IMG/VR virus record: IMGVR_UViG_3300005529_000073
Location: 1-36,637 of that record
Length of the DNA: 36,637 nt
From: a virus
Strand: one strand, 5' to 3'
The position numbers and the translations under genes were made by a program. Shown here one piece after another: positions 1 through 36,637 of this stretch. Position 1 is the first letter of the stretch; the number at the start of each line of letters is the position of its first letter. The notes under the pieces were generated by a model. It made no database searches and was not told where the DNA came from. It was given only the letters and a program-made list of their open reading frames with translations.

Positions 1-177
1 AGGGAAGTTAGAACTCTGGGTTTCATGGCAGGAATAGTGCGGCGGGCAAGCCGAGGTGTCAACCACTTGCAAACCCTGGCTAACGTCGCAGTATTCGCGC
101 AACGTCCGATAACAGATATTCTGTTAAATTCACCGGAAACACAGAATCCCGAATTAGGTTGATGTGCAACATCTTGA

Positions 178-360
178 TTAGCCTCGGGAAATCTTTTGCT
201 CTTCGGCCAAGCGGCGCAGGCCCATTCTAAGAATATCCACTTCCTTGATGCCAAACTTGTGCGCTAGCTCTTCCATCAAGCGCTTGTCCTCGACGGTCGG
301 TCTCCACGTCTGAATCGGGGGCTGTTTAGCGCGTTTCGTCATGCGCACAATGTAATACAT
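178..360 (-). CDS. Small ribbon-helix-helix-like putative regulator
   Basis: A 60-residue leftward ORF. The basic N-terminus (MTKRAKQPP) is followed by a short predicted strand (IQTWRPTV) and two amphipathic helices (EDKRLMEELAHKFG and KEVDILRMGLRRLAEE). This is the layout of Arc/MetJ/CopG-type ribbon-helix-helix DNA-binding proteins. The first Met is uncertain: no clear ribosome site precedes Met1, and Met7 is also possible. It is transcribed away from the control region at 361-724, so it may autoregulate and control the rightward early genes. The fold call is by eye; an antitoxin or a phage regulator are both possible. Confidence 0.55.
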   Translation of the reverse strand: MYYIVRMTKRAKQPPIQTWRPTVEDKRLMEELAHKFGIKEVDILRMGLRRLAEEQKISRG

Positions 361-460
361 CTAAATTTATTGTCAAGAGAAAAATATCGCCTTTTCCGTC
401 ATCTGTTTATCTTGCTTTTCCACGCATCGCTTTCGTAATCCACAGCCCAAGCTGAAAACT

Positions 461-476
461 TGTTCAAAATTGAACA
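461..476. promoter_or_regulatory. Operator-like palindrome TGTTCAA-AA-TTGAACA
   Basis: Perfect 7-bp inverted repeat around a 2-bp AA centre in the divergent control region. Its size and symmetry fit a site for a dimeric repressor. The cognate protein is unknown; the ribbon-helix-helix-like protein at 178-360 and the HTH protein at 2181-2348 are candidates. Confidence 0.45.
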
Positions 477-628
477 GACCCATTTTGGGAGAGCCGATTA
501 TTCTCTCGCTGTCCGACGCTTCTCAACCCGTGCCGCGCTGCGAAGGCCTTCAGTTCGTGGCTTTGGGTCGGTCCCAATCCCTGTGGGGCAGTTCCGATTG
601 CGTGGGCTGCCCCTTCTTCCTTTCCTAA

Positions 629-642
629 GTGCAGCGCTGCAC
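629..642. promoter_or_regulatory. 14-bp perfect palindrome GTGCAGCGCTGCAC
   Basis: Self-complementary 14-mer upstream of the zinc-protein gene. Its GTGCAG half-site recurs inside both arms of the nearby inverted repeat (677-682, and as CTGCAC at 1009-1014). This suggests one regulator with several sites. Confidence 0.4.
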
Positions 643-668
643 CCCTTTCGTAATCCCCCAGCCTAGGT

Positions 669-686
669 GGGTAGTGGTGCAGTTTG
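669..686 (+). repeat. Left arm of 18-bp inverted repeat
   Basis: GGGTAGTGGTGCAGTTTG is repeated exactly and inverted at 1005-1022. A CCTAGG hexamer sits just outside both arms, offset by two bases. A TTGACA box begins within the last bases of this arm (684-689), so it may act as an operator over a promoter for the gene at 725. Confidence 0.7.
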
Positions 687-724
687 ACAATTGACGGATT
701 TCGGTTTGGTGAGAGAATTGCCTC

Positions 725-880
725 ATGGCTGATGATGACCCTATCTGCATAACGTGTGGACATCCCGAATCGGAACATGGGAAGGATTGTTGCGGGCATC
801 AAGACTTAAGGCCTCAACAGGAGCATGGGAATCCTGAGTATCAGGCTTGCTCCTGCGATAAGTTTAGGCAGGTAAAATAG
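725..880 (+). CDS. Small zinc-finger-like protein
   Basis: A 51-residue ORF starting MADDDPICITCGH. The pattern CxxCGH, then HGKDCCGH, then a terminal CSCDKF gives a plausible zinc site (Cys8, Cys11, His13 or His18, Cys22/Cys23, Cys42, Cys44). Small Cys/His-rich proteins of this kind are frequent in phage accessory regions, usually without known function. A GAGAG tract about 10 bases before the ATG could serve as ribosome site. It sits alone between the arms of the 18-bp inverted repeat and is followed at once by a hairpin. It may bind nucleic acid or protein; nothing more specific can be supported. Confidence 0.6.
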   Translation: MADDDPICITCGHPESEHGKDCCGHQDLRPQQEHGNPEYQACSCDKFRQVK

Positions 881-903
881 AAAAACCCGGATGCCAGTCC
901 GGG
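881..903 (-). terminator. Hairpin with T-run on the minus strand
   Basis: CCCGGA (886-891) pairs with TCCGGG (898-903). On the minus strand the stem is followed by TTTTT (885-881), which is the form of an intrinsic terminator for leftward transcription. No leftward protein gene lies just upstream, so the transcript it ends may be non-coding. Confidence 0.5.
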
Positions 904-1000
904 CTCGTCAAGGTCTGCGTTAGCGCACTCAGATCATGACACAGGAGTGTGCCTTGCAGCAAGCCCAGCTTGACGTGGCGAATCTGGCGAGTTAATAGAA
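904..1000 (-). ncRNA. Possible structured small RNA
   Basis: No ORF is visible between 881 and 1073. CGTCAAG (906-912) can pair with CTTGACG (969-975), closing a domain that contains an 8-bp hairpin, 923-930 with 945-952. On the minus strand the domain is followed by a hairpin and T-run at 903-881, as for a terminated small RNA. One base pair of the inner hairpin is G-U if read on the plus strand and C-A on the minus, so the strand is not certain. It could also be a structured leader. Confidence 0.3.
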
Positions 1001-1004
1001 ACAC

Positions 1005-1022
1005 CAAACTGCACCACTACCC
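1005..1022 (-). repeat. Right arm of 18-bp inverted repeat
   Basis: Exact inverted copy of 669-686. The arms face each other across about 320 bases that contain the zinc-protein gene and the possible RNA. The second arm lies about 50 bases before the gene at 1074. Confidence 0.7.
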
Positions 1023-1073
1023 CTAGGTGATTGTTCTACATGGATTTGCACCATTCGGGTTACTATTTACTCA

Positions 1074-1514
1074 ATGGCTACTCGGCGAATGTCGGCTGCT
1101 GAACTGGACAATGCGGCCGTGCGCCTCGAAGAGCTCGATCTCGACATTCGACTTCTCCGCGACAAGTTGAGAGAGCAGATCGCCGAATTCGGTTCGACCC
1201 CTCCCCGAGCCGAGAAGTCTAAGCGCCTGGTGGGAAATCTCTATCAATTCACCCTTTCCACGTCCACGAAAACCGAAGTGCGGGATGCGGAAGTGGAACG
1301 GATTGCCGAATTGTGCCCCGAATCTCTGTTTTTTCGGCTGTTCCGCAAAGTCATCAAATACAAGCTGTGCGACGGTGCCTCCATGGTTCTGGCGGGCAAA
1401 CTTCCGGACTGTGCGCCGCGCAACCTGCGGCAGATGTTTGCCCGGGCAGTAGTGGTAAAAGAGGATTCTCCACGGCTTAAAGTGGAACGAATCAGTCAAG
1501 AAGCATGCGTTTAG
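1074..1514 (+). CDS. Hypothetical phage protein, N-terminal coiled coil
   Basis: A 146-residue protein of unrecognised family. Residues about 8-40 form a charged heptad-like helix (LDNAAVRLEELDLDIRLL). A strand-rich stretch follows (GNLYQFTLSTSTKTEV), then a helical segment rich in aromatic and basic residues (ESLFFRLFRKVIKYKL). There is no signal peptide or membrane segment. The coiled coil followed by a strand hairpin loosely recalls nuclease-inhibitor (Gam-like) proteins, but no diagnostic motif supports that. The ATG at 1074 has no strong ribosome site before it. It starts a rightward run of small, closely spaced genes. Confidence 0.55.
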   Translation: MATRRMSAAELDNAAVRLEELDLDIRLLRDKLREQIAEFGSTPPRAEKSKRLVGNLYQFTLSTSTKTEVRDAEVERIAELCPESLFFRLFRKVIKYKLCDGASMVLAGKLPDCAPRNLRQMFARAVVVKEDSPRLKVERISQEACV

Positions 1515-1581
1515 CAGTGATAGACATGCGAAAAGTTATGAACTCGCCATCTTATGCGGTGATGACCCGGAAAGTGGGCGC

Positions 1582-1779
1582 ATGTCCAACTTTGAGCATG
1601 AGCGAGAGCGCCGCCGGCAATGGGCAGCGCAGGTTTTACGGAATCTCGGGTTCGGTCTGGCCCGCGATGAATCGGGCTTCTTTCGCCCAATGAAGCTGCC
1701 AGCGCCCGGCATCCCCCGCCGACGTCGGAAGGCTCGTCGAGTTTCCGAAGATCAGTTGAGCCTGAATTTCGAGCAGTAG
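1582..1779 (+). CDS. Small basic hypothetical protein
   Basis: A 65-residue ORF with an N-terminal charged helix (FEHERERRRQWAAQVLRNLGF) and a basic, proline-rich middle (GIPRRRRKARR). It ends SLNFEQ. GGAAAG about 7 bases before the ATG is a fair ribosome site. The composition suggests a nucleic-acid-associated small phage protein. The family is not recognised. Confidence 0.5.
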   Translation: MSNFEHERERRRQWAAQVLRNLGFGLARDESGFFRPMKLPAPGIPRRRRKARRVSEDQLSLNFEQ

Positions 1780-1789
1780 AATTACCCGG

Positions 1790-2005
1790 GTGCTTATCGT
1801 AAGCCCTCAACTTCAGCAGCGACGTGACTGCCAGGCCTTGATGGTTGCCTTTCTGGATCGGGCAATCGACGATGGTCTCTACCGGCAAGTTTACGCGGCA
1901 CTGGATGCACAATGGAGAATCTGGCAACAATTACCGATCCCAAGCTCCGGCAGTCCTACCTCTCCTACTTGCGAACCTGCGAGCGCATCGATGTGCGTCC
2001 CATGA
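1790..2005 (+). CDS. Uncertain small ORF overlapping the next gene
   Basis: A GTG-started 71-residue frame. The first two thirds look protein-like (MVAFLDRAIDDGLYRQVYAA), but the C-terminus is Ser/Pro-rich and overlaps the better ORF at 1912 by 94 bases. Either the stop is genuine and the overlap real, or a frameshift joins this helix to another frame. It is kept as a low-confidence gene. Confidence 0.3.
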   Translation: MLIVSPQLQQRRDCQALMVAFLDRAIDDGLYRQVYAALDAQWRIWQQLPIPSSGSPTSPTCEPASASMCVP

Positions 2006-2085
2006 ACTTCGAAAACTGGCGAGAGACGGCGGCCCGCTTATTCTCCGAATATCGCCCCACGGTGACCAAAGAAGACATGGAATGA
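1912..2085 (+). CDS. Small hypothetical protein (57 aa)
   Basis: Reads MENLATITDPKLRQSYLSYL at the start and ends VTKEDME. It is helical and charged, with Trp, Phe and Tyr spacing typical of a folded small protein. Its stop overlaps the start of the next gene in an ATGA arrangement (2082-2085), which indicates translational coupling. No family is recognised. The reading is favoured over the overlapping frame at 1790 because its composition stays protein-like to the end and it couples to its neighbour. Confidence 0.5.
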   Translation: MENLATITDPKLRQSYLSYLRTCERIDVRPMNFENWRETAARLFSEYRPTVTKEDME

Positions 2086-2174
2086 TGCGCGGAGACCGCT
2101 ACGAACGTTCTGTTTTCCTCCTGGTCCTCCTCTCGCTCGCCGCCTGGATTCTTTCTTACTGGCTGCCGCATTGA
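2082..2174 (+). CDS. Single-pass membrane peptide (30 aa)
   Basis: A 30-residue product with a short charged N-terminus (MMRGDRYERS) followed by one hydrophobic segment (VFLLVLLSLAAWILSYWL) and a His tail. It is coupled to the preceding ORF by an ATGA overlap. Tiny single-span proteins like this are common in phage early regions. A role in membrane modification or superinfection exclusion is possible but not shown. Confidence 0.5.
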   Translation: MMRGDRYERSVFLLVLLSLAAWILSYWLPH

Positions 2175-2180
2175 TTGCCC

Positions 2181-2348
2181 ATGGCCCGACCCTTCCAGAT
2201 CTCGCCACAGGAAATTCACAGTTCACACCTGCTGTTGCGACAAGGCTTCACGCGTAAGGAGATTGCCTACATTTTCGGCGTCAAGTACTGGGTGATCCGC
2301 CGCGCACTAGCACGAAAGTGCCCCTTGTGTGGTCAGAAATCATCGTGA
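2181..2348 (+). CDS. Small HTH protein with C-terminal CxxC
   Basis: A 55-residue protein that starts 6 bases after the membrane peptide. Residues 14-43 have a helix-turn-helix pattern (HLLLRQGFTRKEIAYIFGV, then KYWVIRRAL) as in short resolvase-type or sigma-like DNA-binding units. The C-terminus has a single CPLCGQ knuckle, which could bind zinc as a dimer. The stop falls just after the knuckle. It is probably a transcriptional regulator. About 200 bases without a gene follow. Confidence 0.6.
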   Translation: MARPFQISPQEIHSSHLLLRQGFTRKEIAYIFGVKYWVIRRALARKCPLCGQKSS

Positions 2349-2548
2349 CATGTGACGGTGATCCTACCCGTTAGTTTCCACACCTTAGTAATCTCGATTA
2401 AATTCAGAGTACAAGGGCACAATATATTCCCGAAGCTTCGTTTTGCGCCGGTCTCCCCCACTGGGCATCGATTTCCGCATCTCGTTTTGCCGGTAGACGC
2501 CCGGCAATCAAAGCGCACCCCGTAGGTCGCAGTACTCCGTCCACAATC

Positions 2549-2911
2549 ATGAAAAATGATTTAGTGCCTTGCTTCTACCGGGAGCAAGACGCCGCGCGGG
2601 AAAAGCCTGCGCAGCTCTTGCCACGTGAACAGGTCCGGGAATTCAAGAAACAACTTCTCGGTAAATTCATCTGTCACGGCCGCGCCTTCCGATTTTTCCA
2701 GTCCATTCCCGCCGAACTGCGCCAGGTTGGCAAGGTTCTGTGGGATGGGCTGCTTGGAACTGGCAATCTCATTCCCTTTGCTCGTGTCCCTAACCGTCTA
2801 ATGCATCCCGCAAAGCTTCACTACCCGGTTCCCGCGATAGGTGCCCATGGCCGAATCATGCGAGTTGCTTACATCAATTTCATTCCCGCGGAGTGGGAAG
2901 CGGCGAACTAA
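2549..2911 (+). CDS. Hypothetical protein (120 aa)
   Basis: The family is not recognised. The first 75 residues look like a compact helical domain (REQVREFKKQLLGKF, SIPAELRQVGKVLWDGL). The C-terminal part is richer in strands (RIMRVAYINFIPAEW). There is no clear ribosome site before ATG 2549, so the start could differ. It lies between the HTH gene and a membrane-anchored coiled-coil gene, close to the integrase. An alternative frame overlaps its 3' end, so the exact end of coding is not beyond doubt. Confidence 0.45.
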   Translation: MKNDLVPCFYREQDAAREKPAQLLPREQVREFKKQLLGKFICHGRAFRFFQSIPAELRQVGKVLWDGLLGTGNLIPFARVPNRLMHPAKLHYPVPAIGAHGRIMRVAYINFIPAEWEAAN

Positions 2912-2915
2912 TGCG

Positions 2916-3305
2916 GTGGAGGAAGACAAGTACCCTCCCCTGGTTAGTGGTGAAGTTGATGCCATTTGGAACATGGTGGACCGGGTGCTGTACCGCCATG
3001 GTTGCTATTTGGTTCTAAAGAACGTGCAAGATCCGCTCTTGATTCCCCTCTCGGTGCGCACCGACGAACTGCGCATGGCATATAAAAAGAGGCCCCTCGA
3101 TCGCTTGCCGGAAGATGTGACGCATGCCTTCGATCGGCTCTCGAGTTGCGAACGCCAGCGGGACAAGCTGCAGCTTGAGGTCCTGCGGCTGAACCGGAGA
3201 CTGGATAGTGCCAACCTCAAGCTGTGGATTCTCGGCAGCGCCGTCCTGGCCGAGGCCGGGGTCATCAGCTGGCTGGCTTCCGCCCTGTTCAGCCGGCTGC
3301 ATTGA
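2916..3305 (+). CDS. Coiled-coil protein with C-terminal membrane anchor
   Basis: Reading from GTG 2916 gives about 129 residues. The frame is open back to ATG 2841, but that start would overlap the previous gene by 71 bases with weakly protein-like sequence. A globular N-terminal part (DAIWNMVDRVLYRHGCYLV) leads into a coiled coil (SCERQRDKLQLEVLRLNRRL). One hydrophobic span near the end (LWILGSAVLAEAGVISWLA) is followed by FSRLH. This suits a tail-anchored inner-membrane protein facing the cytoplasm. Function is unknown. Confidence 0.45.
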   Translation: MEEDKYPPLVSGEVDAIWNMVDRVLYRHGCYLVLKNVQDPLLIPLSVRTDELRMAYKKRPLDRLPEDVTHAFDRLSSCERQRDKLQLEVLRLNRRLDSANLKLWILGSAVLAEAGVISWLASALFSRLH

Positions 3306-3328
3306 CATCCAGGTGACACTTCCCTGTT

Positions 3329-3886
3329 TTGTCGCCTTTTTTGATTGTGCAAGCGCTTTCAAAGGCGGAATTGCTGAGAGTTTTGGACGTGGCGCACCGT
3401 CATCGCGAGCGCGACTGGCTGATGATTCTGGTGGCCTTCTGGCATGGGCTGAGGGCAAGCGAAGTAATTGGAATCAAAGCCAATGACGTCAAAGATGGAT
3501 ACCTCCGGATCGAGCGCCTTAAAGGGTCGGAAACGACCTGCCAAGCCCTCATTGGACACCAAAATCCTCTGCTTTCCGAGCAGGCCAAACTCATTGAATA
3601 CGCTAGGAAATCAAACGAAAATCAACGCCTCTTCCCCATCACCCGGCAACACTTCTGGAGGCTCTTCCGGAGGTACTGCGAAGCTGCTCAAGTTCCGGCG
3701 CAAAAGGCGCACCCGCACGCGCTCAAGCACTCGATCGCCACGTTAATGGTTGAAAACAATACCCCAATCAACAAAATCCAAAAACGATTGGGGCACCGGT
3801 CCATGGCCTCGACCGGGGAATATATGAAGGAGTCCGACGCAACCGTGGACGCGGTGATCGTCGCCGCCGCGGGGTTCGGGCTTTGA
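3329..3886 (+). CDS. Tyrosine recombinase / phage integrase (short form)
   Basis: A 185-residue catalytic domain of the lambda-integrase family, which cuts and rejoins DNA through a covalent phosphotyrosine. Visible signature residues are Arg42 (GLRASEV), Lys65 (RLKGS hairpin), His130 with Lys133 (HPHALKHS), His156 (LGHRS) and Tyr165 (TGEYMK). The position usually held by the second Arg (HxxR) is Lys133. The usual N-terminal core-binding SAM-like domain is missing, so DNA binding must come from the catalytic domain or a partner. The start is TTG 3329, with AGGTGA 12 bases upstream; GTG 3347 is also possible. It probably integrates the phage or resolves its DNA; no att site was identified. Confidence 0.85.
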   Translation: MSPFLIVQALSKAELLRVLDVAHRHRERDWLMILVAFWHGLRASEVIGIKANDVKDGYLRIERLKGSETTCQALIGHQNPLLSEQAKLIEYARKSNENQRLFPITRQHFWRLFRRYCEAAQVPAQKAHPHALKHSIATLMVENNTPINKIQKRLGHRSMASTGEYMKESDATVDAVIVAAAGFGL

Positions 3887-3921
3887 TTGTTTGATTCTGG
3901 ATTCGTTTTTCAAAGCTCTTT

Positions 3922-4122
3922 ATGCGCATCCTAGTGGGCCTGCTGATCCTGTTCGCGGGTTTAGCGGCGACGTCACGGCCAACCGTGAAGCCGCCCTACC
4001 CGCAGGAGTTCGAAGCGCGCGGTTGCGCCAGCTTCGATGGACGGACGGGAACTGTTATGTGTAAGGCCTGCGCCTGGATCCGGACGAGCGACGGTTGGAT
4101 TGTTAGCTGCGAGGCAAGGTAG
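3922..4122 (+). CDS. Small secreted protein
   Basis: A 66-residue ORF with a signal-peptide-like start (MRILVGLLILFAGLAATS) and a mature part of about 45 residues containing four Cys (ARGCASF, VMCKACAW, VSCEAR). The Cys residues could form disulfides in the periplasm. The stop abuts the start of the small terminase gene directly (TAG at 4120-4122, ATG at 4123). It lies between integrase and terminase, a usual place for accessory morons. No function can be assigned. Confidence 0.55.
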   Translation: MRILVGLLILFAGLAATSRPTVKPPYPQEFEARGCASFDGRTGTVMCKACAWIRTSDGWIVSCEAR

Positions 4123-4428
4123 ATGGCGCGGGGCGGAAAGCGGTCCGGAGCTGGCCGGAAGCCGAGCCCGCTCAAAGGCGTCCGCGTCAGTGCTTCCTTC
4201 GCCGCTCGGCTGCTGCGGGACCTCGATCACGAAGCCCAGATCAAGCAGCTGTATGCCGAGTGTGGTGATGCGCGGCTGCGCCTTCACATCCTGTTCCGGT
4301 TAATGGAATGGGAGCACGGCAAACCGGTGCAGCAAGTCAGGCTGGCGAATCCGGAAGGCGAGAAGTTTCAAGTAGAAGTTGATCTTGTCAGCCCTATTGA
4401 CAGACTCAAAGCGATGCTCGCTCGCTGA
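4123..4428 (+). CDS. terS: Terminase small subunit-like protein
   Basis: A 101-residue protein with the GGKRSGAGRKP N-terminus often found in phage small terminases and related packaging proteins. A helical region follows (DLDHEAQIKQLYAECGDARL) and a strand-rich tail (EKFQVEVDLVSPIDRL). Small terminases recognise the packaging site and load the ATPase subunit. The assignment rests on the N-terminal motif and on the position directly before, and overlapping, the large terminase gene. It is at the short end for the family. Confidence 0.65.
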   Translation: MARGGKRSGAGRKPSPLKGVRVSASFAARLLRDLDHEAQIKQLYAECGDARLRLHILFRLMEWEHGKPVQQVRLANPEGEKFQVEVDLVSPIDRLKAMLAR

Positions 4429-5824
4429 ACAATTCCGCGAACTGGGTGCCCATGAACGAGATAAATGGTTCGCGCAACTCAGCCCCGAGCAAGCCGAAGC
4501 CATCATTCATGACTGGCGGTTTTGGGCGAGGCCAAGTCAGCTGGCACCCGCCAGTTTCGCCGACGGATCGAAAACCAACTGGCTGGTCATGGCGGGGCGC
4601 GGCTTTGGCAAGACTCGCGTCGGCGCCGAACAAGTCCGTATCTGGATCCGAGATTACCCGATCGTGAATCTGATCGGACCAACCGCCGCCGATGTCCGTG
4701 ATGTCATGGTTAAGGGCATCGGGGCTCGCTCCGCCATCCTGGAAGTTTGCCCGAACGGCGAACGGCCGGTTTACGTGCCTAGCAAACGTCGGCTGGATTG
4801 GCCGAATGGGGCAGTATCGATCCTGTTCAGCGCGGAGGACCCGGAGGCGCTGCGCGGCCCGCAGCACATGAAAGCGTGGTGCGACGAGCTGGCCGCCTGG
4901 CGCTACCCGGATGACGTATGGGAGCAGATTGAGTTTGGCTTGCGCTTGGGTGCCAGGCCGCAAACGGTGATCACTACCACCCCGAAACCGATCAGGCTAT
5001 TGCGCGCCTTGGCACGCAGTCCGCATACGGTGGTCACTACCGGCTCAACCTACGAGAACCGCTCCAACCTTTCGCCGAAGTTTTACGACACCATCATCAC
5101 CAAATATGAAGGCACACGACTCGGCCGCCAGGAGCTTGATGCCGAACTTCTGGAAGACAATCCAAATGCACTGTGGACTCTGGCAGGCATCGATTCTGAT
5201 CGAGCCAAATTCGTTCCGAATCTTACGCGCATTGTGGTTGCTGTAGACCCAGCAGTCAAAGATCCTAAGAAGGCCAGCAATGAAGACGAAATCGCGGAAA
5301 CCGGCATTGTCATTGCCGGAATCGGACCCGCCCCAGATGGCAGCCCGTGGCCACCGCACTTTTACGTTCTCGATGATGCAAGCCGGAAGGCCTCTCCCGA
5401 CGAGTGGGCTTCCGCGGTTGTCGGCTGTTACGTTCAGCACCAAGCTGACCGCATCGTCGCCGAGATTAACAACGGTGGCGACTTGGTCGAAGCCATTCTG
5501 CGCACAAAGCATCTCGAGCTTGCCTATAAGGGAGTTCACGCCACCCGCGGCAAAATCCGCCGGGCTGAGCCTGTGGCAGCGCTCTACGAACAGCATCGCG
5601 TGCACCACGTCGGTGCCTTCCCCCAGCTCGAAGAGCAGATGACCGAATACACGCCTTTGGCGGTAAATGAGCAGGCATCCCCCGACCGCATGGACGCGCT
5701 GGTGTGGGCGCTCTGGGAGTTGAGCGATCCCGAGGCGGAAGAAACCATTGTGACGCACGAAGAGCGGATATCGATCTCGCCCGAGCTTGATGACTTCGAT
5801 GGGCCAAGGTTTGGAAGCTTCTGA
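4379..5824 (+). CDS. terL: Terminase large subunit (packaging ATPase-nuclease)
   Basis: DNA-packaging motor. The N-terminal ATPase domain has Walker A GRGFGKTRVG (about residues 73-82) and Walker B-like WCDEL followed by an adenine/arginine-coupling region (TTTPKPIRLL). The C-terminal RNase H-like nuclease shows acidic residues in VVAVDPAVKD, VAEINNGGD and the late PDRMDALVWAL. The length (about 481) is normal. The open frame begins at TTG 4379 inside terS; TTG 4385 or 4397 are alternative starts, and the protein-like sequence begins around LAEQFRELG. It overlaps terS and the next small ORF. Confidence 0.95.
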   Translation: MILSALLTDSKRCSLAEQFRELGAHERDKWFAQLSPEQAEAIIHDWRFWARPSQLAPASFADGSKTNWLVMAGRGFGKTRVGAEQVRIWIRDYPIVNLIGPTAADVRDVMVKGIGARSAILEVCPNGERPVYVPSKRRLDWPNGAVSILFSAEDPEALRGPQHMKAWCDELAAWRYPDDVWEQIEFGLRLGARPQTVITTTPKPIRLLRALARSPHTVVTTGSTYENRSNLSPKFYDTIITKYEGTRLGRQELDAELLEDNPNALWTLAGIDSDRAKFVPNLTRIVVAVDPAVKDPKKASNEDEIAETGIVIAGIGPAPDGSPWPPHFYVLDDASRKASPDEWASAVVGCYVQHQADRIVAEINNGGDLVEAILRTKHLELAYKGVHATRGKIRRAEPVAALYEQHRVHHVGAFPQLEEQMTEYTPLAVNEQASPDRMDALVWALWELSDPEAEETIVTHEERISISPELDDFDGPRFGSF

Positions 5825-6000
5825 TGCAGCCTCTGATATTTGATGGTGCCGATCTCATGAAGCAAGTAACTCTCGAAGTGCGCATCGACACAAAGCAGCT
5901 TGATCGACGCCTTTGGCTTGCAAAACAACTGATCCGACTAGCCGCGCGCATTCTCGGCTGCGGCATCGATATAAAGCTCAATGAAGAAAAAAACGACTAA
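5824..6000 (+). CDS. Small hypothetical protein between terL and portal
   Basis: A 58-residue ORF whose ATG overlaps the terL stop and whose end overlaps the portal start by 20 bases. The core reads KQVTLEVRIDTKQLDRRLW followed by an amphipathic helix (LAKQLIRLAARILG) and a short strand (GIDIKLNEE). ATG 5857 is an alternative start that keeps this whole core. Small genes in this slot of phage genomes are often of unknown function; a packaging or portal cofactor is only a guess. Confidence 0.6.
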   Translation: MQPLIFDGADLMKQVTLEVRIDTKQLDRRLWLAKQLIRLAARILGCGIDIKLNEEKND

Positions 6001-7684
6001 GTCCGCTCAGCTTTCCGAGCAGGCAGTATTCAACGCCGCCATCGACATGCTGATGTCGATTCCCGAAGTCAAGGAATCCATGAGCACGGCGGATATCACG
6101 CTGGCGTTTGAAGATGTGGGCTGGGTCCGGCCGGGCGACTTCAAAACCAGCTACGAGATTCAGCCGGAACGCCGCGAAAAACTAGTGCAGATGTCGCGCG
6201 CCTACTGGGCAGCCGATCCGCTGGCCAAGCAGGCAGTGCGTCTGTGGACGGATTACGCTATCGCCAGCGGCATCAGCTACAAACTGAAAGATGAAGCGAC
6301 CCGGGAAAAGTCCGCGATTGACGATTTCTGGAAGAATCATCGCAACAAGCGCCTCACCAGTTCCAAAGGCCAGCAGAAGCTTTCGCGCAAACTGCTGGTG
6401 GATGGCGAGATATTCTTCGTGATTGTGGGCGGCGAAGGCGAAACCAAAACCATCCGCACGCTCGATCCACTGCAAATCTCCGAAGTGATCTCTGACCCCG
6501 ACGATGAAGACAACATCCTCGCTTACAAGCGAGTGACGAAAGGCGCTAGCGGCAAAACCCTCTATTACCGTGACTGGGCTGCCGATCCGACGGACGTCGC
6601 AACGGTGCAGGATTCCACAGGCAAGACAGTCGTGCCTGAAGAGAATATGGTCATCTTTCATCTGACCTTTGATGACCTTGGCCAGCGCGGTCATGGGCTG
6701 CTGTTTCCGATCATCAATTGGACGAAAGAGCACCGACGCTTCATGGAAGCGCGGGTATCGCTGACGCAGGCCTTGGCGAAGTTTGCCTGGAAGCTGAGCG
6801 CCAAAGGCGGCCCAAAGGTGATTGACGAGCTGCAGCGCCGCTTTCAATCCAGCCTGGCCGCGGGCCCAGCCAGCTTGACGGAGAAGAATCCAGCGCCCAG
6901 CCGAGGCGCAACTTGGGCACAGAATCAAGGCGTAGAACTCGAAGCCATGCCACGCTCGACGGGCGCGGGCGATGCCAAGAGCGATGGCGATCAGTTGAAG
7001 CTCATGGTGTCGGCGGGCACGAACATCATGCTGCACTACTTCGGCGATCCCTCTACGGGCAATCTGGCCACGGCGGAAGCCATGGAACTGCCCATGCTGA
7101 AGTCGTTCACGTCCTACCAGGAAATGTGGGAGGACGCCTGGCGCGACATTTTCTCCATTGTGCTGGATGAGGATATCGACGAACAGCCTGCCGAAATTGA
7201 AGTCAAACTGCCGCAGATGCTGAAAGACGATCTGCAACGGCTGGGCAATTTCCTGATGGGATTGCACCAGGTGTTCCCGGAAATCCAAGTCCCGGAGATT
7301 CTGCAGGCCTGCCTGGTAGCGCTCGGCCTGAGCAACGTCGAAGACATCATGACGAAAGTCGAGGCCAAGCGAGAAGAACTGAAGGCGCAGATGGGCGATC
7401 AGTTGCCGCCGCCGACCATTCCGAAAGGCAATACGCCGCCGCGGCAATCGAATTCGCCAAGCTCGGAAGCTGCCGCATTGAACCGTCTGGCAGAGGTGCT
7501 AGAGAGTCTCAACGGCGAGCCTGACCTCACACCACAGCAGCACATTCAACTGAGTCCGCAGATCACCTTCGATAAAGTAACCGTCCAGGAAGCACCGAAG
7601 CCGCTGAAGAAACGCGGCAAAGCCCGGCGCAATAAAGCTGGCGAAATTGAATTTGAACTGGAGGAATTGAGCAATGGCTCTTAA
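5981..7684 (+). CDS. Portal protein
   Basis: A 567-residue protein forming the ring at the DNA entry vertex. It lies directly after terL and has portal-like features. The stem/wing region reads YWAADPLAKQAVRLWTDYA, and a KLLVDGEIFFVI segment precedes the strand-rich RTLDPLQISEVISDPDDE. LTFDDLGQRGHGLLFPII and the later NLATAEAMELPMLKSF match a family pattern. The C-terminal tail is charged and Pro/Gln-rich (residues about 470-567). The start at 5981 overlaps the previous ORF; the end overlaps the next gene by 11 bases. Confidence 0.9.
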   Translation: MKKKTTKSAQLSEQAVFNAAIDMLMSIPEVKESMSTADITLAFEDVGWVRPGDFKTSYEIQPERREKLVQMSRAYWAADPLAKQAVRLWTDYAIASGISYKLKDEATREKSAIDDFWKNHRNKRLTSSKGQQKLSRKLLVDGEIFFVIVGGEGETKTIRTLDPLQISEVISDPDDEDNILAYKRVTKGASGKTLYYRDWAADPTDVATVQDSTGKTVVPEENMVIFHLTFDDLGQRGHGLLFPIINWTKEHRRFMEARVSLTQALAKFAWKLSAKGGPKVIDELQRRFQSSLAAGPASLTEKNPAPSRGATWAQNQGVELEAMPRSTGAGDAKSDGDQLKLMVSAGTNIMLHYFGDPSTGNLATAEAMELPMLKSFTSYQEMWEDAWRDIFSIVLDEDIDEQPAEIEVKLPQMLKDDLQRLGNFLMGLHQVFPEIQVPEILQACLVALGLSNVEDIMTKVEAKREELKAQMGDQLPPPTIPKGNTPPRQSNSPSSEAAALNRLAEVLESLNGEPDLTPQQHIQLSPQITFDKVTVQEAPKPLKKRGKARRNKAGEIEFELEELSNGS

Positions 7685-8087
7685 CTTGAAGATGGCAAAC
7701 GCCGGCGTCAACGCCGAAGCCGATGCGCTGGCCACAGCTCTCAACAACGGCTATCTCAGAATTTACGACAGCACGGGTACCGGGCAACCAGCCACCGCTG
7801 ACACGGCAGTCACCACGCAAGTTCTCCTGGCCGAACTTCGTTTTGGCGCCACCGCCTTCGCTGGAGCTATTGCGGGCGTGATCACGGCCAATGCCATCAC
7901 GGACGATACGGACGCGGATGCTACCGGAACCGCAACCTGGTTCCGCTGCCTGAAATCCGACGGCATAACGCCCGTCATGGACGGATCGGTAGGAACCGCA
8001 ACCGCCAACCTCGTCCTCAACACAACTTCTATCGTGCAGCATGCAACCGTGTCGGTTACCAGCTTCCAACACACCGTCACCAAGTAA
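7674..8087 (+). CDS. Virion-associated protein (small beta-rich)
   Basis: A 137-residue protein rich in Ala, Thr, Val and Gly. Recognisable segments are NNGYLRIYDSTG, LLAELRFGATAF, GTATWFRCLKSDG and VSVTSFQHTV. Similar short proteins are widespread beside portal or head genes of environmental phages and are usually annotated hypothetical; a beta-sandwich decoration role is plausible. GAGGAATTG precedes the ATG inside the portal gene. It heads a three-gene block of extracellular-looking proteins. Confidence 0.6.
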   Translation: MALNLKMANAGVNAEADALATALNNGYLRIYDSTGTGQPATADTAVTTQVLLAELRFGATAFAGAIAGVITANAITDDTDADATGTATWFRCLKSDGITPVMDGSVGTATANLVLNTTSIVQHATVSVTSFQHTVTK

Positions 8088-8096
8088 CTCGACGAA

Positions 8097-8807
8097 GTGG
8101 CGATTTCCATCATTTCGCATACGACGGCGCACGGTTCCCCGGATACGGGAACCTCGCCGTCAATCGATACCTCGGGAGCGGATTTCCTGCTGGCATTTTT
8201 GATTGATTGGAACGGCACCAGCCCAACGTTCAGCGATAACAAATCGAATAGTTGGAGCCTCTATTCCCCGCGATTGACCGATTCGGTGAACAACACCATC
8301 AGCACCTACTATGTTCAGAATCCGCCTGCAGGAAAGACGGGCACTGGACATACGTTCACAGCCACATATACCGGACATGAGCCAACAGCATTCATCATCG
8401 CCTTGAGTGGCGTAGATACGTTCGATACCGCCCAATTGGCGCAAGCAGCCAGTCCGGGAAATAGTGCCCAAACCCAACAAGCAGGTTCTGTCACGGCAAA
8501 GACCGCAAACGATCTGTTTCTTGCTTGTGGCGCTTCGCTAGACTCAGGCAATTTTTCACTCAGCATTGACGGCGGATTCAGTATCTATGAGTCATTGTTT
8601 ACGACGCCGGGCTCGCTCGGTGCGGCGGCCTCGTTGATAGGTTCCGGGGGCAAGAATCCAACATGGACATTCAGTCAGCTTGTGAATTCACGGCTCGCGG
8701 TGCTCTTATCTCTCCAGCCGGCGCCTGACACCATCGGCTGCTTGGATGACGGCTACATTCCACCCTTCGGCGGCGATCCCATTACGAACATCACGTTGAT
8801 GAGCTAA
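8097..8807 (+). CDS. Beta-sandwich/lectin-like virion protein
   Basis: A 236-residue protein from GTG 8097, low in Lys/Arg and rich in Ser, Thr and Gly. Alternating strands (FLLAFLIDWNG, HTFTATYTG, AFIIALSGVD, DLFLACGAS, RLAVLLSLQP) are typical of a carbohydrate-binding or Ig-like beta sandwich. There is no signal peptide, so it is expected to be assembled on the particle. It sits between portal and minor head genes. Fibre or decoration function is inferred from composition and context. Confidence 0.5.
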   Translation: MAISIISHTTAHGSPDTGTSPSIDTSGADFLLAFLIDWNGTSPTFSDNKSNSWSLYSPRLTDSVNNTISTYYVQNPPAGKTGTGHTFTATYTGHEPTAFIIALSGVDTFDTAQLAQAASPGNSAQTQQAGSVTAKTANDLFLACGASLDSGNFSLSIDGGFSIYESLFTTPGSLGAAASLIGSGGKNPTWTFSQLVNSRLAVLLSLQPAPDTIGCLDDGYIPPFGGDPITNITLMS

Positions 8808-8820
8808 TGGCACCTTTTTA

Positions 8821-11241
8821 ATGGCACTCCAAGTAAAGACCGGGCAATTCGCAGCGGATACCACAGGCGCGACGACGACGGTGAACTGTGGATTCACAGG
8901 CAAAGCCATTATCTTCTTTACCCACGGCAAGACGACCAATCCCGAATCGGCGCGTGCTATGTGGTCATTTGGCGCCAGTGATGGAACCCATCATCACCGC
9001 ATCTCGTGGGGTGCCGACGATGCCGTCACTACCAGCAATACAGCCGAAGGCAACGCCACAACTGAAGCCCTATCGATTTTCACCGCCAACACCACACCCA
9101 CGGTTGGCACCGGCGGAACCATCACTGGGGTCGCTTTCAACTCCAACAATTTTGTAGTTACGTTCAATACAACCCCCGCCTCGGCTTGGCTGATCGACTA
9201 CATCCTGATCGGCGGCAGCGACGTTACGAACGCCTTTGTTGGTTCTACTGCGCAGCGCACAAGCACTGGCACACAGAACTATACGGGCGTGGGATTTAAG
9301 GGCGACTTTTTGTTGCTCTTTATGACCAATCAGACGGCTGCCGGCAACACGAATGCTGCCACAGGGACGATTGGATGCGCTGTCAGTTCGAGCAAGCGAT
9401 GGGCTTATGGCATGGCGGCAGCGGATGCGGCGGGAACAGCCGGAGCCATCAATGCGATGACCATCCTCCGCAATGATGCGGTGGTGGTCACGCAAAATAC
9501 ATCCAATTCTGTAACGACCGTTGCAGATTTTGTGCAGTTTACGGCTGATGGATTCGATCTCAATTACACAACAAATCCCGGCAGCGCGTTCCTCACGCAC
9601 TACCTAGTCATTAAAGGCGGAACCTGGGACTGCGGAACCTCGGCGAAGCCAACCACGGCCACGACTCAATCTGTCACGAGTCAGAGCGTTACACCTAAGC
9701 TACTTGGGCTTTTATGCTCTTCCCCCACCGCGAACAATACCAACACATCGAATGCCATCACGACCTTCGGCGCAACCGACGGCACGAATCAGTGTTATGC
9801 CTGCTCGATCGCCAACGATGTCAGGGCCACAGTCGCGAAATCGATGGGCTCGGCTACAGCGTGCTCACATGAGCGGGACGGCGCCAACAATCCCGATGCG
9901 ACTTTCACCAGTTTTAACTCTAATGGCTGGACGATCACCTGGGGAGCTACTGGTTCCGCGCGGTTGGTGGGCTGGTTTACCGGAGCAAACACTCAGGTTG
10001 CAGGCCTGGATGATGACTCCTGGCAAGTCAATTCCCAGAGCCAGCCCGATCCCAATATTGCTGCATGTCAAGCCACCTTCATGCAGAGCACCAATGATGA
10101 CCTGGCTCCCCTGGCCGCTGCCGACATCCTTGGCGCAAATACCTATCCCCAGCCTGCACGCCAGTTCACGCTTCGAACCGGAACGCAGTCGGTTCGCTAC
10201 CTCTGGACGGGCGACGATCTAGCGGCCACTGTTAGCCCGACCGGTACCGCCGCCACCAATCAAGCCGCACAGTCTCTGGCCGCATCCGGTAAAGAGATTT
10301 TCACCGGCACGGAAACCTCTGACCAGGCTGGGCAAGCGGTCAGCATCAGCGCGAAGGAGGTTTTCAGCGCAACAGAGACCAGCGAGCAGAACGCGCAAAG
10401 TCTTGCAGCCGCAGGAAAGGAAGTCTTTGCCGGAAGCGAAACCAGCAGTCAATCTGCGCAGTCGCTTGCGGCCTCTGGCTCCGAATCCTTTGCCGCTGCC
10501 GAAACTTCGGCGCAGGCTGCGCAGGCCCTCTCCGCCTCCGGCTCGGAAATTATCACCGGAAGCCTGGCTTCCGACCAAGCACAACAGTCGCTGAGCGCCA
10601 ACGACCACCGAACTTATACCGGCATGATTGCCAATGATCAGCCAGCCCAATCCTTGGCAGCGAGTGGGAAAGAGATCATTTCAGGTGCCGCGACTTCAGC
10701 CCAAGCCGGGCAAACGGATACCCAAAGTGGGAAAGAGCAGTTCCTGGGCACTGCCAATTATGGTCAGGCGGCACAATCGGAGCTGGCAGCCGGAACTGAG
10801 ATCATCTCCGGCACTTGTACCACTTCGCAGGCCAAACAAGCCCTTATCGCTACGGATATCGGCGGTTTCGCGGGCACATGTACCACCGAGCAGGCGGCGC
10901 AGGGTGCTGCCGCGCTGGGAATTACTTCTAGCGGCGGGGTTGTCGGTTATGTTTCGGGCAGGGTGTCAAACCGGGTCGCGCCGCTGGTGCGGCAGGTTGA
11001 ACTCAAGTCGCCAGCCCGGAAAACAACCAAAGCCGAACCACAGATAGAGCCGCTGCCGGTTCGCCTGCGCATTCTGGGCAGCGCCTCCACCGCGCAACTT
11101 GCCAATTTCGGCATGGGTTTTGGCCGAGAATCGCTCACCGGAACTCATCAGAGTCTGCAGGGACCACCGAGCGTTTACGCCCGGGGCGAGCACATCGATA
11201 CCGAACTCGAAATCATCCAGGCCATTCTATCCATAGCGTGA
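8821..11241 (+). CDS. Large fibre-like protein with tandem 21-residue repeats
   Basis: An 806-residue protein. Residues about 5-395 appear to be three copies of a roughly 130-residue beta module. Each has a hydrophobic strand (KAIIFFTHG, FLLLFMTN, LLGLLCSS), an FGASDGT-like loop in modules 1 and 3, and closing strands such as NNFVVTFNTTP or NGWTITWG. Residues 484-693 are ten exact-length 21-residue repeats. The C-terminus (about 700-806) has basic and hydrophobic stretches and may attach to the particle. Low charge and high Ser/Thr/Ala suit a surface-exposed fibre or adhesin. Its place between portal and minor head genes makes a head fibre possible. Confidence 0.6.
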   Translation: MALQVKTGQFAADTTGATTTVNCGFTGKAIIFFTHGKTTNPESARAMWSFGASDGTHHHRISWGADDAVTTSNTAEGNATTEALSIFTANTTPTVGTGGTITGVAFNSNNFVVTFNTTPASAWLIDYILIGGSDVTNAFVGSTAQRTSTGTQNYTGVGFKGDFLLLFMTNQTAAGNTNAATGTIGCAVSSSKRWAYGMAAADAAGTAGAINAMTILRNDAVVVTQNTSNSVTTVADFVQFTADGFDLNYTTNPGSAFLTHYLVIKGGTWDCGTSAKPTTATTQSVTSQSVTPKLLGLLCSSPTANNTNTSNAITTFGATDGTNQCYACSIANDVRATVAKSMGSATACSHERDGANNPDATFTSFNSNGWTITWGATGSARLVGWFTGANTQVAGLDDDSWQVNSQSQPDPNIAACQATFMQSTNDDLAPLAAADILGANTYPQPARQFTLRTGTQSVRYLWTGDDLAATVSPTGTAATNQAAQSLAASGKEIFTGTETSDQAGQAVSISAKEVFSATETSEQNAQSLAAAGKEVFAGSETSSQSAQSLAASGSESFAAAETSAQAAQALSASGSEIITGSLASDQAQQSLSANDHRTYTGMIANDQPAQSLAASGKEIISGAATSAQAGQTDTQSGKEQFLGTANYGQAAQSELAAGTEIISGTCTTSQAKQALIATDIGGFAGTCTTEQAAQGAAALGITSSGGVVGYVSGRVSNRVAPLVRQVELKSPARKTTKAEPQIEPLPVRLRILGSASTAQLANFGMGFGRESLTGTHQSLQGPPSVYARGEHIDTELEIIQAILSIA
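10270..10899 (+). repeat. Ten in-frame 63-bp (21-aa) tandem repeats
   Basis: Each unit follows QSLAASGKEIFTGTETSDQA plus one residue. Q1 and Q19 are conserved nearly throughout; G7, G13 and T/S16-17 are common. The register holds exactly for ten units with no indels (units begin every 63 bases from 10270 to 10837), while the DNA has diverged. Conservation of period and key residues indicates selection for structure, such as a beta-solenoid or stalk. Confidence 0.85.
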
Positions 11242-11447
11242 GCAACATTATGAACGTCGAAACCTCGGTTATCGTCAATCCCGATGTCTACTGGAGAACC
11301 GTGGGCCTGCATGCAGAGATCTTGAAGCCCATCAAGCGGAATACCGCTTACTCGCGCCCGATTATCTGCACCAATTGCCTGACGGGCAGCCATCACCTTT
11401 GCGACTGCAAAGCCTGTGCCTGTCAGGGAGAATTTCGCGAGAGATGA
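11238..11447 (+). CDS. Small zinc-binding-like protein
   Basis: A 69-residue ORF starting at a GTG that overlaps the previous stop (GTGA); ATG 11250 is an alternative. The C-terminal half has IICTNCLTGSHHLCDCKACAC, i.e. CxxC, two His and a CxCxxCxC cluster, consistent with one or two zinc ions. It overlaps the following zinc-ribbon gene by four bases. Phage structural operons often contain such small Cys-rich proteins; none of these features fixes a function. Confidence 0.55.
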   Translation: MSNIMNVETSVIVNPDVYWRTVGLHAEILKPIKRNTAYSRPIICTNCLTGSHHLCDCKACACQGEFRER

Positions 11448-11818
11448 AGCCGGACCTCTTGCCTAACTCGATCGCTGTTCGCAGTCCCAAAGTCGTGGTT
11501 TGGCCGAATGGACAGAAGTGGATCCCCATCTTCTGCGCCAACTGCGGCAAGGATGGCGGCATGGTTCAGGAGACAGAGTTCGACCTGGTCAAAAACTTTG
11601 CCTTCTACCTCTGCGATCCCTGCGCGGCGAAGTGGTCGCCCATGACGAATACCGCGCTCTCCCCTGATGAAGCCTTCTGGAAGAAAGTCCGCCAGGCGCA
11701 GCTGGAAGCCTTTGGCCGGGAATTGACCGCGCAAGAGATTATCGAGGCGCTGAAGGACGAGAATCACATTCTGACCAAGCTGGCCAATGATCGCCACGAT
11801 AAGAATCTGACAATTTAA
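11444..11818 (+). CDS. Zinc-ribbon hypothetical protein
   Basis: A 124-residue protein from ATG 11444, which overlaps the previous stop (ATGA) and has GGGAGA upstream. The longer frame from 11375 is not needed. A zinc ribbon is formed by FCANCGK and YLCDPC, about 30 residues apart, with aromatic residues between. The C-terminal helix (DEAFWKKVRQAQLEAFGREL, then AQEIIEALKD) is amphipathic. The protein may recruit DNA or a protein partner during head assembly; that is inference from position only. Confidence 0.6.
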   Translation: MKPDLLPNSIAVRSPKVVVWPNGQKWIPIFCANCGKDGGMVQETEFDLVKNFAFYLCDPCAAKWSPMTNTALSPDEAFWKKVRQAQLEAFGRELTAQEIIEALKDENHILTKLANDRHDKNLTI

Positions 11819-11835
11819 GAAGGAGCACTTTCACC

Positions 11836-12306
11836 ATGCCAATGGTTTACGGTTTATCGCTTGCAACCATGGCCGATGTTGCAACCAACGCAACGCCCGG
11901 CACCGAGAATGAGACTTTTTTTGTGAAAGCAGGCGTCAGAAACTGCGCTCTGCAGGCAATGTACGTTCTCGGCAAGGGCGCTGGCTTGACGGCCATTTCG
12001 GGCATCGCTCACCGCATCATCAAGTGGGGCACCGCTTCGACGGCCGGAACGTCCATCACGCCGAGACCGAAAGATCCCGGCATGCAGGCAGCCAAAGCAA
12101 CGGCAGCCTCAGCGCCGACCGCAGGCACCACCAGAACCAACATGCTGGTGTTTGGCTGCGGCGCTGCTGGTCCGGGCGGCTGGGTTGCGCCCAATCCAGA
12201 TTCGGTCATTTTGCTCGAGGGCGGCGGCGCGCTATCCATCGACGCGCTGAACGTTTCGGGAACCGCTTCCCTGAACTTCGAGTGGTCGGCGGAGATCGTT
12301 GAATAG
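11836..12306 (+). CDS. Virion-associated protein
   Basis: A 156-residue protein preceded by a strong ribosome site (AGAAGGAG, 11817-11824). It is rich in Ala, Gly and Thr with few charges. Segments such as CALQAMYVLGKGAG, HRIIKWGTAST and LNFEWSAEIVE suggest a beta-rich particle protein. A strong ribosome site in a late operon implies high expression, as for decoration or head-completion proteins. No family name can be given with confidence. Confidence 0.5.
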   Translation: MPMVYGLSLATMADVATNATPGTENETFFVKAGVRNCALQAMYVLGKGAGLTAISGIAHRIIKWGTASTAGTSITPRPKDPGMQAAKATAASAPTAGTTRTNMLVFGCGAAGPGGWVAPNPDSVILLEGGGALSIDALNVSGTASLNFEWSAEIVE

Positions 12307-12309
12307 CTC

Positions 12310-12429
12310 ATGGCGCAGAAAGACGTTTTTGCCCTTCGGGTCGCTATCAAACTCTGCCAGGACGCCGAACTTGCCGAATTGGCGGCAGGAAAGCTTCCTG
12401 CGCCCCAGTCTGATGAGCCAACTGGCTGA
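12310..12429 (+). CDS. Tiny hypothetical protein (39 aa)
   Basis: Reads MAQKDVFALRVAIKLCQDAE and ends DEPTG, a single amphipathic helix with an acidic tail. It begins 4 bases after the previous stop and overlaps the start of the minor head gene by 17 bases. It is more likely than the competing frame because the minor head protein is well explained by starting at 12413. Confidence 0.45.
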   Translation: MAQKDVFALRVAIKLCQDAELAELAAGKLPAPQSDEPTG

Positions 12430-13213
12430 CTTAATCGAGACGATGGCCCGCCCAGCCCTTTTGGGGCTTGCCGGCAAGACCATTGAAAAGCGTACCCGGA
12501 AGGAACTGACCAGCTACTTCCGGGCGCTGAAACTGGAGATTCTCTCGCTTAATCCGGGCAACATGCTCAAGATGGGCATGTCTGGCGACTTGGCCAGGCA
12601 TGCCGCTGTCTTGCGCTTGTCGGTTGCGGTTCGGCGCCATCGCGACCTGCTGAAAGAAGTTCTGGCCACCAACATGACCGCTGCCATGCTGGTGGCGGAC
12701 AAGACCCATCCTTTCGCAGAAGCTACCAGCGCCATCGGCACCGATACGGCGGCGATCGATGTCGCGACTTCTATCACCAGTCAACTGGCGGCTGCCTGGG
12801 CCGCCGAGAATGCGGCGGAGGCTGTTACCGGGATCGATGAAACCACGATCAACCTGATTGCTGATGCCGTGGTGAAGGGCATTGAAGACAACCTGGGAGT
12901 CGAAGGAACGGCGCGACTCATTGCCAGCGTCCTCGATGACATGGCTGCTTATGGCGGACGGGCTTACATGATTGCCCGAACGGAGCTCAATTCCGCCTTC
13001 TCGCAAGCTGCCTTGATGAAACTTGAGGCGCTGGGCATCCAGTACAAGCGGTGGATTCTTGGGCCAAATCCCTGCGAAATCTGCGAAGACAATGCGGATG
13101 AAGGCGTGATCGGAGTCGATGAAGAGTTCCCGTCGGGCGACATGGCGCCACCTGCCCATCCGAATTGCGCCTGCGCCGTGACGGGCGCGCGTCCGCCCGA
13201 AGAAGACAACTGA
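12413..13213 (+). CDS. Minor head protein, Mu gpF/SPP1 gp7-like
   Basis: A 266-residue protein of the phage head morphogenesis family. The C-terminal signature is clear: RAYMIARTELNSAFSQAA, then WILGPNPCEICEDNADEG and PPAHPNCACAVTG (Cys pairs plus a His). The N-terminal half is helical (TRKELTSYFRALKLEIL). These proteins act with the portal in procapsid assembly or DNA entry. The ORF is open back to 12299, but that stretch is read as another protein, so ATG 12413 (MSQLADLIETMARP) is preferred. Confidence 0.85.
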   Translation: MSQLADLIETMARPALLGLAGKTIEKRTRKELTSYFRALKLEILSLNPGNMLKMGMSGDLARHAAVLRLSVAVRRHRDLLKEVLATNMTAAMLVADKTHPFAEATSAIGTDTAAIDVATSITSQLAAAWAAENAAEAVTGIDETTINLIADAVVKGIEDNLGVEGTARLIASVLDDMAAYGGRAYMIARTELNSAFSQAALMKLEALGIQYKRWILGPNPCEICEDNADEGVIGVDEEFPSGDMAPPAHPNCACAVTGARPPEEDN

Positions 13214-13215
13214 AA

Positions 13216-13338
13216 ATGTTGCTCATGCTGGTCTTAATGATCATCGCCGTGGTCATTGCCTACTTCGCCGGCGTCCGTCATGGCATGCGCTGCGCCGAGC
13301 AGGACAGACTCGACCGCGAGTGGTTCAGGAGATATTGA
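13216..13338 (+). CDS. Single-pass membrane peptide (40 aa)
   Basis: A hydrophobic N-terminal helix (LLMLVLMIIAVVIAYFAGV) is followed by a basic tail (RHGMRCAEQDRLDREWFRRY). It begins 2 bases after the minor head gene and ends 4 bases before the protease gene, so it fills the space exactly. Possible roles are a holin-like or superinfection protein; the sequence alone does not decide. Confidence 0.55.
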   Translation: MLLMLVLMIIAVVIAYFAGVRHGMRCAEQDRLDREWFRRY

Positions 13339-13342
13339 ACTC

Positions 13343-14983
13343 ATGAAACTTGAATTCATCACCTTTCAGCACATCGAGGAAGCAATCAAATATCTGGTTT
13401 CCGGCAAAGGCGGCAAACATCTGCCCGTCACCGACGAGAGCGGCACGCCGAATCATCGCCTGATGGGCGCCGCGTGGGCAGCACTGCACGGCGGTTATCG
13501 CGGCAACAAGTACGAAGGCCCGGACAAGGCCAAAGCTATCAGCACACTGAAGGCGATGTACAAAGCCGAGAAGATGGACATGCCCATGGAAGCCGATTTC
13601 TCGGCTGGCGCTTTCTTTCAGGAAGCGCTGCGCAAGGATGACAGCTTCGACTCGATCCGCTGCAAGGTGATGGATGCCATCAACGCCAACATCCGCGCGG
13701 GCGTCGATATGGACGCGGACGGCGACGGTTCACAAGACGCCATCGAGTACGCCTGTGCCTGGTGCCAGGACATCTTTCCAGGTGCCGTTGTGTATTCCAT
13801 GAACGGCAAGCTGATGCAATGCGATTACTCGATCGACGCAGACGGCGATGTGCAGTTGGGCACTCCGAGCGAGGTCGAAATGGCTTACCAGCCAGTCTCG
13901 GCTTCCGCAAGCGACGCCGGGGAGAGCACCCGCGCCAATTCGCGAGCGCTGGCGGTTGAGTGCCAAGGGTTGCAGGAGTCAGCCTACGATTCGGCGCAAG
14001 GCGAATTGACGGTCACAGTCATCAAGCCGGGCTTCAGTAAAAACAAGACCAACGGGCGGCAACGCTTCTATCCGTCGGAAACGCTGACCAAGGCTGCGCC
14101 CATCTTCAAAGGGGCAAAGATGTTTGCCGACCATGCCACGGAGTCAGAAGACAAGGCGCGGCCCGAAGGCTCGATCCGCAACTGGGTCGCAAACGTCACC
14201 GACTCTTGGGCTGAATCCGATGGCACGGTGAAAGCCAAGGCGCGAGTCATCGATCCGCCTTTCAAAGCCAAGCTTGACCGACTGAAAGATACCAACCTTC
14301 TGAACGAAATGGGCGTATCGGTTCGTATCGCGGGCGCATGGTCGCCAGCCGAGATCGATGGCCAAGAAGCGGCGCGCATTGACGAGATCGTGTCGGCGCG
14401 CTCAGTTGATTTTGTCACCTTCGCTGGCGCGGGCGGAATGGTGGAAGCAATGGAGAGTGACCGCGCTGATGAATTCGACGTTGACCTGATCGATGAAGCG
14501 GGCTTCCGCAAACGGCGGCCAGACATCGTGGAACTCATCGAGTCCAATTCACTAGGAGTGAACGAAAAAATGAAGACTCTCGAAACGCAGTTGCAGGAAG
14601 CGCACACCGAACTGGCCGCCACAAAGCAGAAACTGGAAGCGGCTGAAACCAAAATCAAAGAGAGTGAAACGGCTGCCCAGAAGGCCGATACCCAGGCCAA
14701 GCTGACTTCTCTGCTCGCCGAATCCAAACTGCCCGAAGCTGCCCAGAACCGCATTCGCACGCAGTTCAAGGATGCCATCAAGGTCGACGGCATGAAAGAA
14801 GCCATCGACGCCGAGCGCGAGTACATCAAGGCCTTCGCGCCTACCACTAAAGTCACCAACCTGGGCAAAGGTGACAACGGTTCCACCAGCGGAAGCACCG
14901 ATGTGCGCGCCAGCCTGGTTGAGAGCTTCATGCGCGGCGGCATGACCAAAGAACAGGCGGAGATTGCCGCAGTCGGCCGCTAA
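13343..14983 (+). CDS. Prohead protease fused to scaffold
   Basis: A 546-residue protein from ATG 13343. Residues 1-75 are a helical module with the common phage pattern NHRLMGAAWAALHGGYRGNKY. Residues 124-135 form an EF-hand-like loop (DADGDGSQDAIE). Residues about 220-385 resemble capsid maturation proteases: a GRQRFYPSETLTKAAPIF segment, candidate catalytic His264 (MFADH) and candidate Ser326 (MGVSVRI). Residues 410-480 are a long coiled coil (LETQLQEAHTELAATKQKL), as in scaffold proteins, and the end (SFMRGGMTKEQAEIAAVG) is helical. It probably assembles and then cleaves the procapsid interior. The upstream part of the frame (13256-13342) overlaps the membrane peptide and is not used. Confidence 0.8.
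   Translation: MKLEFITFQHIEEAIKYLVSGKGGKHLPVTDESGTPNHRLMGAAWAALHGGYRGNKYEGPDKAKAISTLKAMYKAEKMDMPMEADFSAGAFFQEALRKDDSFDSIRCKVMDAINANIRAGVDMDADGDGSQDAIEYACAWCQDIFPGAVVYSMNGKLMQCDYSIDADGDVQLGTPSEVEMAYQPVSASASDAGESTRANSRALAVECQGLQESAYDSAQGELTVTVIKPGFSKNKTNGRQRFYPSETLTKAAPIFKGAKMFADHATESEDKARPEGSIRNWVANVTDSWAESDGTVKAKARVIDPPFKAKLDRLKDTNLLNEMGVSVRIAGAWSPAEIDGQEAARIDEIVSARSVDFVTFAGAGGMVEAMESDRADEFDVDLIDEAGFRKRRPDIVELIESNSLGVNEKMKTLETQLQEAHTELAATKQKLEAAETKIKESETAAQKADTQAKLTSLLAESKLPEAAQNRIRTQFKDAIKVDGMKEAIDAEREYIKAFAPTTKVTNLGKGDNGSTSGSTDVRASLVESFMRGGMTKEQAEIAAVGR
14570..14983 (+). CDS. Internal in-frame start: scaffold protein alone
   Basis: Inside the protease gene an AGGAG (14554-14558) precedes in-frame ATG 14570 by 11 bases. 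Translation from it yields a 137-residue product that begins exactly at the coiled-coil scaffold domain (MKTLETQLQEAHTEL). In lambda, Nu3 scaffold is made the same way from within the protease gene C. The spacing is somewhat long, and GTG 14558 is also in frame. This is inferred and would need protein evidence. Confidence 0.5.
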   Translation: MKTLETQLQEAHTELAATKQKLEAAETKIKESETAAQKADTQAKLTSLLAESKLPEAAQNRIRTQFKDAIKVDGMKEAIDAEREYIKAFAPTTKVTNLGKGDNGSTSGSTDVRASLVESFMRGGMTKEQAEIAAVGR

Positions 14984-15041
14984 ACAAGTCCTTTCCAAAA
15001 AGTTCTGAGAGTTCCCCACACAAATTCAGGAGAAAAAGCAA

Positions 15042-15431
15042 ATGAAGAATTCTGTACAGGACGGAAAAGTTCTGACTTTTACCGAGTCACTTTTGGTGCA
15101 CCCTTCGCACTCGGATGGGTTTGTCGATGCTGGCGATCCCGTCATCGTCGGCCGCATCGTTGGCGTGGCCTACGAAAACGCAGCTGCCGCCACGGACAGT
15201 GTGAACGTTCAGACGGAAGGCGTGTTCGACCTTTCCGTTTCGAGCATTCACAACGGCATCTCGGTCGGCGAGACGGTTTACATCGATCCCTCAACTGCGG
15301 CACTGAGCGACGATCTGAACGATGTGCCTTACGGCGTGGCGCTCGAGACCGTCGCTGGCGGCGGAACCGACACCATCAACGTGAAGCTTTTTGGCGCAAC
15401 GCCCGGAACGGCCGGCGGAGCCAACAGTTAG
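15042..15431 (+). CDS. Capsid decoration-like protein (DUF2190 type)
   Basis: A 129-residue beta-rich protein with a good ribosome site (AGGAG about 9 bases before the ATG). Typical elements are DAGDPVIVGRIVGVA, VNVQTEGVFDLSV, ISVGETVYID and PYGVALETVAGG. These match the small DUF2190/head-stabilising proteins that lie between scaffold and major capsid genes. They trimerise on the capsid surface in related phages. The position directly before the capsid gene supports the call. Confidence 0.75.
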   Translation: MKNSVQDGKVLTFTESLLVHPSHSDGFVDAGDPVIVGRIVGVAYENAAAATDSVNVQTEGVFDLSVSSIHNGISVGETVYIDPSTAALSDDLNDVPYGVALETVAGGGTDTINVKLFGATPGTAGGANS

Positions 15432-15456
15432 TCAGTCGGTTGCGGTTTTGCTTGAA

Positions 15457-15483
15457 AGAGGCCTGCTTTTATAGCAGGCCTCT
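15457..15483 (+). terminator. Strong 11-bp hairpin before the capsid gene
   Basis: AGAGGCCTGCT (15457-15467) pairs perfectly with AGCAGGCCTCT (15473-15483) around a 5-base loop. No T-run follows on the plus strand, so it is a weak terminator at best. It may act as an attenuator, processing site or stabiliser of the downstream capsid message. Confidence 0.5.
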
Positions 15484-15537
15484 CGTTCGCGCAATAAAAA
15501 TTTCTCGGCTAAACGGCCGACGAGGAGAACAAAAGCG

Positions 15538-16695
15538 ATGAAAGAGTTTTTCGAAGTAATGGATTTCAGTGAGGCGCAGGCGGCCAGCGCTCGTCAGCGG
15601 GCCGAGAGAATGTCCCAGTTCGAAGAGCGCCTGGCAGGTTTCATGAAAGGCTTCATGACCTGGACGCCATCGAAGCGCATGGCGTTCCTCGAGGAAGCGG
15701 GCGCGGAGACCATCTCGGACTTCACCGTGCTCTTCGCCAACGTGCTCGATCGCATGTTGCTGCCGAAGTATAAGAGCCAGTCACCCGACTGGCGGCAGTA
15801 CATCAAGACTGGCACCAGCCGCGATTTCCGGCCTTCGCAGGGCATCGGGCTCTGGGGCTTGGGCAGCGCGCTTGAGGCACGCACCAACCGCGGCGAGTAC
15901 AAAGAGCGCGCGTTGAACGACGGCAAAATCCAGATTACCGTCAGTCCGTTCGGCAATTCCTACCCGGTGGGCTGGGAGGTATTCATCAACGACGATCTTG
16001 GCGCACTGTCGGGCGTTGCCGATGACTTTGTGCGGGCGGCGATGCGCACCGAGTGGCGGGAGGCAACCAAGCTGTTCGCAGGCGCTTCCGGGCCCAGCAG
16101 CGCACTGTATGGTGCGACGGTCACGCATCCCATCGATAACGCAGCCATCACCAATTCGGGCGTGCTGGCCTTCAGCGCAACCAATCTGGGCACAACTCTG
16201 CAACTGATGCGGAGTCAGGTTGATGCAGATGGTGAGCCTATCATCTGCACGAAGTTCCACGTCGTGGTGCCGCCAGCGCTCGAAGTGGCTCTCTATCAGG
16301 CGTTGAATCAGTCGGCGCTGATCGCCGTCGGCCTCAGCTCCACGTCGACCAAGGAAGTGCAGACTTCCGCCAACGTGGTTGCGACCAACTTCAACGTGAC
16401 CGGGCACGTGAATCCGTATCTCCCGATCATCGACGCTTCCGGCAACAAGAACGGCACCTGGTACGTGTTCGCCGATCCGGTCGCTGATGGGCCCGCGGCT
16501 CAGCTGAATTTCCTGGCTGGCCACGAAACGCCCGAAGTGCTGATGAAGTCTTCCAACAAAGTCACCCTCGGCGGCGGCGCAGTGTCGGCGATGGAAGGTG
16601 ATTTCGAGACGGACAAAGTGCGCTTCCGCGCGCGTCACATCATGGGCGGTGCCGCAATCGATCCGCGCATGACCTACGTGCAGGTGCACAGCTAA
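15538..16695 (+). CDS. Major capsid protein, Mu gpT-like
   Basis: A 385-residue protein with a strong ribosome site (GAGGAGAA). It has an N-terminal helical arm (EAQAASARQRAERMSQFEER). A Mu-type capsid pattern follows: GEYKERALNDGKIQITVSPFG, then VGWEVFINDDLGAL and a long helix DFVRAAMRTEWREATKLF. The P-domain-like segment contains KFHVVVPPALEVALYQAL. The C-terminus, TDKVRFRARHIMGGAAIDPR, is typical of HK97-fold capsid proteins. It follows protease/scaffold and decoration genes and is flanked by strong hairpins, consistent with very high expression. Confidence 0.85.
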   Translation: MKEFFEVMDFSEAQAASARQRAERMSQFEERLAGFMKGFMTWTPSKRMAFLEEAGAETISDFTVLFANVLDRMLLPKYKSQSPDWRQYIKTGTSRDFRPSQGIGLWGLGSALEARTNRGEYKERALNDGKIQITVSPFGNSYPVGWEVFINDDLGALSGVADDFVRAAMRTEWREATKLFAGASGPSSALYGATVTHPIDNAAITNSGVLAFSATNLGTTLQLMRSQVDADGEPIICTKFHVVVPPALEVALYQALNQSALIAVGLSSTSTKEVQTSANVVATNFNVTGHVNPYLPIIDASGNKNGTWYVFADPVADGPAAQLNFLAGHETPEVLMKSSNKVTLGGGAVSAMEGDFETDKVRFRARHIMGGAAIDPRMTYVQVHS

Positions 16696-16751
16696 AAGAG
16701 TGGTTTTGTCGAAGGCCCGTGAAGTAAAACCTGACTCCGGGCTGAAACGAC

Positions 16752-16801
16752 CGTCAGGGGCTGGGCAGGGCTACCTTCCCCGGAGAAGCCAGCCCCTGAC
16801 G
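16752..16801 (+). terminator. Strong 13-bp hairpin after the capsid gene
   Basis: CGTCAGGGGCTGG (16752-16764) is perfectly complementary to CCAGCCCCTGACG (16789-16801) with a 24-base loop. It begins 56 bases after the capsid stop. There is no T-run, so it may be a Rho-linked or partial terminator, or a 3'-end stabiliser that raises capsid over tail gene expression. Confidence 0.5.
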
Positions 16802-16860
16802 CCACGCACAAGTGAGAGAATTCACCCAACGAATCAGGGGTGAATTTGCGGGGGATTATC

Positions 16861-17016
16861 TCAAGCCGCGGTGGCCATGGTCTGAACTTTGTTTTTGCCG
16901 CGCCTCGAGTATTTCCGAGTTCCGGAGCGAATCCTCGCCGACGTGGTCCTGATCCAGCCACGGTCGCGAAACAACTGGACGAGTTCCTGACTGTTCGGCA
17001 CGTTGCCGATGATCAT
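16861..17016 (-). CDS. Possible leftward small basic protein
   Basis: From ATG (17016) the leftward frame gives 51 residues beginning MIIGNVPNSQELVQLFRDRG, with a very basic tail (RIRSGTRKYSRRGKNK). The frame is open further upstream to 17094 and still reads like protein (GEHILIREGRRNVFSGINNE), but without ATG, GTG or TTG; a CTG start is possible. Its protein-like composition exceeds that of the opposing plus-strand frame. It could be a 5'-truncated accessory gene. No family is recognised. Confidence 0.3.
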   Translation of the reverse strand: MIIGNVPNSQELVQLFRDRGWIRTTSARIRSGTRKYSRRGKNKVQTMATAA

Positions 17017-17183
17017 GCGCTCGATGCCTTCATTGTTAATGCCGGAGAAGACGTTTCTTCTCCCTTCGCGGATGAGAATGTGTTCCCCGGTCAGTCAGCC
17101 ATGATACGCCCAATTTCGCCGGATAGTCCTTTAGTTTCTATGTACTAGCGCGTAACTGCCGAAATATCGGCATCCTTATTTAT

Positions 17184-17561
17184 ATGGCCATCACCGACGT
17201 TCAAAGAGTCCGCATCCTGATTGGCGACACGCTGCAGGATACCAATGGCGATCCGATTGGGACTTTCTCTGATAATGACATCCAAGTCTTTCTGGATGTT
17301 TCCGGCGGAAGCCTGTTTCTGGCAGCCGCGCTGGCGCTTGATTCGCTGGCGGCGCGCGCGGAAGCGACACCCCATCAAGTCACAATCGGCCGTTTCCAGT
17401 ACAGTGCTGGACGCACGCAAATCCGCCAACTGACCGCGCAGGCGGAAGCCTTCCGGAAACTTGAGTACGATACCCCAGCCTGCGCCATCATCGAGGACAA
17501 CAATTCCGACTTTGCCGCCCTGGAGATGGTTCGCAACCAGATCCTGCGAGGGATTGCGTGA
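17184..17561 (+). CDS. Head-tail connector (adaptor) protein
   Basis: A 125-residue mostly helical protein starting MAITDVQRVRILIGDT, with TFSDNDIQVFLDVSGG, a helix rich in Ala (LFLAAALALDSLAARAEAT) and a C-terminal helix. The pattern of an N-terminal helix followed by an FSDxxIQxFL segment is common in gp6/gp15-type connectors, which sit under the portal. The position right after the capsid gene and before neck genes supports this. It overlaps the next gene by four bases (GTGA). Confidence 0.65.
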   Translation: MAITDVQRVRILIGDTLQDTNGDPIGTFSDNDIQVFLDVSGGSLFLAAALALDSLAARAEATPHQVTIGRFQYSAGRTQIRQLTAQAEAFRKLEYDTPACAIIEDNNSDFAALEMVRNQILRGIA

Positions 17562-18025
17562 GCTCGAATCCGTTCCCCAATAATCCATTCTTTCCGGTTC
17601 CGCCGTTTAAGAATGACCCGTTCGATTCGTTGCTGAATCGTACCTGCTCGGTTTGGAAAAAAGGGCCAACCGGCTTCACCGACCAATACGGACAGCCCAT
17701 TACCACGTTCATCCTGCTACTCGATAACGTGCCCTGCTTTCAGGAATCCATCGGCGGCCAAGAACTGAACGTGCCACCCGCCGCCACCTCGCAGACCTCG
17801 TTCGGCGTCGAGCACTGGCGGATTTTCATGCGTCCAATCCAAGTCGACACGCCTCCGGTTGACCTGAGCCTTCATCACTATTTGCAGGTTAAGGATTTCG
17901 GCGCACCGAATATCGATCCGAACGACATCACGGCTGGCGCCCTGATGCACAACATCACGTTTGTTGATAATCCCGGGCAGATGGACCACCACCTCGAAGT
18001 TGAAACCACTGTCATCCGGCCCTAG
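17558..18025 (+). CDS. Head closure / stopper-like neck protein
   Basis: A 155-residue protein from GTG 17558. The Pro/Asn-rich N-terminus (NPFPNNPFFPVPPF) precedes a strand-rich domain (RTCSVWKKGPTGFTDQYG, VPCFQESIGG, HYLQVKDFG, HHLEVETTVI). This resembles small beta-barrel head closure proteins that cap the connector. The evidence is gene order plus beta-rich composition; a confident family match cannot be made by eye. Confidence 0.55.
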   Translation: MSSNPFPNNPFFPVPPFKNDPFDSLLNRTCSVWKKGPTGFTDQYGQPITTFILLLDNVPCFQESIGGQELNVPPAATSQTSFGVEHWRIFMRPIQVDTPPVDLSLHHYLQVKDFGAPNIDPNDITAGALMHNITFVDNPGQMDHHLEVETTVIRP

Positions 18026-18028
18026 ATC

Positions 18029-18451
18029 ATGGCAGCCGTCAAAACCGAAGTTCGCTTACGTATTCCGCAGGCGCTGGCGCAGGCGAAGGCCGCCATCTTT
18101 CAGGCTACGCAGGAAGTCTTCGAACTCGATATCAAGCCCGATGCCGTCGAGAATTCTCCAGTCACGCCCCAAGGATTGGTGCAAAACCTGGCCAAACAGG
18201 CTCAGGGCAAACTGCACCGCCCAGCAGGTGGCACCGGATTCAATCGCCGGTCAATCGATGTGAAGGTGGCGGAAACGGAGAAAGGTGCCAAGGCACAGCT
18301 TTTCACCCAAAGCGGGTACGGCGGATACCTCGAAGTTGGCACTTCCAAAATGTCGGCGCAGCCTTACCTGTTTCCCGCATTCGCCCGGCATATCAGCAAG
18401 TTGCCGCAAGCCGTGCGCAGCAAGATCGGTTCCCTGCGAAAAGCCAAATGA
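18029..18451 (+). CDS. Tail completion protein, HK97 gp10-like
   Basis: A 140-residue protein of the HK97 gp10 family. The signature YGGYLEVGTSKMSAQPYLFP (about residues 96-115) matches the usual YxxxxExGTskmxAqPf motif. The helical N-terminus (QALAQAKAAIFQATQEVFEL) and the TGFNRRSIDV segment are also usual. It joins the neck to the tail in related siphoviruses. Length and order (connector, closure, gp10, terminator, tube) are standard. Confidence 0.85.
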   Translation: MAAVKTEVRLRIPQALAQAKAAIFQATQEVFELDIKPDAVENSPVTPQGLVQNLAKQAQGKLHRPAGGTGFNRRSIDVKVAETEKGAKAQLFTQSGYGGYLEVGTSKMSAQPYLFPAFARHISKLPQAVRSKIGSLRKAK

Positions 18452-18900
18452 TTGATGCCAACCTGCTGTTGCGGACCTGGCTGCTGAGCACGGTAGTCAA
18501 TGGCCAGCCCAATCCTGTATTGCCGGTGCTGCAAACGAACCGCATCTTTGCCGGCCACTTACCGCAAGGGCTTGACCCGAAAACCGGACCCGTCATCGTG
18601 GTGCGGACGGGCGGCGGCACCGCCAGCGCTACCGGCGGCGGCTCGGCACATCCCGAGATTCCCGGACTGATCAAACCGCGCATGCAAATCACCGTTTGGG
18701 CGGATGTCGATCAGTGGCAAGTCGCGCGCGCCGTTTACGGCGCCATCTTCGACTGGCTTCACCAGCAGACGAACGTCGATTTTGGCGTGCTTGGGACGGT
18801 GCTCAGTTGCCTTGAGGATACCGAAGGGCAAGATGTCAGCGATCCGCATACAGGCTACGCCACGGTGGTGTCGTTCTGGAGTTTAGCCATTCGCCCGTGA
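18448..18900 (+). CDS. Tail terminator protein
   Basis: A 150-residue protein overlapping the gp10-like gene by four bases. It begins with a helix (DANLLLRTWLLSTV) followed by a strand (VIVVRTGGGTASATGGG), a second strand (RMQITVWADV), a helix (QWQVARAVYGAIFDWLHQ) and closing strands (TVVSFWSLAIRP). This is the alternating layout of gpU/DUF3168-like terminators that cap the tail tube. The location just before the tail tube gene fits. Confidence 0.7.
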   Translation: MIDANLLLRTWLLSTVVNGQPNPVLPVLQTNRIFAGHLPQGLDPKTGPVIVVRTGGGTASATGGGSAHPEIPGLIKPRMQITVWADVDQWQVARAVYGAIFDWLHQQTNVDFGVLGTVLSCLEDTEGQDVSDPHTGYATVVSFWSLAIRP

Positions 18901-18941
18901 GTTCTTGTTTTCAAGTTCCACAAAATTAAAAGGAGATCACG

Positions 18942-19481
18942 ATGGGAAATACAGCAAACGTTATTTACGGTCCCGCGCAGCTATTCATTGCGCCGGCCGG
19001 AACGGCACAGCCCACGCTGACGGGAAGCGCGACCAACTTCGCTGCCTTCGCGCAGCCAGGCTTCACCGATGACGGTATCGAGTTTGATTACACCGCCACG
19101 ATTAAAGATGTGATGGTCGATGAGTTGACCTCGCCGGCGGCCGTCATCCTCACGGCGGAGAAACTGGTCATCACAGCAAAGCTGGCGGAAGCCACGCTGC
19201 AGAACCTGTTCTATGCGATCGCTGGGGCAGTGCAGGTTTCGACTACCCACCTCACGACCGGCGGCTTAACCGCTCCCAACGAATTCATGCTGGGCGTCAT
19301 GGGCCCGGCTCCGACTACCAACAAGACGCGCCAGATTCTGGTTTATCGCACCATCCAGAAAGCAGCGGTGAAGATGCACTTCCAGCGCAAAGACAAGGTG
19401 ATCTTCAACTGCCAGTTCGAAGCCCTGGCCGATTCCACCAAGACGCTGGGCGCCAATCTCTGCAACATCCAAGACTTCTAA
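18942..19481 (+). CDS. Major tail (tube) protein
   Basis: A 179-residue protein with a strong ribosome site (AAAGGAGA). Elements such as NVIYGPAQLFIAPAGT, FDYTATIKDVMVDEL, EKLVITAKLAEATLQNL and VKMHFQRKDKVIFNCQFEAL are typical of a tail tube fold that stacks in rings. The DEL..PAAVILTAE pattern recurs in many siphovirus tube proteins. Expression is expected to be high, and it lies between terminator and chaperone genes in the normal order. Confidence 0.75.
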   Translation: MGNTANVIYGPAQLFIAPAGTAQPTLTGSATNFAAFAQPGFTDDGIEFDYTATIKDVMVDELTSPAAVILTAEKLVITAKLAEATLQNLFYAIAGAVQVSTTHLTTGGLTAPNEFMLGVMGPAPTTNKTRQILVYRTIQKAAVKMHFQRKDKVIFNCQFEALADSTKTLGANLCNIQDF

Positions 19482-19550
19482 ACCGCAGTAGCAGTCAACG
19501 TCTGAAAATCGAAAGCAACACATTCCCAACAAAGGAGAGTTTGAAAAGTC

Positions 19551-19961
19551 ATGGCTATCAGTCACACTTGGACACTAAGCATTCGCAGCGACCTTGGGGC
19601 AGTCGGAGTTGCCGACAGCTATCAGATCATCGGCGACGCAGAAGAGAATTGCAGCCCTAACGGCGGCGTCGCCGCCGGCGCTGTAGTTGACGAAATCATC
19701 GCGCCGATCAATTGCGACGAACTGGATTCTTTCGCTATCACCAGCGATCAGGACATCACATTGAAGTTCAATTCGCGGGTGGCCCCAGCTGCGCCGTCCC
19801 CCATCACGCTGCGGGCAGGAAAGTCGTATGCGTGGAATAACGCGCTCAATACTACCAATCCGCTCGCGGGCATGGTACTGAGCAAGGTGATCTTCGACAA
19901 TACCGCTGGCTCGAAGACGGCGAATTGCAAAGCCGTCTTTTTGATGTCAGTCGGCAGCTAA
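19551..19961 (+). CDS. Small tail-associated structural protein
   Basis: A 136-residue protein preceded by AAAGGAGAG. Strands dominate (HTWTLSIRSDLG, SFAITSDQDITLKFNSR, MVLSKVIFDNTAG, CKAVFLMSVGS), and GKSYAWNN is surrounded by low charge. Its place directly after the tube gene and strong ribosome site suggest an abundant virion protein, possibly a tube decoration domain. The family is not recognised. Confidence 0.5.
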   Translation: MAISHTWTLSIRSDLGAVGVADSYQIIGDAEENCSPNGGVAAGAVVDEIIAPINCDELDSFAITSDQDITLKFNSRVAPAAPSPITLRAGKSYAWNNALNTTNPLAGMVLSKVIFDNTAGSKTANCKAVFLMSVGS

Positions 19962-20005
19962 CAGAAGGTTCTTCTCCCTTCCCCCTTCCCTTCTGTTGGG
20001 AACGA

Positions 20006-20050
20006 AGCCTGGACTGTGGCTGAAAGCCGCATCGCACCACAGTCCGGGCT
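20006..20050 (+). terminator. 14-bp hairpin before the tail chaperone
   Basis: Bases 20006-20019 pair with 20037-20050 (one G-U), with a 17-base loop; the core GGACTGTGG pairs with CCACAGTCC. It has no T-run. It lies between tail structural genes and the chaperone gene, where reduced expression is expected. Confidence 0.45.
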
Positions 20051-20090
20051 GCCCATTTTCACGCTGAACCCTTCTCCCAAGGACGCCACG

Positions 20091-20522
20091 ATGAATCGCA
20101 CGGAATCAGAAATCGTACTGAAGCAATTGACGCTACACTTTGGGGAAAAGGATTATGTGGTTCCTGTTCTCCGCATCGCTGCCGCTGCCGAGTGGCGGAA
20201 AAGCTTCTTTAAGATCACCTCGGCGATCTCAAATGATCTGCCGGAAAAGTTCGATGAAAACTCGCCTGAACTGAAAAAGGCGATTTCGAACGGGCTATTC
20301 TCGGCCCTACTGCGCTTCCCTGAAAAAATTCCAGATCTCGTGTTTTCTTACGCGCCCGACCTGCCCCGCGAAGAGATCCTGGCCAATGCTTACGACCAGG
20401 AATTTTCTATCGCATTCAAACAAATCTGGGGGGTAGCCTTTGCGCCTTTTTTAGCTTCACTGGGGATGGTGATGGAGATGCAGCGGGCGAACCCATCTCC
20501 ACCGGCGCAGCCTACGAATTAG
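20091..20522 (+). CDS. Tail assembly chaperone, G-type product
   Basis: A 143-residue helical protein from ATG 20091 (AAGGA 8 bases upstream). The open frame back to 20016 runs through a hairpin and is not used. Order (tube, chaperone, tape measure) and helical content (RIAAAAEWRKSFFKITSAI, ELKKAISNGLFSALLRF) match lambda gpG-like chaperones that coat the tape measure protein during tail assembly. Near its end the message carries T TTT TTA, allowing a fraction of ribosomes to enter the -1 frame and make the longer GT-type product. Confidence 0.75.
   Translation: MNRTESEIVLKQLTLHFGEKDYVVPVLRIAAAAEWRKSFFKITSAISNDLPEKFDENSPELKKAISNGLFSALLRFPEKIPDLVFSYAPDLPREEILANAYDQEFSIAFKQIWGVAFAPFLASLGMVMEMQRANPSPPAQPTN
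20447..20453 (+). promoter_or_regulatory. -1 frameshift slippery heptamer T TTT TTA
   Basis: In the chaperone frame the codons are CCT TTT TTA, so the heptamer is in the canonical X XXY YYZ register. The same U UUU UUA heptamer is used by HIV-1 gag-pol. Downstream, 20473-20480 (TGGAGATG) can pair with 20494-20501 (CATCTCCA); this stem begins about 19 bases after the heptamer, farther than the usual 5-9. Confidence 0.75.
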
Positions 20523-20737
20523 CGCTTGCCGAATGGCATCTTGCCCCAGAGTACATCAACGAAAATTGGACCGAGGAGCTTTTGGGACTCATGTTCCAAA
20601 AGCGGAATGAACGGGTACGAGGATGGAATATGGCGATGGACGATGATCAGCAACAGAGAACTCCCGTCGGTCGCCGCGTTAGCGATACGCAGTTGTTCAG
20701 GATGATGGGCATCGATCCTGAGAGAGCGAAGGCTTAG
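20453..20737 (+). CDS. Tail assembly chaperone, frameshifted T extension
   Basis: The -1 frame from 20453 encodes 94 residues: after a linker (SFTGDGDGDAAGEPISTG) comes a T-domain typical of siphoviruses, AAYELALAEWHLAPEYINEN then ELLGLMFQKRN. The tail of the domain ends RRVSDTQLFRMMGIDPERAKA. There is no start codon or ribosome site near its beginning. Joined to the first 121 residues of the upstream ORF it makes a GT fusion of about 215 residues. In lambda the T part recruits tube protein to the G-coated tape measure. Confidence 0.75.
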   Translation, partial: SFTGDGDGDAAGEPISTGAAYELALAEWHLAPEYINENWTEELLGLMFQKRNERVRGWNMAMDDDQQQRTPVGRRVSDTQLFRMMGIDPERAKA

Positions 20738-21186
20738 TTCTTGCTTATTGGCTTTTCGGTGGCTTGTTTTACTTTCGCCATGAAGTCGGCGAAATATTTT
20801 TGGTGCTGCTTGTCCTCGTTTCTCCTCACTGGATGACAGAAGCCACTGGCATGCTCCATATCGTAGTGAGTGGTGACGTCGGTTCCGTCCCCGCTCGGAA
20901 CCAGAATCACGGTAAATAAGTATCGCGGTGTGATTCCGGCGCAAGCGCCCGGGCTGAGTAAGCCAGCTGCAAAGAGACCTGCTACACGGTTCATATCTTT
21001 GGTCAACACGATTTGAAATTGGCTGTCATTTTCAACGTGGTAACCATCAGCAACCGCCTGCGCGATTACAGCTTGCTTCACCGCCTCTGGTGCCGCAGAA
21101 ACCGAAAACGGGATAACAGGTTTCTTCTTGGCGTGAAGCACGACAGAACAGAGAAGCACAATTAGTACCACAAGCAGTTTTCGCAT
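20734..21186 (-). CDS. Leftward secreted protein (moron-like)
   Basis: A 150-residue protein from ATG 21186, with GGGGAG 7 bases upstream. A Sec signal peptide is clear (MRKLLVVLIVLLCSVVLHA). The mature part has a hydrophobic helix (EAVKQAVIAQAVADGYHVE), strands (FQIVLTKD, YLFTVILVPSGDGTDVTTH), two Cys (GACAGI, GFCHPV) and a charged C-terminal helix. It is the only leftward gene in the tail module, and its stop overlaps that of the T extension. Together with its own promoter-like sequence this marks it as an accessory gene, perhaps expressed in lysogens to alter the envelope. No domain family is recognised. Confidence 0.65.
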   Translation of the reverse strand: MRKLLVVLIVLLCSVVLHAKKKPVIPFSVSAAPEAVKQAVIAQAVADGYHVENDSQFQIVLTKDMNRVAGLFAAGLLSPGACAGITPRYLFTVILVPSGDGTDVTTHYDMEHASGFCHPVRRNEDKQHQKYFADFMAKVKQATEKPISKN

Positions 21187-21207
21187 CAACGATCTCCCCG
21201 AGACGAA

Positions 21208-21235
21208 ATTTTACGTTTCCCCGGCAATTTGGCAA
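21208..21235 (-). promoter_or_regulatory. Sigma70-like promoter for the leftward gene
   Basis: On the minus strand TTGCCA (21235-21230), 16 bases, then TAAAAT (21213-21208). Each hexamer differs from consensus by one base. The predicted start of transcription, near 21201, leaves the GGGGAG ribosome site in the leader of the gene starting at 21186. Confidence 0.5.
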
Positions 21236-21293
21236 TCCCGTTACTCCGAATAGCAATGCAAAACATTACACATAGCTACTAGGTAAACACACC

Positions 21294-23675
21294 ATGGCTA
21301 TAGACATCGGCGATGCAATCCTGACATTTCTTGCGGACACTTCCCAGCTTGACGCTGCATTCAACCGCGTCGGCGCGGAAGCTGCGACCAAAATGGCACC
21401 TACCGCAGCCGCCGTGCAGTCGGTCGAACAAGGCTTCGCGGAAGTGGGCGCAACTGCGGCCATTGCAGGCGCTGCCGGTCAAGCTGCTGGGCATGCTATT
21501 GAAGAAGGCGCAGAGGTTTCGCGGAAAACCATCCACGAAGCCAAGGGCGAGGCTGGGCTGCTGGGAGAAATGTTCGGCATCCATCTGCCGCGTCACGTCC
21601 GCTCTTTCGTGGCAGAGATTCCAGCGGTGGCCACGGTTCTGTCATCCGCTTTCGCAGCAACCGCAATCCTCTTCCTGATTGAAGCACTGGCAAAGGCCAT
21701 CGAGAAAATCATCGAATGGCGCCATGAAGGCGAACGTATCGCCGAAGCCTGGGAAAAGGTCGACGATGTACAGCGAAAGGTGTTCGACAATCTGGAAGAC
21801 AAACTGATCAAGGCACAGATCCGGCTTGATGAGCTTGACGGCAAAACTCTCGAAGCGCTGCGGCTTAAGCTGCAGCTCATCGATCGGCAGACACTGGAAC
21901 ACCTTCAGGAACAGATCAAGCAGATTGGCGATGAAGCCGACAAGGCCATGGGCAAACTTGACCGCGGCTGGGTCACCAACATCCTTGCTGGCTTTGAAGG
22001 CAGCGAAGAAGCCAAGGCCAAGCTGCATGATCTGGACAAAACCCTGAAGACGGCGTTTGAAACCCGCACGCCGGAAGCTTATGCGAACGCTCTGGCGATC
22101 GTGCAAAAAGCCCTTACCGAAGCCGATGCCAAAGTCAAAGAACTGACCGAGGCCCAGAAGAACTTCAAGCCCATTGTGGTGCAAGGGTTCGTATCGCCTG
22201 GACCTGATCCGAAGACGCTCGAATCTTGGGTGAAATTGAGCGGCGTTATCCGCGACTACCAGAAAGACATTGAAGAAGCCAGGAAGGCTGCCGACAAAGA
22301 AAAGGAATCGGAAGGCGCAGAAGATCGCAAGAAACGCGCCGAAGAAGCGGAAAAGGCACGCGAGAAAGAACGGCGTGCCCTTGAGCAGTTCGACCGGCTT
22401 GTCACATCGCAGCATCAAAAGCTGAATGAAATCCTCGACAAGCAAGATGATGAACGCTTGAAGCATGATCTTGATCGGCTGCAACAGGGATTAAAACAAG
22501 AGCAAAAAGTCAGCGACGAAAAACTGCAGCAGCAAAGGGAGGTACTTGCCGGGCAGATCGCCACAATTGACGGCGAACTGCAGGCTTTGCGCTCCGCTAC
22601 CGAACAAAAAGCGATTCTGCTGAAGACGCAATACGATAAAGGGCTGATATCCCAGGGAGACTATCTCGCGCATCTCAAGCGACTTTACGACGAGGACCTG
22701 CAGAAGTTAATCGCAGTGCTCGACCGGAAGCAACAGCTAGTCATCCAGGAAGCCCAGATCGAAGCGACGCAGCGCGGTCGCATCCTGACCAGTGAAGACG
22801 CGAGAGAGCTCAAAGCCTATCGAGATATCGAGAACCAAAAGAAAAAGGCCCAAGACGACTTCACGAAAGACTTCCTCAAGCAGCAAGATCAGATTGAGAA
22901 GCGTGCGGCACATACTAACAATTCGCTCATCCGGCAACTCCAGCAATATAGTCAACACCTGCGGGCATCAAGTCGCGACCTACATGGTTGGGCAAAAACT
23001 GCTGACGGCATTCTCAATGATGTGAGCCAGGCGTTCGGCTCGGCAGTTGAACAGTGGATATTGGGGCAGGAGTCTTTTGGCGTGGCGATGGAACGGGCAC
23101 TTGCGCAGTATCTCGCGAGGGTTGCAGCCCAGGCAGCAATTGATGCGATTTATTTCACGGCCCGGGGCTTCGCGGCGCTGGCGTCATGGGACTTTTCAGG
23201 CGCAACCAATTGGTTTACGGCTGCTGCCATAGCAGGTGGTGTCGCCGGCGCTGCGGGCGCCGCCGCGCATGCCATCAATCCCGGCTCGGGAGGCAGCAAG
23301 ACCGAAGGCAATCCCCGCGCTGGCATCAACGACAACTCGCCAGCTACCCAATCCGGCGGACAGCCAGCTCAGCAGCGCAACGTGGCCAGCTTCGCCGCTG
23401 GCGCGCTCGTTAGTACTCCCACCTTGGCCATTGTGGGCGATTCGCGCACGGGCGGCCGAGCCCGCGAAGGCGTTCTCCCCTTGGACGATCCCGAGGCGAT
23501 GGGAGCCATTGTCGAAGCCTTGGGCGGCGGACGCGGCTCTACCAACTTCTACGTTCAAGGGCTGGTCAGCGCCGACGAACTCAGAAAGTTGGTGCGCAAG
23601 ATTGATCGCCAGGTAAGCCGAGGGCAAAGCCGCCTGACCGCCCGCAACGCTTACCGCGTCACGCGGAGAGGCTAA
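21294..23675 (+). CDS. Tape measure protein
   Basis: A 793-residue protein that sets tail length. The N-terminus (DAILTFLADTSQLDAAFNRV) and Ala-rich helices lead to a hydrophobic stretch at about 105-135 (AVATVLSSAFAATAILFLIE). Very long charged coiled coils follow at residues about 140-540 (QIRLDELDGKTLEALRLKL, EKESEGAEDRKKRAEEAE). The C-terminus has the usual Gly/Ala hydrophobic part and the motif FAAGALVSTPTLAIVGDS with REGVLPLDD. At about 0.15 nm per residue the tail would be about 120 nm. It follows the chaperone genes in the standard order, with a moron between. Confidence 0.9.
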   Translation: MAIDIGDAILTFLADTSQLDAAFNRVGAEAATKMAPTAAAVQSVEQGFAEVGATAAIAGAAGQAAGHAIEEGAEVSRKTIHEAKGEAGLLGEMFGIHLPRHVRSFVAEIPAVATVLSSAFAATAILFLIEALAKAIEKIIEWRHEGERIAEAWEKVDDVQRKVFDNLEDKLIKAQIRLDELDGKTLEALRLKLQLIDRQTLEHLQEQIKQIGDEADKAMGKLDRGWVTNILAGFEGSEEAKAKLHDLDKTLKTAFETRTPEAYANALAIVQKALTEADAKVKELTEAQKNFKPIVVQGFVSPGPDPKTLESWVKLSGVIRDYQKDIEEARKAADKEKESEGAEDRKKRAEEAEKAREKERRALEQFDRLVTSQHQKLNEILDKQDDERLKHDLDRLQQGLKQEQKVSDEKLQQQREVLAGQIATIDGELQALRSATEQKAILLKTQYDKGLISQGDYLAHLKRLYDEDLQKLIAVLDRKQQLVIQEAQIEATQRGRILTSEDARELKAYRDIENQKKKAQDDFTKDFLKQQDQIEKRAAHTNNSLIRQLQQYSQHLRASSRDLHGWAKTADGILNDVSQAFGSAVEQWILGQESFGVAMERALAQYLARVAAQAAIDAIYFTARGFAALASWDFSGATNWFTAAAIAGGVAGAAGAAAHAINPGSGGSKTEGNPRAGINDNSPATQSGGQPAQQRNVASFAAGALVSTPTLAIVGDSRTGGRAREGVLPLDDPEAMGAIVEALGGGRGSTNFYVQGLVSADELRKLVRKIDRQVSRGQSRLTARNAYRVTRRG

Positions 23676-23681
23676 GCAATC

Positions 23682-24086
23682 GTGGCTACCGTTCCCATTC
23701 CCAAAATCGTTTATGACCCGGGTACAGGCCCGGTTACGCTCAACTTCACGTTTCCCCCGGTTGAGAAGCCGGGCCTGCAAGATGGCACTAGCGATGATCT
23801 GACAGCTCAGCGCGTCGATTCCATGACCCTCAGCGGACATCGCCAAAGCTTTTACGTGCGGACCGATGTCTTCCGAACGTTGACGATGAACTATGTTCCG
23901 TTCACCGACATGCCTGCCTGGTCAGCTTTCATGCAGTACGCCATCACGGGCGGACCGTTCAACTACTTTCCGGATACGACGCAGTCAGGATTCACCGTCT
24001 TCACCCTTGAGGATACGGACTGGAGTCCGCGGCTGTCTTTCCGCACAGTTTCCAAGTTCTCGCTCAAGATGCGCCTCTACGTCTGA
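23682..24086 (+). CDS. Distal tail / minor tail protein
   Basis: A 134-residue GTG-started protein directly after the tape measure gene. Beta-rich segments are PVTLNFTFPPVEKPG, QRVDSMTLSGHRQSFYVRTD, RTLTMNYVPFTDM and KFSLKMRLYV. The central DxxTLSGxRQ pattern is frequent in small minor tail proteins that form the tail-tip ring. It overlaps the following hub gene by one base (TGATG). Confidence 0.65.
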   Translation: MATVPIPKIVYDPGTGPVTLNFTFPPVEKPGLQDGTSDDLTAQRVDSMTLSGHRQSFYVRTDVFRTLTMNYVPFTDMPAWSAFMQYAITGGPFNYFPDTTQSGFTVFTLEDTDWSPRLSFRTVSKFSLKMRLYV

Positions 24087-25366
24087 TGATCTCCGCCAGC
24101 GCAGCTTTCCTCTCCGCCAACGCTACTCTGCGGAAAGAGCCGGTGTTTCTCTTCATCATCTCTGGATACTCCAGAGCCTTTACCAATAAAAAGACGGGCA
24201 TCGCCAGCCAGCTCGATTGGATTGTCAGCATAGGCGATCTGTCCACTCAGGTCAGCGATATGGAGGGCGGGGCGGACCTTGGCCAGTTGGTGGTCACGGT
24301 TCAAGATCAACTGGGCCAGATCACGGCAGCCTTTCCCAACTTCGTGTTTGAAGGCAGGCGGGTCACGCTTTCCACTGGCTTTGTCGGCATGCCGCAATCC
24401 AGCTTTGTGACGCTCTTCACTGGAGTGATCGACAATGTCGCCTCATCCAACCAAAACAGCTGCTATGACTTCACCTGCACCGATAACACCCAGAGGCTTT
24501 CGCAGGTCATTTATACAGTTGCCGACAACGGCAGAGCGACCGACAGCGACAATCATCGGACCTTGAACGGCCATCCGCTCGACATTCTGCTGGCCATCTT
24601 TTCCACTGAACTCGGCCTGGCTGCCACCGATTACAACTCCGCCAAAATCATTGCTTACCGCGACTCGTATTTCGCCGGCGTTCAATTCACCTTTGATCTC
24701 GACAGCCCGCCAAATGCGCAGGAATTTATCGAGAAAGAGATTATGCAGCCGCTGGGCGGCTACCTGTGGACCAATAACCTTGGCCAGTTGGATGTGAATT
24801 TTTTCAACCCGCGAAACGTGACGCCGGTGATGACGCTGGATGCAAACAACACGCTGGGCCCGCCCGAACACGAGATCCCGGTTGCCGCTCAAGCCGACCT
24901 TATCAATACCGCCAGCTTCCGCTTCGACAAGGACGATGAGGGCAAATTCACCTCAGAACACGTGGAAACCTACCCGGCTTCCATCTCGAAATATGGCCAG
25001 TTCGGCCAGGAAGTTGTCGAAAGTCAGGGGTTGCGGTCCGGGCTGCAAGGATTCGTCACAGCAGCCTTCACTTCTGATCTCATTTTCATTCGCTACGGAT
25101 TGAAGCAACTCAAATTCGACCAAAACTTTGACTGCGATTGGACGGCTTGCGTCCTTGAGCCAGGCGACATCATCGCGGTCACCAATCCCTTTATCCCGGA
25201 TCGCACTCTCGGCATCGTTGGCGTCAGCAGCAAGCCCTTTGAAGTGCTGGATCGTTCCTTGAGTTTTGAGAGTGGGACGGTGACTTTGAGCCTCACGGAG
25301 TTTGCTTCCTTTCCTGTCTCCGCGCTCTCGGCGATGCATTTCAATTCCACGGTAACGCTGGGATAG
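24086..25366 (+). CDS. Tail hub / baseplate-like protein
   Basis: A 426-residue protein. The N-terminal domain (FLFIISGYSRAFTNKK, WIVSIGDLSTQVSDMEGG) and VRL-like strands (RVTLSTGFVG, FVTLFTGVIDNVASSNQNS) resemble tail hub proteins of the gp27/T4-like fold. The middle part (PLDILLAIFSTELGL, NAQEFIEKEIMQPLGGYLW) and C-terminal barrel (LEPGDIIAVTNPFIPDRTLG) are as in siphovirus hub or Tal N-terminal domains. No peptidase motif is seen. It is placed between distal tail and fibre genes, as expected for the adsorption apparatus core. Confidence 0.65.
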   Translation: MISASAAFLSANATLRKEPVFLFIISGYSRAFTNKKTGIASQLDWIVSIGDLSTQVSDMEGGADLGQLVVTVQDQLGQITAAFPNFVFEGRRVTLSTGFVGMPQSSFVTLFTGVIDNVASSNQNSCYDFTCTDNTQRLSQVIYTVADNGRATDSDNHRTLNGHPLDILLAIFSTELGLAATDYNSAKIIAYRDSYFAGVQFTFDLDSPPNAQEFIEKEIMQPLGGYLWTNNLGQLDVNFFNPRNVTPVMTLDANNTLGPPEHEIPVAAQADLINTASFRFDKDDEGKFTSEHVETYPASISKYGQFGQEVVESQGLRSGLQGFVTAAFTSDLIFIRYGLKQLKFDQNFDCDWTACVLEPGDIIAVTNPFIPDRTLGIVGVSSKPFEVLDRSLSFESGTVTLSLTEFASFPVSALSAMHFNSTVTLG

Positions 25367-28162
25367 ATGGCCTGCCGAATCACGCTTGCGACGAAGCCTG
25401 GCTTCTCCGATTTACCCTCCAGCGTGCTCACGCCCAGCAGCGATGCCTTAGGCGTCCATCTGGCGCGGATCAATTCCAATGCGGCGTTTGGACTTTGCCG
25501 CATGGAAGTTTTTGTCGGCAGCTACCACGACGGCGAAACGGTTGCCCTGCCCACCAGCGACATCGACGGCTACAAGTATCTCCGAAGCGAACTCACCTAT
25601 GTCTGGGGCATTCAGAACTCGGTCGAGCCAGAATCGGGATGGATCACGGGACCCGACTCCCTCTGGTTTGGCGCGTGGAAGGTTGACCAGGCGACCGGCG
25701 AAGTACACTGTCGGGAATGGTATCGGCGCAGCGGACAAAATGCTCACGAGGCCATCTCTCATGATGGCACCTTGGCTGTTTTCACCATCGCCCAGCGGCA
25801 GCGAACGACTTTACTGGTCTCTAGTCCGCTCAATTCCTACGTCGATGTCAGCAACTCAGCCTTGGGCGCTGGGGGAAGTCTGTCTGCCGTCATTCAGCGC
25901 CTCAATGACAACGCCAAGTTCGGCGCACTCAGCATGGAATGCATCTACATGGGCGAGTTTAGCGATGGCGATACCGTGCCCACTCCGGTTTCGCCCGCCG
26001 ATGGCTACGCCTACTCGCGCGCGCAGATTACGCTGGTCAGTTCCTGGCGCTGGACAACTTACGCCGTTGGCTTCGCTGCGCCGGACATGTCGCTCGGGCA
26101 ACTTGGGCCGATTCTCTGCTCTATCAACCAAACAACAGGCACGGTTTCGGTTACTGTTAATTACTACGATGAAGGCAACCAGTCGCTCAATCCGCACACC
26201 GATCACGGGCGGGTTGCCGTCTTCGCCTTCTGCTCGCGCCACAATTTAATCAGTGGAGTCGGCGGCATCGCCCAGAACTTCGCCGAAATTCCGCCGCAAA
26301 CCTTTTTTCCCGGCACCACGCTGCAGTCGGCGACGATGCAGCAGTTGAATGAGAACATTCGCGAATCGGCGCTCAGTCCTGAGATTTTCGGGCCTACGAT
26401 CTACTCGCACGGGCAAGTGATCCAGCCGGTGGTTTCGCCGAAGGACGGCTATCACTATTCCTACTCGGAAATGCACATCTTATGGGATTGGGCGGATACA
26501 ACCATGGAGATCCCGACCCACCTGCGGATGCCAGCGTTTCTGCTGCATACCGAGTCGCTGCCCATCATTAACCTTGAAGTCTGGCGGCTGCCGCCGGGCG
26601 GACCTTACGTGATGGGCAATCTGAGTTATCCGAAGATTTCTGTCACCGTCATAGGGGTGCGCGAGAACTGCCACTCCACTGCGGTTCCGCCTTCGACATT
26701 TGGCAATCCGACGACTCCGCCGCTGCCACCAGTGCCCGGTGGCGGTCCGCCGCCCAATAGCGGTACGCCCACCCAGATCATTGCATCCTCGATGCTGAAC
26801 TGTCTGGTTGCAGCTAACCAGATTGTTTATCGCTTTGACTTTCCACGTGCCGTGACTTTCGCGATCGATATGGTGCCCAGCCAGGCTTGGGTAGATGTTC
26901 CGCCGTCGACAACGCAGGTATTCACCATCGAGAAGTTCACTTTGGCCAGTCCGACTGTGGGCACACTGATCGGCACGGTAACCTTCTCGCCGGGCAGTTA
27001 TGTGGGGAAGTTTGTGGCGGCCAATTCGACCAGCTTCGCAGTGGGCGATGTGCTGAAAATCGTCGGACCCGCCGTTCCGGGTGATGGGGCAGGAATGGCC
27101 TTCAGTCTGGTTGGCACCGGACTGAACACTTCCGGGCTCCTGGTCAGCATGGTCATTGCGCCCGCGAGCGCTTCGATTGCTGTCGGCGCCACGCAGCAGT
27201 TTTCCGCCATTGGCACCTATTCAGACGGCAGCATCCTCGATTTGTCTGCCTCGGTGGCTTGGGCATCGAGCAATACCGGCATCGCAACCATCGGGTACAA
27301 CACCAGTGGACCGCCGCCGGCGCTCGAAGACTTGCTCGATTGGGTCTTGCTCGCCTATCCGGCGCGAACCACGAACCACATGGCGGGTGCGGGCAACAGT
27401 GCCTATAGCTGGCTCGATGCTGATGGGCAAAAATTCTGGAACATCAAAAACCAACTGGGCCATCCTTGGGATATTCGCACCTACGACGGCACCTACATCT
27501 ATCACTGGATTACCGAGAGTGCCTCGCAGTGGCTGAATGCTTCCGGGTACAAGCGCCACATTAATCCGCAGCCGATTGGGCCGCGCTTCTTCGATCTCGC
27601 CGGCGGACCGGTGACGGTCACCGCGCCCGGGCCTAACACGATTGTCGATACGCTTGCCTGCGAAATTGATGGCCTGCCTTTGATCAATCTGGGAACGGCT
27701 ACGAACGTTTGGACAAACGTCGGAAGCATGAATTGGGGCGGCAGCGTCGGCACTCAGGTAACCCTCCGCGAGAGCCACTACTTTGGCAACCAGCGCGAGG
27801 AATTCTTCTTCTGCAAGGGTTTTGGCCTGGTGCAGTGGACGCATGCCAACCTGACCAGCGGCTCACCGATTACCGGCACCTACCAGATTGACAAGACAAC
27901 CACGCATACCAATCTGGTTTCGGGCGGCTGCCCTGCACCTGTGTTTCCCTGCTACACCAATATCCCCGGACCGACTTTCGGCGGCAGTTGGATCGGAGGC
28001 GCACCCGGAGCTGGGGGAAATGTCGATAACCCAACTCCGGGCGGCGGCGGCAGCGGCACAGGCATCGCTACCGGATTAGCTACTGGTATAAGCACCGGCA
28101 GCGCGACCATTACCGCAACCCTCGGCTCGATCGTTGCCAGCGCGGCATTGACGGTGACCTAA
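25367..28162 (+). CDS. Large tail fibre/adhesin with split Big_2 domain
   Basis: A 931-residue protein. Residues about 1-437 are three divergent copies of a roughly 145-residue module sharing LNDNAKFG-like and DGYxYSxxE motifs (DGETVALPTSDIDGYKY, DGDTVPTPVSPADGYAY, HGQVIQPVVSPKDGYHY). A Pro/Gly linker follows (about 438-470), then a beta domain to about 590. A bacterial Ig-like Big_2 domain begins at about 597 (APASASIAVGATQQFSAIG) and ends in the last 33 residues (GISTGSATITATLGSIV). A separate insert of about 255 residues lies between its halves. The protein starts at the hub stop and probably mediates host binding. Confidence 0.7.
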   Translation: MACRITLATKPGFSDLPSSVLTPSSDALGVHLARINSNAAFGLCRMEVFVGSYHDGETVALPTSDIDGYKYLRSELTYVWGIQNSVEPESGWITGPDSLWFGAWKVDQATGEVHCREWYRRSGQNAHEAISHDGTLAVFTIAQRQRTTLLVSSPLNSYVDVSNSALGAGGSLSAVIQRLNDNAKFGALSMECIYMGEFSDGDTVPTPVSPADGYAYSRAQITLVSSWRWTTYAVGFAAPDMSLGQLGPILCSINQTTGTVSVTVNYYDEGNQSLNPHTDHGRVAVFAFCSRHNLISGVGGIAQNFAEIPPQTFFPGTTLQSATMQQLNENIRESALSPEIFGPTIYSHGQVIQPVVSPKDGYHYSYSEMHILWDWADTTMEIPTHLRMPAFLLHTESLPIINLEVWRLPPGGPYVMGNLSYPKISVTVIGVRENCHSTAVPPSTFGNPTTPPLPPVPGGGPPPNSGTPTQIIASSMLNCLVAANQIVYRFDFPRAVTFAIDMVPSQAWVDVPPSTTQVFTIEKFTLASPTVGTLIGTVTFSPGSYVGKFVAANSTSFAVGDVLKIVGPAVPGDGAGMAFSLVGTGLNTSGLLVSMVIAPASASIAVGATQQFSAIGTYSDGSILDLSASVAWASSNTGIATIGYNTSGPPPALEDLLDWVLLAYPARTTNHMAGAGNSAYSWLDADGQKFWNIKNQLGHPWDIRTYDGTYIYHWITESASQWLNASGYKRHINPQPIGPRFFDLAGGPVTVTAPGPNTIVDTLACEIDGLPLINLGTATNVWTNVGSMNWGGSVGTQVTLRESHYFGNQREEFFFCKGFGLVQWTHANLTSGSPITGTYQIDKTTTHTNLVSGGCPAPVFPCYTNIPGPTFGGSWIGGAPGAGGNVDNPTPGGGGSGTGIATGLATGISTGSATITATLGSIVASAALTVT

Positions 28163-28167
28163 AGCCT

Positions 28168-28377
28168 ATGGCCTACACCATGCACACTTGCGATGTGTGC
28201 CTGCTGGCGGATAACGACGCCACGCAAAAGGAATGCCGGTTCTGCCATGGGTGCCAAGCATGGATTTGCATTGAGTGTGAAGGCAAGCCCGTGCGCCGGG
28301 CGGAAGCCATGCTGAAGAAAGCCAGACTTAGAGCAACTGAAATCTGGCGTCAACGCCTCGCGAGAGGAGCGCAATAG
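28168..28377 (+). CDS. Small double zinc-knuckle protein
   Basis: A 69-residue protein with CDVC, CRFCHGC and CIEC knuckles (seven Cys and a His within residues 8-38), a RING- or treble-clef-like spacing. A basic helix follows (RRAEAMLKKARLRATEIWRQ). It starts 6 bases after the fibre gene stop. Zinc binding is strongly suggested; function is unknown, and its place among fibre genes gives no clue beyond late expression. Confidence 0.6.
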   Translation: MAYTMHTCDVCLLADNDATQKECRFCHGCQAWICIECEGKPVRRAEAMLKKARLRATEIWRQRLARGAQ

Positions 28378-28380
28378 AAA

Positions 28381-29661
28381 ATGCCTGCTGCTGGATCATC
28401 TGCATTCGGCTTGCCTGGGACGCCTTTCAGTTCTCCTGGCGGCTTCTCTTGGCGGCTCGAACAAACCCGCAATGGCTCCATCTATTACTTCGTTGTTCAC
28501 GACGATGATCACCTGACCCCTTCGCCCACGTTTGGCGGCTGGTATGCGCTAACGGCGGATTTTGGCTCTGGGTCGGTTCCATCGTTCTCTTCTGCGGTTC
28601 ATCTCGCCAATACCGATAGCGATCACAATCTGGAAGTCGCGTTCTTCATGGCAGACACCAATGGACTGCTTTGGAATGCCACATCTGGCGATTCGGATAT
28701 TTCAGTTGTCGGGCCAGTGTTGCGGGCCTGGGACGCGCTGAGCGGAACGCAGATTTTTTCCTTTGGCTGTTCCGCGCCAACCAATTCGACGGTTTATGGA
28801 CTGACAACCTTCGAAGACACCGCGATCCCTTATGTCGCTTCGCTGATTCACGACAATGCGGCCACGCCCGATGTCTTTTACCTGAACGTAAACAATGCCG
28901 CTACGGGCGCGCTTGTCGCCGCCCTCGCGATGCCATCCGCAACCCGCGTCATGCCTTACGTGCTCTCGGATGGCATCGGCTACATCTATGCCTGTGGCTA
29001 CAGCTTTTCAGCGGATGAGTACAATATCAGTTCCGCCTACATCGCCAAAATCTCGCTGCTCAGCGGCTCCATTGTCGCCACCTTGCCGCTTACGGTTGGC
29101 GGTACTGGGCCGAATGGCATGATCATGAATCGCTCCAACGGCCAGATCTTGCTGGATTTTACCAATGGAAGCTTCAGCGGCACAGGCGACATCCGCACGA
29201 TCGATTCCATCAACCTGATCGAATTGGGCACCTATTCAGGCCTGTGCGCTAGCTTCATGCGCACGCAGCTTCTGATTCCAAACTGGTTTAACGAAATCCA
29301 TTTTCCGCTGACTCATCATGATGCGGTCACCGGTCCGGCCGTCGATTGCCCTCGCGGAGAGTTCACCGTGGCAAGTCCCAAATCAGGCTCTACGGGCAAC
29401 ATCACTCGAATAGGGCTGCAGAATGCGGTTCCGCTGGTTTTGATCGTGGATACGGTCGCAGGCGCACAATTCGGTACGCAAAACAATGCCTGGGGTTATC
29501 CGTTCAATTACATGACGTGGAATCCGTTCATTGAAGGCTTCATCGGCTGCACCGGAATTGCCAGCAACAACATTGGTGCTGCCATGACGTATGACCCGTA
29601 CACGACCGGGAGTTGCGGTGCAAATCCCTGCACCGGAGCCGACCTGGTGGAGTTCCGCTAA
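28381..29661 (+). CDS. Tail fibre-associated beta-propeller-like protein
   Basis: A 426-residue protein with repeated strand blocks (NGSIYYFVVHDD, EVAFFMADTNGLLWNAT, YLNVNNAATGALVAALAMP, YIAKISLLSGSIVATLPL). The periodic pattern of a strand, a turn such as ATG or LSG, and a second strand resembles a beta-propeller. There is no signal peptide. It is in the receptor-binding part of the tail operon, so host-surface recognition is the likely role. It starts 3 bases after the zinc-knuckle gene. Confidence 0.5.
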   Translation: MPAAGSSAFGLPGTPFSSPGGFSWRLEQTRNGSIYYFVVHDDDHLTPSPTFGGWYALTADFGSGSVPSFSSAVHLANTDSDHNLEVAFFMADTNGLLWNATSGDSDISVVGPVLRAWDALSGTQIFSFGCSAPTNSTVYGLTTFEDTAIPYVASLIHDNAATPDVFYLNVNNAATGALVAALAMPSATRVMPYVLSDGIGYIYACGYSFSADEYNISSAYIAKISLLSGSIVATLPLTVGGTGPNGMIMNRSNGQILLDFTNGSFSGTGDIRTIDSINLIELGTYSGLCASFMRTQLLIPNWFNEIHFPLTHHDAVTGPAVDCPRGEFTVASPKSGSTGNITRIGLQNAVPLVLIVDTVAGAQFGTQNNAWGYPFNYMTWNPFIEGFIGCTGIASNNIGAAMTYDPYTTGSCGANPCTGADLVEFR

Positions 29662-29676
29662 ACAGAAAGAAACTCT

Positions 29677-30711
29677 ATGGCTCGCCAATTCTCGACTGGC
29701 TTCGACTTCTACACGACTGCGACTCAGGAATGGGATGCGTCCAGTGGTACGGTAACCATCAATTCCGCCTCGGCGCGTTTCCAGTTTGCCCATTCTCAAG
29801 GCGTGACGTTCGGATCGGCCGGCTTTATCACTAAGAACCTGCTGAGTGCACAGGCTACCTTGATTCTGGGCTTTGCTATCAAGGTGACAACCATGCCAAC
29901 GGGCGGGAATATCGCCACCTTGCTGGAGTTCTTCGATACGGGAACCGTTCAGGTCAGCCTGGGCTTGAGCTCGGCTGGCGTTCTGCAGTTCTATCGCAAT
30001 GCGCCAACCGGGTCGCCCATCGGCTCGGCAAGCTCGAGCAACGCTTTCACCGGCGGCGTCTGGCATTTTCTCGAAGTGCAAGTCACCTTTGCGACCGGCA
30101 CCGGCGGCTCGGTGCAATGTTGGGTTGACGGCGTTTCGGTCATCAACTCCAGCAGTTTGAATACGAGTCAGAGCGGCACGGCGTCGGCCAACAAGATCAG
30201 CATCGGCAACCTCAGCAACAATTACACTCCCGTAGTCGATGACCTTTACTGCCACGATACCACGGGCGGCGTGAACGACACTCGTCTCGGGGACCGCGTG
30301 ATCCGCACCATCGTGCCCAATGGCGCAGGATCGTTTACCAATTTCACACCTAGCGGCGCGGCCAACAACTGGCAGGCCATCGATGAGATTCCGGCGAATG
30401 ATCTGACCGATTACGTCGCTTCCCCAAATGTGAATGACCGCGATTCCTACACTTTCGAATCAGTCACGCTCGCAGGCAATGCTACCTACCTGGTGCCCAA
30501 AGCCCGAATCGCAAAAGACGATGCCAGCGCCCACACGGTATCGCTCAGCGCGACCGATACAGGAAATGACGCTTTCTCTTCGGCTGTAGCCGTCCCGTCC
30601 TCTTTCGCTCTGGTCGATGGTGGCGCATTCAATTCCAGCCCGAACGGGGCGGCGGCATGGTCGCAAACGGTGATCAACCGCACCGAATGGGGACTCAAAA
30701 TCGTTTCCTGA
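29677..30711 (+). CDS. Concanavalin-like lectin domain tail protein
   Basis: A 344-residue protein. Residues about 1-200 have the LamG/concanavalin-type jelly-roll pattern: FSTGFDFYTTATQEWD, LILGFAIKVTTMP, VSLGLSSAGVLQFYRN, GGVWHFLEVQVTFATG, VQCWVDGVSVINSSS and DDLYCHDTTGG. The rest is a second beta domain (SYTFESVTLAGNATYLVP). Phage proteins with this head domain are common near tail tips and probably bind surface glycans. AGAAAGAAA precedes the ATG as a weak ribosome site. Confidence 0.65.
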   Translation: MARQFSTGFDFYTTATQEWDASSGTVTINSASARFQFAHSQGVTFGSAGFITKNLLSAQATLILGFAIKVTTMPTGGNIATLLEFFDTGTVQVSLGLSSAGVLQFYRNAPTGSPIGSASSSNAFTGGVWHFLEVQVTFATGTGGSVQCWVDGVSVINSSSLNTSQSGTASANKISIGNLSNNYTPVVDDLYCHDTTGGVNDTRLGDRVIRTIVPNGAGSFTNFTPSGAANNWQAIDEIPANDLTDYVASPNVNDRDSYTFESVTLAGNATYLVPKARIAKDDASAHTVSLSATDTGNDAFSSAVAVPSSFALVDGGAFNSSPNGAAAWSQTVINRTEWGLKIVS

Positions 30712-30718
30712 TGCCTGA

Positions 30719-31300
30719 ATGGTTGCAGAAGAATATTGGTTTCTGACTACTCGATGGGCGGACGATAAGCCGCGAGTATTCAGCGGTCCTGATGAGATTC
30801 CTGCCGGTTCGCTCTTCCGCGGCCTGGCTCGGCTTACACAGGAAGTTGTCGAAGTTCTCGCTGCTGGCGCCAGCAATGTCCGCAGCACGCAGGAAGTTGT
30901 CGAAGTTCTCGCCGCTGGCGCTTCCAATGTTCAGCTTACCCAACTCATTCTCGAAATCCTGCAGATTCCCCCGAAGCAGGTTGAGGACGAATACTGGCTT
31001 AATTGGGTCGCACCCGTCCAGGCTGCGCTCTATCAGCCGCTGCCGCTGGGCGATCCGGAAGAGTTGCCAGCCGGTTACTTACTCCGCAGCCTGTCAGTCT
31101 GGGAAGAATACTGGCAGAATCCGGCAGCACCAGTTGCAGCCAGCGTTTACCGAACGCCAGCTTTTCTCGATCCGGATGAATATCCCCATCTTTCCGCGCA
31201 GTTCGCCAAAGTGACGCAAATGGTTGTCGAAGTCATGATGCAGTACCAGTACAGCCCTTATACGGGCTGGACTGGCGTGTCCATGTCAGTCTCATCGTGA
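30719..31300 (+). CDS. Repeat-containing tail-region protein
   Basis: A 193-residue protein. Residues 40-90 hold three 17-residue repeats of the form TQEVVEVLAAGASNV plus two residues; the third is altered (TQLILEILQ). A last copy-like segment, VTQMVVEVMM, sits near the end. Two other parallel segments are EEYWFLTTRWADDKPRVFSG and DEYWLNWVAPVQAALYQPL, then EEYWQNPAAPVAASVYRTP, so the flanks repeat as well. Short TQxVVEVL repeats are seen in small phage tail-region proteins of unknown role. Its stop overlaps the glycosyltransferase start (GTGA). Confidence 0.55.
   Translation: MVAEEYWFLTTRWADDKPRVFSGPDEIPAGSLFRGLARLTQEVVEVLAAGASNVRSTQEVVEVLAAGASNVQLTQLILEILQIPPKQVEDEYWLNWVAPVQAALYQPLPLGDPEELPAGYLLRSLSVWEEYWQNPAAPVAASVYRTPAFLDPDEYPHLSAQFAKVTQMVVEVMMQYQYSPYTGWTGVSMSVSS
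30836..30988 (+). repeat. Three 51-bp tandem repeats
   Basis: Units begin at 30836, 30887 and 30938. The first two share CAGGAAGTTGTCGAAGTTCT and most of what follows, so duplication is recent; the third has diverged. They encode the 17-residue TQEVVEVLAAGASNV-type repeats. Confidence 0.7.
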
Positions 31301-32769
31301 AAACTCTCATCGGCATTACGACCTGCCACCCCTATCGCGAACGGGCTGACTCCATCCGCAACACTTGGGCGGCGGAAGTCGAAGGCGCGGACGTCCGCTT
31401 CTTTTTGGGCGATGGCCCAAAACGCCATGACGATGAAGTTATCCTGGACTGTCCGGACGGCTATCACTATCTCAGCCAGAAAACGCAACTGATTCGACGC
31501 TGGGCGCTAAACCAAGGTTACGATTACCTTTGGAAGATTGACGACGACTGCTACCTGAGACCTGAGCGGCTGCTGGGTTTACCGCCTTATGACTACATCG
31601 GGCGCCTGCGCGGACCCTCGGGCAATTATCTCGCGCCCTACTGTTCCGGCTTCTGCTATGGCATGTCGCGCAAAGCGATGGAACTGATTGCGCGCAATGA
31701 TTGGGCAGCGAATGACGACTTCTCGGAAGACCGCTGGACCGGCAATCAACTGCTCAAGGTAGGAGTCACGCCATTCAATGAAACGCGCTTCATCGTCGAG
31801 TACTCCAAAAACAGCGCGATCAGCGGACGAGAACCGCCGCTGAAGGGCAATCCGATTATCGCATCCTGCGAATACCGGGCGGACTTGATGCACAAAGTGC
31901 ACGAGCAGTACCACAGCGGCAAGGAATCCCAACTCAAGGAGTACCGCCAACCGCACGGCTCGCTTTCCCGCGTTGCCATCATGATCAAGACTTTCCTCCG
32001 GGATGGCTACCTGATGAAGTGCCTGGAAGGGCTGGAGCAGAATTTTCCTGATTGCAAGATCGTGGTTGTCGACGATGGCCGCGAAGCCCGAGCCAAAATC
32101 ACGCGCTACGCGGAACTGCGCCGCAAGAAACATGCCTGCATCTGGCTGCCATTCGATTCTGGCTTCGGCGCAAAAGCCAATGCCGCGATCCCACACTGCA
32201 ATAAAGAGTACATGCTGATCGGCTCTGACGACTTCGACTTCTCTGACCCGACTGTCCGGCCTGGCGTGGAAGCTATGCAGAAAGTTCTCGACGCTGTGCC
32301 CAGTCTTGGCCTCGTTTCCGGCCGCGTCGATTCCAATCCTTATGAATTCATCTGGAAGCCCGGCCTGCGTAGCTTGCAGGAAGTTCCCGATTATCACGGC
32401 AGTGGGCGGGTTAACGGCACGACTTATCATCTTTGTGACTTAACTGTGAATTACTCGCTGATCCGGCGCAAGATCTTCGAGCCCGAGCACGGCGGCATTC
32501 GCTGGGACGGCGGCGACGTAAAGATTGGCGGCGGCGAGCATTCGGCCTTCTTCATCGATCTGCAGCGGTCCTATTGGGGAGTTGCCTACGTTGAAGGCGC
32601 GAACATCAATCAGTTGAAGGGCTGTGAGATCAGCGATCAGTATAGGGCGTTCAATTCGCCGGAGTATCCCAAGATGCGGGCGCGAGCGCGGCAGCCCGGA
32701 AGGCCCTGCCTGAAGGCGCGTGGGATTGATCGCTACATCTTGGGTGATGGGACGGTAGAAGAATCATGA
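31297..32769 (+). CDS. Two-domain glycosyltransferase (GT31-like + GT2-like)
   Basis: A 490-residue GTG-started protein joining two glycosyltransferase domains. Residues 1-200 are GT31/galactosyltransferase-like: MKTLIGITTCHPYR, VRFFLGDG, a DDD metal site (82-84) in YLWKIDDDCYLRPERLL, a CSGFCYGMSRKAMEL acceptor-site segment and EDRWTGN (144-150). Residues 226-490 are GT2-like: VAIMIKTFLRDGYLMKCLEG, VVVDDG (256-261) and DDFDF (311-315). Both halves should transfer sugars from nucleotide-sugar donors, with specificity unknown. There is no membrane segment or signal. Start and stop overlap the neighbouring genes, indicating coupled translation. Confidence 0.8.
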   Translation: MKTLIGITTCHPYRERADSIRNTWAAEVEGADVRFFLGDGPKRHDDEVILDCPDGYHYLSQKTQLIRRWALNQGYDYLWKIDDDCYLRPERLLGLPPYDYIGRLRGPSGNYLAPYCSGFCYGMSRKAMELIARNDWAANDDFSEDRWTGNQLLKVGVTPFNETRFIVEYSKNSAISGREPPLKGNPIIASCEYRADLMHKVHEQYHSGKESQLKEYRQPHGSLSRVAIMIKTFLRDGYLMKCLEGLEQNFPDCKIVVVDDGREARAKITRYAELRRKKHACIWLPFDSGFGAKANAAIPHCNKEYMLIGSDDFDFSDPTVRPGVEAMQKVLDAVPSLGLVSGRVDSNPYEFIWKPGLRSLQEVPDYHGSGRVNGTTYHLCDLTVNYSLIRRKIFEPEHGGIRWDGGDVKIGGGEHSAFFIDLQRSYWGVAYVEGANINQLKGCEISDQYRAFNSPEYPKMRARARQPGRPCLKARGIDRYILGDGTVEES

Positions 32770-33332
32770 AAGCCCTGATCGTCATTCCATCCTGTGCCCG
32801 CGATCGCGAGACGCAACACGCCCAGCGCGAACTCTTGCGGGGCACCGATTACCGCTTCTTTCTGGGCGTCGGCAATGCGCACCCCATGCAAGACGAAGTC
32901 ATCCTGCCCGTGCGCGACGATTACATGGCCCTGCCCGCAAAGGTGCGTCAGGCGTTTCAGTGGGCGCTTGATCATGATTACGATTACGTTTTCAAGTGCG
33001 ATCGCGACACCTACATTCACGCTGATCGCCTGATGGCGGCCGTGCCGATTGGGCAAGACTTCGTCGGACTAGTAGGCAAGGAAGGCGACTGCTGCGGCGG
33101 CGGCGCGGGCTACTGGGTCAGCCGCATCGCCATGGTTTCTTACCTGCAGGCTTACGGCGAACACCAGGTGACGCTCGCCAACTGGCAAAAGATGGAAGAC
33201 TGGTGCTTGTACGTCACCCTGCACCGGAACACGCAGATTCGGCCAGTCTGCGATCGGCGTTACTGGGATCTGCGACTTGGCCCTATTCCCGACCTGGAGA
33301 CAAACATCACATGGAATCCCTGGCATCCCTGA
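32766..33332 (+). CDS. GT31-like glycosyltransferase
   Basis: A 188-residue single-domain paralogue of the first half of the preceding protein. It shares MKALIVIPSC, DYRFFLG, DEVILPV, WALDHDYDYVFKCDRDTYI (DRD metal site at 79-81), GGGAGYWVSRIAM and an acidic ED (144-145) in KMEDW. It is shorter than family members from eukaryotes, lacking any anchor, so it works in the cytoplasm. ATG 32766 overlaps the previous stop by four bases. The donor and acceptor cannot be read from sequence. Confidence 0.75.
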   Translation: MKALIVIPSCARDRETQHAQRELLRGTDYRFFLGVGNAHPMQDEVILPVRDDYMALPAKVRQAFQWALDHDYDYVFKCDRDTYIHADRLMAAVPIGQDFVGLVGKEGDCCGGGAGYWVSRIAMVSYLQAYGEHQVTLANWQKMEDWCLYVTLHRNTQIRPVCDRRYWDLRLGPIPDLETNITWNPWHP

Positions 33333-33898
33333 GCACGACCGAAATTGTCAATCGCGCCTTCGCTGAAGGCATGATTCAGGTGAAGGAAGAGATCACCGCC
33401 TTCTGCGATTTTCTGCGTGAGCGCCAGCCGCGCAACATGCTGGAAATCGGCTCAGAGTCGGGCGGCACCTTCTACCTATGGTGCCAGCTCGTTTCCGGAC
33501 TGAAGATCTCGCTTGATCTGCCGAATGGGGCGTCGGGAAGCTGGCGCTTTATTGACCCGCAGTTGCTCGCCGAGCGCAATCAGAAGATGCTGAGTTGGGC
33601 GCCGAACGTCCGTCTGCTAACCGGCGACTCGCATGACCTGGCGATGCAGCAGCGTGTCCGCGATCTACTTGGCAGCCAAACCCTCGACCTGCTCTTCATC
33701 GATGGCGATCACTCTTACGAAGGCGTGAAACAAGATTTCGAAATGTATCGGGAATTTGTCACTACACCTGGCGGCCTGATCGCTTTCCATGACATTCAGC
33801 ATCTCGGCCCGCAGCAGCTCTGGGCGGAACTCGGCGGCAACAAGCGCGAATTTAACCGGCACCTGCACTGGGCAGGCATCGGCGTCATCGAACTGTGA
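33311..33898 (+). CDS. Class I SAM-dependent methyltransferase
   Basis: A 195-residue protein of the Methyltransf_24/CmcI-like type. Motif I is NMLEIGSESGGTF (42-54), the acidic end of the next strand is ISLDLP, and DLLFIDGDHSYEGVKQDF (127-143) with GGLIAFHDI (154-162) forms the metal/substrate end. Related enzymes methylate sugars or small hydroxylated substrates. ATG 33311 lies inside the upstream gene; the open frame to 33203 is longer but has no better start. It overlaps both neighbours, so it is part of the glycosyltransferase cassette and may methylate the added sugar. Confidence 0.75.
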   Translation: MESLASLSTTEIVNRAFAEGMIQVKEEITAFCDFLRERQPRNMLEIGSESGGTFYLWCQLVSGLKISLDLPNGASGSWRFIDPQLLAERNQKMLSWAPNVRLLTGDSHDLAMQQRVRDLLGSQTLDLLFIDGDHSYEGVKQDFEMYREFVTTPGGLIAFHDIQHLGPQQLWAELGGNKREFNRHLHWAGIGVIEL

Positions 33899-34605
33899 AA
33901 TACCTGATCGCCATCTCCAGCTGCTACGATTTCGAGAAGAACGGGAACAATAACGCCATGCGGGAGACATGGCTGCCCGACATCGTGCACTTTCCCGGAT
34001 TGCAATATCGCTTCTTCATGGGACATGGGCAGGGCGCACAATCGGCCGAACTCAACCCTGACTCCGTCTTTCTGGCCGACGTTCCCGACGACTATGGACA
34101 TCTGACCTACAAGACGCGCTCGTCGCTGCGCTGGGCCGCTGAGCACGGTTACGACTTCGTCTTCCGCTGCTTCCCTGACACTTACGTGCGTCTCGATCGC
34201 CTGATGACGTGCGGCTTCACCGAGCATGATTATTACGGCGACTTCCGCGGCGATCCATCGACCAACGAAGTCACGCATCAGCGGGCGCAGAACTATGCCA
34301 GCGGCGGCCCGGGTTACTGGCTGTCGAAGCGCGCTTACACGCTGCTGCTCGATGCGCCCGTGCTGGGCGTCTGGCGCGACGAGATCACGCCTTACACCGA
34401 AGATCTGTGGACGGGCAACATTCTCGGCCGGCATCTCGATGTGAAGCTACGTTACTTTGACGACACCCGGCGCTTCATGAACCGCGGCAGCCGCTCGTGT
34501 GCTTGGCCCGCCCCGTCGAATGACATCATCACCGCGCATCTATCCTGCCCCGATCACCCCTACACGACCGATCGAATGTTTCGAGCACATCGCATCTGGG
34601 CCTGA
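33895..34605 (+). CDS. GT31-like glycosyltransferase with altered DxD
   Basis: A 236-residue GTG-started protein, third paralogue of the cassette: MKYLIAISSC, QYRFFMGHG, WAAEHGYDFVFRCFPDTYV, SGGPGYWLSKRAY and TEDLWTGN (169-174). Where the others have DDD or DRD this one has FPD (93-95), so the first metal-binding Asp is missing. It could bind the donor differently or be inactive on its own. The start overlaps the methyltransferase stop (GTGA). A Cys and His-rich C-terminus (AHLSCPDHPYTTDRMFRAH) is specific to this copy. Confidence 0.7.
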   Translation: MKYLIAISSCYDFEKNGNNNAMRETWLPDIVHFPGLQYRFFMGHGQGAQSAELNPDSVFLADVPDDYGHLTYKTRSSLRWAAEHGYDFVFRCFPDTYVRLDRLMTCGFTEHDYYGDFRGDPSTNEVTHQRAQNYASGGPGYWLSKRAYTLLLDAPVLGVWRDEITPYTEDLWTGNILGRHLDVKLRYFDDTRRFMNRGSRSCAWPAPSNDIITAHLSCPDHPYTTDRMFRAHRIWA

Positions 34606-34617
34606 AAGGCTTCTCTC

Positions 34618-35106
34618 ATGACAACCCTACAAAAGCAATTTCTGCAGGCCGCGTGTGCCGCTGCGCGCGAGGCTGGGCATATCTTCCCCGAAATGGCCGC
34701 CTGCGAAGCGGCACTCGAGTCAAATTACGGCCGTTCGCTACTGGCGCAAAAAGACAACAATCTCTTCGGGATGAAGCAGCACAAACACCCGATCTATGGG
34801 ACACACAGCTTGCCCACTCGCGAGTTCCTGAAGGGCCAATGGGTCGTCGTCACGGCCGACTGGGTCAGCTACCCAAACTGGCAAACCTGCTTCGAAGATC
34901 GCATGGCGACGCTGAAGCGACTGGCGGACACTTACCTTCATTATGCGAATGCTCTGCGCGCGGCTTCCGCCGTCACTTACATCAATGAAGTTTCGCTCAC
35001 CTGGTCAACCGACCCTGCCCGCGCCACTAAAGTGCTGGCCATCTACGACTTGATGGGCGGCGATTGGTTGCCGCCTTTCGTCTCGGACGATCAGCGACTT
35101 TCGTAA
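34618..35106 (+). CDS. Endolysin, GH73-like glucosaminidase
   Basis: A 162-residue lytic enzyme that cuts the glycan strand of peptidoglycan at host lysis. The family motif CEAALESNYGRSLLAQ with the likely general acid Glu34, and DNNLFGMKQHK right after it, are clear. Further on are the typical YPNWQTCFEDRMATLKRL and VTYINEVSLTWSTDPARATK. There is no signal peptide, so export relies on a holin. It is a single catalytic domain of normal size. It lies between the sugar-modifying cassette and the holin-like gene. Confidence 0.85.
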   Translation: MTTLQKQFLQAACAAAREAGHIFPEMAACEAALESNYGRSLLAQKDNNLFGMKQHKHPIYGTHSLPTREFLKGQWVVVTADWVSYPNWQTCFEDRMATLKRLADTYLHYANALRAASAVTYINEVSLTWSTDPARATKVLAIYDLMGGDWLPPFVSDDQRLS

Positions 35107-35161
35107 CTACTCGCAAGTCCTCGGTTCTGTTTTGGTAGGCAAATCACACCGAGGAATCACA

Positions 35162-35701
35162 ATGGCAGACATTCTAGGCTTCATGCGAAAGGCGGCACCA
35201 TGGATCAGTGCGGCCGCTACGGGCAATGTGCCGGCACTGGTCGGCTTGGCAGCGCAGACAATTAGCGGCATCACGGGCAACAAGGTGGAAGCCCATCCTG
35301 ATGCAATCGCCGCAGCAGTCGCGGGCGCCACTCCGGAACAACTGATGCAGTTCCAGTTGGCCGACAAAGAAATCGAAGCCAAGATGGCGGCGCTGGGCTT
35401 TCAGAATGTCGAAGAGCTCGCCCAGATCGCGGCTGCTGATCGGGCCGATGCGCGTCAGCGTGAGATCACTCTGCGCGACCGTCTGCCTGCTTATCTCAGC
35501 ATCTTTGTGACGCTGGGTTTTTTCGGCGTGCTATTTCTCGCCTTCGTCAAAGGCGTGAATGATCAGTCACGCGATCTGGCCAACATCATGATTGGCACGC
35601 TAGGCACGGCCTGGGTTTCGGTGATCACCTACTATTTCGGGTCGAGCGCGGGCAGCGCGCAGAAGTCCGAACTCTTGGCAAAATCCGGCAATGGGAAGTG
35701 A
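35162..35701 (+). CDS. Holin-like membrane protein
   Basis: A 179-residue protein from ATG 35162 (GAGGAA about 6 bases upstream; the frame is open to 35132). After an Ala-rich N-terminus and a charged helix (ADKEIEAKMAALGFQNVEEL) come two membrane spans: AYLSIFVTLGFFGVLFLAFV (110-129) and NIMIGTLGTAWVSVITYYFG (141-160). It ends with SSAGSAQKSELL. The YYFGSSAGS ending after the last span is characteristic of a common phage holin-like family. It would let the endolysin cross the inner membrane. Confidence 0.7.
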   Translation: MADILGFMRKAAPWISAAATGNVPALVGLAAQTISGITGNKVEAHPDAIAAAVAGATPEQLMQFQLADKEIEAKMAALGFQNVEELAQIAAADRADARQREITLRDRLPAYLSIFVTLGFFGVLFLAFVKGVNDQSRDLANIMIGTLGTAWVSVITYYFGSSAGSAQKSELLAKSGNGK

Positions 35702-35704
35702 TCA

Positions 35705-35899
35705 ATGATCTGGTCGGCGGAGATCCGCGACGACGAAGAAGATTCGGCCGAGTTCTGGGTCAAGATCGAGCCCGGCGAATCTTGTCCGGGCGCTCGCGCT
35801 TTGGCCCGTCAGCTAGCGAGAAGAGCGGCGCTTCGGCGGGGGAAGAATGGTCTCGAAGCGCCGAACAATTATGGTTTTGGTGTTTCTGGCGGCGGCTGA
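35705..35899 (+). CDS. Small hypothetical protein after the holin
   Basis: A 64-residue ORF starting 3 bases after the holin stop, with GGAAG upstream. The N-terminal half is acidic and strand-like (MIWSAEIRDDEEDSAEFWVK), followed by a basic helix (ARALARQLARRAALRRG). It ends in a Gly-rich tail that overlaps the 3' end of the leftward gene at 35869. No family is recognised. It closes the rightward late operon. Confidence 0.5.
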   Translation: MIWSAEIRDDEEDSAEFWVKIEPGESCPGARALARQLARRAALRRGKNGLEAPNNYGFGVSGGG

Positions 35900-36051
35900 T
35901 GCTGCTGCCGTTTCTCCCAACGTTCAACCTCTTCCTTGGTTTGCGCTTCCGTGATGCCCTTGCGCATCTCCCGCCAAGCGCCCAACGCCAAAAGCACGAC
36001 GATTGCGAACGTGATTTTCATGAGCGTGCGTCTCGAAATTCTATGCCACAT
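35869..36051 (-). CDS. Leftward small membrane protein
   Basis: Sixty residues from ATG 36051, with GAGGG 7 bases upstream; the frame is open to 36102. A basic N-terminus (MWHRISRRTLMK) precedes one hydrophobic span (ITFAIVVLLALGAW), then a charged helix (KGITEAQTKEEVERWEKRQQ) and a Pro-rich tail. A second start at 36021 would give the span nearly at the N-terminus. It converges with the late operon. A spanin or inhibitor role cannot be supported. Confidence 0.55.
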   Translation of the reverse strand: MWHRISRRTLMKITFAIVVLLALGAWREMRKGITEAQTKEEVERWEKRQQHQPPPETPKP

Positions 36052-36064
36052 CTGAGTACCCTCT

Positions 36065-36457
36065 TCACTTGTCGCATGGCTGCGGCGTCGTAACCGTACC
36101 ATAAGTGGGGATGGCTTGGCTCAACCAAGGCGCCAGCTGGCCCAGTGCGCCCGTGCAAAGACTAAAGCCGGGGAAATCGACCGAAAACTGCACTTCTTTC
36201 CACGGGCTGTGAGTCCGACAGGTCCCGTCCCTCTGCGCTTGCGTTAGACCTCTCTGGTTGATCCAGACACCGAATGCAGGACACTTCGGCGGCGGATTGG
36301 AACAATATTCCAGGGTGTTACAACGGAAGCCGTCGAGAAACGATGTGGTCGTCCCACTCCAGTATGCCCAGGTGGTTACTGGCGCACCGATGTGAACTGG
36401 GAACCCGCCAAAAGCTGCAAGGGAGCCCATAACTGAGCACTGTACAGCCGCTGACAC
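36065..36457 (-). CDS. Leftward Cys-rich ORF of unknown function
   Basis: A 130-residue frame from GTG 36457 with seven Cys, including CNTLEYCSNPPPKC, and a composition rich in Trp, Pro and Gly. It suggests an extracellular disulfide-bonded protein. The frame stays open and protein-like for 29 codons upstream (GANCDLIFGDPTSPACEV), to a TAA at 36545-36547, without ATG, GTG or TTG. The gene is therefore either started at GTG 36457, started unconventionally, or damaged at its 5' end. It may be a moron or the start of flanking host DNA. Confidence 0.4.
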   Translation of the reverse strand: MSAAVQCSVMGSLAAFGGFPVHIGAPVTTWAYWSGTTTSFLDGFRCNTLEYCSNPPPKCPAFGVWINQRGLTQAQRDGTCRTHSPWKEVQFSVDFPGFSLCTGALGQLAPWLSQAIPTYGTVTTPQPCDK

Positions 36458-36637
36458 AAGGACTTCGCAAGCGGGACTGGTCGGATCGCCGAAGATCAGA
36501 TCGCAGTTCGCCCCAAAGGTAAGTATCCCGTCACGCCAAGTAAATTAGCTTACTGAGGTCAGTCGGTCGGCCATCCACAATACACATTCGGAGCCGTGCC
36601 TAATCTCCCCGCGCGAGATGGACAGACAGAACTCGAT
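36458..36637. other. Right-end stretch without a clear gene
   Basis: Apart from the upward extension of the leftward Cys-rich frame to 36544, only an 18-codon leftward frame beginning MCIVDGRPTDLSK is seen, too short to call. No tRNA or attachment site could be recognised. Confidence 0.4.

Follow-up and report, generated by a model that had tools for sequence, protein, structure and literature searches.

A four-gene glycosyltransferase and methyltransferase cassette linked to one tail-fibre family in soil phages

Our analysis of a 36,637-nucleotide stretch of phage DNA (the window) shows that positions 31297-34605 hold four genes for soluble enzymes. The first encodes a GT31-GT2 fusion, the second and fourth encode GT31-like proteins, of which the second is short, and the third encodes a methyltransferase of the Methyltransf_24 family. 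As originally predicted, the genes overlap and lie between fibre genes and the endolysin, and the coordinates hold (Table 1). The first gene is linked to one family of tail fibres. We give an even chance to the reading that the cassette assembles a methyl-capped oligosaccharide on the phage's own fibre.

Table 1. Cassette genes, endolysin and candidate acceptor ORFs in the window.
Feature	Position	Strand	Details
Putative tail fibre, family linked to gene 1; candidate acceptor	25367-28162	+	Ser+Thr 18.7%; PF02368 Ig-like domain
Variable ORF between fibre and gene 1; candidate acceptor	28381-29661	+	Ser+Thr 18.5%
Variable ORF between fibre and gene 1; candidate acceptor	29677-30711	+	Ser+Thr 23.3%
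Variable ORF between fibre and gene 1; candidate acceptor	30719-31300	+	Ser+Thr 11.9%
Gene 1	31297-32769	+	GTG start; 490 aa; GTGA overlap with stop of upstream ORF 30719-31300
Gene 2	32766-33332	+	188 aa; GT31-like; DRD motif; ATGA overlap with gene 1
Gene 3	33311-33898	+	Predicted SAM-dependent O-methyltransferase-like; 22-base overlap with gene 2
Gene 4	33895-34605	+	236 aa; GT31-like; GTGA overlap with gene 3
Endolysin	34618-35106	+	phrog_3513, E 4.7e-22; begins 12 bases past gene 4

Overlapping start and stop codons couple the cassette to the putative fibre-like ORF directly upstream, the endolysin follows closely, and no sigma-70-like site was found on the plus strand of the cassette region. 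These three features count in favour of the fibre-glycan reading. For gene 3, a mechanical ORF finder gives 33203-33898, and homologous proteins favour the ATG at 33311. A search for the same gene set in related phages, suggested with the original prediction, showed that six other IMG/VR phages have the complete set, arranged identically; the seven phages, window included, have partly unrelated head proteins. For the cassette genes, dN/dS was about 0.09-0.25 in the cases that allowed a calculation, an approximate range because synonymous sites are nearly saturated. The shared gene order and these dN/dS values together exclude chance as the origin of the cassette.

The N-terminal part of gene 1 matches the Galactosyl_T/GT31 family (PF01762; 6.6e-10, 39.5 bits, curated cut-off 23), and its C-terminal part matches Glycos_transf_2 (PF00535; 7.2e-12, above the curated cut-off), a GT2-type GT-A domain. 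In profile comparisons with the PDB, the former part matches B3GNT2 and B3GALT6 and the latter matches B4GALNT1 (1.5e-4). The motifs DDD and EDRWTGN in the GT31 half, and VDDG, SDDF and KIGGGEH in the GT2 half, are invariant in six phages and mostly retained in eight diverse phages. A structure model of gene 1 built from six sequences was too poor for use (mean pLDDT 41.7).

The GT31 variant of the GT-A fold was seen by modelling for gene 4 only. Its model (pLDDT 83.7) resembles beta-1,3-Gal/GlcNAc transferases, and the top 33 PDB matches in Foldseek are all GT31-type enzymes, the best at 1.2e-11; against PF01762 it scores 23.3 bits, barely at the cut-off of 23. Gene 2 scores 19.8 bits, under that cut-off, and its GT31 assignment rests on paralogy. 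Profile comparison relates gene 2 to gene 4 (E 7e-29) and to gene 1 (1e-23), and gene 4 to gene 1 (2e-26), which bears out the earlier claim that the three GT31-like domains are paralogues of each other. The metal and catalytic motifs of the three differ: gene 1 has DDD and EDRWTGN, gene 2 has DRD and ED, and gene 4 has FPD and EDLWTGN. In all six phages aligned, FPD replaces DxD in gene 4, with the last Asp alone retained and YTEDLWTGN intact. Gene 3 matches Methyltransf_24 (PF13578; 1.2e-14, 55.4 bits, cut-off 26.3) and, more weakly, RMNT_CmcI (PF04989; 1.4e-7). Its SAM-binding motifs EIGSESGGTF and DGDHSYEGV are conserved in six phages, and its best match among solved structures is 6g7d (1.3e-5).

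We propose that the four genes could encode a phage-owned pathway in the cytoplasm that builds a short methylated oligosaccharide. Its enzymes would be produced late in infection, alongside tail and lysis proteins. Gene 1, as the conserved core, may add the inner one or two sugars through its GT31-like and GT2-type domains. The GT31-like products of genes 2 and 4 would then lengthen the chain, drawing on sugar nucleotides of the host. The gene 3 enzyme would place an O-methyl group on one sugar, plausibly the terminal one. The likeliest acceptor would be the phage's own tail fibre or the adjoining Ser/Thr-rich fibre-like proteins. The variable ORFs between fibre and gene 1 match phrog_2448 and phrog_13560, both of unknown function.

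The distribution of gene 1 points to the fibre. Among testable records with gene 1 in GT31-GT2 order, 13 of 15 have the fibre family (the window and 12 of the 14 others). Of 11 control phages that carry GT31 clusters of other kinds, each searched whole, one has it. In one phage (L117), whose cassette has relocated to a site upstream of the tape-measure gene, the genome retains the fibre. This linkage, the relocation and the seven phages with the same gene order count for the fibre-glycan reading. Genes 2-4 vary around gene 1, as expected if the core is conserved and the outer sugars are variable: L102 has gene 1 with a GT2 gene, L104 has gene 1 with a methyltransferase, and L108 has gene 1 with an epimerase and a GT31 gene. 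The gene 1 tree is discordant with the tail genes, which shows that gene 1 has been horizontally exchanged. Also favourable are the precedent of PBCV-1 A064R, discussed below, and the wider phage GT31 loci, whose neighbours include sugar-nucleotide enzymes, GT2, GT11 and FkbM methyltransferases.

Other observations count against a fibre acceptor. In a mirror-tree test the distances of gene 1 and fibre were uncorrelated (r = 0.08, p = 0.39), so no sequence-level co-evolution was seen, and the fibre sequences are far more variable than the cassette. Some fibre-family phages lack the cassette, and records of 56.6, 40.5 and 33.9 kb are without any GT31 gene. The fibre-lysis junction could also be a mere recombination hot spot for accessory genes. 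The gene 1 tree is discordant with the tail genes, which shows that gene 1 has been horizontally exchanged.

DNA searches for distant similarity and protein searches, run against 50,697 annotated phage records, did not turn up a relative of the cassette, gene 1 or gene 4, or of the tail protein at 24086-25366. The original prediction had named close homologues in host polysaccharide clusters as evidence against it; close relatives proved all but missing from bacterial genomes. Scanning such genomes with gene 1 gave no match, and the one homologue on a chromosome, among 399 genomes of a single bacterial class, is distant. The host of these soil phages is probably a member of the Acidobacteria (Acidobacteriota). 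We tentatively suggest, at somewhat less than even confidence, that the cassette is an exchangeable module around the GT31-GT2 fusion, dedicated to one tail-fibre family in these phages. Phage-specific outer transferases and methyltransferases on a conserved core would then give each phage its own glycan, often methyl-capped, on fibres that resemble one another, with a recurrent GT31 subclass carrying [FY]xD in place of DxD.

It is possible, if on the unlikely side, that the target is instead the host envelope: the cassette would modify one of its glycans (O-antigen, exopolysaccharide or outer-membrane glycolipid) or the cytoplasmic precursor of that glycan. Acting in lysogens or at a late stage of infection, it would keep other phages or released progeny from adsorbing. 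Several of the relatives may be temperate, since some carry integrase or recombinase genes, and the tail-lysis interval is a usual site of accessory genes. The choice of acceptor also seems not to depend on fibre sequence. In two relatives (G004 and G005), small membrane ORFs within the cassette show weak, sub-threshold similarity to GtrA (E about 0.045 each), and among 150 genes neighbouring GT31 genes in other phages, 2 match models of GtrB-like O-antigen conversion. However, serotype conversion by gtr genes involves a GtrA flippase and a membrane-bound transferase, and PF04138 (GtrA) had no above-threshold match in the six phage records searched. The cassette has no membrane-anchored transferase; no candidate membrane segment was found in the four proteins, where hydropathy over 19 residues peaks at 0.89 or less. 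With translation coupled to late genes, the cassette has scant room for a promoter of its own, and the single distant homologue in 399 genomes and the enrichment with one fibre family, even after relocation, also argue against an envelope target.

The original prediction favoured decoration of the phage's fibres or of envelope precursors over classical lysogenic conversion. The late-type location, the coupling, the soluble enzymes, the failure to find classical gtr-type genes, the fibre-family linkage and the near absence of close relatives from bacterial genomes strengthen it. It is weakened by cassette divergence that does not track the fibre, and by the integrase or recombinase genes and sub-threshold GtrA ORFs in relatives.

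We consider it improbable that the genes are a mobile accessory (moron) block at a tail-lysis recombination hot spot, with a target unrelated to the neighbouring fibre. Such a block would fit the presence or absence of the cassette at the same genome position, the independence of the gene 1 tree from the tail genes, and the variable inserted ORFs of the relatives G001, G003, G004 and G005 (for the additional 226-aa gene in G001, no family match was found). However, gene 1 in GT31-GT2 order is nearly confined to fibre-family phages, whereas other GT31 clusters occur in many unrelated phages without that fibre. Attachment of sugars to hydroxymethylated bases of the phage DNA, known from T4 and from the diverse phage DNA glycans of Pyle et al. 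(2024), is very improbable: phage glycosyltransferases can act on DNA, according to literature cited in PMC12619734, but the cassette has a late position beside tail genes, and we rejected this reading because no thymidylate-synthase-family hydroxymethylase (PF00303) was found in eight possibly incomplete records (the window and seven related ones, including records of 52 kb and 59 kb). No sugar-nucleotide epimerase was found in the six closest records. That no hydroxymethylase, epimerase, above-threshold GtrA or membrane segment was found counts for the fibre-glycan reading.

If the acceptor is the fibre, these phages would offer a concrete, testable case of a tail-fibre surface rewritten by swapping sugar-adding genes and not by fibre mutation, with a bearing on how phages evade recognition or tune adsorption. 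Because the enzymes are small, soluble and encoded by a short operon, co-expression with the fibre could answer the question. Phage GT31-like proteins, of which one scan found 55 viral loci, appear to be a little-explored source of glycosyltransferases.

The claim of a little-described system holds in part. As summarised in citing papers (PMC12619734, PMC13313380, PMC10955285), Freeman et al. (2023) reported phage-encoded virion glycosylation in mycobacteriophages, with capsid and tail tube subunits glycosylated at their C-termini. One citing paper interprets the combination of a glycosyltransferase and a methyltransferase as an indication that virions are glycosylated. In the literature searched, we found no description of the GT31-based enzyme set or of its linkage to a fibre, and searches on phage GT31 enzymes, on tail fibre glycosylation and on glycosyltransferases of Acidobacteria prophages returned nothing relevant. 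As in the mycobacteriophage systems, the glycosyltransferases here are phage-encoded. They lie outside DNA-modification and gtr contexts; in this predicted system the core enzymes are GT31-like and tied to a soil-phage fibre family. The gtrABC O-antigen conversion cassettes of temperate phages are also phage-borne glycosyltransferase cassettes, whereas here a soluble multi-enzyme set is coupled to late genes, with no above-threshold flippase and no membrane transferase.

The predicted fold, the EDxW-type motif and the Pfam Galactosyl_T match are shared with GT31 beta-1,3-galactosyl/N-acetylglucosaminyltransferases (B3GalT5, B3GNT2, B3GalT6, C1GalT1 and Fringe). In contrast to those enzymes, the GT31-like cassette proteins have no membrane anchor, are about 190-236 residues long, show 13-24% identity in fold matches, and carry FPD (gene 4) or DRD (gene 2) in place of DDD. 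Gene 1 resembles the chondroitin synthases CHSY3-CHPF (GT31 plus GT7) in that its GT31 domain precedes another GT-A domain, and CHSY3-CHPF1 is the fourth fold match of gene 4. However, the second domain of gene 1 matches PF00535 and B4GALNT1 (GT12) and no GT7 model, and the likeness does not imply polymer synthesis. PBCV-1 A064R, a GT-GT-methyltransferase protein with proven activities, builds the methylated end of a capsid glycan (PMC9614988). It is likewise virus-encoded and soluble, with two glycosyltransferase domains and an O-methyltransferase, and gene 4 has a fold match to its domain 1 (2p6w, 1.1e-5). The analogy is functional only, since A064R belongs to a eukaryotic algal virus and to other GT families. 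Phage virion glycosylation is already known, and what differs here is the unusual enzyme set.

Our analysis of the 36.6 kb virus record from IMG/VR confirms four overlapping plus-strand genes flanked by putative fibre genes and the endolysin. The overlap is four bases between genes 1 and 2 and between genes 3 and 4, and 22 bases between genes 2 and 3; the start codon of gene 1 is also shared in part with the stop codon of the preceding ORF (GTGA), and gene 4 ends 12 bases before the endolysin start. For gene 3, the start at 33203 from a mechanical ORF call is probably wrong, and homologues favour 33311. Profile comparison bears out the original prediction that the three GT31-like domains are paralogues, and the enzymes are soluble as proposed, with a hydrophobic segment in none of the four cassette proteins.

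Features of the cassette and of related loci
Feature	Location	Strand	Description
Cassette	window 31297-34605	+	genes 1-4
Gene 1	window 31297-32769	+	N-terminal GT31-like domain, then GT2-type domain
Gene 2	window 32766-33332	+	short GT31-like protein
Gene 3	window 33311-33898	+	Methyltransf_24 methyltransferase
Gene 4	window 33895-34605	+	GT31-like protein
Fibre	window 25367-28162		putative tail fibre
Fibre-like ORF	window 29677-30711		sub-threshold polysaccharide lyase match (PF14099, 1.7e-4); homologous to gene at same place in phage G004
Additional gene	L005:7324-8004 (phage G001)		226 aa, within cassette, between methyltransferase and gene 4; no match among Pfam or NCBIfam models
Tandem duplication	L004:5198-5349 (phage G002)		first 20 codons of gene 1, 151 bases 5' of real start
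Collagen-like protein	L032:1870-2409 (phage G010)		Gly-X-Y repeats; between fibre and cassette
Small membrane ORF	L007:9639-9893 (phage G004)		sub-threshold GtrA similarity, E ~0.045
Small membrane ORF	L008:11511-11774 (phage G005)		sub-threshold GtrA similarity, E ~0.045
GT2-GT31 fusion	L090:6959-8530 (genome G057, contig 44)		domain order reversed; adjoins another large glycosyltransferase-like ORF (assigned from sequence)
Chaperonin-like ORF	L091:1974-3476 (G198 phage-like contig)		GroEL-like; near terminase ORF and GT31-like gene

The predicted model of gene 4 (mean pLDDT 83.7) has solved GT31 enzymes as all of its first 33 fold matches; matches include B3GalT5, B3GNT2, CHSY3-CHPF, B3GalT6, C1GalT1 and Manic Fringe, with domain 1 of the PBCV-1 capsid glycosyltransferase A064R as a weaker one. 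Gene 4 retains the ED motif and has FPD in place of the GT31 DxD. In a simple motif scan of 104 phage GT31-like segments, 27 of them unclassifiable, FPD is found in 11, and the related forms YPD, FSD, FCD and YHD in single segments each. The second domain of gene 1 scores against PF00535 and has a weak match to B4GALNT1; the structural model of gene 1 was too low in quality for use.

The same gene set, sought in related phages, is present complete and in identical order in six others. In five of these, identity to the window's proteins is mostly 49-80% across the cassette (the lowest, one gene 2, is at 38%) and 30-51% for the tail proteins they have in common, the tape measure, hub and fibre among them. 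The cassette of phage G010 is more divergent (34-50%). Where computable, cassette dN/dS is ~0.09-0.25, with synonymous sites near saturation. Phages G004 and G005 share the tail end and cassette with the window, and no detectable terminase, portal or capsid. The cassette is real, conserved and phage-owned.

Gene 1 tends to occur with one fibre family. Residues 5-433 of the putative tail fibre, used as a profile, pick out 17 viral loci, 10 of which have gene 1 within 10 kb. The independent search from gene 1 recovers the fibre family in 12 of 14 testable records (13 of 15 with the window included); it is absent from records L113 and L120, each searched entire. Of 11 control phages that have other GT31 clusters, each searched in full, one has the fibre. 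In record L117, whose cassette is found upstream of the tape-measure gene, the fibre keeps its usual site behind the hub; adjacency is therefore not all there is to the association, albeit in a single case.

Downstream of gene 1 the content varies: GT2 (L102), a methyltransferase (L104), an epimerase plus GT31 (L108) or GT31 (L100). Several fibre-family phages lack the cassette, and their fibre is followed by lysis genes. Gene 1 distances are uncorrelated with those of the fibre, hub and adjacent tail protein (r 0.07-0.09, p 0.28-0.40); gene 1 is therefore exchanged among phages with this type of tail. Recurrent gain beside one fibre family supports a functional tie and also fits a recombination hot spot. 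If the fibre is the acceptor, the acceptor feature must be constant despite fibre sequence change. Because collagen-like proteins of bacteria are O-glycosylation targets, the Gly-X-Y protein of G010 is a candidate acceptor in that phage.

One scan with the GT31-like profile finds 55 viral loci. Among 150 ORFs neighbouring phage GT31 genes, models for epimerase/GDP-mannose dehydratase match 20, for GT2 14, for GT11 9 and for FkbM methyltransferase 8; GtrB-like models match only two. Glycan-building clusters are thus the general setting of these proteins. The cassette of the window lacks a sugar-nucleotide epimerase and would draw its donors from the host. Near the terminase, two larger phages (L011, L012) have GT31-like genes whose neighbours, assigned by eye, are GT11-like fucosyltransferase genes, methyltransferase-like genes and a dual-specificity-phosphatase-like ORF.

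One contig (L027), part of a metagenome assembly assigned to Bryobacterales, has a truncated gene 2, a GT2-like insertion, gene 4 at 61% identity and the endolysin seen in the window. Its phage-like character points to a host among the Acidobacteriota, with misbinning possible. Host-genome homologues were also sought, and only 3 of 399 genomes of that assembly's class have GT31-like matches: its own, G198 (a second phage-like contig) and G057, where the match looks chromosomal. We take the large protein beside the G057 fusion, judged by its sequence, to be of the DUF4157 kind, a group linked with extracellular contractile injection systems.

The likeliest reading, to which we give even odds, is that the four enzymes assemble a short methylated oligosaccharide on fibre proteins of the phage itself, in the cytoplasm and late in infection. 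The main rival, that the cassette modifies the host envelope, appears rather less probable; it draws on integrases in some relatives and on the small, mutually related membrane ORFs inside two cassettes, which could be either a flippase fragment or a holin-like protein. DNA glycosylation is unlikely because a hydroxymethylase was not found in the window or in seven related records.

Decoration of fibre proteins would have precedents. Virion glycosylation is described for mycobacteriophages, as cited in PMC12619734 and PMC13313380, and in PBCV-1 A064R the capsid glycan is finished by two transferase domains and a methyltransferase (PMC9614988). Relative to known phage glycosylation systems, it is the GT31-like core and the linkage to a fibre family, the putative acceptor, that mark this cassette as a new variation on them.
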